A DNA stretch of 50,025 nt from Dysosmobacter sp. (GTDB lineage: Bacteria > Bacillota > Clostridia > Oscillospirales > Oscillospiraceae). Position numbers and translations under genes: made by a program. Shown here in pieces: positions 1 through 50,025 of this stretch. The stretch lies in the NCBI GenBank assembly GCA_022778785.1, contig JALFSO010000097.1:1-50025 (forward strand). Direction: 5' to 3'. Position 1 is the first letter of the stretch. Every line of letters begins with the position of its first letter. The notes under the pieces were generated by a model that was not told where the DNA came from, did not search any database, and saw only the letters and a program-made list of their open reading frames with translations.

Positions 1-1080
1 CGGGCACGACATTCTCGCCCTGGAGCGATTCATGGACGATACCCGCCACATGATTATCTTCGACGTTCTCACCTGGAAATCCCCGGTGGGAGACAAGGGA
101 GAGCGTCTGCGGCTGTTCCTGTCCGACAAGGGCTATGCCAATCCCAGAAAGAGTGGGAAGAAGAGTATCCTTACGGCATTTTTGCCTTTAAGGAAACGCA
201 GGTCAATTTGAAAGAAGGTGCCGACAACGGCGAGGAAAAAGGCACTCTGACCCTGTACCGCCTGGGCGGCACGGAGGGCCGCGCGGAAGCGCTGGTCGTC
301 CTGGTCCCCGCTGCGGCACAGATCGAGGAAGACCGGATGTCCTACGCCAACGCGGCCGGCACACAGGACTATCAGGTGACTGTGGAAGACCCGTGGCCCA
401 TTGCCCAGTATCAGCCGTTGGGCGGTTCGGGCGAGATCATCCGCGCCGGCGGGGCCATTACCACAGTGACCGAGACGGAAGGACTTCCTGAGGAAGACCC
501 CATCGTCAAGGATGAGACTCCCGTTGAGGATGAAGCGTCCGCTGAGGATGAGGGCCAATCGGAATCGTCTGCGCAGCTGACTACCCAGACGCTTGTGGCC
601 CCGGTAAAGAACGCTGACAGCTACCAGTGGCAGATGCAGATCAAGATGGGCAACTCTTATGTAAAGAGATGGTCTGACATCGATGGGGCTACAGACCAGG
701 AGATGGTCATGTCTCCGGATCTGCTGAGTCTCATTTCGAACGAAAATTACACCTATGACTTCCGCTGCTTCTATGAGGTCAACGGGGTCAAGTATTGCTC
801 CGAGAGCTGGAATGGTGAGGCTTACGAGCTCGAAGTGGAGGACATCCCGCCCGTCATGCCCGAGGACTTTGTGGATGACCACACCCGCACCGACTCCACC
901 GTTGAGTTCGAGGGTGAAGAATACGGCAGCTATCCCTTCTGGGTGGTCTTTGCCGACGGTGAGTGGGAAAAGGAGATCACCTTCGAGGCTTTGGACGACG
1001 ATCTGCATGAGTGCGGAGAAGTGGTCAGCGCCGTCGTCATGGAAGCCAAAGGTGCGGAAGTCTACGAAAGCTCCTCCTGA
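1..1080 (+). pseudogene. 3' part of a surface-protein-like gene, frame-disrupted
   Basis: The gene enters from outside the window. Bases 2 to about 145 read well in one frame (HMIIFDVLTWKSPVGDKGE, ending SDKGYANP). From about 145 the sensible reading continues in the -1 frame (QKEWEEEYPYGIFAFKETQ) and stays open to the stop at 1078-1080. The section around 235-420 (GTLTLYRLGGTEGRAEALV) looks like a Calx-beta-type repeat of large clostridial surface proteins. The section around 590-830 (SYQWQMQIKMGNSYVKRWSD) looks Ig-like. Both domain guesses rest on pattern only. A second shift near the 3' end is possible, because another frame reads FRVTGKGFVEIAR up to 1168. There is no slippery heptamer at the shift, so this is a decayed gene or a one-base sequence error. 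No specific function can be given. Confidence 0.5.
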
Positions 1081-1196
1081 TTTGAACTCTTTGCAGATTC
1101 TCAACAAACCGGCAGGCCAATGTCGATTTCGCGTCACCGGCAAGGGCTTCGTGGAGATCGCACGGTAAAGGCATACACCGCGAAAGCACAGACGTA

Positions 1197-1231
1197 AAAA
1201 GAGACTGCCCTGTTTAGGGGCAGTCTCTTTT
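1197..1231. terminator. Bidirectional rho-independent terminator
   Basis: A 14-bp perfect stem (AAAAGAGACTGCCC, loop of seven, GGGCAGTCTCTTTT) has A and T tracts on both sides. It can serve both the plus-strand surface-protein gene and fbp, which ends at 1258 on the minus strand. Confidence 0.9.
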
Positions 1232-1257
1232 GAAAACAGATGGGAGATGCGGCCGAA

Positions 1258-3258
1258 TCAGTTGGCCTGCCTGCCGTGATCCTCCGCCACCTCGCCGGAG
1301 GTGTAGGCATTCAGCAGCTCCCGCAGATCGTCGATGCGGGCCTGGAGCTGGCGGCCCATGTCCGTCTCCGCCACCTTCATCCGGGCGTCCATGCGCTCGA
1401 AGACCGTGGAGGTGGAGTCAATGTCCAGATTGTTCTCAATGGCGTTCTTCCGGCCTGCAAAGGGCTGGTGGGCGGCGATACGTATGCATCTGGAGTTGTA
1501 GATCAGCGTATAGCCCGCGATGCCGGAGGTGGGCTGATAGGCCTTGCAGAAGCCGCCGTCGATGACGATGAGCCTGCCGCCGCCCTTGATGGGGGACTCG
1601 CCCTTCTTTGCCTTCACCGGCACATGGCCGTTGATGATGTGGCAGTGGGGTCCCTCCAGCTGGAACTCCCGCAGCAGGGCGGCGCACACTGCCGGATCGT
1701 TGTAGAGGGTGTAGTAGGCGTTCTTCGGCTCCGTCCAGGCGGATTCGTCCTTGATGAGCCGCCGCTCGAAGGTGGTCATCCGGTCCCGGCCAAAGATGGG
1801 GCTGTTGCGCCCGGCCCACAGCCACCACAGAAAGTCCATGCTGTCCTGCCGTTCCGGCGAGCCCGGCTCCTGATAGTAGGCCTTCCGGGCGGCAGTGTCG
1901 GCGTAGTCCAGGAACTCCCGGCCCTTCCGGGCCTTTCCGCCGATGGTGAAGGTCATCAGTTCGCCCTCCGCCGTCAGGGGGATACAGCCGTGGAACAGCA
2001 GGTTGCCGTTGTAGACCTTGTAGAGACTCCCCTTGGAGTAGAGGAAGCGGACATGCCGCTGGAGCTTCTCGCTGAGCCGGAAGGAGGTGGTGAGCTGATT
2101 GATCACCGCGTCCTCCTCCGCCGTCAGGGCGTAGGGGTCTGCCGGGTCCACCGTGGGAAAATCGCAGTCCTCCAGAGGATAGGTGACGCCGCCGATGGTG
2201 ATGCTCCGGCTGGCGTAGTCGATCTTGTCCAGCAGCAGCCGGTCGTCCATGCCGTACTCCGGATGGCGCAGGATCTTCTGGCCCTCCAGCTTGAAGAGGA
2301 TGACGGTAATGGCCTTGTGCATCCGGGCGGACAGCAGCTTGTCCTTTTCCGTGTAGGACGACGCGCCGTCTCCCGTCAGCTTGACGGCGAAGCGTCCCAC
2401 CTGGCAGTCCCGGTAGATCTCGTTGGCAAAGACGGACAGGGGCCGCAGGGAGATGCCGTAGCCGGTCTCCACCACCTCCAGATTGTTGTAGTGGATGGAG
2501 TTGGCCAGCACCGTGGCCACCAGCGTCCGGGAGCCGGAGGCGGCGCCCATCCAGAGAATGTCGTGGTTGCCCCACTGGACGTCCACGCTGTGGTAATTCA
2601 GCAGGGAATCCATGATGATATCCGCCCGGGGGCCGCGGTCAAAGATGTCGCCCACGATGTGCAGATGGTCCACCGCCATGCGCTTGATGAGTCCGCACAC
2701 CGCCTCAATGAAGCTGGGCGCCCGGTCCGTGTCGATGATGGCGTTGATGATGTTCTCGAAGTAGTCCCGCTTGTCGGTCTCCTCCCGGTGGGTGTGGAGC
2801 AGTTCCTCAATGATGTAGCTGAAATCCCTGGGCAGGGCCTTGCGCACCTTGGAGCGGGAGTATTTGGCCGTGACCAGCCGGCACAGCTCCACCAGCTGGT
2901 AGAGGGTGATCCGGTACCACTCCTGTAAGTTCTCCGTCTCCCGGCGGATCCGCTCCAGCTTCTCCCTGGGGTAGTAGATCAGCGTGGCCAGCTGGCTCCG
3001 CTCCGCCTGGGTCAGTCTGGTGAGGAACAGCTCGTCCACCTTCTCCTTCACCACGCCGGAGCAGGAGTTGAGGATGTGCAGAAACGCCTCATACTCCCCG
3101 TGGACATCGGAGATGAAATGCTCCGTCCCCTTGGGCAGATTCAGGATGGCCTGGAGGTTGATGATCTCGGCGCTGGCCGCCTGGACAGTGGGATACTGCC
3201 GGGCCAGCATATTCAGATAGCGTAACTCTTCAGCGGAATAAGGCGCTTGTGATGCCAT
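1258..3258 (-). CDS. fbp: Fructose-1,6-bisphosphatase, class III
   Basis: Hydrolyses fructose-1,6-bisphosphate to fructose-6-phosphate for gluconeogenesis, in the cytosol. The 666-residue length fits class III (Bacillus YydE/Fbp type). Metallophosphatase metal motifs are visible: SDVHGEY at 50-56, GDIFDRGP at 203-210 and WGNHD at 229-233. The start at 3258 follows a GGGGAG site about 12 bases upstream. The gene is a single unit with its own promoter (3295-3324) and terminator (1197-1231). It sits next to a hexuronate operon that yields pyruvate and triose phosphate, which fits a need for gluconeogenesis on such substrates. That link is inference. Confidence 0.95.
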   Translation of the reverse strand: MASQAPYSAEELRYLNMLARQYPTVQAASAEIINLQAILNLPKGTEHFISDVHGEYEAFLHILNSCSGVVKEKVDELFLTRLTQAERSQLATLIYYPREKLERIRRETENLQEWYRITLYQLVELCRLVTAKYSRSKVRKALPRDFSYIIEELLHTHREETDKRDYFENIINAIIDTDRAPSFIEAVCGLIKRMAVDHLHIVGDIFDRGPRADIIMDSLLNYHSVDVQWGNHDILWMGAASGSRTLVATVLANSIHYNNLEVVETGYGISLRPLSVFANEIYRDCQVGRFAVKLTGDGASSYTEKDKLLSARMHKAITVILFKLEGQKILRHPEYGMDDRLLLDKIDYASRSITIGGVTYPLEDCDFPTVDPADPYALTAEEDAVINQLTTSFRLSEKLQRHVRFLYSKGSLYKVYNGNLLFHGCIPLTAEGELMTFTIGGKARKGREFLDYADTAARKAYYQEPGSPERQDSMDFLWWLWAGRNSPIFGRDRMTTFERRLIKDESAWTEPKNAYYTLYNDPAVCAALLREFQLEGPHCHIINGHVPVKAKKGESPIKGGGRLIVIDGGFCKAYQPTSGIAGYTLIYNSRCIRIAAHQPFAGRKNAIENNLDIDSTSTVFERMDARMKVAETDMGRQLQARIDDLRELLNAYTSGEVAEDHGRQAN

Positions 3259-3294
3259 GGAAAACCACGCTCCCCATCATGAGATGATACTGTT

Positions 3295-3324
3295 ATTATC
3301 ACACAGTTTCTCATAGAAAAGCAA
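3295..3324 (-). promoter_or_regulatory. Predicted sigma-A promoter of fbp
   Basis: On the minus strand TTGCTT (3324-3319) and GATAAT (3300-3295) are 18 bp apart, about 37 bp upstream of the fbp start. Confidence 0.55.
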
Positions 3325-3379
3325 TCCCTTTTCTGAGCAATCTCCACAGAGCTGCTGGCCGCGGAGCTGTGCAGGCCAA

Positions 3380-3424
3380 AACAACTCCAAAGCCGGGACA
3401 GAGCGCCCCGGCTTTGGAGTTGTT
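3380..3424 (-). terminator. Terminator of the hexuronate/TRAP operon
   Basis: An 18-bp perfect stem (AACAACTCCAAAGCCGGG against its complement at 3407-3424) is followed by TTTTGG on the minus strand, 45 bases past the dctM stop. It separates the long operon from fbp. Confidence 0.85.
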
Positions 3425-3469
3425 CGGATGGGTTCATGCGGAGCCGGAACGGAGGGCCCGGCAAACGGA

Positions 3470-4771
3470 TCAGATCAGTCCCGCCATCTGGGGCAGTCCC
3501 AGACTGACGGCAGGCACATAGGTCACCAGCAGCAGGCCCAGCAGGATCATCACATAATATCCCAGCATGTATGGCAGCACCCTGGACAGCGATGTGCGGC
3601 CCACCTTGATGGCCACGAACAGCGTGTTGCCTACCGGCGGGGTGATGTTGCCGATGCACAGGTTGTACACCAGAATCAGACCGAACTGCACCGGGTCCAT
3701 GCCGAAGGTCTTCACCACCGGCAGGAACAGGGGCGTGAAGATCAGGATGGCCGGGGTGACGTCCATAAACGTGCCCGCAATCAGCAGGATGACGTTCATG
3801 ATCAGCAGGATGATGACGGGGTTGTCGGTGAGGCCCAGCAGCGCGGCGGAGATGGCCTGGGGGATCTGGGTAAAGGCCATGACCCATCCCAGGATGTTGG
3901 ACACGCCGATCAGGAACACGATCATGCCGCTCATCTTGGCGCTGTCCGCCACGATCTTCCAGAAGGACTTCAGGGTGATGCTGCGGTAGCAGATGCTCAG
4001 GATCAGAGCGTAGACCACCGCGATGGCGGAGCCTTCAGTGGCAGTGAAAATGCCGCCTACGATGCCGCCGATGACCACGACGATCAGGGAGAGGGAGGGC
4101 AGGGCCTTCAGGGTGCAGACGCCCAGGTTCTTCCAGCTGTACTTGCCGGGGGTGCCGTGATAGCCCTTGCGCTTGGCAAAGAAGACCGCCGCGATCATGC
4201 AGCAGACCGCCCAGATCAGGCCGGGCACATAGCCCGCCAGGAACAGCGCGGCCACGGAGGTGCCGCCCGCCGCCAGGGAGTAGGTGATCAGCGCGTTGGA
4301 GGGGGGGATCAGCAGTCCGGCAGGGGCGGAGGCGCCGTTGGTGGCGGCGCAGAGGGCCTTGTCATAGCCCTGCTCCTCCTCACCCTGCTGCACCATGCTG
4401 CCCACGGCGGCGGCCGCCGCGGAGGCGGAGCCGGAGATGGCGCCGAACAGGGCGTTGGCGCCCACGTTGGTCACCAGCAGGGCGCCGGGCATCTTGCCCA
4501 GTAGCGCCATGACGAAGTCCACCAGGCGCTTGGCAATGCCGCCCTGGTTCATCAGGTTGCCCGCCAGAATGAAGAATGGGATGGCCGTCAGGCTGAATTT
4601 GCTCATGCCCACGAAGATGCGCTGGGCGCCCGTGATGACGGATACATCCAGGGATACCGTCTGGAGGATCGCTGCCAGGGAGGAGATGCCGATGGAATAG
4701 GAGATGGGCACGCCCAGGATCAGCAGCACCGCCAGCACAGCCACAATGATCAACAGTGAATGGATCGCCAT
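3470..4771 (-). CDS. dctM: TRAP transporter large permease, DctM type
   Basis: This is the ion-coupled permease of a tripartite ATP-independent periplasmic transporter and acts in the membrane. The 433 residues are hydrophobic throughout. The family pattern is clear: an N-terminal segment with GVPISYSIG, then FFILAGNLMNQGG, GANALFGAISGSASAAAAAVG and GTFMDVTPAILIFTPLFLP. It starts 3 bases after dctQ ends, so the two are tightly coupled. It is the last gene of the hexuronate operon, so the cargo is probably glucuronate or a related uronate. That is inference from context. Confidence 0.93.
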   Translation of the reverse strand: MAIHSLLIIVAVLAVLLILGVPISYSIGISSLAAILQTVSLDVSVITGAQRIFVGMSKFSLTAIPFFILAGNLMNQGGIAKRLVDFVMALLGKMPGALLVTNVGANALFGAISGSASAAAAAVGSMVQQGEEEQGYDKALCAATNGASAPAGLLIPPSNALITYSLAAGGTSVAALFLAGYVPGLIWAVCCMIAAVFFAKRKGYHGTPGKYSWKNLGVCTLKALPSLSLIVVVIGGIVGGIFTATEGSAIAVVYALILSICYRSITLKSFWKIVADSAKMSGMIVFLIGVSNILGWVMAFTQIPQAISAALLGLTDNPVIILLIMNVILLIAGTFMDVTPAILIFTPLFLPVVKTFGMDPVQFGLILVYNLCIGNITPPVGNTLFVAIKVGRTSLSRVLPYMLGYYVMILLGLLLVTYVPAVSLGLPQMAGLI

Positions 4772-4774
4772 ATC

Positions 4775-5275
4775 TTACGCCTCCTTTTCCGCAGCCGGCT
4801 TGTCCTCCGGTCTGGTCTTCCAGATGTCCGCCATATTGAGTGCGGTGTAGATCATATTGACCACGCCGCACACCGGCATGATGACGTAGAACACGCCTAC
4901 GGCCACATGCAGGGAGGAGGTCATCTGCCCCATGGCGAGACTGGAGATCTTCACGCCGCCATACACCAGAATGACCGTCCAGAACAGGAACGCCACCAGT
5001 TCGCTGAACACGCCCATCACCTTCTGCATGACGGGACCCATGTGCTCAACGGCGATGGGGATGTTCATATGGCCCCGTTCGCCGGTGATGAGGGATGCGC
5101 CCATCAGACTGGCCCACGCGAACATGTAGCTGACAAGCTCCTCCGACCAGGTGGAGGGATTGCCCAGAATATAGCGGGTGAAGACCTGCCAGCACGTCAG
5201 CGCCACCATGACAAGAAAGCTGACGCCGGCCAGGACCTCCAGGATGCGGTTCAGCACGTTTCGTAAAGCTGCCAT
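4775..5275 (-). CDS. dctQ: TRAP transporter small permease, DctQ type
   Basis: Small integral membrane subunit that pairs with DctM. The 166 residues hold four likely transmembrane segments, starting FLVMVALTCWQVFTRYILG and including the DctQ-typical STWSEELVSYMFAWASLMGA. The start at 5275 has GGAGGCAGAGG just upstream, and the gene begins 14 bases after the dctP stop. Confidence 0.9.
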   Translation of the reverse strand: MAALRNVLNRILEVLAGVSFLVMVALTCWQVFTRYILGNPSTWSEELVSYMFAWASLMGASLITGERGHMNIPIAVEHMGPVMQKVMGVFSELVAFLFWTVILVYGGVKISSLAMGQMTSSLHVAVGVFYVIMPVCGVVNMIYTALNMADIWKTRPEDKPAAEKEA

Positions 5276-5289
5276 TTTCCTCTGCCTCC

Positions 5290-6318
5290 TTAAGAGCCGG
5301 TGGAGGGATACTGGGCGTTATACGCCTGGATCGCCTCGTAGATCGGAACAAGATCGGGGCTGCCCGCCAGCATGGATTCATGCAGCGGCGCGCAGGCCTC
5401 CTGGAAGGGGGCGGTGTCCGGATAGTTGAATTGCACGCCCTGCTGGTTCTGGGCCCGCTCCTTGGCGTTTTCGATGGCGGTGGTCCACTCCTCGCGCTCC
5501 ACCTGATTCACCAGCAAAAAGCCCTCCTCAAAGATGGCCCGTTCCTCTTCGCTCAGACTTTCGAGGAAGGCCACATTTCCGATGAGAATGTCCGGGATCA
5601 TCTGGTGCATGTCGTAGGAGTAGTATTTGCACACGTCGCCGTGGCCGTTGTCGGTCAGGGCCATCTCGTTGTTCTCCGCGCCGTCGATGACCTTGGACTG
5701 CAAGGCGGTATACACCTCGCCGAAGCCCATGGGCGTGGCGGAGCCGCCCAGCAGGCGCATCATCTCCACGTTGGTGGGGGACTGCTGGGTGCGGATCTTC
5801 AGGCCCTTCAGGTCGACGGGGCTGTTGATGGGCCGGTCCACCGTGTAGAAGTTGCGGGTGCCGGCATCGATCCAGGTGACAGCCTCAAAGCCCGCCTGCT
5901 TGGTGGATTTGAAGATCGGCCCGGTGATGCTCTCGTCGTCCATGGCAGCGTGATACGCCTCGCTGGAGGAGAACAGGTAGGGCAGGTTGAAGATGGAGTA
6001 GTTGATGCTGAAGGTCTCCAGCAGGGAGTTGGACGCCACGCAGAAGTTGATGGCGCCGGTTTGGGTCAGCTGGACCATCTCGTTCTGGGAGCCCAGCAGC
6101 TCACTGGGATAGACCTCCACGTTGTACCGGTCGCCCAGCCTGCCCTCAATGAATTCCTCAAAGGCCAGCAGCGCGATGTGGGTGGGATGGCTGGTGGACT
6201 GGTTATGTCCGATGCGGATGATCTGCCGGTCATCCTCCGCTGTGCTGCCGCAGCCGGCCAGCGTCAGGAGCATCAAACCGGCAAGGATCAGCACCGGGAC
6301 GCGCGGATGTTTTGTCAT
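5290..6318 (-). CDS. dctP: TRAP transporter substrate-binding lipoprotein, DctP type
   Basis: Extracytoplasmic receptor that captures the solute for DctQM. The start at 6318 is chosen because AAGGAGGAGG lies just upstream and it places a lipoprotein signal at the N-terminus: MTKHPR, a hydrophobic run, then LAGC with the lipid-accepting Cys at residue 23. An in-frame upstream start at 6378 would bury this signal. The mature part (342 residues in all) shows DctP features such as GLKIRTQQSPTNVEMMRLLGG and GAENNEMALTDNGH. The position after uxaC implies a hexuronate ligand. Known DctP family members bind glucuronate or galacturonate through an Arg-carboxylate contact. Confidence 0.92.
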   Translation of the reverse strand: MTKHPRVPVLILAGLMLLTLAGCGSTAEDDRQIIRIGHNQSTSHPTHIALLAFEEFIEGRLGDRYNVEVYPSELLGSQNEMVQLTQTGAINFCVASNSLLETFSINYSIFNLPYLFSSSEAYHAAMDDESITGPIFKSTKQAGFEAVTWIDAGTRNFYTVDRPINSPVDLKGLKIRTQQSPTNVEMMRLLGGSATPMGFGEVYTALQSKVIDGAENNEMALTDNGHGDVCKYYSYDMHQMIPDILIGNVAFLESLSEEERAIFEEGFLLVNQVEREEWTTAIENAKERAQNQQGVQFNYPDTAPFQEACAPLHESMLAGSPDLVPIYEAIQAYNAQYPSTGS

Positions 6319-6374
6319 AAATCCTCCTCCTTTTCTCTTGCGGAAAGCCGCAGGAGCCGTGCCCCGGAAAGGGG

Positions 6375-7775
6375 TCACAGGCCCATATAGGACCAGGCGT
6401 TGTTGAAACAGATGTCTTCGATGATGCCGCCGATGGTGTCGTAGTCGGCGGGCGCCATGCCCTTCTCAATCCAGCCGCCCACCAGCTCGCACAGGATCCG
6501 GCGGAAATACTCATGGCGGGGATAGGACAGGAAGGAGCGGGAGTCGGTGAGCATGCCGATAAAGCGGCTGAGCACGCCGATGCTGGCCAGGGACTTCATC
6601 TGGGCGGTCATGCCGTCGAAGTGGTCGTTGAACCACCACGCCGAGCCGAACTGGATCTTGCCGGGGGCGCTGTCATCCTGGAAGCAGCCCGCCGCCGCGA
6701 TCAGCTTGTCGTTGTCCGCGGCGTTGAGGGTGTACAGGATAGTTTTCGGCAGCTTGTCCCGGGAGGCCAGACGGTCCAGCAGGGCGGCCAGGGAGGCGGC
6801 GGAGATGGTGTCTCCGATGGCGTCGCCGCCCACGTCCGCGCCCAGGGAGCGGTACAGCCTGCCGGACAGGTTGCGCTGGGCACCCAGATGCAGCTGCATG
6901 GCGAAGCCCTTGCCGCAGTACAGCTCTCCCAGAAAGTCCATCATCAGCGATTGGTAGGCGCTGATCTCATGACCGGTCAGGGTCTCGCCGTTCAGCGCCC
7001 GGATCACGGCCTTTTCCGCCGCGCTCTCGTCCCAGACCGTGAAGTCCGGGGAGCCGAAGGAGTGGTCGGACAGACGGCACCCGGCCTGGGCGAAGAAGTC
7101 CGCCCGCAGCGCCAGCGCCTGCTTCACATCGTCGATAGTACGGATGGAGAGACCGGAGGCCGCGCCCAGTTTTTGCAGATAGGCCGGATAGCCCGGGTCC
7201 GCGATATTCAGCGCCTTCTCCGGGCGGAAGGTGGGCAGCACCCGGACGTCAAACGATGTATCCGCCGCCAGCAGGCGGTGGTATGGAAGGTCGTCCGCCG
7301 GGTCGTCGGTGGTGCACAGCGCCCGCACATTGCTGGAGCGGATCAGGGCGCGGGCGGAGCCGTTTTCGCCTCGCAGCACGGCATTGGCCCGGTCCCAGAC
7401 GTCGTCCGCCGTGGCGGAGTTCAAGAGCTCGTCAATGCCGAAGAACCGCTTCAGCTCCAGATGGGACCAGTGATAGATGGGGTTGCCGATGAGCCGGGGC
7501 ATGATGGCGGCGTACCGGCCGAATTTCTCCCGGTAGGAGGCATCCCCGGTCACAAACCGCTCCGGCACGGCGTTGGCTCGCATCAGGCGCCACTTGTAGT
7601 GGTCCCCCGCCAGCCAAGCCTCTCCGATGTCGGAAAAGCGCTTGTCCTCGTAGATCTCCCGGGGATTCAGATGGCAGTGGTAGTCAAAGATCGGCATGTG
7701 CTCAGCGTGCTCGTGATACAGCCGCCGGGCGGGTTCGGAAGTCAGCAGAAAATCCTCTGTGATAAAGCCTGACAT
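6375..7775 (-). CDS. uxaC: Glucuronate isomerase
   Basis: Converts D-glucuronate to D-fructuronate (and D-galacturonate to D-tagaturonate), the first step after uptake. At 466 residues it has normal UxaC length. It shows the N-terminal IFDYHCHLNPREI metal motif and the conserved LTDSRSFLSYPRHEYFRR near the C-terminus. The start MSGFITEDF at 7775 is preferred over one six codons upstream, because AGAAGGAG sits at the right distance. It lies 56 bases upstream of dctP in the same operon. Confidence 0.96.
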   Translation of the reverse strand: MSGFITEDFLLTSEPARRLYHEHAEHMPIFDYHCHLNPREIYEDKRFSDIGEAWLAGDHYKWRLMRANAVPERFVTGDASYREKFGRYAAIMPRLIGNPIYHWSHLELKRFFGIDELLNSATADDVWDRANAVLRGENGSARALIRSSNVRALCTTDDPADDLPYHRLLAADTSFDVRVLPTFRPEKALNIADPGYPAYLQKLGAASGLSIRTIDDVKQALALRADFFAQAGCRLSDHSFGSPDFTVWDESAAEKAVIRALNGETLTGHEISAYQSLMMDFLGELYCGKGFAMQLHLGAQRNLSGRLYRSLGADVGGDAIGDTISAASLAALLDRLASRDKLPKTILYTLNAADNDKLIAAAGCFQDDSAPGKIQFGSAWWFNDHFDGMTAQMKSLASIGVLSRFIGMLTDSRSFLSYPRHEYFRRILCELVGGWIEKGMAPADYDTIGGIIEDICFNNAWSYMGL

Positions 7776-7866
7776 AAATACGCTCCTTCTCAAAAAAACG
7801 CGGAGGGGAGGGGCTGCCGCGGGGAAGTCCCTCCCGCCCGTTCATCTGTGCCTGGTTCCTTCCGGC

Positions 7867-9483
7867 TCAGTGTCCGAGATAGGTTTTCAGCGTTCTGCGG
7901 ACGGCACCGGGGCCCGCCAGCAGCTCCCGGACCATGCCCTCGATCTTCCCGCCGAGACCCAGCGCCACCAGGTCGGAGCCGAAGATGCCGGGGTTGGAGA
8001 GAATGCCGTCCAGCTTGCCCGTGACGCTGTCGGGCTCGCCCAGCTTCACGCCCGCCAGCTGCTCCTGGAGGACGGACAGCATGGGATCGCTGCTGCACTC
8101 CATGGGCCTGCCCTCATCGTCCACGGCCAGCAGATACCGGATCCAGCCGGCGATGGCCAGGGGGATATACGTCAGGGAGGTTACGTCCAGGTCGGGCCGG
8201 GCCGCGTAGGACTTGATGGTCTCGCCAAAGCGGATGCCCACCTTCTGACTGGTGTCCAGGGCGATGCGCTGGGGCGTGTCCGGCATAAAGGGGTTGGGGA
8301 ATCGCTGGTCGATGACCTCGTGGATGAAGTCGATGGGCCTGAGGATCCTGGGGTCCACCACCACGGGCATTCCCTCGTCATAGCCCACCTTCTCGATCAG
8401 GGCCTTCAGCTCCGGGTCCTTCATCTCATTGGCAATGGTGTCGTAGCCCAGCAGGCAGCCGTAGATGGCCAGCACGGTATGCAGGGGATTCAGACAGGTG
8501 GTGACCTTCATCTTCTCCATATTGTTCACGGTGTCCCGGTCCGTCATATAGACCCCGGCCTTCTCCAGCGGCGGACGGTCGTTGGGGAACCGGTCCTCGA
8601 TGACCAGATACTGGGGCTTCTCCGCGTTGACGAAGGGAGCGGTATAGCCGCCCTTGCCGGTGACGGTGATCTTCATGTCCTCAAAACCGGCGGCGGTCAG
8701 GGCGTCCTCCACGGCCTGGGCGGGCCGGGGGGTGATCTTGTCGATCATGGTCCAGGGGAAGGAGACGTTGTCCTCGTTTTCCACCCAGTCCATGAAGTCC
8801 CGGGACACCAGGCCCTTTTCCAGCCACTTCCGGATCATGGTGACAACGCTGCCCCGCAGCTTTTCACCGTTGTGGGAGCAGTTGTCCGTGCTGACCACGG
8901 CCATGGGCGCCCGGCAGGCGTTGAACCGCTCCAGCAGCAGCGCCGCCACCTTGGCCATGGCGGAGGTGGGATGCCCGGGACCGGCGGCGAAGTCCTTCTC
9001 CGCCAGGGGGAGGAACTCTCCGTTCATATTGGTGAGGGCGTAGCCCTTTTCGGTGATGGTAAAGGTGATCAGCTGGAGGGAGGGATTACGGAAGATGACT
9101 TTCAGCCGATCCCAGTCCTGGGGGTAGGCGGGGTCCGCCCGCATGGCCCCGGCCACGGAGCCCACCACGGTCTTCTCCATGGAGCCGTCGGGCATCAGCG
9201 TCACCAGCAGGGACAGGTTGTCGTAGGGGCCGTAGGTGTTCTCCACGATCTCGTAGTCGAAGGTCTCGGCAGTGTAGAGGCCGCCTTTCACCAGTCCCTG
9301 CTCGATGAGGGACTGCTGGAGCATGGCGTGGAACGCCCGGAACAGGCTGCCGGAACCGAAGTGGACCCAGGTGGGATGCCGCTCCGTCTCGGCGTGCATG
9401 TCCTTCCAGTCGAAGGTCGGAAGGGCGACGCCGGCGGCCTCCCAGGCGGCGCGGTCCTGAATGCTCTCGTAGCTCAGTTTCAT
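7867..9483 (-). CDS. uxuB: Mannitol dehydrogenase family oxidoreductase, probable fructuronate reductase
   Basis: Probably reduces D-fructuronate to D-mannonate with NADH in the cytosol. The 538 residues belong to the long-chain mannitol/mannonate dehydrogenase family. Visible motifs include VSTDNCSHNGEKLRG, the NAD-domain region VHFGSGSLFRAFH and ALDTSQKVGIRFGETI, which carries the family Lys. The start at 9483 follows AAGGAGACG. An upstream ATG at 9549 would overlap the uxuA stop and has no ribosome site. Its place between uxuA and uxaC favours fructuronate over tagaturonate or mannitol as substrate. The family also includes tagaturonate reductase, so the symbol rests partly on context. Confidence 0.85.
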   Translation of the reverse strand: MKLSYESIQDRAAWEAAGVALPTFDWKDMHAETERHPTWVHFGSGSLFRAFHAMLQQSLIEQGLVKGGLYTAETFDYEIVENTYGPYDNLSLLVTLMPDGSMEKTVVGSVAGAMRADPAYPQDWDRLKVIFRNPSLQLITFTITEKGYALTNMNGEFLPLAEKDFAAGPGHPTSAMAKVAALLLERFNACRAPMAVVSTDNCSHNGEKLRGSVVTMIRKWLEKGLVSRDFMDWVENEDNVSFPWTMIDKITPRPAQAVEDALTAAGFEDMKITVTGKGGYTAPFVNAEKPQYLVIEDRFPNDRPPLEKAGVYMTDRDTVNNMEKMKVTTCLNPLHTVLAIYGCLLGYDTIANEMKDPELKALIEKVGYDEGMPVVVDPRILRPIDFIHEVIDQRFPNPFMPDTPQRIALDTSQKVGIRFGETIKSYAARPDLDVTSLTYIPLAIAGWIRYLLAVDDEGRPMECSSDPMLSVLQEQLAGVKLGEPDSVTGKLDGILSNPGIFGSDLVALGLGGKIEGMVRELLAGPGAVRRTLKTYLGH

Positions 9484-9545
9484 AGTCGGCTCGTCTCCTT
9501 TTTTGGCTTTTGAAATGTCGTTGTCAGGCGAAAGCGCAGGGCGGC

Positions 9546-10604
9546 TCACGTCTCGATCACGCCGCCGTTGGCCTCGATCAGGCCGTTGATATAGGCGCTG
9601 CCCAGGGCGCGGTCGAACAGGCCGTAGCCGGGTTTGGCATTGGAGCCCACCTCACCCCAGATCATGCGGCCGTGATCGGGACGGAAATAGCCGTCGAAGC
9701 CGGTCTCCACCAGGGCTTTGACGATGGCGTTCATGTCCAGAGAGCCGTTCTGGGTCAGGTGGCCGGACTCCTCGAAGGAGGTGTCCTCCAGGATCTTCAC
9801 GTTGCGGATGTGCATGAAGCCGATGCGCTTCATGGCGGAGTATTTCCGGACCAGCTTGGGGATGTCATTCTTGGGGGAGCAGCCAAGGGAGCCGGTGCAC
9901 AGGCACAGGGCGTTGGAGGGGCTGTCCACGATGCCCAGATAGCGGTCCAGATTCTTCTCGCAGGTGATGACCCGGGGCAGGCCGAAGATGGGATAGGGGG
10001 GATCGTCGGGATGCAGCGCCATGACCACGCCGCACTCCTCCGCCACGGGGATGACCCGCTTCAGGAAGTACTCGATGTTGGCCCACAGGCCTTCCTCGCC
10101 CAGCTCGCCGTAGGCCCGGATCAGATCCCGGACCTGGTCCTGGGTATAGCTGGAGTCCCAGCCGGGGAGATGAATGTCGTCCTTCAGGGGGTCCAGGCCC
10201 TTCATCTGATCCCAGTACATGACCAGGCTGGTGGAGCCGTCGGCGGCGGCCTTGTCCAACTGGGTGCGAGTCCAGTCGAAGACGGGCATGAAGTTGTAGG
10301 TCACACACTTGATGCCGTACTTGGCGCAGCGCCGGATGCTCTCGCAGTAGTTGTCGATGTGGCGGTCCCGCTCGGGCCGGCCCAGCTTGATCTCCTCCGT
10401 GACGGGGATGGATTCCACCACGTCGAAGACCAGACCGTGCTCCGCGCACTCGTCCGCCAGGTGCTTGATGCTCTCCTCCGGCCAGACCTCGCCGGGCTTC
10501 ACGTCGTAGACGGCGGAGACGATGGAGCGCATGCCGGGGATCTGACGGATCTCGTCCAGGGTCACGGGGTCGCTGTCCCCATACCAGCGGAAGGAACTTT
10601 TCAT
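9546..10604 (-). CDS. uxuA: Mannonate dehydratase
   Basis: Dehydrates D-mannonate to 2-keto-3-deoxygluconate (KDG). The 352-residue protein begins MKSSFRWYGDSDPVTLDEIRQ, the classic UxuA N-terminus, and carries the metal and catalytic region MALHPDDPPYP and a late FRPDHGRMIWGE. An AAGGAGGCAATCCT stretch precedes the start. It lies between the kdgK fragment and uxuB. Confidence 0.97.
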   Translation of the reverse strand: MKSSFRWYGDSDPVTLDEIRQIPGMRSIVSAVYDVKPGEVWPEESIKHLADECAEHGLVFDVVESIPVTEEIKLGRPERDRHIDNYCESIRRCAKYGIKCVTYNFMPVFDWTRTQLDKAAADGSTSLVMYWDQMKGLDPLKDDIHLPGWDSSYTQDQVRDLIRAYGELGEEGLWANIEYFLKRVIPVAEECGVVMALHPDDPPYPIFGLPRVITCEKNLDRYLGIVDSPSNALCLCTGSLGCSPKNDIPKLVRKYSAMKRIGFMHIRNVKILEDTSFEESGHLTQNGSLDMNAIVKALVETGFDGYFRPDHGRMIWGEVGSNAKPGYGLFDRALGSAYINGLIEANGGVIET

Positions 10605-10649
10605 AGGATTGCCTCCTTATATTGTTTGATAGATCGGTGCAGGCGCCGG

Positions 10650-10796
10650 TCAGCGCTTGATGCCGCAGCTGGCCTCAAAGGTACCGGCCACCCGGATCTT
10701 TCCAGGATCGGGCGGCGTCAGGCGGAGCATGCTCTCGCCGACGGCGATGAATTCAGGGGGATCGTCTCCCTGCAAAGCCGGATCGGAACGCGCCAT
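10650..10796 (-). pseudogene. N-terminal fragment of a second PfkB-type (KDG) kinase
   Basis: Between uxuA and kdgK lies a 48-codon frame from ATG at 10796 to TGA at 10650. Its residues 16-45 (FIAVGESMLRLTPPDPGKI, then RVAGTFEASCG) align with the start of the neighbouring kinase (VITFGELMIRLQP, then VQADHLEFSFGGGEANVAV). It stops exactly where the PfkB glycine-rich GGxEANVA motif should begin, so it cannot be an active kinase. It reads as the stub of a deleted tandem kinase or of an ancestral kdgK since replaced by the intact copy. An AGGAGATGT sequence precedes the ATG, so the peptide may still be translated. Confidence 0.65.
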
Positions 10797-10828
10797 TTGA
10801 TACATCTCCTCCAGGAACAGCGCCGGTC

Positions 10829-11854
10829 TTACCGCTGGATGCGGCCGGAGCCGTCGCCGCCGGCCAGCTTCTCCACCTCGGCCAGCGTTACCATGTTGTA
10901 GTCTCCCTCAATGGTGTGCTTCAATGCGGAGGCCGCCACGGCGAACTCCACAGCGTTCTGGGTGGACTTGCCGGTGAGCAGGGCGTAGATCAGGCCGCCG
11001 CCGAAGCCGTCGCCGCCGCCCACCCGGTCAATGATGCGCAGCTCGTACTTCCTGGAGAAGCAGTACTCACCGGAGGCCGCGTCATACAGCATGGCGCTCC
11101 AGCCGTTGTCGGAGGCGGAGTGGGACTCCCGCAGGGTGATGGCCACCTTCTCAAAGCCGAACCGGTCGGCCAGCTGCTTGGCCACGCTCTTGTAGCCCTC
11201 GTGATTCAGCTTGCCGCCGTAGATGTCGGTGGACGCGGCTTCGATGCCGAACACGTCCTTGGCGTCCTCCTCGTTGGAGATGCACACGTCCACGTACTGG
11301 CACAGGTCCGTCATGGCCTCCCGGGCCTGCTGACGGGTCCACAGCTTGCCCCGGTAGTTCAGATCGCAGGAGATCTTTACGCCGCGGACCTTGGCGGCCT
11401 TGCAGGCCTCCCGGCAGATCTCCACCAGATTGGGACCCAGGGCCGGGGTGATGCCGGTGAAGTGGAACCAGTCCGCGCCCTGGAAGATCCTGTCCCAGTC
11501 AAAGTCGGAGGGCTGGGCCTCCTGAATGGCGGAGTGGGCCCGGTCATAGATGCAGACGCTGCCCCGCTGGGACGCGCCCTTCTCGTTGAAGTAGATGCCC
11601 ACGCGGTCGCCGCCCCGGACGATCATGGACGTATTCACGCCGTAGCGGCGCAGGGAGTTCACTGCCGCCTGACCGATGGCGTGGGCGGGCAGTTTGGTGA
11701 CGTAGGCGGCGTCCAGACCGTAGTTGGCCAGGGAGACGGCCACATTGGCCTCTCCGCCGCCGAAGGAGAACTCCAGGTGGTCAGCCTGGACGAAGCGCTC
11801 GTAGTTGTAGGGCTGGAGACGGATCATCAGTTCACCGAAGGTGATCACTTTCAT
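10829..11854 (-). CDS. kdgK: 2-keto-3-deoxygluconate kinase, PfkB family
   Basis: Phosphorylates KDG to KDPG. The 341-residue protein has the ribokinase-family N-terminal motif GGGEANVAVSLANYG and the C-terminal DRVGGGDGFGGGLIYAL signature, whose Asp is the catalytic base. The start MKVITFGEL at 11854 is chosen for AGAGGAG nine bases upstream. It lies 45 bases downstream of eda. Sugar specificity comes from the pathway context. Confidence 0.92.
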   Translation of the reverse strand: MKVITFGELMIRLQPYNYERFVQADHLEFSFGGGEANVAVSLANYGLDAAYVTKLPAHAIGQAAVNSLRRYGVNTSMIVRGGDRVGIYFNEKGASQRGSVCIYDRAHSAIQEAQPSDFDWDRIFQGADWFHFTGITPALGPNLVEICREACKAAKVRGVKISCDLNYRGKLWTRQQAREAMTDLCQYVDVCISNEEDAKDVFGIEAASTDIYGGKLNHEGYKSVAKQLADRFGFEKVAITLRESHSASDNGWSAMLYDAASGEYCFSRKYELRIIDRVGGGDGFGGGLIYALLTGKSTQNAVEFAVAASALKHTIEGDYNMVTLAEVEKLAGGDGSGRIQR

Positions 11855-11899
11855 GGTTGTTACTCCTCTGTACACAGATTTTGACGTGGTCCGCGGAGA

Positions 11900-12547
11900 T
11901 CAGCCCTGCTTCCGGGCCTCGTCCACGATGGCCCGGGACTGGCGGCACAGGTCCGTGATCTTGTCCCATTCCTGGTTGTCGATCAGATCCGCGGTGACCA
12001 TGTAGGAGCCGCCGCAGGCGGCAATGATGGGGCTTTTGATATATTCCGCCAGATTCTTCAGGGAGATGCCGCCGGTGGGCATGACCTTGAACATGGGGAA
12101 GGGGGCGCTCATGGCCTTGATCTTGGCCAGACCGCCGGACTGCTCGGCAGGGAAGAACTTCAGCACCTCCAGACCGAATTTCAGCGCGGCGTGGTAGTCA
12201 GTGGGCGTGGTGCAGCCGGGATAGATGGGCAGCCCCTTCTCCTGCGCATAGGCCACCAGCTCGGCGTCAAAGCCCGGTGTGACGATGAACTGTCCGTCCA
12301 CGGCCAGGACCCGGTCGATCTGGGCGGTGTTCGTGACGGTGCCGGCGCCTACCATCATGTCAGGGACAGCTTGCTTCATCAGCCGGATGGCCGTGTCCGC
12401 ACCCTCCGCCCGGAAGGTGACTTCCGCCACAGGGACGCCGCCGGCGCACAGTGCCCTCGCCAGCGGCGCCGCGTCCCGTTTGGGATGATTCAGCTTGATC
12501 ACCGGGACAACGCCGATTTTTGAGATCGCTTCATTTAATGCATTCAT
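11900..12547 (-). CDS. eda: KHG/KDPG aldolase
   Basis: Cleaves 2-keto-3-deoxy-6-phosphogluconate to pyruvate and glyceraldehyde-3-phosphate. Length 215 residues. Class I aldolase features are visible: the Glu of VAEVTFRAEGA, the GAGTVTN phosphate-loop motif, YPGCTTPTDYHAAL and the Schiff-base Lys of LEVLKFFPAEQSGG. It is the first gene of the minus-strand hexuronate operon, so the operon promoter should lie in 12548-12743. Confidence 0.96.
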   Translation of the reverse strand: MNALNEAISKIGVVPVIKLNHPKRDAAPLARALCAGGVPVAEVTFRAEGADTAIRLMKQAVPDMMVGAGTVTNTAQIDRVLAVDGQFIVTPGFDAELVAYAQEKGLPIYPGCTTPTDYHAALKFGLEVLKFFPAEQSGGLAKIKAMSAPFPMFKVMPTGGISLKNLAEYIKSPIIAACGGSYMVTADLIDNQEWDKITDLCRQSRAIVDEARKQG

Positions 12548-12688
12548 GATTCTTTATCCCCTGTTCGTTTTCTTGCCTTTTTGCGGTTCAGACAATGCGT
12601 ACAAAACCATACCGGCGCGCTGCTCTTTGAAATAAAAATTGCTGGCCTGCATCAGAAAAGGCACACCGGCAGGTCAGCGAAGATCACA

Positions 12689-12704
12689 CACAACAGCGGT
12701 TGTG
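12689..12704. promoter_or_regulatory. Candidate operator upstream of the hexuronate operon
   Basis: CACAACAGCGGTTGTG is a perfect 6-4-6 palindrome, 142-157 bp upstream of the eda start and between eda and the regulator gene. Its size and place fit a repressor or activator site for the operon. No matching consensus is recalled. Confidence 0.35.
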
Positions 12705-12743
12705 GAAATCGCAAACTTTTTATCTTGTTTTCTCTGCAAATTG

Positions 12744-12911
12744 TTAAGGCAACACCGCATCATGCAGCAAGAGCGGTTTGCGAGCAAATTTTGCGTCAGA
12801 CAAAGGCGCAATTTTGCAGGAATACTGGGCGTATTTCAAAAAATTGCAACGCATGGATGGCGCAAGATTTCCGCAAAGCGCCGCCGATGCATTTGTGCGG
12901 TGTTGCCTTAA
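12744..12911. repeat. MITE-like 168-bp element with 16-bp terminal inverted repeats
   Basis: The ends are perfect 16-bp inverted repeats: TTAAGGCAACACCGCA at 12744-12759 and its exact complement at 12896-12911. The 136-bp interior has no convincing gene but is rich in short GCAAATTTTGC-like palindromes. The outermost TTAA could include a target-site duplication. Size, ends and lack of coding fit a miniature inverted-repeat transposable element or a dispersed palindromic repeat. It lies in the spacer between two divergent units. Copy number elsewhere cannot be judged from one window. Confidence 0.65.
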
Positions 12912-13093
12912 AATATGATATGCCGGCAGGCCTGTTTTGAGTAGAGAGAACTTTCTGTAATTATTGTATTATTTTTAGGCTTCAGGGGAAATTACTTGAA
13001 ATTACGGGTATGAAAATACAATATTAAGTAAAAATAGTTCAAATCTGGAGAGGCTTCCACAGGAAGGAATTCCGGATCGCAGAAGGGAATCGC
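12912..13093 (+). other. AT-rich upstream region of the AraC gene
   Basis: This is a plain AT-rich spacer. TTGAAA (12996-13001) and TACAAT (13017-13022) could form a weak promoter with 15-bp spacing for the following regulator gene. Nothing else was recognised. Confidence 0.3.
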
Positions 13094-14455
13094 ATGGAAA
13101 AAGGCATATACGATTTTATCCAGGAGCTGTTTTTCCGCATGGGGATCCCCACCCGCCGGGTCACACTTCCCTGCGGGGATTGGTCCTGGCTGGACCATGG
13201 CCTGCGGGAGAACGTCCTGGGCATCGCGGACTGCGGCAGTCAGATCGAGCAGAAGCTCAGGGCCTATGAGGACGATACGGTTTATTTCTTTACAGACGTG
13301 TTTCACTGCAGCTATACCAGCTTCCGGATGCTGGAACGGGACAGCTTCTATTTCATCGGACCGCTTTTGTTTGAGCGGGTGGACGCACAATGGATCGACC
13401 GGCTCTTGCGGTCGCTGGATCTGCCGGAGAGGCTGAGAGAACCGCTTCAGAGCTATTATGCCGACGTCAAGTTTCTGCCCGACCGGGTCATGTACGATCA
13501 TCTGATCATACAGGCCGGCGAGTACGCATTCGGCAAGGGGAGCTACAGGACGGTCTATGAGGACGCGGGCTTTCTGGATCGATCCAACGCGGTCTGTCAT
13601 GACCGGCTCCGGATCCCGGAGGAGCCATTCCGGAACACACAGCGTATCGAGAGCCGCTATGCCGTGGAAAATGCCATCATTGCGGCGGTCTTTTCCGGAA
13701 ATGAGGGACAGGCCATCGAGCAGTTCCGGAAGATGGCGGCGCTTCCGCTCCCTCAGCGCCTGACCAATACGCTCCGGGACCGGAAGGACCTCTGTATCAC
13801 GATCAATACGCTGCTGCGGAAAACGGCGGAGAACACAGGCGTCCACCCGGTCCACATCGACAGCTATTCCAACCGGAACATCCAGTCCATCGAGGCGATG
13901 ACCAGTGAGGAGCAGTGCGTCTCCTTCGCCTATCAGATCATTCATGGCTACTGCCGTCTCATCACGGAGTATCCGCTGAAAGACTATTCCCCGCCCATCA
14001 GGCAGGCTGTCACCTATATCAACACCGATCTGACAGCGGATCTGAGCCTGAAATCCCTTGCCGGACAGATCAATGTCAACGCCAGCTATCTCTCCACGCT
14101 GTTCAAACGGGAAGTGGGGGTCCCGCTGACCGAGTATGTGAACCGATGCCGCATCGACTACGCGAAAAAGCTCCTCCAGATCACCGATCTGCCCATCAAA
14201 GCGGTGGCGCTGCAATGCGGGATCCCCGATATGCAGTATTTCGGCCGCATGTTCAAACGCCAGACCGGCGTTACGCCCAGAAGCTATCAGAAGTCCGCGG
14301 GCTTCGAGGTCCGCCGGATGCTGCGGCAGTCACCGCAGCTGAATGCGCCGGGAAAAACGAGCCACCCCAATAGGACGGGCGCGGGCATCAAAAACGGGTC
14401 CGGTGATCTCCCGCCGGACCCGTTTCAGACTGCCGAAAAGTCCGGACTATTTTGA
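13094..14455 (+). CDS. AraC-family transcriptional regulator
   Basis: 453 residues. The N-terminal 300 or so have no motif I can name and are presumably the sensor part. Residues about 306-400 form a two-helix-turn-helix AraC domain (LSLKSLAGQINVNASYLSTL, then AVALQCGIPDMQYFGRMFKR). AGAAGGGA lies upstream of the start. It is transcribed away from the hexuronate operon, which makes it the likely regulator of that operon. The C-terminal 53 residues after YQKSAG are not part of the AraC fold, and their coding bases include a terminator-like hairpin (14392-14425). The original stop may therefore have been lost. Confidence 0.88.
   Translation: MEKGIYDFIQELFFRMGIPTRRVTLPCGDWSWLDHGLRENVLGIADCGSQIEQKLRAYEDDTVYFFTDVFHCSYTSFRMLERDSFYFIGPLLFERVDAQWIDRLLRSLDLPERLREPLQSYYADVKFLPDRVMYDHLIIQAGEYAFGKGSYRTVYEDAGFLDRSNAVCHDRLRIPEEPFRNTQRIESRYAVENAIIAAVFSGNEGQAIEQFRKMAALPLPQRLTNTLRDRKDLCITINTLLRKTAENTGVHPVHIDSYSNRNIQSIEAMTSEEQCVSFAYQIIHGYCRLITEYPLKDYSPPIRQAVTYINTDLTADLSLKSLAGQINVNASYLSTLFKREVGVPLTEYVNRCRIDYAKKLLQITDLPIKAVALQCGIPDMQYFGRMFKRQTGVTPRSYQKSAGFEVRRMLRQSPQLNAPGKTSHPNRTGAGIKNGSGDLPPDPFQTAEKSGLF
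14392..14425 (+). terminator. Terminator-like hairpin within the 3' end of the AraC gene
   Basis: A 12-bp perfect stem (AAACGGGTCCGG, ten-base loop, complement at 14414-14425) lies inside the reading frame, 30 bases before its stop. It lacks a long T tract after the stem, so termination would be weak. Confidence 0.45.
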
Positions 14456-14918
14456 CAGTCTGAACGATGCCTCACTTTTTGCCCGCTTCGCAGTCCAAAA
14501 GGCTGCCGCTGCGCGGCGTAAACGCCTGCCGGCGGCGGTATCCGGCCTTCCGTTTGCCCATATACAAAAAACTGGGAGCGATGTCCGGCCACTATGGGTT
14601 CACGGAGGCGGAGATCGGCAGAGAGAAACGATATATGGGAAAATCAGTGCGTACACCGCAAAACGGCCCTGGCAAGGCGGAGACAAGAGAAAATCCACCA
14701 TGGCGGGGCTGTGAAACGGAAAGCTCCATATCCCATCAGAAGACACGGGAACCGCACTTGGTTCCATACCGTCGCGGGCATCACGCCCGCGGCGGTGCTG
14801 TTGTCTCCGGCACTTTGAGACGTCTTTATGCCGTCTTAATACGGCGGGCGGCTCTTTTGTACTTTCTTTAGCTTCTTTGGGGTATGATAAAGATGCCATA
14901 AAGGAGGGAAAACAGTCG
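14456..14918 (+). other. 463-base spacer upstream of ktrB
   Basis: No gene was recognised. Visible items are a GC-rich hairpin (CGCGGGC, five-base loop, GCCCGCG) near 14773-14791 and a TATGAT -10 element at 14883-14888, about 30 bases before ktrB, with no good -35. ktrAB genes in Firmicutes are often under c-di-AMP (ydaO-type) riboswitches. I could not match that consensus here and do not claim one. Confidence 0.3.
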
Positions 14919-16247
14919 ATGATGAGCCAACGGAAAAAACGGCTGACCACATCCCAGATCATCATGCTGGGGTTCGCGGGCATGATCCTGCTGGGCACGG
15001 CCCTGCTGATGCTGCCCGTCTCCAGCCGGAGCAGGGAGATCACGTCCTTTCCAGACGCCCTGTTCACCGCCACCTCGGCGGTCTGCGTGACGGGTCTGGT
15101 ACTCCACGATACCGCCGGCTACTGGTCCGCCTTCGGACAGGCGGTGCTGCTGGCGCTGATCCAGATCGGCGGCATGGGCGTGGTGACGGTGGCCTCCGCC
15201 ATCACCATTGTCTCCGGCAAGAAGATCACGCTGATGCAGCGCAGCACCATTCAGGAGGCCATCTCCGCGCCCCAGGTGGGCGGTATCGTCCGGCTCACCG
15301 GCTTTATCATCCGGACCACGCTGATCATCGAGATGGCAGGCGCCGCCGTGATGGCGCCGGTGTTCTATCGGGATTTCGGGCTTCGGGGCCTTTGGATGGC
15401 CCTGTTTCACTCCGTCTCTGCCTTCTGCAACGCCGGCTTTGACCTCATGGGCGCCGAAGCCCCCTTCTCCTCTCTGACGGCTTACCGGACAAGCCCCCTT
15501 GTCAACGTGACAGTGATGCTGCTGATCGTCACCGGCGGCATCGGCTTTGTGACCTGGGACGATATCCGGGTGAACCGCTGGCATCTGCGCCGCTACCGGA
15601 TGCAGAGCAAGGTGATCCTGTTCACCACGGCGGTGCTGCTGGCGGTGCCGGCGGTGTACTTCTACGCCGTGGAACTGGGCGGCTTTCACGGCGGGGAGCG
15701 GGTCCTGGCGGCGCTGTTTCAGTCCGTCACCGCCCGGACGGCGGGCTTCAACACCGCGGACCTGACGGCCTTCACCCAGGCGGGGCAGTTCCTGCTCATC
15801 GGGCTGATGCTCATCGGCGGCTCCCCCGGCTCCACCGCCGGCGGTATGAAGACCACCACCGCGGCGGTGCTGGCCGCCAACGCCTGGGCCGTCTTCCGCC
15901 GGGATGAGCAGGCCCACTGCTTCGGACGGCGCATCGGGGACGACGCGGTGCGGAACGCCGCCACCATCTTCCTGATGTATATTGTGCTGTTTTTCACCGG
16001 CGGCCTGATTATCAGTCTGGCGGAGGACCTGCCCATCGCGGCCTGTCTCTTTGAGACGGCCTCCGCCATCGGCACCGTGGGCCTGAGCCTGGGCCTGACG
16101 CCGGGACTGGGACGGCTGTCTCAGTTGGTGCTCATCGCCCTGATGTTCTTCGGACGGGTGGGCGGCCTCACCATCATCTTCGCGGCTCTGTCCGGCACCC
16201 GCAGCAGTGCCGCCCGGCTGCCTCAGGAAAAAATCACCGTAGGATAA
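14919..16247 (+). CDS. ktrB: Potassium uptake permease, KtrB/TrkH family
   Basis: Na+- or H+-coupled K+ channel-like transporter of the membrane. The 442 residues show the four-repeat KtrB pattern with selectivity-filter-like glycines: TSAVCVTGLVL, SAFCNAGFDLMG, TARTAGFNTADL and SAIGTVGLSLGLTPGL. The GGSPGSTAGGMKT loop is typical. The start MMSQRKKR at 14919 follows AAAGGAGGG at good spacing; an earlier in-frame ATG at 14877 does not. It is followed after 12 bases by its regulatory subunit ktrA. Confidence 0.93.
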   Translation: MMSQRKKRLTTSQIIMLGFAGMILLGTALLMLPVSSRSREITSFPDALFTATSAVCVTGLVLHDTAGYWSAFGQAVLLALIQIGGMGVVTVASAITIVSGKKITLMQRSTIQEAISAPQVGGIVRLTGFIIRTTLIIEMAGAAVMAPVFYRDFGLRGLWMALFHSVSAFCNAGFDLMGAEAPFSSLTAYRTSPLVNVTVMLLIVTGGIGFVTWDDIRVNRWHLRRYRMQSKVILFTTAVLLAVPAVYFYAVELGGFHGGERVLAALFQSVTARTAGFNTADLTAFTQAGQFLLIGLMLIGGSPGSTAGGMKTTTAAVLAANAWAVFRRDEQAHCFGRRIGDDAVRNAATIFLMYIVLFFTGGLIISLAEDLPIAACLFETASAIGTVGLSLGLTPGLGRLSQLVLIALMFFGRVGGLTIIFAALSGTRSSAARLPQEKITVG

Positions 16248-16259
16248 GGAGACGAGCTT

Positions 16260-16907
16260 ATGAAATCCATTCTTTTGATTGGACTGGGGCGCTTCGGACG
16301 ACACATTGCCCAGGACCTGAATCAGCTGGGCCATCAGGTGATGGCCGTGGACGATGTGGAGGAGCGGGTAAACGCCGTGTTGCCCTATACCACCAGCGCC
16401 CAGATCGGCAACAGCACCGATCCGGCGTTTCTGGAGTCCCTGGGCATCCGGAACTACGACGCCTGCATTGTCACCATCGCCCGGGACTTTCAGAGCTCCC
16501 TGGAGACCACCTCGCTTCTGAAGGAGCTGGGGGCACGGCTGGTGGTGTCCCGGGCCGCCAGCGACGTGCAGGCCAAATTCCTGCTGCGCAATGGCGCCGA
16601 CGAGGTGGTCTATCCGGAGAAGCAGCTGGCCAAGTGGACGGCCATCCGCTACTCCTCGGACCACATTCTGGACTACATCGAGCTGGATGACGAGCACGCC
16701 ATGTTCGAGGTGCCCATTCCCGGAGACTGGGTGGGCCAAAGCGTGGGCCAGCTGAATATCCGGAGGAAGTACGGCATCAACCTCATCGGCGTGAAGCGGG
16801 ACGGAAAGCTGGATCTGTCCGTCAACTCGGAGACGATCCTGAACCAGGAGGAGACCATGCTGGTGCTGGGCAGGTACCAGGAGTTACAGAAATGCTTCCG
16901 GATATGA
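16260..16907 (+). CDS. ktrA: Potassium uptake regulatory subunit, KtrA/TrkA type
   Basis: Cytosolic RCK protein that forms a ring on KtrB and gates it on nucleotide and possibly c-di-AMP binding. The 215 residues are a TrkA-N Rossmann domain (ILLIGLGRFGRHIAQDL at the start, with GLGRFG as the nucleotide loop) followed by a TrkA-C domain from about residue 135 (FEVPIPGDWVGQSVGQLNI). An AAGGAGACG site precedes the start. Confidence 0.94.
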   Translation: MKSILLIGLGRFGRHIAQDLNQLGHQVMAVDDVEERVNAVLPYTTSAQIGNSTDPAFLESLGIRNYDACIVTIARDFQSSLETTSLLKELGARLVVSRAASDVQAKFLLRNGADEVVYPEKQLAKWTAIRYSSDHILDYIELDDEHAMFEVPIPGDWVGQSVGQLNIRRKYGINLIGVKRDGKLDLSVNSETILNQEETMLVLGRYQELQKCFRI

Positions 16908-16943
16908 CCCCGGCAGAGGGCGGAATGAAAGGGGGACGAAGCG

Positions 16944-17387
16944 ATGCGTGAGATCCTGTTTATCGTGGCGACGGCTGCGGCGTTCATCGTCTGCGGCTGG
17001 GCCGTCAGAAAAGTGGGGGAGTTTCTGGAAAAGAGAGGGCGGCCGTCCTCCGGCGCCGGACTGTGCATCGGCGTGTCGGACCCCGCCCTGGCGGAGGGAA
17101 TGTCCGTGCGTCTGCGGCGGTACACCGTCCAGCATCCGAATGTGACGGTCTCCTTTCTGTGCGGCACAGAGGAGGAACTGCTGGAGGCGCTGGCCAGGGG
17201 AAAGGTCGATGTGGCGTTCCTGCCGGACGGCGAAGAGACCGCCGCCACGGCGGGACTGCGCCAGAAGCGGCTGCTGTGCGCCGGACCGGAGGGACAGGCG
17301 GAGGTCTGGCAGCGGGCGCTGTGGAACTCCCACGCCGGGAGACAGACCGTGGCAGTGCTGCTGCCCTATCTGCGGGCGGCGTATTGA
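16944..17387 (+). CDS. Membrane-anchored protein of unknown function, binding-protein-like
   Basis: 147 residues in the potassium block. An N-terminal hydrophobic helix (ILFIVATAAAFIVCGW, residues 4-19) is followed by a soluble part. That part contains IGVSDPALAEGMSVRLRRYT and EELLEALARGKVDVAFLP, a pattern reminiscent of the ligand-binding half of LysR or type 2 periplasmic binding proteins, but truncated. I do not recognise the family. Its placement between ktrA and kdpD in the same direction suggests a role in potassium or osmotic sensing, which is inference. A GGGGGACG sequence precedes the start. Confidence 0.6.
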   Translation: MREILFIVATAAAFIVCGWAVRKVGEFLEKRGRPSSGAGLCIGVSDPALAEGMSVRLRRYTVQHPNVTVSFLCGTEEELLEALARGKVDVAFLPDGEETAATAGLRQKRLLCAGPEGQAEVWQRALWNSHAGRQTVAVLLPYLRAAY

Positions 17388-17403
17388 CCGCGTCCGCTGA
17401 GAG

Positions 17404-17432
17404 TAGCCAAACAGACAGAAATGTGCTATGAT
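17404..17432 (+). promoter_or_regulatory. Predicted extended -10 promoter of kdpDE
   Basis: TGCTATGAT (TATGAT at 17427-17432) is an extended -10, with TAGCCA 17 bp upstream at 17404-17409. If used, the transcript starts downstream of the first possible kdpD ATG (17428) and supports the later start at 17473. Confidence 0.5.
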
Positions 17433-17472
17433 GAAGGGACTGACGGAGCAGGGACAACAGGGGGCACGGAAC

Positions 17473-20103
17473 ATGGAGCAGCTGCGGCGGGAGCCCGTTG
17501 AACGGGGAAAACTGAAGATCTTCTTCGGCTATGCAGCCGGTGTGGGCAAGACCTGCGCCATGCTGCGGGCCGCCCATCAGGCCAAGGCCCGGGGCGTGGA
17601 CGTGGTGGTGGGCTGCATCGAGGCTCACGCCCAGTCCCAGACCGCCGCCCTTTGCAGAGGGCTGGAGCAGCTGCCGCCGCAGAGACTTTCCGGGGAGCGG
17701 CCGGAATTTGACCTGGACGCCGCCCTGGGCCGCAGGCCCCAGCTGCTGCTGGTGGACGAGCTGGCCCACATCAACGGGGAGGGCTGCCGCCACGCCCGGC
17801 GGTATCAGGACGTGCAGGAGCTGCTGACCGCCGGCATCGACGTCTGGACCACCGTCAACGTCCAGCACATTGAGAGCCTCAACGACACGGTGGCATCCAT
17901 CACCGGCGTGCTGGTGCGGGAGCGGATCCCGGACTCCGTGTTCGACCAGGCGGATCAGGTGGAGCTGGTGGACATCGAGCCCCGGGACCTGCTGGAGCGG
18001 CTCAACGGCGGAAAGACCCGCCGGGAGGAGACGCTGCGTCCGGAGGTTCGGTTTTTCAATCTGGAGAACCTCACCGCCCTGCGGGAGATCGCCCTGCGCC
18101 GCTGCGCAGACCGGGTGAATCTCCGGAACCGGCATACCGGCAGCGCCGGACGCCGCACCGACGAGCATATCCTGGTCTGCCTGTCCTCCTCGCCGTCCAA
18201 CGCCCGGATCATCCGGACGGCGGCCCGGATGGCCCATGCCTTCCGGTGCCCCTTCACGGCCCTGTTTGTGGAGACACCGGCCATGTCCGCCATGGTGGAG
18301 GAGGACAAGCGCCGCCTGCGGGACAACACCCGTCTGGCCCGGCAGCTGGGCGCGGCCATCGAGACCACCTGCGGCGAGGACGTGCCCTATCAGATCGCGG
18401 AATTCGCCCGGCTCTCCGGCGTCACGACCATCGTCATCGGACGGAGCACGGCGACCCGGAAGACGGTCTTCAGCAAGCCCACCCTCACCGACCGGCTCAT
18501 CGCCGTGGCGCCGGAGCTGGACATCCACGTCATCCCGGACGCCGCGGCGGGGCACCGGGCCGCCAGAACCCGGCGGTCTGTCCGCCTGACGCCGCCCCTG
18601 CGGGACGTGGGCAAGAGCGCCTTGCTTTTGCTGGCGGCCACCCTCATCGGCTACGCATTCTACGCCTTGGGCTTCACGGAGGCCAATATCATCACCGTCT
18701 ATATTCTGGCGGTGCTGCTGACCTCCGTCACCACTACCAGCCGCCTGTGCAGTCTGGCGGCGTCGGTGGTCAGCGTGCTGGTGTTCAACTTCTTCTTCAC
18801 GGTGCCCCGGTTCACCTTCCGGGTCTACGACCGGGGCTATCCGGCCACCTTCCTCATCATGCTCGTGGCCGCCCTTATCACCGGCTCCCTGGCGGCACGG
18901 CTGAAAAGCAGCGCCCGGCAGGCGGCTCAGTCGGCCTACCGGACCCGCATCCTGCTGGAGACCAATCAGCTGCTCCAGAAGGAGCAGGACCGCCTGTATG
19001 TCGTCTCCGCCGCCGCAGGGCAGCTGACGAAGCTGCTGAACAAGGACGTGGTCATGTATCTGACGGAGAACGGGAAGCTGTCGGCCCCCAGCCTGTTCCG
19101 GGCCCCGGACAGCGCCGGGGAGGATCTGACCACCCCGGAGGAGACCGCCGCCGCCGAATGGGTGCTGCGGAACAACAAGCACGCCGGCGCCACCACGGAC
19201 ACCCTGTCCGGCGTCCGATGCCTGTATCTGGCCATCCGGGTGGGGGAGCAGGTCTACGGCGTGGCGGGCATCGCCGTGGCGGATGATCCGCCGGACGCCT
19301 TTGAGAACAGCGTGATGCTGTCCATCCTGGGGGAGTGCGCCCTGGCGCTGGAGAATATCCAGAACGCGGAGGAGAAGGAGCAGGCGGCCATTCTGGCCAA
19401 AAACGAGCAGCTGCGGGCCAACCTCCTGCGGGCCATCTCCCACGACCTGCGGACGCCCCTGACATCCATCTCCGGCAACGCGGGCAATCTGCTGTCCAAC
19501 TATCAGAAGATGGACGACGACGCCCGCACCCGGGCCTTCGCCGACATCTACGGCGACTCCATGTGGCTCATCGACCTGGTGGAGAACCTGCTGGCCGTCA
19601 CCCGCATCGAGGAGGGACGGGTCAGCCTGAACCAGTCCCCCCAGCTGATGGACGAGGTCATCTCCGAGGCGCTGCGGCACGTGGACCGCAGGAGCCGGGA
19701 GCATCCCATTCAGGTGGAGAGCGAGCCGGAGATCATCCTGGCCCGCATCGACCCCAGGCTGGTGGTGCAGGTGGTCATCAACATCGTGGGCAACGCCGTG
19801 AAGTACGCCCCCGCCGGAACGCCCATCCGCATCCGGACGGAGCTGCGGGGGGACTGGGTGACGGTGTCCATTGCGGACCAGGGCCCCGGCATCCCGGATG
19901 GGGAGAAGGCCCGGGTGTTTGACATGTTCTACACCGGCGCCAACCGCATCGCCGACAGCCGCCGCAGCCTGGGCCTGGGACTGGCCCTGTGCCGGTCCAT
20001 CGTGACGGCCCACGGCGGCGCCATCACCGTGTCCGACAACGTGCCCCACGGGGCGGTCTTTACCTTTACATTGCCTGCCGGGGAGGTGGAGCTGCATGAA
20101 TAA
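17473..20103 (+). CDS. kdpD: Sensor histidine kinase KdpD
   Basis: Membrane sensor kinase that responds to low K+ or osmotic stress and phosphorylates KdpE. From this start it has 876 residues, close to the usual 890. Order: KdpD N-terminal domain with Walker A GYAAGVGKT (19-27), a USP-like domain, four transmembrane segments (DUF4118), a GAF-like part, then a kinase core with AISHDLRTPLTS (phosphorylated His about 657) and an ATPase with NIVGNAVKYAP and ADQGPGIPDGE. An ATG at 17428 would add 15 residues but overlaps the -10 element, so the start behind CAGGGGGC is preferred. It overlaps kdpE by 8 bases. kdpFABC is not in the window. Confidence 0.92.
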   Translation: MEQLRREPVERGKLKIFFGYAAGVGKTCAMLRAAHQAKARGVDVVVGCIEAHAQSQTAALCRGLEQLPPQRLSGERPEFDLDAALGRRPQLLLVDELAHINGEGCRHARRYQDVQELLTAGIDVWTTVNVQHIESLNDTVASITGVLVRERIPDSVFDQADQVELVDIEPRDLLERLNGGKTRREETLRPEVRFFNLENLTALREIALRRCADRVNLRNRHTGSAGRRTDEHILVCLSSSPSNARIIRTAARMAHAFRCPFTALFVETPAMSAMVEEDKRRLRDNTRLARQLGAAIETTCGEDVPYQIAEFARLSGVTTIVIGRSTATRKTVFSKPTLTDRLIAVAPELDIHVIPDAAAGHRAARTRRSVRLTPPLRDVGKSALLLLAATLIGYAFYALGFTEANIITVYILAVLLTSVTTTSRLCSLAASVVSVLVFNFFFTVPRFTFRVYDRGYPATFLIMLVAALITGSLAARLKSSARQAAQSAYRTRILLETNQLLQKEQDRLYVVSAAAGQLTKLLNKDVVMYLTENGKLSAPSLFRAPDSAGEDLTTPEETAAAEWVLRNNKHAGATTDTLSGVRCLYLAIRVGEQVYGVAGIAVADDPPDAFENSVMLSILGECALALENIQNAEEKEQAAILAKNEQLRANLLRAISHDLRTPLTSISGNAGNLLSNYQKMDDDARTRAFADIYGDSMWLIDLVENLLAVTRIEEGRVSLNQSPQLMDEVISEALRHVDRRSREHPIQVESEPEIILARIDPRLVVQVVINIVGNAVKYAPAGTPIRIRTELRGDWVTVSIADQGPGIPDGEKARVFDMFYTGANRIADSRRSLGLGLALCRSIVTAHGGAITVSDNVPHGAVFTFTLPAGEVELHE

Positions 20104-20797
20104 ACCATTGATCCTGGTGGTGGAGGACGACGCGGCGGTGCGGAACCTCATCACCACCACACTGAAGGCCAACGACTACCGCTATCTGGTGGCGGCCAAC
20201 GGGGAGAGCGCCATTCTGGAGGCGTCCTCCCACAATCCGGACATCGTCTTGCTGGACCTGGGCCTGCCGGACCTGGACGGCGTGGAGGTCATCGCCCGGG
20301 TCCGCACCTGGTCCAACATGCCCATCATCGTCATCAGCGCCCGGAGCGAGGACAGCGACAAGATCGAGGCCCTGGATGCCGGAGCAGATGACTATCTCAC
20401 CAAGCCCTTCTCCGTGGAGGAGCTGCTGGCCCGTCTGCGGGCCACCCAGCGGCGGCTGGCGTACATGACCGCCGAGACGCCCACCGGCGGCGCCGTATTT
20501 GTCAACGGGAAGCTGCGGGTGGACTACGCCGCCGGCTGTGCCTGGCTGGACGGGCAGGAGCTGCACCTGACGCCCATCGAGTACAAGCTGCTGTGCCTGC
20601 TGTGCCGGAACGTGGGCAAGGTGCTGACCCATACCTACCTCACTCAGAACATCTGGGGCCGCAGCTGGGACAATGACATCGCCTCCCTCCGGGTGTTCAT
20701 GGCCACCCTGCGGAAGAAGCTGGAGCCGGATCCGGACAGTCCCCAGTACATCCAGACCCATATCGGCGTGGGCTACCGCATGATGCGGATGGAGTGA
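20096..20797 (+). CDS. kdpE: Response regulator KdpE
   Basis: OmpR-family DNA-binding response regulator, partner of KdpD. The receiver domain has Asp54 (IVLLDLGLPDLDG) as phosphoacceptor and the usual Asp pair EDD at 10-12. The winged helix lies at about 130-230 (LTPIEYKLLCLLCRNVGKVLTH, ending YIQTHIGVGYRM). Length 233. It is translationally coupled to kdpD. With no kdpFABC nearby, the ktr genes or remote operons are possible targets. Confidence 0.95.
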   Translation: MNKPLILVVEDDAAVRNLITTTLKANDYRYLVAANGESAILEASSHNPDIVLLDLGLPDLDGVEVIARVRTWSNMPIIVISARSEDSDKIEALDAGADDYLTKPFSVEELLARLRATQRRLAYMTAETPTGGAVFVNGKLRVDYAAGCAWLDGQELHLTPIEYKLLCLLCRNVGKVLTHTYLTQNIWGRSWDNDIASLRVFMATLRKKLEPDPDSPQYIQTHIGVGYRMMRME

Positions 20798-20829
20798 CGA
20801 GGGCGGAAAAATCTTAACGGCAATTTCGA

Positions 20830-20858
20830 TTTACTTCCGGCCGCGGATATGGTATGAT
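20830..20858 (+). promoter_or_regulatory. Predicted sigma-A promoter of degV
   Basis: TTTACT (20830-20835) and TATGAT (20853-20858) are 17 bp apart, giving a 5' leader of about 140 bases before the degV start. Confidence 0.5.
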
Positions 20859-21007
20859 AACCCGCGTAAGCGGTCTGAATCTGTCAGACGCGGGGGAATG
20901 ACGGCGCGGTGTTTTGAACGCCTGCGGCAGCATGACCCATGGAAACAGCCCGGACGCCGCCTGATCGCAGCAGGGACCGGGACGACCCGGACCGGAAGGA
21001 GTACATC

Positions 21008-21898
21008 ATGGCTGAATATGTGATTTTTACCGACGCGGGCGGCGATGTTCCCGCGGAACTGTGGACGAAATACGGATTGGGGAGCGTCCCCATGAGCTAT
21101 CTGCTCTCCGGCGAGACCGGTCTCTTCGACCCCGGCGACCCGGAGCGGGAGGCCTGCTGCGCCAAATTTTACGACGCCCTGCGGCGGCGGGCGGACGTGT
21201 CCACCTCCCAGATCACCCCGTTTCTCTTTGAGAAGCTGTTCGCCCCGGAGCTGGAGGCAGGAAGGGATGTGCTGTACTGCGGCTTCTCCTCCGGCCTGTC
21301 CTCCACCTGGCAGAACGCCCAGGCGGTGAGGGAGCTGCTGGAAGAGCGGTTCCCGCAGCGCACCGTCCGGTGCGTGGACAGTCTCAGCGCCGCCGGCGGC
21401 GCCGGCATCTTCGCCTTACAGGCGGCGGTGAACCGGGAGCGGGGCATGTCCCTGGAGGAGAACGCCCAATGGCTGGAGGCCCACGCGTCCAAGATGTGCC
21501 ACTGGTTCACGGTGGACGATCTGGACTTCCTGAAGCGGGGCGGACGGCTGTCGCCCACCGTGGCCTTCCTGGGGGGCAAGCTCCAGATCAAGCCCCTGCT
21601 GGTGATTTTGCAGGACGGCAAGCTGAAGGTGGTGGAGAAGGCCCGGGGCCGCAAGGCGGCCATGCAGCGTCTGGTGCAGATGTATCAGAACGCCCTGGAC
21701 TTCGGCGGCGCGGAGCCGCTGGTCATCGTGGACCACGCGGGCTGTCCCGAGGAGGCGGAGGCCCTGGCGGAGCAGCTGCGGGCGGTGTCTCCCGCCGGAA
21801 CACAGGTGCTGGTCACCGGCCTGTCTCCCATCATCGGCGCCCACACCGGCCCCGGCGCCCTGACGGTCTGCCACTTCGGCACCGGCCGGATGGGATAA
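21008..21898 (+). CDS. DegV family fatty-acid-binding protein
   Basis: DegV/FakB-like proteins bind a fatty acid and present it to a fatty acid kinase for entry into phospholipids. The 296 residues begin MAEYVIFTDAGGDVPAELW, the family N-terminus, and include FSSGLSSTWQNAQ, VDSLSAAGGAGIFALQA and LDFLKRGGRLSPTVAFLG. The start at 21008 has AAGGAG seven bases upstream; an upstream ATG at 20939 has none. It is a single gene with its own promoter and terminator. The lipid ligand is not shown by the sequence. Confidence 0.92.
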   Translation: MAEYVIFTDAGGDVPAELWTKYGLGSVPMSYLLSGETGLFDPGDPEREACCAKFYDALRRRADVSTSQITPFLFEKLFAPELEAGRDVLYCGFSSGLSSTWQNAQAVRELLEERFPQRTVRCVDSLSAAGGAGIFALQAAVNRERGMSLEENAQWLEAHASKMCHWFTVDDLDFLKRGGRLSPTVAFLGGKLQIKPLLVILQDGKLKVVEKARGRKAAMQRLVQMYQNALDFGGAEPLVIVDHAGCPEEAEALAEQLRAVSPAGTQVLVTGLSPIIGAHTGPGALTVCHFGTGRMG

Positions 21899-21928
21899 GC
21901 ACGATATATTGACTGATTTGAGCATGAT

Positions 21929-21969
21929 AAAAGACATCCCTTGCCCAAAACAGGCGTGGGATGTCTTTT
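21929..21969. terminator. Bidirectional terminator between degV and gluQ
   Basis: A 12-bp perfect stem (AAAAGACATCCC with its complement at 21958-21969) has A and T tracts on both sides and lies between two convergent genes. Confidence 0.9.
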
Positions 21970-21988
21970 CATTTTCATAAATCGATTG

Positions 21989-22936
21989 TCAGAACAGATC
22001 CTCCGGCAGACGGATGTCCTCCTGTGACACACGGTCCCAGCGGAAGTCCTCCACCAGTTCCCGGGGCGTCCTGGGTCCGCCGCCGGGATTCAGGCCCGCC
22101 AGATACGCCAGCTTTCCCACGATCTCCTCTCGGGCGTACCGGCTTTGCAGGGTCTCCAGTCCCAGGGAGCCGTCCCGCTTGGACAGGCGGCGGCCGCCGC
22201 TGTCCAGCAGCAGGGGGAAGTGATAGAAGACCGGCGGCGTCAGGCCCAGCAGACGGTACAGCAGCAGCTGACGGGGGGTGGAGGACAGCAGGTCCGCTCC
22301 CCGCACCACCTCTGTGACGCCCATGGCGCCGTCGTCCACCACCACCGCCAGCTGATAGGCGTACAGCCCGTCAGACCGGCGAAGGAGAAAGTCGCCGCAG
22401 TCCGTGGGCAGATACTCCCGGACAGGACCCATGTGGCCGTCGGTGAAGGAGAGGGTCTCCTCCGGCACCCGCAGCCGCAGGGCCGGGGGGCGTTTGGCGG
22501 CGGCGGTCCGGGCCGCGATCTCCTCCGCCGTCAGGTTCCGGCAGGTGCCGGGATACACCGTCAGGCCGTCCTCCCGATGGGGGGCGCTGGCGGCGTGAAG
22601 CTGGGCGCGGGTGCAGAAGCAAGGATACACCACACCCTGCCGCTCCAGTTCTGCCAGGGCCGCGTTGTACAGGGCGGTCCGGCGGCTCTGGTCATAGGGG
22701 GCGTGGGGGCCGCCCAGACTGCCGCCCTCGTCCCAGTCCAGCCCCAGCCAGCAGAGGTCCTCCTCCAGCTGACGGGCGTAGGCGGGCTTGCACCGGTCCG
22801 TGTCCAGATCCTCGATGCGGAGAATGTACCGTCCGCCTTGATGCCGGACGCTGAGCCAGGCCAGCAGGGCGCACAGCAGATTGCCCAGGTGCATCCGTCC
22901 GCTGGGGGAGGGGGCGAACCGTCCCACGGTGTTCAT
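21989..22936 (-). CDS. gluQ: Glutamyl-Q tRNA(Asp) synthetase
   Basis: Attaches glutamate to queuosine in the tRNA(Asp) anticodon. It is a GluRS paralogue without the anticodon-binding half. The 315 residues start MNTVGRFAPSPSGRMHLGN (HIGH-like HLGN at 16-19), have the zinc-site pattern CFC with a later YPGTC, and the KMSKS equivalent LSKRDGS near 230. The length fits GluQRS rather than full GluRS (about 480). The start at 22936 follows AAAGGAGG; the frame is open further upstream but runs over the divergent promoter. Queuosine genes are not in the window. Confidence 0.9.
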   Translation of the reverse strand: MNTVGRFAPSPSGRMHLGNLLCALLAWLSVRHQGGRYILRIEDLDTDRCKPAYARQLEEDLCWLGLDWDEGGSLGGPHAPYDQSRRTALYNAALAELERQGVVYPCFCTRAQLHAASAPHREDGLTVYPGTCRNLTAEEIAARTAAAKRPPALRLRVPEETLSFTDGHMGPVREYLPTDCGDFLLRRSDGLYAYQLAVVVDDGAMGVTEVVRGADLLSSTPRQLLLYRLLGLTPPVFYHFPLLLDSGGRRLSKRDGSLGLETLQSRYAREEIVGKLAYLAGLNPGGGPRTPRELVEDFRWDRVSQEDIRLPEDLF

Positions 22937-22964
22937 TTGGAAAACCTCCTTTGCGCCGTATCCC

Positions 22965-22993
22965 TTGTCAGGGATGCCGGGGCATGGTAAAAT
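22965..22993 (+). promoter_or_regulatory. Predicted promoter of the YbaK-like gene
   Basis: TTGTCA (22965-22970) and TAAAAT (22988-22993) are 17 bp apart, with a TGG extended -10. It lies 32 bases upstream of the start at 23025. Confidence 0.6.
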
Positions 22994-23024
22994 AGCGGAA
23001 AACCGACAAAAGGGGAGACAGGAT

Positions 23025-23513
23025 ATGACGGAACAGGCCCAGGCGGTGTTGACGCTGCTGCGGGAGCGGGGCATCCCCTTTGACGTGGCGGAGCATGTCC
23101 CGGTGTACACCATTGAGGAGATGCTGTCGCTGCACCTGCCCGACGCGGGCTCGGTGGCTAAGAACCTGTTCCTCCGGGATGACAAAAGGTGGAATTACTA
23201 CCTGCTGGTAATCCGGGAGGAGAAGACGGCGGACCTGAAAGCCCTGCGGGAGCGCATCGGCGCACGGCCTCTGAGCTTTGCGTCGGAGAACGATCTGGAG
23301 CGGTTCCTGAAGGTGCCGAAGGGGTCCGTGACGCCCTTCGGCGTCCTCAACGACCAGGAGCGGAAGGTCCGGGTGATCTTTGACGCGTCCTTCCGGGGGA
23401 GCCACATCGGCGTCCACCCCAACGACAACACCGCCACGGTATGGCTCCGGACGGAGGATCTCACGGCTCTGCTGGAGGAACACGGCAATGCCGTCTCCTT
23501 CGCGGAGCTTTAA
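23025..23513 (+). CDS. YbaK/ProX-type aminoacyl-tRNA deacylase
   Basis: Likely hydrolyses mischarged tRNA, such as Ala- or Cys-tRNA(Pro), in trans. The 162 residues are a single YbaK editing domain: PVYTIEEMLSLHLPDAGSVA, then the conserved KNLFLRD Lys, LSFASENDLERFL, KGSVTPFGVLND, and IGVHPNDNTATVWL at the end. The start at 23025 lies behind GGGGAGACAGG and downstream of the promoter. It is divergent from gluQ, so the two tRNA-related genes share one upstream region. Substrate is not decided by sequence; ProX is the nearest type. Confidence 0.88.
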   Translation: MTEQAQAVLTLLRERGIPFDVAEHVPVYTIEEMLSLHLPDAGSVAKNLFLRDDKRWNYYLLVIREEKTADLKALRERIGARPLSFASENDLERFLKVPKGSVTPFGVLNDQERKVRVIFDASFRGSHIGVHPNDNTATVWLRTEDLTALLEEHGNAVSFAEL

Positions 23514-23526
23514 CAAGGAACCATGG

Positions 23527-23556
23527 GCGCCTGCCGCGGCCGCGGCAGGTGCTTTT
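23527..23556. terminator. Terminator between the YbaK-like and DUF2974 genes
   Basis: A GC-rich 12-bp stem around CCTGCCGCGG with a two-base loop is followed by TTTTGCG on the plus strand. It lies between two convergent genes only 47 bases apart. Confidence 0.7.
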
Positions 23557-23560
23557 GCGT

Positions 23561-24646
23561 TTACTCGCCGCCCTCCCGGAAGGTGTTTAGCGCCGTCTGC
23601 ACCAGCCCGGCGATGGCCTGGGCCATTACCCGGCGGCTGGCGGCGTCGGTATTTTTCAGCGACCGCAGCACCGCCTGAAGATTGTGGGGCTGGATCAGCT
23701 CCCGGGCATAGCTGGCCTCTCCGGCGGAGAGCAGGCCGAAGACGGTGTCCACGATGTCCTCCCGCTCCGCGGGACTGAGCCGGGCCAGCCAGCGTTTGAT
23801 GGCCAGATCCGTCATCCGGCTGCCGGGGGTGACGGACTGCATCCGGACGAAGTCGCCGCCCAGCACCTCCCAGGTATAGGGATCGTGCTGGAGCAGGCCG
23901 ATTTGCCGGCTTTTCACCACAGTGTAGGGGTCCTCCTGCTCCAGCAGCATCCCCACTACGGAGGACTGGGGCAGGTAGGTGTCGATGCGGGGCAGCAGCT
24001 CCCGGTAGCCGGGGCTGCGGATGACGTGGTCCGTGAAGCCGGGGCCGTCGTTGCTGTACACCGCCGTGACCCGCTGCCGGATGGCGGCGGGACTCTGGGA
24101 CGCGGCGTAGACCGCCAGATTGCCGCCCTTGGAGTGTCCGCCCAGCAGCAGCCGTCCGGAGAAGGAGGCAGCGAACCGCTTGACGTACCGGAGCGCCGCC
24201 AGCTGGGCCGGGACGGCGTCCATGAAGGCCATGTTGAAGTCCTCCTTCCAGCCCACCAGGGTGGAGTCCGTGCCCCGGAAGGACAGAAAGGCGGAGCCGT
24301 CCCCCAGCAGGACGGCCATGGCGGCGAACTGCATCTCGTTCTCCGGCTGGAACTGGTCCTGATAGAAGGTCAGCCGCAGGGGGGCGAACCGGGGCGCGGC
24401 GGCCAGGGCCCGCAGCAGCTCCAGATCCTGCCGGCACCGCACCCGTCCCCGCCGGTCCTCCGGCAGGGAGAGGTAGGTCTCAGTGGCGTCCTTCAGGGAG
24501 ACGGAAGGGCCCGGTTCCTGCGGGACCAGGTTATTGAAATGGACGTAGACCAGGGCGGAGAGGATCAGATTGTCCACCGGGCCCAGAGGGACCTGGGTCA
24601 TGGGAATGTCACCCCGCCAGGTGAGATAGTCAAAGAGGTCGGGCAT
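23561..24646 (-). CDS. DUF2974 (Mbeg1-like) alpha/beta hydrolase
   Basis: 361 residues. A lipase-type nucleophile elbow GGHSKGGN places the Ser at about 172, preceded by FLSFRGTDSTLVGWKEDFNM, typical of class 3 lipase-like folds. This matches the DUF2974/Mbeg1-like family, common in Firmicutes and without a settled substrate. No signal peptide is visible, so it is probably cytosolic. The start at 24646 has AAAGGAG well placed. It is a single gene, probably read from the AT-rich region near 24820. Confidence 0.85.
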   Translation of the reverse strand: MPDLFDYLTWRGDIPMTQVPLGPVDNLILSALVYVHFNNLVPQEPGPSVSLKDATETYLSLPEDRRGRVRCRQDLELLRALAAAPRFAPLRLTFYQDQFQPENEMQFAAMAVLLGDGSAFLSFRGTDSTLVGWKEDFNMAFMDAVPAQLAALRYVKRFAASFSGRLLLGGHSKGGNLAVYAASQSPAAIRQRVTAVYSNDGPGFTDHVIRSPGYRELLPRIDTYLPQSSVVGMLLEQEDPYTVVKSRQIGLLQHDPYTWEVLGGDFVRMQSVTPGSRMTDLAIKRWLARLSPAEREDIVDTVFGLLSAGEASYARELIQPHNLQAVLRSLKNTDAASRRVMAQAIAGLVQTALNTFREGGE

Positions 24647-24814
24647 TGCGTCTGCTCCTTTGCGGCATATGCCGGGGATACGTCCATCATACAGGAAACC
24701 GGCGTCATGTGCAACCGGTTTTCCGCGGGCATGGAGCGCTCATTTTCAGTTTACGGTCCCGCAGCGGGAATGGTGACGGGAACCGGCGCGGGGTACGGCG
24801 AAGTGAAAATATGG

Positions 24815-24837
24815 TAATATATTATATAATGTATAAT
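24815..24837. promoter_or_regulatory. AT-rich island with -10-like hexamers on both strands
   Basis: TATAAT occurs twice on the plus strand (24825-24830, 24832-24837) and once on the minus strand (24826-24821). The minus copy could serve the DUF2974 gene with a 170-base leader. The plus copies would read towards the arc terminator and could make a short RNA ending in that hairpin. The -35 boxes are weak. Confidence 0.3.
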
Positions 24838-24874
24838 GCGCCGGAAAGGCGTGCTCCGGGGCAGCGTGAACACG

Positions 24875-24912
24875 AAAAAACGTGTCCGCGCCTTTCCGAA
24901 GGCGCGGACACG
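24875..24912 (-). terminator. Terminator of the arc operon
   Basis: A 14-bp perfect stem (CGTGTCCGCGCCTT, loop of four) is followed on the minus strand by TTTTTT, just past the arcC stop at 24939. Confidence 0.92.
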
Positions 24913-24938
24913 CGGGTGGTTTTCGAAGAGGACATCGC

Positions 24939-25874
24939 TTACATTTGAATGCGGGTGCCGGTCTTGCCCTCAATGCCGTCCCTGGCCTTCTCCAGCAGCG
25001 TGATGAGCGCCACACGGCCGGGCTTGGACTCGGCGAACTGCATGGCGGCCTGGACCTTGGGCAGCATGGAACCGGGGGCAAACTGCTTTTCGGCGATATA
25101 CTTCCGGGCCTCGTCCGGCGTCAGGGTGTCCAGACCCTTCTGATCCGGCTTGCCGAAGTTGATGGCCACTTTCTCCACTGCCGTCAGGATGATCAGCATA
25201 TCGGCGTCCACCAGCTCAGCCAGCTTGGCGGAGGCGAAATCCTTGTCGATGACAGCGGGGGTGCCGCAGAGCCTTCCGTTTCTGCGCACCACGGGGATGC
25301 CGCCGCCGCCCACGGTGATGACCACGCAGCCGTCCTGGATCAGCGCCCGGATAGTGTGCTTTTCAATGACGTCGATGGGTTTGGGGGAGGGGACCACCTG
25401 ACGGTAGCCCCGCCCGGCATCCTCTACCATGGTGTAGCCTTTTTCCCTGGCGATGCGCTCCGCGGTCTCCTTGTCGTAGAAGGCGCCCACGGGCTTGGTG
25501 GGGTGCTGGAAGGCGGGATCGGCCTCGTCCACCAGCACCTGGGTCACCACAGTGGCTACATCCTTCACGATGCCGCGCCTGGCGAGCTCGTTGCCGATGG
25601 CGTTCTGCAGGTGGAAGCCAATATAGCCCTGGGACATGGCGCCGCATTCGGGGAAGGGCATGTCGGACTTGATGGCGCCGGATTCGGCGGCGGTGGACAT
25701 GCCCAGATTGATGGCGCCCACCTGAGGTCCGTTGCCGTGGGCGATGATGACTTCATTGCCCTGCTCGATGAGATCGACGATGGGTTTTGCGGTCTCCGTG
25801 ACCAGGGTGAGCTGCTCTTTGGGAGTGTTGCCCAGAGCGTTGCCGCCCAAGGCGATCACGATACGTTGAGACAT
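24939..25874 (-). CDS. arcC: Carbamate kinase
   Basis: Transfers phosphate from carbamoyl phosphate to ADP, the ATP-yielding last step of the arginine deiminase pathway. Length 311. Motifs include IVIALGGNALG at the start, IAHGNGPQVGAINLG, VVPSPKP, VTVGGGGIPVV and DKDFASAKLA. It is the last gene of arcB-arcA-argR-arcC and is followed by a strong terminator. An AAGGGG sequence precedes the start. Confidence 0.97.
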   Translation of the reverse strand: MSQRIVIALGGNALGNTPKEQLTLVTETAKPIVDLIEQGNEVIIAHGNGPQVGAINLGMSTAAESGAIKSDMPFPECGAMSQGYIGFHLQNAIGNELARRGIVKDVATVVTQVLVDEADPAFQHPTKPVGAFYDKETAERIAREKGYTMVEDAGRGYRQVVPSPKPIDVIEKHTIRALIQDGCVVITVGGGGIPVVRRNGRLCGTPAVIDKDFASAKLAELVDADMLIILTAVEKVAINFGKPDQKGLDTLTPDEARKYIAEKQFAPGSMLPKVQAAMQFAESKPGRVALITLLEKARDGIEGKTGTRIQM

Positions 25875-25949
25875 CGTATAAGACCCCTTCCTATCAGAAT
25901 GTGCCTTGTGCTGTGGGCTGCTTCCGGCGATGTGGATCGCCTGCTCCGG

Positions 25950-26402
25950 TCATTTGCAGACCTGCGCGATCTCGCGGCAGAGCCCCAGAGCGGAGGCCTC
26001 ATCCCGCATGACGATCAGCACGGTGTCATTGCCGCAGACACAGCCCACCATTTCCGGGATCTCCATGGAGTCAAGAGCGGCACCGGCTGCGTCAGCCAGA
26101 CCGGGCATGGTCTTGATGATAGCGAGATTATTGACGGAGTTGCAGGTCAGACAGCACTCCCGCAGGATCTTCTGCAGCCGGTCCACAAAGGCGAACTCGA
26201 TCTGTTTCTTGGAAACCGCGTAACGATAACGTCCGTCGCCGCAGGGCTCCTTTACCAGATGCAGCTGCTTGATATCCCGGGAGATCGTGGACTGCGTGCA
26301 GGCATAACCGCATTCCACCAGCTTTTCGCTGAGTGCGTCCTGCGTTTCGATGACAGATTCCGCTATCAGCTCAAGGATTTTTTCTTGTCGTTTGTTTTTC
26401 AT
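25950..26402 (-). CDS. argR: ArgR-type arginine repressor
   Basis: Hexameric arginine-sensing regulator. The 150 residues are the usual two domains: a winged helix at 1-70 (RQEKILELIAESVIETQDAL, ACTQSTISRDIKQLHLVK) and an arginine-binding domain (SVNNLAIIKTMPGLADAAG, then GCVCGNDTVLIVMRD, where the usual GTIAGDDT is varied to GCVCGNDT). The start at 26402 has GAGGGG upstream. It lies inside the arc operon between arcA and arcC, so it should be co-expressed with the pathway. Some family members activate ADI genes rather than repress biosynthesis. Confidence 0.93.
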   Translation of the reverse strand: MKNKRQEKILELIAESVIETQDALSEKLVECGYACTQSTISRDIKQLHLVKEPCGDGRYRYAVSKKQIEFAFVDRLQKILRECCLTCNSVNNLAIIKTMPGLADAAGAALDSMEIPEMVGCVCGNDTVLIVMRDEASALGLCREIAQVCK

Positions 26403-26557
26403 AGTGACAACCCCTCGTATCCTTGCGTGTGGAGGTCTCTGAAGAACCTCTCCCGGTGGTTCAGAAAAGCGAAATCCATAATGGCCGGACGCCCGCTTCC
26501 GGTGAGCCGCAGAGCTCCCGTCCGCGGACGTCCGATCACGTATGAGGTGTTTTGGTT

Positions 26558-27778
26558 TTACAGATCGTCCCGGTTCACGGGGCAGGACATGCAGCGCGGG
26601 CCTCCGCGGCCGCGGGACAGCTCGGCGGAGGGAATGGTGATGACCGTCAGGCCGCGCTTGGCCAGCAGTTCGTTGGTGACGTAGTTCCGGTCGTAGGTGA
26701 TGACCTTGCCCGGAGCGATGCACAGGGTGTTGGAGCCGTCGTTCCACTGCTCCCGCTGTGCCGCCAGCAGGTCGCCGCCGCCGCAGCGGATCAGCTCCAC
26801 GGCGGGGAGCTTCAGCTCCAGAGCCAGGATCTTGGCCAGATCCTCCTTCAGGGCGTTGAACTTCAGCTCGCCGTGGTCATCCAGCGTGATCTCGTAAACG
26901 CTGAGGGGACCTTCGATCTCAGGATGGATGGTGAACTTGTCGTAGTCCACCATGGTGAAGACGGTGTCCAGGTGCATGAAGGCGCGGGTCTCGGGGATGT
27001 CGAACACCAGGACCTTCTTGTAATCGGAGTTCTGCAGCAGGCTCCGGGCGAAGGCCTCGGCGCCGGAGGTGGTGGTGCGCTGGGACAGGCCCACGGCCAC
27101 GATCTGGTTGGAGAGCACCAGCACGTCGCCGCCCTCGATGGAGTAGGTGCCGTTGAGGTCGGACCACTGCTTGTTGCCGGGCACCGCGAAATCCTTATTA
27201 TAGAGGTAGATGTACTTCAGCAGCAGGGACTCCCGTTTCCGGGCCGCAAAATGCATACGGTGAATATTGATGCCCTCGCCGATGCAGGCGCCGGGGTCCC
27301 GGGTGAAGTACAGGTTGGGCATGGGATCGGACACGAAGGGATAGTCGTCGTTGTCCAGATCCATCAGGGAGGTGGGAGCGCCGGTGGCGACCTCGCAGCG
27401 CTTGATGCCGGCGATGAGCTTCGCCACCATGTCCTTGGGAGACATGCTCAGCAGGTAGGAGGTCATGGCGGCCCGCAGGCCCTTGGAATTGATCTTGCTG
27501 AGGTTCAGGAAGTCGTTCACCAGCTGGATCTGCATGGAGGGCTCGGCGATGGCCTTGGCCACCTCATCCACATAGTAGACGACCTCGACGCCGTTTTCCC
27601 GCAGCACGTTGGCGAAGGTGTCGTGCTCCTGCTGGGCGATCTTCAGATAGGGGATGTCATCAAAGAGGAGACGTTCGATGGTGGAGGGAGTCAGGGCCTC
27701 CAGCTCCAGTCCGGGACGGTGCAGCAGGACCTTGTTCAGTTTGCCGATTTCGGAATAGTTATGAATGCCAGGATGCAT
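26558..27778 (-). CDS. arcA: Arginine deiminase
   Basis: Hydrolyses L-arginine to citrulline and ammonia in the cytosol. The 406 residues have standard ADI length. They contain LEALTPSTIERLLFDDIPYL, the FTRDPG motif and the C-terminal GRGGPRCMSCP, whose first Cys (about 396) is the nucleophile. The start MHPGIHNYSEIG at 27778 follows AAAGGAG at the right distance; an ATG 16 codons earlier does not. It lies 100 bases downstream of arcB. Confidence 0.97.
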   Translation of the reverse strand: MHPGIHNYSEIGKLNKVLLHRPGLELEALTPSTIERLLFDDIPYLKIAQQEHDTFANVLRENGVEVVYYVDEVAKAIAEPSMQIQLVNDFLNLSKINSKGLRAAMTSYLLSMSPKDMVAKLIAGIKRCEVATGAPTSLMDLDNDDYPFVSDPMPNLYFTRDPGACIGEGINIHRMHFAARKRESLLLKYIYLYNKDFAVPGNKQWSDLNGTYSIEGGDVLVLSNQIVAVGLSQRTTTSGAEAFARSLLQNSDYKKVLVFDIPETRAFMHLDTVFTMVDYDKFTIHPEIEGPLSVYEITLDDHGELKFNALKEDLAKILALELKLPAVELIRCGGGDLLAAQREQWNDGSNTLCIAPGKVITYDRNYVTNELLAKRGLTVITIPSAELSRGRGGPRCMSCPVNRDDL

Positions 27779-27878
27779 GGTTGCGCTCCTTTCTGTTGAG
27801 GCGGGCGCATGGCCCTGCCTTTGCAAGAGATCACTCTGTTGGTTGTTTTATCAAGCCGGCGGGATGCCGCTGCTGAAA

Positions 27879-28874
27879 TCAGCCGATGGTGGCCACGATG
27901 ACGGCCTTGATGGTGTGCATTCTGTTCTCGGCCTCGTCAAACACCTTGGAGTGCTTGGAGCAGAACACCTCGTCAGTGACTTCCCGGATGTCATAGCCCA
28001 GCTTCTGCTGGTCGCTGGCCATGGTGGTGTTGAAATCGTGGAAGGAGGGCAGGCAGTGCATGAAGATGACGTCGGGATTCTCGGTCTTGTCCAGCATCTC
28101 CTTGGTCACGCGGTAGGGGGTCAGCATCCGGACGCGCTCGGGGATCTGATCCTCCTCGCCCATGGAGGCCCAGATGTCGGTGTAGAGGACATCGGCGCCC
28201 TTCAGGCACTCGGCGTCGGAGCGGATCTCGATGACAGCGCCGGTCTCGGCGGCCACGGCCTGGGCGCGGGTGATGACATTGGCGTCCACCTGGGCGGCCA
28301 GCTCCTCGGGACCGTAGGCCACGAAGTGCATGCCCATCTTGGCGCAGCCGTACATCCAGGCGTAGGCCATGTTGTTGCGGATGTCGCCGCAGAAGACCAC
28401 CTTCACCTGGGACAGGGGCTTCGCCACATGCTCCTCAATGGTCATCAGGTCGGCCAGGATCTGGGTGGGATGATCCACGTCCGTCAGGCCGTTCCACACG
28501 GGAACGCCGGCGTACTTGGCCAGGTCTTCCACCACGGACTGCTTGTAGCCGCGGTACTCGATGCCGTCATAGAAGCGGCCCAGGACCTTGGCGGTGTCCT
28601 CCAGGGACTCCTTCTTGCCCATCTGGGAGCTCTTGGAATCCAGGAAGGTGACATGGGCGCCCTCGTCCAGGCAGGCGACTTCGAAAGCGCAGCGGGTACG
28701 GGTGGAGGTCTTCTCAAACAGCAGGACCACGTTCTTGCCCTTCAGGACCTCGTTGTGGATGCCGGCTCTTTTCTTGGACTTCAGATCATGGGACAGATCC
28801 AGCAGGTAGCGGATCTCCTCGGGGGTAAAATCCATGAGGGTCAGGAAGCTTCTGCCTTTCAGATTAACTGCCAT
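27879..28874 (-). CDS. arcB: Ornithine carbamoyltransferase, catabolic
   Basis: Phosphorolyses citrulline to ornithine and carbamoyl phosphate in the ADI pathway. Length 331. Carbamoyl phosphate site STRTRCAFEVA is near 56-66. FMHCLPSFHD carries the catalytic HCLP. It is the first gene of the arc operon, preceded by AAAAGGAG. The argF symbol would fit the same fold; context with arcA and arcC makes it catabolic. Confidence 0.95.
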   Translation of the reverse strand: MAVNLKGRSFLTLMDFTPEEIRYLLDLSHDLKSKKRAGIHNEVLKGKNVVLLFEKTSTRTRCAFEVACLDEGAHVTFLDSKSSQMGKKESLEDTAKVLGRFYDGIEYRGYKQSVVEDLAKYAGVPVWNGLTDVDHPTQILADLMTIEEHVAKPLSQVKVVFCGDIRNNMAYAWMYGCAKMGMHFVAYGPEELAAQVDANVITRAQAVAAETGAVIEIRSDAECLKGADVLYTDIWASMGEEDQIPERVRMLTPYRVTKEMLDKTENPDVIFMHCLPSFHDFNTTMASDQQKLGYDIREVTDEVFCSKHSKVFDEAENRMHTIKAVIVATIG

Positions 28875-29008
28875 CGTAGTTTTCTCCTTTTCTGTTGATT
28901 TTGAAATAACGATCCTTTCAGGTGTGAGGGTTTTTCAAATATGACAAATTCCACAGACGGTCGCGATTGTGGAACTTGAAGTACAGAGTTCTGAAACTTC
29001 TGACTTTA

Positions 29009-29067
29009 ATTGTACTATCTGACCAAAAAAGATGGTAGTGCCAGGTGCGGTTATTTTTCGTGTGCCA
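29009..29067. promoter_or_regulatory. arcB promoter with a three-site direct-repeat operator array
   Basis: Read on the plus strand, GTACTA (29012), GTGCCA (29038) and GTGCCA (29062) are direct repeats with starts 26 and 24 bp apart. The minus-strand -10 of arcB, TACAAT, is at 29014-29009 and begins three bases before the first repeat, so the sites sit near -12, -38 and -62. There is no good -35, which fits an activator-dependent promoter. GabR, a MocR-type regulator, binds direct ATACCA repeats, so the neighbouring MocR is the natural candidate. Confidence 0.6.
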
Positions 29068-30571
29068 GTTTTTCCTGCAAAATCTCCCACAGAGTTTCCT
29101 TCAGAAGGTCCATGCCTCTGGCCAGCCGGTCCTCCGGTTCGTAGGAATAGCTGATGCGGATATGGCCGCGGCCCTCCTTCTTGTCGGGGTAGAATACATA
29201 GCCCGGCATCAGCGTCAGGCCCTTGCCGTAGGCCCGGCCCACCAGAGTCTTGCTGTCCACGCCGTCAGGGAGCCTGCACCAGATATAGACGCCGCCCCGG
29301 GGCTTCTGATAGTCCACGCCCCAGTCCTGCATCTCGTCCAGCCTGCCGCAGACCAGCCGCTGCTTGCGGCCATAGCTCTCCCGGAAGGCGTCCAGCGCCG
29401 CGTAGTAGGTGCCGTCCCCCAGGTACATGGCCGCCAGCTTCTGGGTCAGCCAGTCCGTTACCTCCATCCGGACGGAGGTGAGATAGCTCAGGCTCTCAAT
29501 GACGCTCTTGTCCGCCACCACGAAGGCCAGAGCCAGACCCGGCACGAAGGTGAGGGAGAAGGAGTAGATATAGATCACGTTGCCCAGGGTGTCCAGCGCC
29601 TTGACGGGCAGGATGTCCGGCCCGTCGTAGACCAGCTCCGAGGCGGCGTCCTCCTCGATGATGGGGATGCGGTACTTGTTGGAGATCTCGATGAGCTTCT
29701 TCCGCCGCTCCAGGGAGAGGACCACGCCGGTGGGATCGTGGAAGCTGGAGTTGACGAAGATGAACTGCGGCCGGTTCTGGCGGATCAGCTTCTCCAGAAC
29801 GGCGCAGTCCATGCCGTTCTCATCCACCGGAACGGAGCAGACCCTGCCGCCCGCCAGCTGGATGGTCCGGTACACGTCGGGGGACACCGGCTCCTCCATC
29901 ATCACCATGTCGCCGGGCCGGACCAGCAGCGTCACGATGTAGTTCAGGGCCTGATTGGTCTCCGTCAGGACCTGGATGCTGCTGACGGACGCCTTGATGC
30001 CCTTGGTGCTCAGAAAAGACACCAGCTTCTGCCGGAGGATCTTGTCGCCACGGTAGGGCGTGTAGAAGCACCGGTCCGCGTGTTCGCTGACGATGAGGGC
30101 GGAGATGTCCCGGGCCAGTTTGTTCCGGTCGAAGATGCCGGACTGGGCGATGCCGCCGCCCAGGGAGTAGGTGTGTTCGTCGTTGTTGCGCATGAACAGG
30201 TCATCGAAGGCCCGCTCCATGTCCAGATGCTCTTTCTTGATCTGGGCCACCCAGTTGACCCGTTTGCCCCGCTCACCGCCGGCGCTGTCTGTCTCCGTGT
30301 CCGTCCACAGAGGGCTGCCCGTGGCGTCCTGCTCTCCCACGGAGACCACGTAGCCCACGCCCTGCTTGGACTGGATGAGACCGTCGGCCTTCAGCTCGCT
30401 GTAGGCCTTGACCACGGTGTTCCTGTGGATGCCCAGCAGTTGGGCCAGCACCCGCTCAGAGGGCAGGCTGCTGCCGGCGGGAAGCTCGCCGCAGATGATC
30501 TGCGACTTGATCTGATTGATGATCTGCACGTATACAGGGACCTTTCGCCGCCTGTCGAGCTGTATGTTCAT
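29051..30571 (-). CDS. MocR-type (GntR/aminotransferase) regulator lacking the PLP lysine
   Basis: 506 residues: a GntR winged helix at about 1-75 (PVYVQIINQIKSQIICGELP, SSLPSERVLAQLLGIHRNTV), a linker, then a class I aminotransferase fold from about 115. In MocR proteins the fold carries SFSKT, whose Lys binds pyridoxal phosphate. Here it reads YSFSLTFVPG with Leu340 (codon CTC). The usual EDDYDSE is EEDAASE, so the pocket Tyr is also gone (Ala310). It probably does not form a PLP aldimine and may sense a free ligand such as arginine. It is upstream of arcB in the same direction and both flanking spacers carry matching operator arrays, so it likely controls the arginine block. Confidence 0.85.
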   Translation of the reverse strand: MNIQLDRRRKVPVYVQIINQIKSQIICGELPAGSSLPSERVLAQLLGIHRNTVVKAYSELKADGLIQSKQGVGYVVSVGEQDATGSPLWTDTETDSAGGERGKRVNWVAQIKKEHLDMERAFDDLFMRNNDEHTYSLGGGIAQSGIFDRNKLARDISALIVSEHADRCFYTPYRGDKILRQKLVSFLSTKGIKASVSSIQVLTETNQALNYIVTLLVRPGDMVMMEEPVSPDVYRTIQLAGGRVCSVPVDENGMDCAVLEKLIRQNRPQFIFVNSSFHDPTGVVLSLERRKKLIEISNKYRIPIIEEDAASELVYDGPDILPVKALDTLGNVIYIYSFSLTFVPGLALAFVVADKSVIESLSYLTSVRMEVTDWLTQKLAAMYLGDGTYYAALDAFRESYGRKQRLVCGRLDEMQDWGVDYQKPRGGVYIWCRLPDGVDSKTLVGRAYGKGLTLMPGYVFYPDKKEGRGHIRISYSYEPEDRLARGMDLLKETLWEILQEKLAHEK

Positions 30572-30927
30572 GGTTCCTCACCTCGCTGCACTGGCTCCCA
30601 GGACGGCCCGCCCCCGGAGAACGGCGGGCCGCAGACAGCAGTAAGTTCTTCCGGGCGAACTATTGACAACGCCTGATAGGATTTGATATATTTTGAAGCA
30701 TAAAATCGGATCTGATTAACAGAAGACAGGCGACCCGTATCTGGACCGCCTGCCATCGTCTATCTGCGGCAATGGGTCCTTCACTCTCACACATTCCGAT
30801 CGCCGATTGATTCTGTTATATTCAGTTTGACGCCTGGAAACCGCGGCGGGAGATTTTTCCGGCGCGGATACTGCCGCGGTTGTTGGACTTAACCAAACTT
30901 TTCACTGGGCGCCAGCCTTCTGCTGGG
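30572..30927. other. Long spacer upstream of mocR, no recognised gene
   Basis: This would be the 5' leader of mocR if it starts near 30945 on the minus strand. It holds a 9-bp inverted repeat (AACCGCGGC at 30839-30847 with 30873-30881) and a plus-strand promoter-like pair, TTGACA (30663-30668) and TATATT (30687-30692), 18 bp apart and pointing to argS. A T-box was looked for because argS follows, but its conserved GGTGGnACCGCG sequence is absent. Confidence 0.4.
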
Positions 30928-31033
30928 TATAATTACTATTAGCTACTATCTATATACCATTTTTTATGCACGAATACAAGTACCAGTTTTCCAAACCATT
31001 CGTGTGCCAGTTGGCGCCGGACGCGCTGTGCCA
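30928..31033. promoter_or_regulatory. argS/mocR divergent promoter region with a four-site operator array
   Basis: Direct repeats ATACCA (30954), GTACCA (30980), GTGCCA (31004) and GTGCCA (31028) start 26, 24 and 24 bp apart, the same spacing as at arcB. A minus-strand TATATA at 30956-30951 begins three bases before the first repeat, the same geometry as the arcB -10, and is the likely mocR promoter. On the plus strand TATAAT (30928-30933) is the likely argS -10, which would place all four sites downstream of the argS start point. Confidence 0.6.
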
Positions 31034-31093
31034 GTGCGTCTGATGGCGGCGGCACAGGATGAAAATTACGGATAAAGACGGGGGAGAGCAACG

Positions 31094-32836
31094 ATGAACA
31101 TGATCCAGAAGGCCAAGGAGCAGGTGGCCGGACTGACGCTGCGGGCCTATCAGGCCGCGGCCGCGGAGGGGCTGCTGCCAGAGGGCGTGGAGGCGGTGCC
31201 GGCGGTGGAGATCCCCAGGGACGCCGCCAACGGCGACTACACCACCACCTTCTGCCTGACGGCGTCCAAGGCCCTGCGCCGGAATCCCCGGGAGGTGGCG
31301 AAGATCCTCACGGAGCGCATGGCGCTGGACGGCACGTATTTCTCCAGCGTGGAGATCGCGGGCCCCGGCTTTCTGAACTTCCGCCTGGGCGGACGGTGGT
31401 ACGCCGGCGTGCTGGCCGCTGTGGAGTCGGAGAACAAGGATTACGGCCGGGGCGACGGGCTGAAGGGCCAGAAGATCATGGTGGAGTTCGTCTCCGCCAA
31501 CCCCACCGGCCCCATGCACATGGGCAACGCCCGGGGCGGCGTGCTGGGCGACACCCTGGCCGAGGTGCTGGACTGGTCCGGTGCCGACGTCTGGCGGGAG
31601 TTCTACGTCAACGATGCCGGCAACCAGATCGAGAAGTTCGCAAAGAGCATTGAAGCCCGGTACTTCCAGCTGATCCGGGGTGAGGACGCGGTGGAGTTCC
31701 CGGAGGACGGCTATCACGGTGACGACATCCGGGAGCTGGCCCAGCTGTTTTACGACCAGCACGGCGAGTCCTTCCTGGACCGGGATGAGCGGGAGCGCCG
31801 GGACGCCATGGCGAAGTTCGGTCTGTCCCGCAACATCCCCAAGATGAAGGCGGATCTGGAGCGCTACGGCATCCGCTTCGACGAGTGGTTCTTCGAGTCC
31901 TCCCTCCATGAGAGCGGCTTTGTAGCCGACACGGTGCAGCTGCTGGCGGACCGGGGCTGGACCTACGAGAAGGACGGCGCCCTGTGGCTGAAGACCGCCG
32001 AGATCCTGGCGGAGAACCTGCGGAAGGCGGGCAAGTCCGAGGAGGAGATCGCAAAGCTGGACCTGAAGGACGACGTCCTCCGCCGTGCCAACGGCTTCTA
32101 CACGTATTTCGCAGCCGACATCGCCTATCACCGGAACAAGTTCGGCGTGCGGGGCTTCGACAAGGTCATCAACATCTGGGGCGCCGACCACCACGGACAT
32201 GTGGCCCGTCTGAAGGGCGCCGTGGACGCCCTGGGCCTGAACGGCACCGACCGGCTGGATATTGTGCTGATGCAGCTGGTGAAGCTGGTGCGGGACGGCG
32301 AAGCGGTGCGGATGAGCAAGCGCACCGGCAAGACCATCTCTCTGTCCGACCTGCTGGACGAGATCCCCGTGGACGCCTGCCGCTATTTCTTCAACGCCAA
32401 GCCTGAGACCCAGATGGAGTTCGACCTGGGTCTGGCCGTCCGGGAGGACGCGGAGAATCCGGTCTATTACGTCCAGTACGCCCACGCCCGGGTGTGCAGC
32501 CTTCTGCGGACGCTGGCGGAGGAGGGCCACACCGTGCCCCACGCGGCGGATGTGGACATCGGGCTGTTGAACAGTGAGCCGGAGCGGGCGCTGATGAAGG
32601 AACTGGCCTCCTTCTGCGAGGAGGTGCGCATGGCGGCCCGGGACTACGATCCCAGCCATATCAACCGCTACCTGATGAGCCTGGCCGCCGCGTTCCACCG
32701 GTTCTACAACGCCTGCCGCATCAAGGGCGAGAACGACGGCGTCATCGCCGCCCGTCTGAAGCTGGCGGAGGCCACCCGGCAGGTGCTGGCCAACGGACTG
32801 GGCATCCTGGGCTGTACCGCACCGGAGAAAATGTGA
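31094..32836 (+). CDS. argS: Arginyl-tRNA synthetase
   Basis: Charges tRNA(Arg) with arginine. The 580 residues have the N-terminal additional domain, SANPTGPMHMGNARGG with the HIGH equivalent HMGN at 142-145, a KMSKS-like MSKRTGK at about 407, and a C-terminal DALR anticodon domain (INRYLMSLAAAFHRFYNACR). The start follows GGGGAGAG, a weak site. It faces away from mocR across a shared operator region, which suggests that arginine supply controls both degradation and charging. Confidence 0.97.
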   Translation: MNMIQKAKEQVAGLTLRAYQAAAAEGLLPEGVEAVPAVEIPRDAANGDYTTTFCLTASKALRRNPREVAKILTERMALDGTYFSSVEIAGPGFLNFRLGGRWYAGVLAAVESENKDYGRGDGLKGQKIMVEFVSANPTGPMHMGNARGGVLGDTLAEVLDWSGADVWREFYVNDAGNQIEKFAKSIEARYFQLIRGEDAVEFPEDGYHGDDIRELAQLFYDQHGESFLDRDERERRDAMAKFGLSRNIPKMKADLERYGIRFDEWFFESSLHESGFVADTVQLLADRGWTYEKDGALWLKTAEILAENLRKAGKSEEEIAKLDLKDDVLRRANGFYTYFAADIAYHRNKFGVRGFDKVINIWGADHHGHVARLKGAVDALGLNGTDRLDIVLMQLVKLVRDGEAVRMSKRTGKTISLSDLLDEIPVDACRYFFNAKPETQMEFDLGLAVREDAENPVYYVQYAHARVCSLLRTLAEEGHTVPHAADVDIGLLNSEPERALMKELASFCEEVRMAARDYDPSHINRYLMSLAAAFHRFYNACRIKGENDGVIAARLKLAEATRQVLANGLGILGCTAPEKM

Positions 32837-32849
32837 CGGATTTCCTGCA

Positions 32850-32886
32850 AAAAAGAGCCGTGGGTCCCTGATCTGCGGCTCTTTTT
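32850..32886 (+). terminator. Terminator of argS
   Basis: An 11-bp stem (AAAAAGAGCCG with CGGCTCTTTTT) and a T tract lie 14 bases after the argS stop. Confidence 0.9.
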
Positions 32887-32990
32887 CCGCGTTGGACGGG
32901 CCAGTCTTGCAAAACCACAAAAAAGGGAAGCGTTTTTTGGGCCATATTAACAAAGTATGAACGTCTCGTTTTAATTCGTCGATTTTAGCC

Positions 32991-33020
32991 TTGACAAAAC
33001 GTGTTGTGAAAATGTATTAT
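32991..33020 (+). promoter_or_regulatory. Predicted sigma-A promoter of the YjiH-like gene
   Basis: TTGACA (32991-32996) and TATTAT (33015-33020) are 18 bp apart, about 90 bp upstream of the start. TGTAT and ATACA form a small inverted repeat across the -10 and start point that could be an operator. Confidence 0.6.
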
Positions 33021-33110
33021 TGACGATACAAAATGACCGCTGAGTATGGTTATTTTGCACAATAGTCCTTTTATTTTAGAATAAGTAGGACGAGTGAAAA
33101 GGAGAGTAGT

Positions 33111-34499
33111 ATGGAAAACAAGGCAGAAACGAATAGGAACTCAGGAAAACTGAAAGCAATGTTCCTCATCCCTTCACTTGTGGGTGTCCTGATCTTCATG
33201 ATACCTGTCAAGTATGATGGCTCCTGGACCGTCATCGTGAAGATCATCGCTGACATCATCAGCGGTGTTCTCGCCGGTATCCTGCCGATCCTGTGCGTGG
33301 CCATCCTGACGGTCTCCGCCATCCTGGCGGTGGTCTCCCTCATCGCGAAGCCCAAGTTCATCATGAACAACGAAGTCCTCAAGAGCTGCTTTGCCTGCTC
33401 CCCCATCTGGGTGGTGGTCCGGGTCATCGGCTGCATCTGCGTCTGGGTCGCCTATCTGGCCACTTACATGGGCGTGGAGTACGGCGGCGGCATCCTGGCC
33501 ATGATGTCCGGTCCCGACGAGGGCGGTATGGCCCTGGACCTGATCGTGGGCCTGGTCATCATCTTCATGATCGCCAGCTTCCTGCTGCCCCTGCTGCTGG
33601 ACTTCGGTCTGCTGGAGTATGTGGGCGCCCGTCTGACCCGCATCATGCGTCCGGTGTTCAAAGTGCCCGGCCGCGCGGCAGTGGACTGCATCACCTCCTG
33701 GATCGGCGACGGCACCCTGGGCGTCATGCTGACCTGCAACCAGTATGAGGGCGGCTACTACTCCGCGAAGGAAGCCTCCATCATCGCCACCACCTTCTCC
33801 GCCGTGTCCATCACCTTCAGCCTGGTGGTTCTGGACGAGGTGGGCCTGACCCACATGTTCGGCGTGTACTACCTGCTGATCTGCTTCGTGGGTATCGTCT
33901 GCGCCATCATCTGCCCCCGTCTGTGGCCCCTGTCCCGGAAGCCCGATACGTATCTGGTCCCCGGCAACGCCATGCCCGAGACCATTCCCGAGCAGTACAA
34001 GAACTCCCATGAGTACGGCATGGATCTGGCCATGAAGCGCGTGGCCAAGCACCAGGGCCTGGGCGAGTTCCTCTCCAGCGGCGCCAAGAACTGCGTCAAT
34101 ATGTGGTTCAGCGTGCTGCCCACCGTTATGGCTATCGGTACCGTCGCTCTGGTCCTGGCGGACTACACCCCCATCTTCGACTGGCTGGGCATCCCCTTTG
34201 TGCCCCTGCTGAACGTGCTGGGCGTGCCCGAGGCTGAAGCCGCCGCCTCCACCATGATCGTCGGCTTCACCGATATGTTCACCCCCGCCATCATCATCGC
34301 CGGCGCCGGCGTCAGCGAGATGACCCGCTTCATCGTGGCTGTGGTCTCCATCACCCAGGTCCTGTTCCTGGATGAGGTCGGCGGCCTGATCCTGGGCTCC
34401 AAGCTGCCCGTCAACCTGGGCGAGCTGTTCATCATCTTCCTGGAGCGCACCATCATCAGTCTGATCATCGTCTGCCCCATCGCCCACCTGCTGTTCTAA
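33111..34499 (+). CDS. YjiH family membrane protein (nucleoside-recognition/GATE domain)
   Basis: 462 residues with about ten hydrophobic segments. It contains a Gate-type region (LDFGLLEYVGARLTRIMRPV, then KVPGRAAVDCITSWIGDGTL) as in YjiH and spore maturation SpmA-like proteins, and a second FSAVSITFSLVVLDEVGL. The family is presumed to move small solutes, but no substrate is established. It follows argS, and the arc operon here lacks an ArcD arginine/ornithine antiporter. It is therefore a candidate arginine or ornithine carrier, by inference only. AAAGGAGAG precedes the start. Confidence 0.82.
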   Translation: MENKAETNRNSGKLKAMFLIPSLVGVLIFMIPVKYDGSWTVIVKIIADIISGVLAGILPILCVAILTVSAILAVVSLIAKPKFIMNNEVLKSCFACSPIWVVVRVIGCICVWVAYLATYMGVEYGGGILAMMSGPDEGGMALDLIVGLVIIFMIASFLLPLLLDFGLLEYVGARLTRIMRPVFKVPGRAAVDCITSWIGDGTLGVMLTCNQYEGGYYSAKEASIIATTFSAVSITFSLVVLDEVGLTHMFGVYYLLICFVGIVCAIICPRLWPLSRKPDTYLVPGNAMPETIPEQYKNSHEYGMDLAMKRVAKHQGLGEFLSSGAKNCVNMWFSVLPTVMAIGTVALVLADYTPIFDWLGIPFVPLLNVLGVPEAEAAASTMIVGFTDMFTPAIIIAGAGVSEMTRFIVAVVSITQVLFLDEVGGLILGSKLPVNLGELFIIFLERTIISLIIVCPIAHLLF

Positions 34500-34554
34500 G
34501 CCAGCGGACTCTGTCGGACGAATATCCAGCTGCGCGAATTGCATACTGCATGAG

Positions 34555-34587
34555 AGTCAGGGCGCTTTTACAGCGCCCTGACTTTTT
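34555..34587 (+). terminator. Terminator of the YjiH-like gene
   Basis: A 12-bp perfect stem (AGTCAGGGCGCT, five-base loop) is followed by TTTT. Confidence 0.93.
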
Positions 34588-34639
34588 GCGCTTCCGCCCC
34601 GGCCTGTGTTACAGGTGTGTGACAAACCGGGCCGGAGGC

Positions 34640-34668
34640 TTGACAATCCCCGGCCCGGAGGATATGAT
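34640..34668 (+). promoter_or_regulatory. Consensus promoter of the ABC-F leader transcript
   Basis: A perfect TTGACA (34640-34645) and TATGAT (34663-34668) are 17 bp apart. The start point should be near 34675, giving a leader of about 475 bases before the ABC-F start at 35149. Confidence 0.8.
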
Positions 34669-34699
34669 AGAGCGCGAGAAAACGAAAAGGAGTGGAAGG

Positions 34700-34720
34700 A
34701 TGATTTCTGTTTCCTGCTGA
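34700..34720 (+). CDS. Six-residue leader peptide MISVSC
   Basis: A complete mini-gene, ATG to TGA, encodes MISVSC. An AAAGGAG ribosome site lies at 34686-34692, seven bases before the ATG, about 25 bases after the predicted start point. Its own coding bases (TTTCCTGC, 34710-34717) pair with the 3' arm of the leader hairpin. A ribosome stalled here would open that hairpin. Leader peptides of this kind control several ABC-F and erm genes. The identification is inference from the site, spacing and pairing. Confidence 0.65.
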   Translation: MISVSC

Positions 34721-34793
34721 TCACAGAATCGGTGCCGGAGGCCCTGAAAAGGGCCTGTGGAATGCTGTCCCGGCGCCGGAAGCAGGAAAGAGA
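34706..34793 (+). promoter_or_regulatory. Leader hairpin (anti-antiterminator) overlapping the leader peptide
   Basis: A long composite hairpin: 34706-34718 pairs with 34781-34793 (12 of 13), CGGTGCCGG (34730-34738) with CCGGCGCCG (34770-34778), and GGCCCT-GAAA-AGGGCC (34740-34755) caps it with a GNRA loop. The 3' arm GCAGGAAAG (34782-34790) is also complementary to CTTTCCTGC (34865-34873) in terminator 1 and to the identical bases in terminator 2. The two pairings exclude each other, as expected of an attenuator. Confidence 0.65.
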
Positions 34794-34850
34794 ACGCCTA
34801 CCGCCATATCATGGGCTGCCCGTCCCGCCGCGGGCATACGCCGTCATGCT

Positions 34851-34885
34851 GTGAGCCGCAGGAGCTTTCCTGCGGCTCACTTTTT
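34851..34885 (+). terminator. Leader terminator 1 upstream of the ABC-F gene
   Basis: A 13-bp perfect stem, GTGAGCCGCAGGA with TCCTGCGGCTCAC, has loop GCTT and TTTTT after it. There is no preceding full-length gene for it to end, so it is best read as a conditional terminator in the leader. Confidence 0.85.
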
Positions 34886-34886
34886 G
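34852..34886 (+). repeat. 35-bp direct repeat, copy 1
   Basis: Bases 34852-34886 are identical to 35092-35126. The repeat contains the terminator hairpin and T tract. The two copies are 240 bp apart. Confidence 0.85.
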
Positions 34887-35091
34887 TCCTGTAACTGTTT
34901 TGGAAAAACGGACAGTACCGGACAGAAGGGGGAGCCCGAGGGGGCGAAGCCCGCCTCGGATCAGATCAAATGCCCCGCAATACACTGCGGAGCAGTGTTT
35001 GCGGCCAGCGAAGCTGGGACTTTTCCGACGCACAGCGGCGGGAAAGTAACGGCATTCTCAGGGCGGCAAAGGTCAAAGGCCTTTGCCGCCC
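34886..35091 (+). other. Structured spacer between the two leader terminators
   Basis: No gene was recognised. The RNA can fold into several stems: around CCGAGGGGGC and GCCCGCCTCGG near 34937-34960, a 10-bp stem with one bulge near 34978-35003, and a 16-bp perfect hairpin at 35057-35095 (CTCAGGGCGGCAAAGG with its complement). The last shares three bases with the left arm of terminator 2. It may be a dispersed structured repeat that brought the second terminator. Confidence 0.4.
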
Positions 35092-35126
35092 TGAGCCGCA
35101 GGAGCTTTCCTGCGGCTCACTTTTTG
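35092..35126 (+). terminator. Leader terminator 2 (direct repeat copy 2) just before the ABC-F gene
   Basis: A 12-bp stem (35092-35103 with 35108-35119) has loop GCTT and TTTTT at 35121-35125. It ends nine bases before the AAGGAGGA ribosome site of the ABC-F gene, so it must be read through for expression. It carries the same CTTTCCTGC target as terminator 1. Confidence 0.85.
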
Positions 35127-35148
35127 CATGCGACAAGGAGGAACGCGT

Positions 35149-36636
35149 ATGTCCATGATCCGGGTCAGTGACCTGACCTTTGCCTATCCGGGCAGCTATG
35201 ACAACATTTTCGACCACGCCAGCTTTCAGTTCGACACCGGCTGGCGCCTGGGCTTTACCGGCCGCAACGGCCGGGGGAAGACCACCCTCCTCCGCTTGCT
35301 GGCGGGGACGTATCCCGACGGCGGTGCCATTCAGGGAAAGGTGCCCTGCTCCTATTTTCCCTTCCCGGTGACAGACTCCTCCCGGATGACGTTGGAGGTG
35401 ATGGCGGACGCCTGCCCCGCGGCGGAGAAGTGGGAGCTTCTGCGGGAGGCGGGGGAACTGGAGGTGGAGGCGGAGACGTTGTACCGCCCCTTTGACTCCC
35501 TGTCCAGCGGGGAGCGGACCAGATGCCTGCTGGCGGCGCTGTTCTGTGGAGAGGGGCGGTATCTGCTCATCGATGAGCCCACCAACCATCTGGACCAGCG
35601 GGGCCGGGCGGTGACCGCCGGGTATCTCCGGCGGAAGCGAGGCTTTCTGCTGGTGTCCCATGACCGGGATTTCCTGGACGGCTGCATCGACCACATCATG
35701 GTGCTGAACCGCACCGGCATGGAGGTCCAGAGCGGGAATTTCTCCTCCTGGTGGGAGAACCGGCAGCGACAGGACGCCTTTGAACAGGCCCGGAATGACC
35801 GCTTGAAGGAGGAGATCGGGCGGCTGAAGCGGTCGGCGGAGGAACGGCGGCAGAGAGCCGACGCCGTGGAGCGGGCCAAGAGCGGCATCTCCTCCCAGGG
35901 CATCGTCAAGCACGGCCTGCGGCCCTATCTGGGGGAGAAGTCCCGGAAGGGACAGCAGCAGCGGAAGAACATGGACCGCCGGGCGGAGCGGGCCATCGCG
36001 GAGAAGTCCGGGCTTCTCCGGGACCTGGAGAAGACGGAGACCCTGAAGCTCCATCCCCTGACCGCCCGGGGACGATTGCTGGATCTGCGGGACGCGGCCC
36101 TGTTTTACGGGGACCGGCAGGTCTGCGGCCCGCTGACCTTCTCCGTGGAGCCGGGGGACCGGGCGGCGCTGACGGGGAGGAACGGCAGCGGCAAGTCCAC
36201 GCTGCTGAAATTCCTCTGCGGGGCGGATATCCGCCATACCGGCACCTGCGTCACCGCGTCGGGGCTGACGCTGTCCGTGGTGCCCCAGGACTTCTCCGGC
36301 CTCCGGGGGAGTCTGACGGATTTCGTCCGGGAGGCGGGGGTGGAGGACGCCCTGTTCCGTGCCATTCTTCGGAAGCTGGACATGCCCCGGACGCAGTTTG
36401 AAAAGGACCTGTCGGAGTGGTCCGCCGGGCAGCGGAAGAAGGCGCTGCTGGCCAGGAGCCTGTGCCAGAGCGCCCACCTGTACGTCTGGGACGAGCCGCT
36501 GAACTACATCGACGTCTGGTCCCGGATCCAGGTCGAGACGCTGTTGGAGACGTACCGGCCCACCATGATCTTCGTGGAGCACGATGGAGCCTTCCGGCGG
36601 CACATCGCCACAAAGACCGTGGTGCTGGATAGCTAA
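35149..36636 (+). CDS. ABC-F ribosomal protection protein, Lsa type
   Basis: Soluble twin-ATPase that displaces antibiotics from the ribosomal peptidyl transferase centre. Lsa members protect against lincosamides, streptogramin A and pleuromutilins. The 495 residues match Lsa in length and in its N-terminus (IRVSDLTFAYPGSYDNIFDH, WRLGFTGRNGRGKTT). Domain 1 has Walker A at 38-45, LSSGERTR and LLIDEPTNHLD. Domain 2 has GRNGSGKST, WSAGQRKK and WDEPLNYIDVWSR, also Lsa-like. There are no transmembrane segments. The start MSMIRV at 35149 lies six bases after AAGGAGGA. The upstream leader suggests antibiotic-induced expression. The exact resistance profile cannot be read from sequence. Confidence 0.9.
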   Translation: MSMIRVSDLTFAYPGSYDNIFDHASFQFDTGWRLGFTGRNGRGKTTLLRLLAGTYPDGGAIQGKVPCSYFPFPVTDSSRMTLEVMADACPAAEKWELLREAGELEVEAETLYRPFDSLSSGERTRCLLAALFCGEGRYLLIDEPTNHLDQRGRAVTAGYLRRKRGFLLVSHDRDFLDGCIDHIMVLNRTGMEVQSGNFSSWWENRQRQDAFEQARNDRLKEEIGRLKRSAEERRQRADAVERAKSGISSQGIVKHGLRPYLGEKSRKGQQQRKNMDRRAERAIAEKSGLLRDLEKTETLKLHPLTARGRLLDLRDAALFYGDRQVCGPLTFSVEPGDRAALTGRNGSGKSTLLKFLCGADIRHTGTCVTASGLTLSVVPQDFSGLRGSLTDFVREAGVEDALFRAILRKLDMPRTQFEKDLSEWSAGQRKKALLARSLCQSAHLYVWDEPLNYIDVWSRIQVETLLETYRPTMIFVEHDGAFRRHIATKTVVLDS

Positions 36637-36693
36637 ATGAACAGAGACAGATGTCGGAATTTGTCCAACCTGACAAAGATACACTGCCATCCA

Positions 36694-36722
36694 TTGCCAT
36701 ATATGGAAAAGTGATGTATAAT
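36694..36722 (+). promoter_or_regulatory. Predicted promoter of the HPr-like gene
   Basis: TTGCCA (36694-36699) and TATAAT (36717-36722) are 17 bp apart, 77 bp upstream of the start at 36799. Confidence 0.65.
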
Positions 36723-36798
36723 TCAAAATACAAGCCACGGTTCTCATTCATATCCACCGCGGAGAAAATTGCATAGCAAGTTCAGGAGGTTTCTGAGT

Positions 36799-37056
36799 AT
36801 GAGCAGTCGGGAAATCGTCGTCAAAAGGCCCGCTGAGCAGTTGGAGGGAGATTCCATCGTCCAGTTGATCCGCACCGCCTGCGAGTTCAAGAGCGCAGTC
36901 ACCATTCGGACAGAGCTGTACCAGGTGAATGCCAAGAGTATGATGGGCGTTCTGGCACTGGGACTGGAGCCGGGGATGAAGTTCCGCCTGGAGGCCGAAG
37001 GCGGCCCGGACGCGGAGGAGGCACTGGAAACCATCCAGCGGTGGTTTGAGCCGTAA
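36799..37056 (+). CDS. HPr-like protein without the phosphotransfer histidine (Crh-like)
   Basis: 85 residues with the HPr fold pattern. The regulatory Ser region is well kept (VNAKSMMGVLALGLEPG, Ser47, the equivalent of HPr Ser46). The active-site GIHARPA is missing, with a Glu near residue 16 where His15 should be. Such a protein cannot carry PTS phosphate but could be phosphorylated on Ser by HPr kinase and act with CcpA, as Crh does in Bacillus. That role is inference. The start at 36799 follows AGGAGG at nine bases. It is monocistronic, with its own promoter and terminator. Confidence 0.8.
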   Translation: MSSREIVVKRPAEQLEGDSIVQLIRTACEFKSAVTIRTELYQVNAKSMMGVLALGLEPGMKFRLEAEGGPDAEEALETIQRWFEP

Positions 37057-37071
37057 ATATCAAGAGATCCG

Positions 37072-37106
37072 AAAGGCGCCCCGGACCATGTCCGGAGCGC
37101 CTTTTT
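37072..37106 (+). terminator. Terminator of the HPr-like gene
   Basis: An interrupted 14-bp stem (AAAGGCGC and CCGGAC arms with one mismatch) is followed by TTTTT. Confidence 0.85.
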
Positions 37107-37142
37107 CACGTGCCGGAGGAGCTGAGACTGCCGGAAAGCGGA

Positions 37143-37172
37143 TTGACAAGGACGCCGCCGGTATATTATGAT
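37143..37172 (+). promoter_or_regulatory. Predicted promoter of ridA
   Basis: TTGACA (37143-37148) and TATGAT (37167-37172) are 18 bp apart, about 80 bp upstream of ridA. Confidence 0.65.
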
Positions 37173-37252
37173 GATATCAGAAAGAGAGCCGCCCGGCGCG
37201 GCCCCAACGATTCAATTGGAAGATCACACCACATCAAAGGAGTGCTGCTGTT

Positions 37253-37624
37253 ATGAACATTCTCGCAACCAAGAACGCCCCCGGCGCCATCGGACCCTAT
37301 TCCCAGGGCTATGAGGCCAATGGCCTGGTCTTTACCTCCGGTCAGATCCCTGTGGATCCTGCCACCGGGGACATCCCCGCCGGCATCGCCGCCCAGGCGG
37401 AGCAGAGCTGCAAAAACGTGGGCGCCATTCTGGAGGCCGCGGGCGTGGGCTATGACCAGGTGGTCAAGACCACCTGCTTCCTGGCGGACATGGGGGATTT
37501 CGCCGCATTCAACGAGGTCTACGCCAGATACTTCGTCTCCAAGCCCGCCCGCAGCTGCGTGGCGGTGAAGGATCTGCCCAAGGGCGTGCTGTGCGAGGTG
37601 GAGGCTATCGCCGTCAAGGGCTGA
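37253..37624 (+). CDS. ridA: RidA family enamine/imine deaminase
   Basis: Hydrolyses reactive 2-aminoacrylate and related imines released by PLP enzymes. Length 123. It has the N-terminal APGAIGPYSQG and FTSGQIPVDPATG, and the C-terminal PARSCVAVKDLPKG with the substrate-binding Arg, then the Glu of EVEAIAVKG. AAAGGAG lies upstream. It is monocistronic. Confidence 0.95.
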   Translation: MNILATKNAPGAIGPYSQGYEANGLVFTSGQIPVDPATGDIPAGIAAQAEQSCKNVGAILEAAGVGYDQVVKTTCFLADMGDFAAFNEVYARYFVSKPARSCVAVKDLPKGVLCEVEAIAVKG

Positions 37625-37645
37625 GGGACTGTCTGAACAGGACCG

Positions 37646-37694
37646 GCGGGACCGTGGAAAACGCAGCGCGTTTTTCCGGTCCCGCTTCTTTTCG
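37646..37694 (+). terminator. Terminator of ridA
   Basis: A long stem, GCGGGACCG with CGGTCCCGC plus an inner GGAAAACGC with GCGTTTTTCC, is followed by TTCTTTT. Confidence 0.8.
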
Positions 37695-37760
37695 CGCACT
37701 GTCCGCCGGAAGAAAAACGGCACGATTCACGGCGGAACAGCCGGTCTGCGCACATTTTCC

Positions 37761-37789
37761 TTTACAAACAGAGAAGCGTCCTGTATAAT
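37761..37789 (+). promoter_or_regulatory. Predicted promoter of prfB
   Basis: TTTACA (37761-37766) and TATAAT (37784-37789) are 17 bp apart, 44 bp upstream of the prfB start. Confidence 0.7.
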
Positions 37790-37833
37790 AGATAAGCTAT
37801 TGAAATCTCATGGATGAAACGGAGAATCGAGCT

Positions 37834-38958
37834 ATGGCGCTGATCGAATATGACGAATATAAGCAGAAACTGAAGGACATGGGTCCGGAACTGGACAAGC
37901 TGTCCGCCGCCCTGGATCTGGAGGGCGCACGGGCGGAGGTCCGTCAGCTGGAGGCGGAGTCTGCCCAGGATGGCTTCTGGAACGATCTGGAACGGTCCCA
38001 GCGGGTCCACCAGCGGCTGAAGCAGCTGCAGAACAAGGTGACCCGGCAGGAGAAGCTGCTGGGTGACTGGGAGGACCTGGGCGTTCTGTGCGAGATGGGC
38101 CAGGAGGCCGACGATCCGGACCTGCTCCAGGAGTTGAAGGACGGCTACGCCGCCCTGCAGCAGAAGGTGGAGGAGACCCGTCTCACCACCCTGCTCACCG
38201 GGGAGTACGACGCCAACAACGTCATTCTGACCATCCATCCCGGCGCCGGCGGCACCGAGGCCCAGGACTGGGCCCAGATGCTGTTCCGGATGTACACCCG
38301 CTGGGCGGAGCGCCACGACTTCAAGTGCACCACACTGAACTACGAGGACGGCGACGAGGCGGGCATCAAGTCCGCCACCATCTCCATTGAGGGCGAGAAC
38401 GCCTACGGCTTCCTCCGCAGCGAGAACGGCGTCCACCGTCTGGTGCGGGTGTCTCCCTTTGACGCCAACGCCCGGCGGCAGACCTCCTTCGCCGCGGTGG
38501 AGGTGATGCCGGAGCTGCCTGACGACATCGAAGTGGAGATCCGGCCCGAGGACATCGAGATGCAGGCCTGCCGCTCCTCCGGCGCCGGCGGCCAGCACAT
38601 CAACAAGACCTCCTCCGCCGTCCGTCTGACCCACATCCCCACGGGCATCGTGGTGTTCTGCCAGACGGAGCGGAGCCAGTTCCAGAACAAGGATAACGCC
38701 ATGAAGATGCTGCGTGCCAAGCTGCTGGAGATGAAGATCCAGCAGCACGCGGAGAAGATCTCCGACATCAAGGGCGTGCAGATGAAGATCGAGTGGGGCA
38801 GCCAGATCCGCTCCTACGTGTTCATGCCCTACCAGATGGTGAAGGACACCCGCACCAGCTTCGAGACCAGCCAGGTGGACGCCGTCATGGACGGCGATTT
38901 AGACGGTTTTATCAACGCCTATCTGACCCAGCAGGCCACCGGCGACCTGAAAAAGTAA
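37834..38958 (+). CDS. prfB: Peptide chain release factor 2, without programmed frameshift
   Basis: Recognises UGA and UAA stop codons and triggers peptide release. The 374-residue protein has SPFDANARR (the RF2 SPF anticodon-like motif) and SGAGGQHINKTSSAVRLTH with GGQ at 252-254. Most bacterial prfB genes need a +1 shift at CTTTGAC near codon 25. Here the equivalent Leu27-Asp28 is an in-frame CTG GAT (37912-37917), so the gene reads straight through and lacks that feedback control. The start MALIEYDEY follows GGAGA at nine bases; an upstream ATG at 37810 has no ribosome site. Confidence 0.96.
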   Translation: MALIEYDEYKQKLKDMGPELDKLSAALDLEGARAEVRQLEAESAQDGFWNDLERSQRVHQRLKQLQNKVTRQEKLLGDWEDLGVLCEMGQEADDPDLLQELKDGYAALQQKVEETRLTTLLTGEYDANNVILTIHPGAGGTEAQDWAQMLFRMYTRWAERHDFKCTTLNYEDGDEAGIKSATISIEGENAYGFLRSENGVHRLVRVSPFDANARRQTSFAAVEVMPELPDDIEVEIRPEDIEMQACRSSGAGGQHINKTSSAVRLTHIPTGIVVFCQTERSQFQNKDNAMKMLRAKLLEMKIQQHAEKISDIKGVQMKIEWGSQIRSYVFMPYQMVKDTRTSFETSQVDAVMDGDLDGFINAYLTQQATGDLKK

Positions 38959-39075
38959 TACCGGCGCTGCGATCTGACAAGGCGCGGCCTGCGGAAGGGG
39001 ACACGGATGTGCCCATTTTCCCGGGCCGCGCCTTTTGCTGTTTCCAAAGCTGCCGGTATCTTGCGGCCGGGGACA

Positions 39076-39969
39076 TCACGCCTGATACTTCTGGGTGACA
39101 AAGTCCCGGAACTCCTGGATATGCTTCTCCAGCTCACAGTTCCGCCGCCAGGAGATGTACAGCGTCCGTGTACCGCTGTCCGGCAGCTGGAAGCCCAGCA
39201 GCCGCTTTTCCTGAATGAAGTTGTGGGCGGCCTTCTCCGAGATGATGGAGACTCCCAGCCCCCCAGCCACCAGGTTCTTGATGGCCTCCGGGTCATTGAT
39301 GCGGGCGGTGATGCGGAGCATGGACTCCGACACGCCGATGCGCTCCAGATAGTGGCTGGCGCTCTTGTTGGTGCCGCTGCCCTGCTCCCGAAGGATGATG
39401 GGCTCCGCCAGCAGCGTCTCCAACGGCACCTCCGGCAGCTGCTGCAATTCCAGGAACCGGGGTGTCACCGGCGTGACCAGCACCATGCGGTCCTGGCAGA
39501 AGGGCTGGCAGCACAGGGCTTCGCTGTCGGCGCACATACCAATGAGGCCCACGTCGAACATGCCGTCCGTCAGGCCGTCGATGACGCCCTGGCTGTCGCT
39601 CTGGTGAATGACGAAATAGGTGTCCGGATGAAGGCGGCCGAACTCCGGCAGGATCTCCGGCAGGAGGTAGGCGGAGGGAATAGTGGAGGCCCCCAGATGG
39701 ATGATCCGCCGAGACTCCTCTCCGCATGCCAGAACGATGCGCTCCTGCAGCTCCAGAATATTGGCCGCGTACTCGTAGACCTCCCGGCCCTTCTCCGTCA
39801 CCTGGATGCTCTTGGTGGTCCGGAGGATCAATTGGCGGCCCAGCTCCTCTTCCAGCGTCCGGATGTGGGTGCTGATGGTGGGCTGGGAGATGTACAGATT
39901 CTCCGCGGCCTTGGTGAAGCTGCCGCACCGCACCACCTCGGCAAAGGACCGCAGCTGTTTAAGCTCCAC
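39076..39969 (-). CDS. LysR-family regulator associated with selenium metabolism
   Basis: 297 residues: N-terminal LysR helix-turn-helix (LRSFAEVVRCGSFTKAAENL, SQPTISTHIRTLEEELG) and a type 2 substrate-binding domain from about 90. It overlaps the upstream desulfurase-like gene by 11 bases, so the two are translationally coupled. A LysR of this kind is a known companion of yedE, yedF and selD in clostridia. It probably acts at the divergent promoter region 41143-41232. Confidence 0.88.
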   Translation of the reverse strand: MELKQLRSFAEVVRCGSFTKAAENLYISQPTISTHIRTLEEELGRQLILRTTKSIQVTEKGREVYEYAANILELQERIVLACGEESRRIIHLGASTIPSAYLLPEILPEFGRLHPDTYFVIHQSDSQGVIDGLTDGMFDVGLIGMCADSEALCCQPFCQDRMVLVTPVTPRFLELQQLPEVPLETLLAEPIILREQGSGTNKSASHYLERIGVSESMLRITARINDPEAIKNLVAGGLGVSIISEKAAHNFIQEKRLLGFQLPDSGTRTLYISWRRNCELEKHIQEFRDFVTQKYQA

Positions 39970-41122
39970 GGCACACCACCTCCAGCGCCTTCAGGGCGGC
40001 GTCCACCTGCCCCTCCGTGTTCCACCAGCCAAAGGAGAAACGGATGGTGCCGGTGGGATAGGTCCCCAGGGTCCTGTGGGCTGACGGCGCGCAGTGGAGC
40101 CCAACCCGGGTCATGACGCCGTATTCGGCATCCAGCTCATAGGCGGCCTGGGACAGCTCCTTGTTCAGTGTCTGGATGGACACCACGCCGGTGCGGCCCC
40201 AACAGTCCCGTTTTCCCACCAGCCGAATCTCGCCCCGGTCCTCCAGAGGGCGCAGGCCCGCCAGGAACCGCTCCGTCAGGGCCAACTCATGACGGCGGAT
40301 CTGGTCGATGCCGGTCTCCTTCAGCCACAGCAGCCCTTGATGCAGTCCCACGATGCCCGGCAGATTCATGGTCCCCGGCTCGAACCGGTCCGGCAGGAAG
40401 TCCGGCACCTGCTCCGTGTGGCTGAGACTGCCGGTGCCGCCGGAGAGCAGGGGCGAGATCTGCTGCGCCATGCCTTCCGCCAGAACAAAGCCGCCGGTGC
40501 CCTGGGGACCCAGCAGCCCCTTGTGGCCGGTGAAGGCCAGGGCGTCGATGTGCATGGCCTCCATGTCGATGGGCCACACGCCTGCGGTCTGGGCGCAGTC
40601 CACGAAGAATTTCAGCCCGTGGGCCCGGCAGAAGTCTCCCGCCTGCCGGATAGGCAGCAGCGTGCCGCAGACGTTGCTGGCGTGGGTCATCACCACTGCC
40701 CGGGTCTCCGGCGTCAGACAGGCTTCCATGGCCTCCGGCCGCAGCGCGCCCGTCCCGTCGCAGGGGATGCGGGTGAACGTACAGCCGTGCTCCGCCAGCT
40801 GCGTCAGGGGCCGCATGACGGCGTTGTGCTCCATGGCGGACACCAGCACATGGTCCCCCGGCCGCAGAAAGCCCTTCAGCAGCACGTTGAGGCTCTCCGT
40901 CACGTTTTTGGTGAAGATCACATTGCGGCTGTCCGGCCCGTGGAACAGCTCGCACAGCAGCTGCCGGGTCTCGTACACGATCTCCTCCACCTGATAGGCG
41001 CTGTCGTAGCAGCCCCGGTTGATGTTGACGCCCGCCTGCGTCATATAGCGGTACACCGCCTCCGCCACCCGGGGCGGCTTGGGAAAGGTGGTGCTGGCGT
41101 TGTCCAGATAGATCTTTTCCAT
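39959..41122 (-). CDS. Cysteine desulfurase family (class V aminotransferase fold) protein
   Basis: PLP enzyme, 387 residues, probably releasing sulfur or selenium from cysteine or selenocysteine. It begins MEKIYLDNASTTFPKPPRV. It has the PLP Lys in ALAFTGHKGLLGPQGTGGF, the FTKNVTESLN phosphate motif and a late GLHCAPSAHRTLGTYPTG with a Cys in the active loop region. It matches the desulfurase subfamily found beside selD and yedF, so delivery of selenium to SelD is plausible. TACCATAGCATA lies upstream, within the predicted promoter. Confidence 0.88.
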   Translation of the reverse strand: MEKIYLDNASTTFPKPPRVAEAVYRYMTQAGVNINRGCYDSAYQVEEIVYETRQLLCELFHGPDSRNVIFTKNVTESLNVLLKGFLRPGDHVLVSAMEHNAVMRPLTQLAEHGCTFTRIPCDGTGALRPEAMEACLTPETRAVVMTHASNVCGTLLPIRQAGDFCRAHGLKFFVDCAQTAGVWPIDMEAMHIDALAFTGHKGLLGPQGTGGFVLAEGMAQQISPLLSGGTGSLSHTEQVPDFLPDRFEPGTMNLPGIVGLHQGLLWLKETGIDQIRRHELALTERFLAGLRPLEDRGEIRLVGKRDCWGRTGVVSIQTLNKELSQAAYELDAEYGVMTRVGLHCAPSAHRTLGTYPTGTIRFSFGWWNTEGQVDAALKALEVVCRGA

Positions 41123-41142
41123 AAGGTTCCCCTCCTGGGTCT

Positions 41143-41171
41143 ACCATAGCATAGTTTTATTGGATAATCAA
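41143..41171 (-). promoter_or_regulatory. Predicted promoter of the desulfurase-lysR unit
   Basis: On the minus strand TTGATT (41171-41166) and TATGGT (41148-41143) are 17 bp apart, with a TGC extended -10. The -35 lies inside the palindrome at 41156-41197. Confidence 0.55.
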
Positions 41172-41197
41172 ATCAATTTATCTGGTATATCAATAAA
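41156..41197. promoter_or_regulatory. Candidate LysR operator in the selenium cluster
   Basis: An AT-rich interrupted palindrome with arms TTTATTG (41156-41162) and CAATAAA (41191-41197) lies between the divergent transcription units. It overlaps the -35 of the minus-strand promoter, a usual place for a LysR site. Confidence 0.45.
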
Positions 41198-41202
41198 TAC
41201 TA

Positions 41203-41232
41203 TTGGAGGTCGACCTTTTTTCGTGCTATATT
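41203..41232 (+). promoter_or_regulatory. Predicted promoter of yedE-yedF-DUF3343-selD
   Basis: TTGGAG (41203-41208) and TATATT (41227-41232) are 18 bp apart, with a TGC extended -10, 26 bp before yedE. Confidence 0.5.
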
Positions 41233-41257
41233 GGATCTATGATAGGAGGGAAATCAT

Positions 41258-42328
41258 ATGGACCTGAAAAAAGAGCGCACGACCATTATCATTGCCGGCC
41301 TGGTGATCGGTGTCATCTCCGCGGGGCTGGTGCTGCTGGGGAACCCGGCCAACATGGGCTTCTGCATCGCCTGCTTTGTGCGGGATATCTCAGGCGCCCT
41401 GGGACTGCACCAGGCGGCTGCCGTTCAGTACATCCGGCCGGAGATCATCGGTCTGGTGCTGGGCAGCTTCCTGATGGCGCTGGGCACCAGGGAATTCTCG
41501 GCCCGGGGCGGAAGCAGCCCCATGACCCGGTTCGTTCTGGGCTTCTTCGTCATGATCGGCTGCCTGATGTTCCTGGGCTGCCCCTTCCGGATGATCCTGC
41601 GGCTGGCGGGCGGCGACGGCAACGCGCTGTTCGGCCTGCTGGGCTTCGCGGCGGGCATCCTGGGCGGCGTGTTCTTCCTGAACCGGGGTTACTCCCTGAA
41701 GCGCACCTACCGGCTGCCGCCGGCGGAGGGCGGCGTCATGCCGGTGATCCAGGCGGCGCTGCTGGTGCTGCTGCTGGCGGCTCCCGCGTTCATCCACTTC
41801 ACCGAGGCGGGCGGCGGTCCCGGCGGCAGCCACGCCCCTGTCTTCGTCAGCCTGGCCGCCGGGCTCATCGTGGGCGCCCTGGCCCAGCGGACCCGCCTGT
41901 GCATGGTGGGCGGCATCCGGGACGCGGTGCTGTTCAGGGAGTGGAAGCTGCTGATGGGCTTCGTGGCCATCCTGGTCAGCGCCCTGGTGTGCAACCTTGT
42001 GATCGGCAATTTCCATCCCGGCTTCGCGGGCCAGCCCGTGGCCCATACCGATGGGCTGTGGAATGCCCTGGGTATGCTGCTGGCGGGCTTTGGCTGCGTG
42101 CTGCTGGGCGGATGCCCCCTGCGGCAGCTGGTGCTGTCCGGCGAGGGCAACACCGACAGCGCCGTGACGGTGCTGGGATTGCTGGTGGGCGCCGCCTTTG
42201 CCCACAACTTCGGCCTGGCCTCCAGCGCCAACGGCCCCACCGCCGCAGGAAAGATCGCGGTGGTCATCGGCCTGGCGGCAGCGGCACTGATCGCCTGTGC
42301 CAACACGTTTTGGAAGAAGGAGGACTGA
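41258..42328 (+). CDS. yedE: YedE family putative selenium transporter
   Basis: 356 residues, hydrophobic, with about ten membrane segments arranged as two related YeeE/YedE halves. Each half carries a Cys-containing loop: FCIACFVRDISGALGL in the first, RTRLCMVGGIRDAVLF in the second, plus GCPFRM and GGCPLRQL. These loops are typical of the sulfur- or selenium-transporting YeeE family. ATAGGAGGG precedes the start. It is the first gene of the plus-strand selenium operon, which supports selenium rather than thiosulfate as cargo. Confidence 0.9.
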   Translation: MDLKKERTTIIIAGLVIGVISAGLVLLGNPANMGFCIACFVRDISGALGLHQAAAVQYIRPEIIGLVLGSFLMALGTREFSARGGSSPMTRFVLGFFVMIGCLMFLGCPFRMILRLAGGDGNALFGLLGFAAGILGGVFFLNRGYSLKRTYRLPPAEGGVMPVIQAALLVLLLAAPAFIHFTEAGGGPGGSHAPVFVSLAAGLIVGALAQRTRLCMVGGIRDAVLFREWKLLMGFVAILVSALVCNLVIGNFHPGFAGQPVAHTDGLWNALGMLLAGFGCVLLGGCPLRQLVLSGEGNTDSAVTVLGLLVGAAFAHNFGLASSANGPTAAGKIAVVIGLAAAALIACANTFWKKED

Positions 42329-42331
42329 CAC

Positions 42332-42538
42332 ATGACACATCTGGACGCCAGAGGACTGTCCTGCCCGGAGCCTGTCATCATGATCCGGAAGGCCATGATG
42401 ACAGGGGAGGACGGCTATGAGATGGTGGTGGACAATCCCACCTCCAGGGAGAACGTGACCCGCTACGCCCGCCATCAGGGCTATCAGGTGACGGTGACGG
42501 AGCAGGGCGGCGAGTTCACGCTGGTCATGCAGAAATGA
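42332..42538 (+). CDS. yedF: Short YedF: TusA-like selenium metabolism protein
   Basis: 68 residues, a single TusA/SirA domain with the active-site motif LSCPEPVIM (Cys11). Members named YedF in selenium clusters are usually about 190-200 residues with a second, DsrE-like domain, which is absent here. It begins 3 bases after the yedE stop and overlaps the DUF3343 gene by 4 bases (ATGA). It may carry selenium as a persulfide-like adduct on Cys11, by analogy with TusA. Confidence 0.85.
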   Translation: MTHLDARGLSCPEPVIMIRKAMMTGEDGYEMVVDNPTSRENVTRYARHQGYQVTVTEQGGEFTLVMQK

Positions 42539-42771
42539 CCTGTATCGCTACGTTTTACTCTCACTTCGGCGCCATCCGCTTCAAGAAGCTCTGCGAGAGC
42601 AATGGCTGGCCGACGAAGGTGATGCCGGTCCCCCGGGATCTCAGCAGCAGCTGCGGAACCTGTGTGCGGTATGAGGGCGTCTGCCCCGATACGCCGCCCC
42701 AGGAGGTGGAGCAGATCGCGGAAGTGACGCCATCCGGCTACCGGACGCTGTACCGGGCGGAGAACAGTTGA
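42535..42771 (+). CDS. DUF3343 protein of the selenium cluster
   Basis: 78 residues. It begins MTCIATFYSHFGAIRFKKLC and contains SSSCGTCVRY, a CxxC-like pair (CGTC), which matches DUF3343, a family found with yedF, selD and yedE. Function is unknown. The Cys pair suggests thiol or selenol chemistry. It overlaps yedF by ATGA and is followed by selD after 9 bases. Confidence 0.85.
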   Translation: MTCIATFYSHFGAIRFKKLCESNGWPTKVMPVPRDLSSSCGTCVRYEGVCPDTPPQEVEQIAEVTPSGYRTLYRAENS

Positions 42772-42780
42772 GGTGACGGA

Positions 42781-43818
42781 ATGGAAACGCAAGTCAGGCT
42801 GACCAAGTTGGCCAGCTGCGCCGGGTGCGGCGCGAAGGTGGGCGCCGGGACGCTGTCCCGGCTGCTGGAGGGCTTCCAGACCCACTCCGACCCCCGGCTT
42901 ATCGTGGGCTACGACAAGAGCGACGACGCCAGCGTCTACGTACTGGACGAGAACACGGCCCTGGTCCAGACCACGGATTTCTTCCCGCCCATTGTGGACG
43001 ATCCCTTCCTGTACGGTCAGATCGCCGCGGCCAACGCCCTCAGCGACGTGTACGCCATGGGCGGCGAGCCGAAGCTGGCGCTGAACATCCTGTGCCTGCC
43101 GGACAGCATGGACAGCGCCGCCGTCCAGGAGCTGCTGCGGGGCGGATATGCCAAGGCCTACGAAGCCGGGGCCATCATCACCGGCGGACACACTATTCAC
43201 GGCGCAGAGCCCATTTACGGGCTGGCGGTCTCCGGCTTCGTCCATCCGAAAAAGGTGCTGACCAACAGCGGCGCACGGCCCGGCGACGTGCTGATCCTGA
43301 CCAAGCCCCTGGGCATCGGCATCCTGACCACCGCCGCCAAGGCGGAACTGGTGGCCCAGCCTGTGCTGGATCGCATCTACCGGCAGATGGCGGCGCTGAA
43401 CAAGACCGCCCGGGACATTATGGTGAGATATCCGGTCCACAGCTGCACCGACGTCACCGGCTTCTCCCTGCTGGGCCACAGCTACGAGATGGCCCAGGGC
43501 AGCGGCTGCACCGTCCACCTGCTGGCCTGGGACATTCCCTATCATCCCGAGGCCTACGAGATGGCGGAGATGGGATTCATCCCCGCCGGAGCCTACCGGA
43601 ACCGGGACTTCGCCGGTCCCGGCGTCAAGGTAATAGGAGACGTGCCCCTGGCGCTGGAGGACATCTGCTACGACCCACAGACCAGCGGCGGCCTGCTGAT
43701 GGCCCTGCCGGAGGGGGAGGCGGAAAAATGCCTTGCGGAGCTGCGGGAGCAGATCCCCCAGGCCGCCGTCGTGGGCTACGTGACGGAGACCATGGACGCC
43801 GCCATTTATCTGGAGTGA
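42781..43818 (+). CDS. selD: Selenide, water dikinase (selenophosphate synthase), Cys form
   Basis: Makes selenophosphate from selenide and ATP for selenocysteine or selenouridine synthesis. The 345 residues show LASCAGCGAKVG with Cys16 at the position that is Cys17 in E. coli and Sec in some bacteria. Also visible are the ATP-site Asp cluster VQTTDFFPPIVDDP, GGHTIHGAEPIYGLAVSG, and TSGGLLMALP near the end. The active-site codon is TGC, so no UGA decoding is needed. GAGGTGAC lies upstream. Confidence 0.96.
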   Translation: METQVRLTKLASCAGCGAKVGAGTLSRLLEGFQTHSDPRLIVGYDKSDDASVYVLDENTALVQTTDFFPPIVDDPFLYGQIAAANALSDVYAMGGEPKLALNILCLPDSMDSAAVQELLRGGYAKAYEAGAIITGGHTIHGAEPIYGLAVSGFVHPKKVLTNSGARPGDVLILTKPLGIGILTTAAKAELVAQPVLDRIYRQMAALNKTARDIMVRYPVHSCTDVTGFSLLGHSYEMAQGSGCTVHLLAWDIPYHPEAYEMAEMGFIPAGAYRNRDFAGPGVKVIGDVPLALEDICYDPQTSGGLLMALPEGEAEKCLAELREQIPQAAVVGYVTETMDAAIYLE

Positions 43819-43888
43819 AGGAGCAGGCGTGCAGCGGTGCTGCCGGTTTTCCGGCTGGCTTGCCTTTCAAAACGGATCGGCCGATAAG

Positions 43889-43923
43889 AAAAACAGACCT
43901 GCCGGACAGGCAGGTCTGTTTTT
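43889..43923 (+). terminator. Terminator of the selenium operon
   Basis: A 15-bp perfect stem (AAAAACAGACCTGCC, five-base loop) ends in TTTTT, 71 bases after the selD stop. Confidence 0.93.
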
Positions 43924-44007
43924 GCCAAGAGCGCGGAAGTCCCATCCGTTGCGCGCACCTGTGGATATTCACAGAACAGAGCTGGGGAACGGGACGGGAT
44001 GACAGAC

Positions 44008-44047
44008 AAAACGGGAGACCGGCTGATCAGCGCCGGTCTCCCGTTTT
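44008..44047. terminator. Terminator of the RpiR gene
   Basis: A 16-bp perfect stem (AAAACGGGAGACCGGC, eight-base loop) has A and T tracts on both sides, 16 bases past the end of the minus-strand regulator gene. Confidence 0.88.
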
Positions 44048-44062
44048 ATAGGATCGATGCCA

Positions 44063-44926
44063 TCAATAAAATCTGCCCTTCCGGATGATCCCGTCCATCA
44101 TTTCGAGCCGCTTTTCGCACATCGAATCGTTCTGATTGCTGATGGCCAGCAGTATGACCTCAGATATGCTCAGAGGCGCCACATAGGAGTTGGTAAAACC
44201 AAGACCGGTCACTTTCGAAACAAGGACGATATTGGCCTTGTTTGCCAGGGGAGACGTGTAGCTGTCTGTCATGAGGATGATCTTTGCCCCGTTCTTATGG
44301 GCAATATCCAGCAGCTGATAGTTGATCTCGGAGTACCGCATGAAGCTGTACAGGAAGAGACAGTCGTTGGGCTCGATATCCACCAGGGCTTCGATAGCGG
44401 AGGAGTCCGCGTGGAGCAGCGGGACGATATTCGGAAGCAGTAGCACCAGACGGTTCGACATGTACTGCGCGCAGCAGGCGGTCCCGCGGAACCCGGCCAC
44501 AAACTTCCGCTTGCTGTTCAGCAGGATATCCACCACCTGATCCAGCGTCTGATTATCCAGCTTGGAATAGCTTTTTTCCAGATTTTCCAGCGTGTAATTG
44601 CTGACATCCCGGATCAGGCTGCCCTTTTTCAGCCGGTCTTTTGTCCGTTCATATTTTTCGCCGGGAAGCAGTGACGCGATCTGCTGCGACTGGTCGTACT
44701 GCTTTGCGATACGGCTGGCCATTTCATTGCGGAATTCCGCGTATCCCTTAAAGCCCAGCTTGCGGATAAACCGGATGATGGATGTGTCACTCACTCCGAT
44801 CTCCTCTGCCAGGTTTGTGGAGGTCTGCAGCCCGATGGTATTCACGTGATCCAATATATACTCCGCAATACAGGCGTCTGTGCGGGTCAGGGTCATTGAC
44901 TGGATTTTGGAGATCAAATCATCCAT
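44063..44926 (-). CDS. MurR/RpiR family transcriptional regulator
   Basis: 287 residues: N-terminal RpiR helix-turn-helix (TSTNLAEEIGVSDTSIIRFI, RKLGFKGYAEFRNEMA) and a C-terminal SIS phosphosugar-binding domain (FVAGFRGTACCAQYMSNRL, then IILMTDSYTSPLANKANIVL). GGAAAGCAGGAAG lies upstream of the start. It is divergent from the tripartite tricarboxylate transporter genes and is their likely regulator. The effector is not known. Confidence 0.9.
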   Translation of the reverse strand: MDDLISKIQSMTLTRTDACIAEYILDHVNTIGLQTSTNLAEEIGVSDTSIIRFIRKLGFKGYAEFRNEMASRIAKQYDQSQQIASLLPGEKYERTKDRLKKGSLIRDVSNYTLENLEKSYSKLDNQTLDQVVDILLNSKRKFVAGFRGTACCAQYMSNRLVLLLPNIVPLLHADSSAIEALVDIEPNDCLFLYSFMRYSEINYQLLDIAHKNGAKIILMTDSYTSPLANKANIVLVSKVTGLGFTNSYVAPLSISEVILLAISNQNDSMCEKRLEMMDGIIRKGRFY

Positions 44927-45502
44927 ATGCTTCCTGCTTTCCTAAATTCTTGGTTTTAAAATAAAATACCACGCAATACTTTTCCGGTCAATCATTCCCG
45001 GGAAAAAACTGCATTTTACCTGTCTGGCTGGAAAATGCTGGTCTGAGAAGAACGGCGGCAGGACAATGCGGAAAAGACGCATGCCGTACAGATCCGGTCT
45101 GCCTAAACGGGAAGTAATCGGTTTTTGTATGATAATTATTTAAAAACATTTTATAAAAATTCTGGTGATTCGTCAACATATTCTTTTGAAACGTCATTTC
45201 CGGGGGGCGGGAGACTGATTTGATCAGGAAATCCTAAAGGAAATGGTATGATATTTTGAAAGCAGAATTTGTTGATTTTTTCACAATTTATCAGAATTTT
45301 TGTTATTTCAGAAACGTTTATCTGATTGTAACAAGGGTAACAAAAGTGAATATTATTTTTCGTCAAAAATAATTATTGAAAAATAATATTTTTTTTGATA
45401 TATTTTTATAAACCGCAACAGAAACCCGGCGGGACTCACAGGGGAAGACGGCAGCGCTGTCCGCTCCTTTGTGAAGACTAAGATGAAAAAGAGGTAGTAG
45501 TA
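44927..45502. other. AT-rich 576-base divergent spacer between rpiR and tctC
   Basis: Much lower GC than the rest of the window. No gene was recognised. It holds the inverted repeat at 45349-45390 and several runs of A and T. Promoter boxes are too ambiguous in this composition to call. Confidence 0.5.
45349..45390. promoter_or_regulatory. 13-bp perfect inverted repeat upstream of tctC
   Basis: AATATTATTTTTC (45349-45361) and GAAAAATAATATT (45378-45390) are exact complements separated by 16 bases. They lie about 110 bp upstream of tctC, in the spacer shared with the RpiR regulator, and could be its operator. Confidence 0.45.
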
Positions 45503-46534
45503 ATGAAAAAGTTATTGGCGTTTGTCCTCGCGTTGACCATGGCGGCAACTCTGGCTGCCTGCGGTACTTCCGGTTCCAGTACCTCCAACTCCGGCGCCGC
45601 TTCCGCCGCTGTGTCCAATGCGGCCGGCAGCTCCGCCGCTTCCGCTGCTCCCGAAGGCTATACGCCGCCCAAGAACGTGAATCTGATCGTTCCCTACTCC
45701 GCCGGCGGCGCCAATGACTTACTGGCCCGTCTGGTGGCCAAGCACGCCGCCAAGTACACCGACAGCAACCTTGTGGTCACCAACATCGGCGGCGGCAGCG
45801 GCACCGTGGGTCTGGCCGAAGTGCTGAAGCACGACGCGGACGGCACCTACATGTGCTCCGGCATCGGCACCACCGCGTTTGTCAGCACCCCCGACAAGCC
45901 CCTCACCTTTGACTATCTGAACGACTTCGCGTTTGTGGGCATGTTCGCCCAGGACCAGCGCGTCATCGTTGCCCTGAAGGACAACGGCAAGTTCACCAAC
46001 CTGGAGGAATTCGTCTCCTACGCCAAGGAGAATCCCGGTGAGCTGGAGGTCTCCGCCACCGGTGCGGCGACGGTAGCTTACTTCGTTCCCCAGGTGCTTG
46101 CCGAGAAGGCCGGCATCGACATCACCATCGTCCCCTATGACGGCGGTTCCGAGCAGATGGCGGACCTGCTGGGCGGTCATTCCGACGCCGCTTCCATCAG
46201 CTATTCCGAGATGCTGACCCTGGATACCGACCAGCTCATCATCCTGGGCGTCGCCAACACCGAGCGTCCTGAGGTCCTCCCCGACACGCCCACCTTCGCG
46301 GAGCAGGGCTATGACGTGGTTTTCACCATTCCCCGCGGCTTCGCCATGAAGGCCGGCACCGCCCCCGAGGCCATTGAGTACTGGAGCAATATCTTTGAGC
46401 AGATCGCCAATGACAGCGAATACATCCAGGAGTCCGAGGGCATCGGCTTCCCCGTCGTATACAAGAACAGCGCGGAGTTCACCACGATTATCACCGACAC
46501 CCAGACCGCATTCGACACCATGCTGAACGGCTGA
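45503..46534 (+). CDS. tctC: Tripartite tricarboxylate transporter substrate-binding lipoprotein
   Basis: Extracytoplasmic receptor of a TTT-type carrier. The 343 residues start with a lipoprotein signal: MKKLLAFVLALTMAATLAAC, with Cys20 as lipid anchor. A Ser/Ala/Gly-rich linker follows. The mature part shows the Bug/TctC pattern NLIVPYSAGGANDLLARLVA, NIGGGSGTVGLAEV and VPYDGGSEQMADLLGGHSDA. The ligand is a carboxylate by family; which one is unknown. AGAGGTAG precedes the start. A strong hairpin follows the gene at 46558-46589. Confidence 0.92.
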   Translation: MKKLLAFVLALTMAATLAACGTSGSSTSNSGAASAAVSNAAGSSAASAAPEGYTPPKNVNLIVPYSAGGANDLLARLVAKHAAKYTDSNLVVTNIGGGSGTVGLAEVLKHDADGTYMCSGIGTTAFVSTPDKPLTFDYLNDFAFVGMFAQDQRVIVALKDNGKFTNLEEFVSYAKENPGELEVSATGAATVAYFVPQVLAEKAGIDITIVPYDGGSEQMADLLGGHSDAASISYSEMLTLDTDQLIILGVANTERPEVLPDTPTFAEQGYDVVFTIPRGFAMKAGTAPEAIEYWSNIFEQIANDSEYIQESEGIGFPVVYKNSAEFTTIITDTQTAFDTMLNG

Positions 46535-46557
46535 GAAAAGTTTCCTGATGATTGAAT

Positions 46558-46589
46558 GGATCAAGCGGCATACCAATGCCGCTTGATCC
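46558..46589 (+). other. Intercistronic hairpin between tctC and tctB
   Basis: A 14-bp perfect stem (GGATCAAGCGGCAT, loop ACCA) has no T tract. It probably stabilises the tctC part of the message or partly stops transcription, giving more binding protein than permease. That role is inference. Confidence 0.6.
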
Positions 46590-46625
46590 GCATTCAGACT
46601 GATTCACTGGAAAGGAGACTTTATT

Positions 46626-47078
46626 TTGAACCTCTTTAAGAAAGAAAAATTTTATCTGGCCTTTATCCTGGCGTTTTTCACGTTCTTCCTTCTGGCGACC
46701 CAGACCGTGAATAAGGACGCCCGCATCTATCCGTACATCGTCTGCTCACTGGGCATCGTCCTGACCATCGTCCAGCTGGCCATCACGATCTCCAAGGAAA
46801 AAAGCGGGAAGGAGCTGGACGCAGAGAAGACGCTGAGCAGGACCCAGCTCTGCTACCTGGCCGTGGCGCTGGTCTCCTCTGTGATGTACGTGTTTCTGGC
46901 CAGCATCGTCGGCTTTTTCACCACGACGTTCTTCTATGTCGTCATTTTTTCCTACTGGCATACGCCCACACAGAAGAAATGGGTCTATCCCGCGGTCGCG
47001 TTTGGCATGGACGCCGTGATCTACATCGCGTTCAAGATCCTCCTGTCCATTCCCCTGCCGTCCGGCCTTCTGATCTGA
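46626..47078 (+). CDS. tctB: Tripartite tricarboxylate transporter small subunit TctB
   Basis: 150 residues with four likely membrane segments (FYLAFILAFFTFFLLAT, YIVCSLGIVLTIVQLAITIS, CYLAVALVSSVMYVFLASIV and a last segment near 120-140). Sequence conservation in this family is low; length, topology and place between tctC and tctA support the call. The start is TTG, behind AAAGGAGAC at the correct distance. Confidence 0.88.
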   Translation: MNLFKKEKFYLAFILAFFTFFLLATQTVNKDARIYPYIVCSLGIVLTIVQLAITISKEKSGKELDAEKTLSRTQLCYLAVALVSSVMYVFLASIVGFFTTTFFYVVIFSYWHTPTQKKWVYPAVAFGMDAVIYIAFKILLSIPLPSGLLI

Positions 47079-47107
47079 TGCGAACGAAGGCAAAAGGAGA
47101 TTGAATT

Positions 47108-48616
47108 ATGGAAAATATTTTACTTGGTCTCACCACAGCGTGCCTGCCGGCGAATCTTCTGGCCGCGCTGCTGGGAACGGTCCTGGGCATTGCCTTCGGT
47201 GCGATGCCGGGCCTCTCCGCCACCATGGGCATCGCGGTGCTGATCCCGGTCTCATACGGCATGGAACCGGCCACCGGTCTGATCCTGCTGGCAGGTGTTT
47301 ACGTCGGCGCCAGTTACGGCGGCTCCATCTCCTCCATTCTGGTCAACACCCCCGGAACCCCCTCCGCGGCGGCCACCGGCTGGGATGGCCACGCCATGGC
47401 GCTGAAGGGCCATGCCACGGAAGCCCTGATCGAGTCGGCAGTGGCTTCTTTCTGGGGGACTGTCCTGGGCTTTTTGGGGCTGATCACCATTGCCCCCTAT
47501 CTGGCCTCCTTCTCCCTGAAATTCAGCTCTCAGGAGAATGTTTGTCTCGCAATCTTCGGACTTACGATTATTGCTACCCTGTCTTCCAAGAATATTGTCA
47601 AGGGTCTCATCGGCGGTGTGATCGGTCTGCTGTTCGGCTGCATCGGCATGGATCCCCAGTACGGCTACGCCAGATACACCTTCGGACAGATGAGCCTTCT
47701 GACCGGATTTCCCACGGTTCCCACTATTATCGGCATCTATTCCATCTCCCAGCTGTTCTCTATGATCGTTGACCGGGATGCCACTGTCAATGTGGAAAGC
47801 TCCATCCACATGGTCAATAAATACCGTCTGAAGCTGAAAGATCTGTGCCGCTATCCGCTGACCTATCTCTGGTGCGGCATTGTGGGCATGATCGTGGGCA
47901 TCATCCCGGCAGCCGGCGGCAGTATCTCCGCTTTCATGGGCTACAGCGAGGCGAAGCGTCTCTCCAAGCATCCGGAGCTGTTCGGTACCGGATACCGTGA
48001 GGGCGTTGCCGGTCCCGAGAGCGCCAACAACGCGCTGATCGGCGGCACGCTGATCCCCATGATGACCCTGGGCATCCCCGGCAACGCCGTCTCCGCCGTT
48101 CTGCTGGGCGCGCTGATGCTGCATGGCCTGACTCCCGGTAACGATCTGTTCACGACAAAGGCCTATATCACCTATCCGTTCTTCTTCGGCATCGTAATCT
48201 CCGCACTCATCATGGTCATCCTCGGCCTGGCCTGCGCCAAGCAGTTCGCAAAGGTGAACAAGATCCCACAGAATTATCTGGCGGCCGGCATCCTGGTGCT
48301 GACCGTGCTGGGCTCCTTCGCGTGCGAGAACTCCTACGCCAGCGTGTATATCATGCTGTTCTGCGGCGTCATCGGCTATTTCCTGAAGCGGCTCCACGTG
48401 GACCTCTCGGCCGTCGTTCTTGGCTACATCCTGGGCCCCCTGGCGGAGCGGGGCCTGACCCGCACGTTCATCCGGACCGGCTCTGTGGGCGCCGGCATCC
48501 TGTCCATTCTGACCCGGCCGATCTGCATCGTTCTGCTTGCTGCCTCCATTATTTCCTGCGCCTATCCGCTGATCAAGAAGCACCGCGCAAAAAAGAAGGC
48601 TGCTGCAGGCAAATGA
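47108..48616 (+). CDS. tctA: Tripartite tricarboxylate transporter large subunit TctA
   Basis: 502 residues, hydrophobic, the main permease of the carrier. The family hallmark near the start is clear (GTVLGIAFGAMPGLSATMGI), with YGGSISSILVNTPGTPSAAA and, in the middle, GIIPAAGGSISAFMGYSEAK and TLGIPGNAVSAVLLGALMLH. AAAAGGAG lies upstream. It follows tctB after 29 bases. Confidence 0.95.
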   Translation: MENILLGLTTACLPANLLAALLGTVLGIAFGAMPGLSATMGIAVLIPVSYGMEPATGLILLAGVYVGASYGGSISSILVNTPGTPSAAATGWDGHAMALKGHATEALIESAVASFWGTVLGFLGLITIAPYLASFSLKFSSQENVCLAIFGLTIIATLSSKNIVKGLIGGVIGLLFGCIGMDPQYGYARYTFGQMSLLTGFPTVPTIIGIYSISQLFSMIVDRDATVNVESSIHMVNKYRLKLKDLCRYPLTYLWCGIVGMIVGIIPAAGGSISAFMGYSEAKRLSKHPELFGTGYREGVAGPESANNALIGGTLIPMMTLGIPGNAVSAVLLGALMLHGLTPGNDLFTTKAYITYPFFFGIVISALIMVILGLACAKQFAKVNKIPQNYLAAGILVLTVLGSFACENSYASVYIMLFCGVIGYFLKRLHVDLSAVVLGYILGPLAERGLTRTFIRTGSVGAGILSILTRPICIVLLAASIISCAYPLIKKHRAKKKAAAGK

Positions 48617-48673
48617 TCTGTCGGCGGATGAAACGAATCACAATCTGAAATCAGGAAGGAAAAATATATCATT

Positions 48674-49864
48674 ATGTTAGCTACCAGAATGAGCAGAGTT
48701 TCCATATCGCCCACCACGCAGCTGAATGGCCGTGTGGCGCAGCTGAAGGCAGAAGGAAAGGACATCATCAAGCTGAATGTCGGCGAACCGGACAAGAGCA
48801 CTTTTGATTATATCAAAGTGGCGGGTGTCAAGGCCATCGCAGACGGCTTCACGAAGTATACGGTGGGAAGCGGCATTCCCGAGCTGAGACAGGCCATTTC
48901 CGAAAAACTGAAGATGGAAAACGGGCTGACCTATCCCATCAATCAGATCACCGTCACGGTAGGCGGCAAGCAGGCTGTGTTCGCCTCCATCATGTCCCTG
49001 GTGGAGGAGGGCGACGAGGTCCTTCTGCCGATCCCCTGCTGGGTGAGCTACACGGATATGATCAAGCTGGCCGGCGGCACTCCGGTTTTTGTCGACACCA
49101 GAGAGGAGAACGGCTACGCGCTGGACATTCCGGCCATCGAAAAGGCCATTACGCCGCACACCAAGGCCATTGTCATCTGCACGCCCAACAATCCCACCGG
49201 CGCAGTCTATTCCAGAGAGGATCTCAAAGCACTGGGCGAATTGGCCTGCCGGCATGATTTTTACATCATCTCCGATGAGATCTATGAAAAGCTGGTTTAT
49301 GATGGGGCGGAGCATGTCTCCATTGCCTCGATCTCTCCGGAGATTTACAGCCGCACCGTCACCATCAACGGCTTCTCCAAGGCCTACGCCATGACCGGAT
49401 GGCGCGTGGGCTACGCGGCAGCCCCCCTGGAGATCATCAAGGCGATCCAGGTCATCCAGAGCCAGACCACGTCCAACACCAGCAGCATTGGACAGAAGGC
49501 CGCTCTGGAAGCGCTGGTCGGCCCCCAGTACGACGTGAATAAAATGGTGGAGATCTTTGCGGAACGCCGCACCTATGTCTGCGACCGTCTGGCAAAAATT
49601 CCGGGCATGAAGTTTTCCAATCCCAAGGGTGCCTTCTATGTCTATCTGGATGTGTCCGGACTGATCGGACGCACCGGAGGCGGAAAAAAGCTGGAGAGTT
49701 CCATGGATGTGGCGGAGTACCTGCTCAATGAGGCATTGGTGGCCGTGGTCCCGGGTGAAGCGTTCAATCTTGCCGGAAAGATCCGCATTTCTTATTCCAA
49801 TTCCATGGAGAATCTGGCCAAAGCCATGGACCGCATCGAAGCAGCCATCGCAAAGCTGCAGTGA
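48674..49864 (+). CDS. Class I/II pyridoxal-phosphate aminotransferase, aspartate type
   Basis: 396 residues of the AspB/PatA subgroup. Motifs: NVGEPDKSTFDYI, TPNNPTGAVYSREDL, SDEIYEKLVYDG with the PLP Asp and Tyr, NGFSKAYAMTGWRVGYAA with PLP Lys236, and a late GKIRISYSNS with the carboxylate-binding Arg. It follows tctA after 57 bases without a terminator, so it may share the transcript. If so, the imported acid could be a keto acid or an amination product. That is inference. AGGAAGGA is rather distant from the ATG. Confidence 0.88.
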   Translation: MLATRMSRVSISPTTQLNGRVAQLKAEGKDIIKLNVGEPDKSTFDYIKVAGVKAIADGFTKYTVGSGIPELRQAISEKLKMENGLTYPINQITVTVGGKQAVFASIMSLVEEGDEVLLPIPCWVSYTDMIKLAGGTPVFVDTREENGYALDIPAIEKAITPHTKAIVICTPNNPTGAVYSREDLKALGELACRHDFYIISDEIYEKLVYDGAEHVSIASISPEIYSRTVTINGFSKAYAMTGWRVGYAAAPLEIIKAIQVIQSQTTSNTSSIGQKAALEALVGPQYDVNKMVEIFAERRTYVCDRLAKIPGMKFSNPKGAFYVYLDVSGLIGRTGGGKKLESSMDVAEYLLNEALVAVVPGEAFNLAGKIRISYSNSMENLAKAMDRIEAAIAKLQ

Positions 49865-49900
49865 CGCGAACCGCTCTGCGGCCCTACCATGAAACTCAAC

Positions 49901-49975
49901 GCCAAATATGTCCCCAGGTTTTAATTTTGTGTATTTCGCCCTGTCGATTTTCCATAGCGCAAAAAAATATTTGGC
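49901..49975. repeat. Nine-bp inverted repeat after the aminotransferase
   Basis: GCCAAATAT (49901-49909) and ATATTTGGC (49967-49975) are complements separated by 57 bases. No T tract follows the right arm. Confidence 0.35.
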
Positions 49976-50001
49976 AGGAATCACACCTGGACGCCGTATT
50001 T

Positions 50002-50017
50002 GTGCAAATGGTATAAT
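50002..50017 (+). promoter_or_regulatory. Extended -10 element at the window end
   Basis: TGGTATAAT (TATAAT at 50012-50017) resembles an extended -10 without a clear -35. Its gene would lie beyond the window. Confidence 0.4.
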
Positions 50018-50025
50018 GATGGCGA

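Follow-up and report, generated by a model that had tools for sequence, protein, structure and literature searches.

What controls the ABC-F gene that begins at position 35149 of this window (the whole stretch of DNA analysed, 50,025 nucleotides from Dysosmobacter sp.), and does the control element in front of it read the sequence of a leader peptide or the occupancy of a start codon? The initial annotation had described 34640–35148 as a ribosome-stalling attenuator, with a promoter, a ribosome site, a six-codon ORF, a hairpin and a terminator, and with a middle segment (34782–34790) able to pair either with the leader ORF (34710–34717) or with the terminator (34865–34873). We located each of these elements, and the three-way pairing was confirmed, its segments covarying across homologues as detailed below. 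The features of the locus are the following.

34640–34668, + strand: sigma-70 type promoter TTGACA-17-TATGAT, matching the consensus at 11 of 12 positions
34687–34692, + strand: Shine-Dalgarno sequence of the leader ORF, AAGGAG, a G-rich block conserved in alignment A1 (see below)
34700–34720, + strand: upstream ORF (uORF) of six codons encoding MISVSC (ATG ATT TCT GTT TCC TGC TGA)
34710–34717, + strand: segment A, TTTCCTGC, the 5′ arm of the anti-antiterminator, within uORF codons 4–6; pairs with B
34782–34790, + strand: segment B, GCAGGAAAG, pairing alternatively with A or C, as assigned from pairing and covariation
34851–34886, + strand: intrinsic terminator T1, with its stem at 34851–34880 followed by a U-tract
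34865–34873, + strand: segment C, CTTTCCTGC, belonging to the 3′ half of T1; the alternative partner of B, forming the antiterminator
34887–35091, + strand: insert carrying a divergent copy of a dispersed repeat without ORFs, not present in the closest relative
35092–35126, + strand: terminator T2 (stem 35092–35119), a 35-nt identical copy of 34852–34886
35135–35141, + strand: Shine-Dalgarno sequence of the ABC-F gene, AAGGAGG, identified by eye
35149–36633 (stop codon to 36636), + strand: gene for a Lsa-like ABC-F protein of the ribosome-protection type, 495 amino acids, assigned from NCBIfam scores and the nearest solved structure

The window protein scored 408.0 bits against the NCBIfam model of ribosomal protection-like ABC-F proteins (NF000355), above its curated cut-off of 380, and 618.1 bits over residues 1–493 against that of the Lsa family (NF000167), below its curated cut-off of 750; because of the latter score we call it Lsa-like and not Lsa. 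Its best solved relative by sequence was Lsa(A) (7nhk; E = 3.4e-111). Three more two-domain ABC-F-like genes are present in the same genome (G000:C46, G000:C118), one of them under the cut-off of the model, and the leader model introduced below gave no match beside these three genes at E 1.

Promoter-like sites numbered two against a mean of 0.3 in shuffled sequences, and terminator-like sites six against 1.2. The folding of 34675–35148 was better than that of its dinucleotide shuffles (z = −11.15; 0 of 100 as good). Rfam 15 gave no match at gathering score anywhere in the window, and a below-threshold scan of 34600–35150 yielded 11 matches, all weak.

A family search at E 1e-80 detected a homologue of the protein in 80 of 300 genomes, the window's own genome counted. 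A named collection yielded 333 relatives, of which 80 loci were retained, and 40 more upstream stretches were added; five loci that were too short were dropped and identical regions were counted once, resulting in a final set of 131 distinct upstream regions, none shorter than 150 nt. A terminator was detected by rule in 125 of them. The same layout, with a short ORF, a middle segment and a terminator arm in the same order and spacing, was found in 85 of the 131 regions, the rule being a short ORF lying 55–115 nt upstream of a segment that fits the 3′ half of a terminator at no less than 7.5 of 9. The mini-gene and the pairing with the terminator arm, whose absence from homologous leaders would have spoken against the initial annotation, are kept in these 85. 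The remaining 46 regions comprise a second leader type, regions in which no terminator was found, and at least one member missed by the rule (L038, recognized by eye). Promoters matching at least 9 of 12 consensus positions within 90 nt upstream of the uORF occurred in 56 of the 85 leaders as against 4 of 79 control stretches. In the closest relative, Oscillibacter valericigenes An860 (L010/L039), whose protein is 73% identical to that of the window, the uORF encodes MIPVSC and the leader has the same three segments and a single terminator. The second leader type, with a uORF containing VTH-x-LLRI, precedes Lsa-like genes in 7 of the 131 regions (L040, L041, L042, L053, L066, L070 and L074), and in L042 it lies in tandem, downstream of a leader of the first type. 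This motif, searched in four spellings, was not found in the literature searched.

If the three segments are alternative partners, changes in one should be matched in the others. At the third base of codon 5, the A/B combinations among the 66 of 85 leaders in which they were defined were T/A in 39, C/G in 16, T/G in 11 and C/A in none. The matching B/C site (defined in 70 of 85) was A/T in 35, G/C in 30, G/T in 3 and A/C in 2. Fisher's test gave 1.5e-8 for A/B and 4.7e-14 for B/C, kinship being ignored in both values. A tree was built from 52 of the proteins, each of no less than 440 amino acids and taken from loci up to L118 for which both sites were read. The A site had changed at least seven times on it, and in 11 of 11 disjoint pairs differing in A, the C-bearing leader had G in B. 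The covariation that had been proposed as a check on aligned homologous leaders was thus obtained for A, B and C.

Because A:B and B:C exclude each other, the named structures were counted separately in alignment A1, for which 8 odd leaders of the 85 were set aside and the remaining 77 were thinned to 65. A:B was paired in 91.2% of the cells, compared with 48–64% when slid, and its double-change cells numbered 33 against a shuffle mean of 4.4 (0 of 500 shuffles as high). Two of the five A:B measures were unsupportive: double-change pairs were as high in 47 of 500 shuffles and further pair types in 500 of 500. For B:C, the paired cells amounted to 94.7% (42–68% when slid) and the double-change cells to 49 against a shuffle mean of 15.7 (0 of 500 as high), figures to be read with B having been selected by its fit to C; the selection was by fit to C and not to A. 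For each of the 11 pairs of the T1 stem, one or more sequences carried a change in both partners. RNAalifold, run on A1, recovered the terminator only.

We then compared folding with and without a ribosome on the uORF. With the window RNA ending at 34873, B is computed to pair with A (probability 0.99) when the RNA is free and with C (0.99) when the region under an initiating ribosome is masked, which is the switch that had been anticipated. Among the 65 leaders, A:B exceeded 0.5 in the free state in 53, and in 58 B:C exceeded 0.5 only under the initiating-ribosome mask. The closest relative, L010, fell below these cut-offs, with A:B at 0.30 when free and B:C at 0.41 when masked. Since the leaders were selected by B:C fit, the B:C covariation and the computed switch are partly built in. 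In the full-length masked window RNA, T1 was still favoured over B:C (−80.1 versus −74.5 kcal/mol), and T1 exceeded 0.5 in 55 of 65 leaders despite the mask. T1 being more stable even under the mask, the switch must be kinetic, and in the computed model the antiterminator wins only transiently. Antitermination based on timing is usual for attenuators.

The leader type is widespread in the phylum. A covariance model built from the leader, which scores the window at 89 bits, had matches at E 1e-3 in 48 of the 391 class genomes and at E 1e-4 in 31 of the 398 phylum genomes (own genome counted in both cases), as well as in 85 of 148 genomes of f108, a family of the same phylum. A Lsa-like ABC-F gene lay downstream in 93 of the 106 matches that were read, and the Lsa-like proteins found via the leader are about 41–60% identical to the window protein. 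The 49 class loci had 40 Lsa-like genes, one other ABC-F gene (L195) and eight without either; the 27 phylum loci had 23 Lsa-like genes, two N-terminal remnants, one nucleotidyltransferase gene (L249) and one without any of these; all 30 f108 loci had Lsa-like genes, two of them being short matches. Model matches with no ABC-F gene behind them (L210, L215–L219, L221, L222 and L250) were judged to be chance; L210 reached E 1.2e-8, so that a low E-value alone is no proof.

Some individual loci deserve mention. In L195 (G665:C12), a complete leader scoring 68 bits, with the uORF MIIFSCK, precedes a different ABC-F gene, whose product is 26% identical, scores 427 bits with NF000355 and is nearest to the Msr and CplR models, under their cut-offs. 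The leaders of L227 and L230 are strong (120 and 104 bits) though only an N-terminal Lsa-like remnant follows. A weaker match of 39.9 bits with the uORF MIVTTC (L249/L251; G915:C1:903796-905142) precedes an uncharacterised nucleotidyltransferase gene, which is possibly another gene under such control. As a second gene class, the nucleotidyltransferase was rejected: two further homologues were found in 61 genomes, and their loci, L252 and L253, were without a model match at E 1.

The three-way covariation, the computed switch and the association with Lsa-like ABC-F genes support ribosome-mediated attenuation, the reading originally offered for this locus, and we consider it highly probable that the leader is a transcription attenuator of this kind, resembling that of VmlR. 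Its proposed operation is as follows. In the absence of drug, ribosomes would initiate on the six-codon uORF and quit it fast, A (34710–34717) would pair with B (34782–34789), T1 would form and transcription would end near 34886. A drug that blocks the peptidyl transferase center would trap a ribosome at the start codon of the uORF and A would be covered; B would then be free as C emerges, and B:C would form first, delaying T1 and letting the polymerase continue into the ABC-F gene. The sensor is likely to be a drug-arrested initiating ribosome. We infer the translation of the uORF, its arrest by drug, the identity of the drug and the winning of B:C by timing.

As for the uORF, the initial annotation had presented it as a leader-peptide gene, MISVSC. 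The short ORF and its pairing do recur in homologues; what is conserved is not the peptide sequence but the RNA. The form M-x-x-x-x-C(-x) was seen in 67 of 85 leaders, MINFSCK being present 15 times. In the 45 distinct 18-nt uORF starts, the entropy of codon 4 was 1.62, 0.84 and 0.50 bits at its first, second and third positions; its third base, which pairs with B, is conserved and its amino acid is variable. The Cys codon was TGC in 44 of the 45 distinct uORFs, and codon 5 was mainly TCT or TCC. The other 18 uORFs were MRK (7), MRN (2), MR, MSL, MISSCK, MHISA, MHSFPN, MRILIA, MTSYLA, MTSYPA and MISFLA. When the 30 nt that follow the start codon were searched for a duplex with B in any register, 66 of 67 leaders of the Ser-Cys type and 16 of 18 of the others fell within the lowest 5% of shuffles, the two failures being L119 (MRK) and L157 (MSL). 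In the MRK and MRN leaders, A:B in the fixed register is weak (4.5–7.5 of 9). Therefore, pairing is kept in nearly all leaders, with its register shifted in some.

These data bear on the idea that the uORF encodes a sequence-specific arrest peptide, on which the drug would stall the ribosome only after Ser-Cys has been made, as in classical leader-peptide systems. Such a peptide would explain why Cys, mostly after Ser, stands before the stop or before one final codon in the 67 uORFs. However, the RNA coding for Ser-Cys is itself the pairing segment, codon 4 conserves its third base only, and the pairing behind the start codon persists in the uORFs of other forms, MRK and MR included, and behind start codons followed at once by a stop (see below). 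The leaders encoding MRILIA, MTSYLA, MTSYPA and MISFLA (L145, L147, L151 and L156) have I/L/P-A in place of Ser-Cys together with a changed B/C pair, GCGGGAA/TTCCCGC, but L107 retains Ser-Cys although its B is GCGGGAA. We regard this explanation as very unlikely: since the uORF differs in sequence and in length from leader to leader, in the extreme being a start codon and a stop with nothing between, and the RNA segment persists, the leader probably does not act as an arrest peptide. To judge from these comparisons of sequence, the conserved feature is the RNA pairing rather than the peptide, which is probably incidental. Scarcely credible, in our estimation, is a cysteine or serine starvation attenuator; the Ser-Cys codons do adjoin the stop, as such a device would have them, but the gene downstream was a ribosome-protection-type ABC-F in 94 of the 106 matches read, and the layout is also seen with uORFs that encode neither Ser nor Cys. 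In the attenuator that we propose, the conserved information would be an RNA segment about 8–12 nt downstream of the start codon's first base, beneath the footprint of the initiating ribosome, and the peptide would go unread.

In family f108, the uORF has mostly shrunk to a start codon and a stop. We read 72 f108 leaders (L240 and L245, the others from L254–L323), of which 67 were parsed by rule; the counts come from related, non-independent genomes. In 46 of the 67, the start codon is followed immediately by a stop codon and the pairing segment lies downstream of both: ATG-TAA in 21, ATG-TAG in 17, ATG-TGA in 5, GTG-TAA in 2 and GTG-TAG in 1. These start-stops sit 8–12 nt upstream of a TTCTTGC-like segment, all 46 are distinct in sequence, and they are present in 12 of the 12 f108 genera parsed. 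The background rate, as counted in 30 of these f108 loci, was 177 stops directly behind 4722 ATG or GTG triplets (3.7%). In 44 of the 46 start-stop leaders, the pairing of A with B surpassed that of 95% of the shuffles, A having been located by a motif that suits B. Longer frames compete with the start-stop in L276, L300, L314 and L263 (the last by eye), and the start often lies 12 nt behind GGAG in f108 (by eye) versus 7 in the window. Another 20 of the 67 have other uORFs (MDISC 8, MDFSC 3, MYISC 3, ME 2, and others), and one has no ORF beginning with ATG or GTG. We see about an even chance that the attenuator family is a peptide-less drug sensor that reads only the occupancy of the start codon, the f108 members sensing an arrested fMet-tRNA ribosome that faces a stop codon.

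The window leader differs from that of its closest relative in its insert. The insert (34887–35091) matches seven other places in the genome, at 72–84% over 51–190 nt. A repeat query taken from one such place gave at least 41 strong matches in the genome, many at contig ends; 40 of 80 candidates were scored in this search, and the window copy was not among the matches listed. Of 20 repeat copies viewed, 14 had usable flanks, and in 10 of these (11 with L351) the same local hairpin stood on both sides, 4–74 nt before and 7–14 nt after the repeat. The two flanks of a copy scored a median of 45.5 with each other versus 17.0 between copies, and 3 of 14 were above the 99th percentile of the cross-scores. 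Below-threshold Rfam scans of L002, L003 and L008 returned weak matches only. T1 and T2 match this hairpin-on-both-sides pattern, and the sequence indicates that T2 came with the insertion of a dispersed repeat.

The insertion raises the question of whether the leader is still useful in this strain, or whether the gene is kept mostly silent by T2, which comes after T1. T2 repeats the terminator in full and without a change, and by itself it folds fully; it can be reasoned that B, when paired with the first copy of C, cannot open it. In the fold of the whole leader, however, the hairpin that closes the repeat claims the opening bases of T2, whose stem then stands away from the U-tract; moreover, the upstream parts of the leader are intact. 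A useless leader before a silent gene is therefore unlikely in our view. In this strain, the inserted repeat and its T2 probably act as a second barrier that escapes regulation, or else the repeat's terminal hairpin disarms them in part.

How does this leader relate to known systems? According to PMC9226507, Bacillus subtilis vmlR has a uORF in an anti-antiterminator, an overlapping antiterminator, an intrinsic terminator and an ARE-ABCF gene; of its uORF variants, MIN, MDN and MDK are functional and MRK is less so, and NusG-dependent pausing and a hairpin sequestering the SD sequence are further features. Compared with that description, the present leader has a uORF with its SD, an anti-antiterminator containing the uORF, an antiterminator overlapping the terminator, and an intrinsic terminator before the gene. 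It shares the three-part logic and the ARE-ABCF gene, and two of the vmlR uORF variants have counterparts among the leaders studied here: MIN in the opening codons of MINFSCK, and MRK unchanged. It differs in that the uORF mostly extends across the pairing segment, its stop following at once, and in that the gene belongs to another ABC-F clade. Hence the layout, as far as sequence can tell, is that of the published VmlR attenuator, a known logic in a widespread variant form.

As described in PMC10201436, Clostridioides difficile cplR has a leader uORF MR[I/M] and LsaA has the uORF MAGN. These too are ARE-ABCF genes with uORF-controlled leaders, with another uORF consensus, and the LsaA leader search described there used an identity cut-off of 80%, as against the 41–60% or so of the Lsa-like proteins found here. 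The Streptomyces are5sc and tiaA leaders, with the uORFs MLV and MVGDDDISG, share the terminator/antiterminator model but belong to actinobacterial ARE5 genes and have other uORFs; in ARE5 uORFs, the site of arrest is the start codon (PMC12421871). By analogy with the systems of PMC9226507 and PMC12421871, the inducer here would be a lincosamide, a streptogramin A or a pleuromutilin. A ribosome that stalls at a start codon directly before a stop is known from the AUGUAA of plant NIP5;1 (PMC11915504), which is eukaryotic, senses boron and acts via mRNA decay. A candidate paper on bacterial start-stops, PMC9841429, was set aside, as it concerns overlapping start sites. No MISVSC leader peptide appeared among the literature matches listed, none of which was on the subject, in line with the original remark that no such leader had been described. 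Neither this leader class nor a bacterial start-stop sensor was among the titles and abstracts listed, in a search with most subscription papers outside it.

The ABC-F papers leave open the question of what the uORF sequence contributes. The more than 150 leaders read here form a comparative set for weighing uORF sequence against start-codon occupancy in the sensing of drugs that act on the peptidyl transferase center, and their start-stop members separate the one from the other. The leader also provides an RNA signature for ABC-F genes that are probably inducible.
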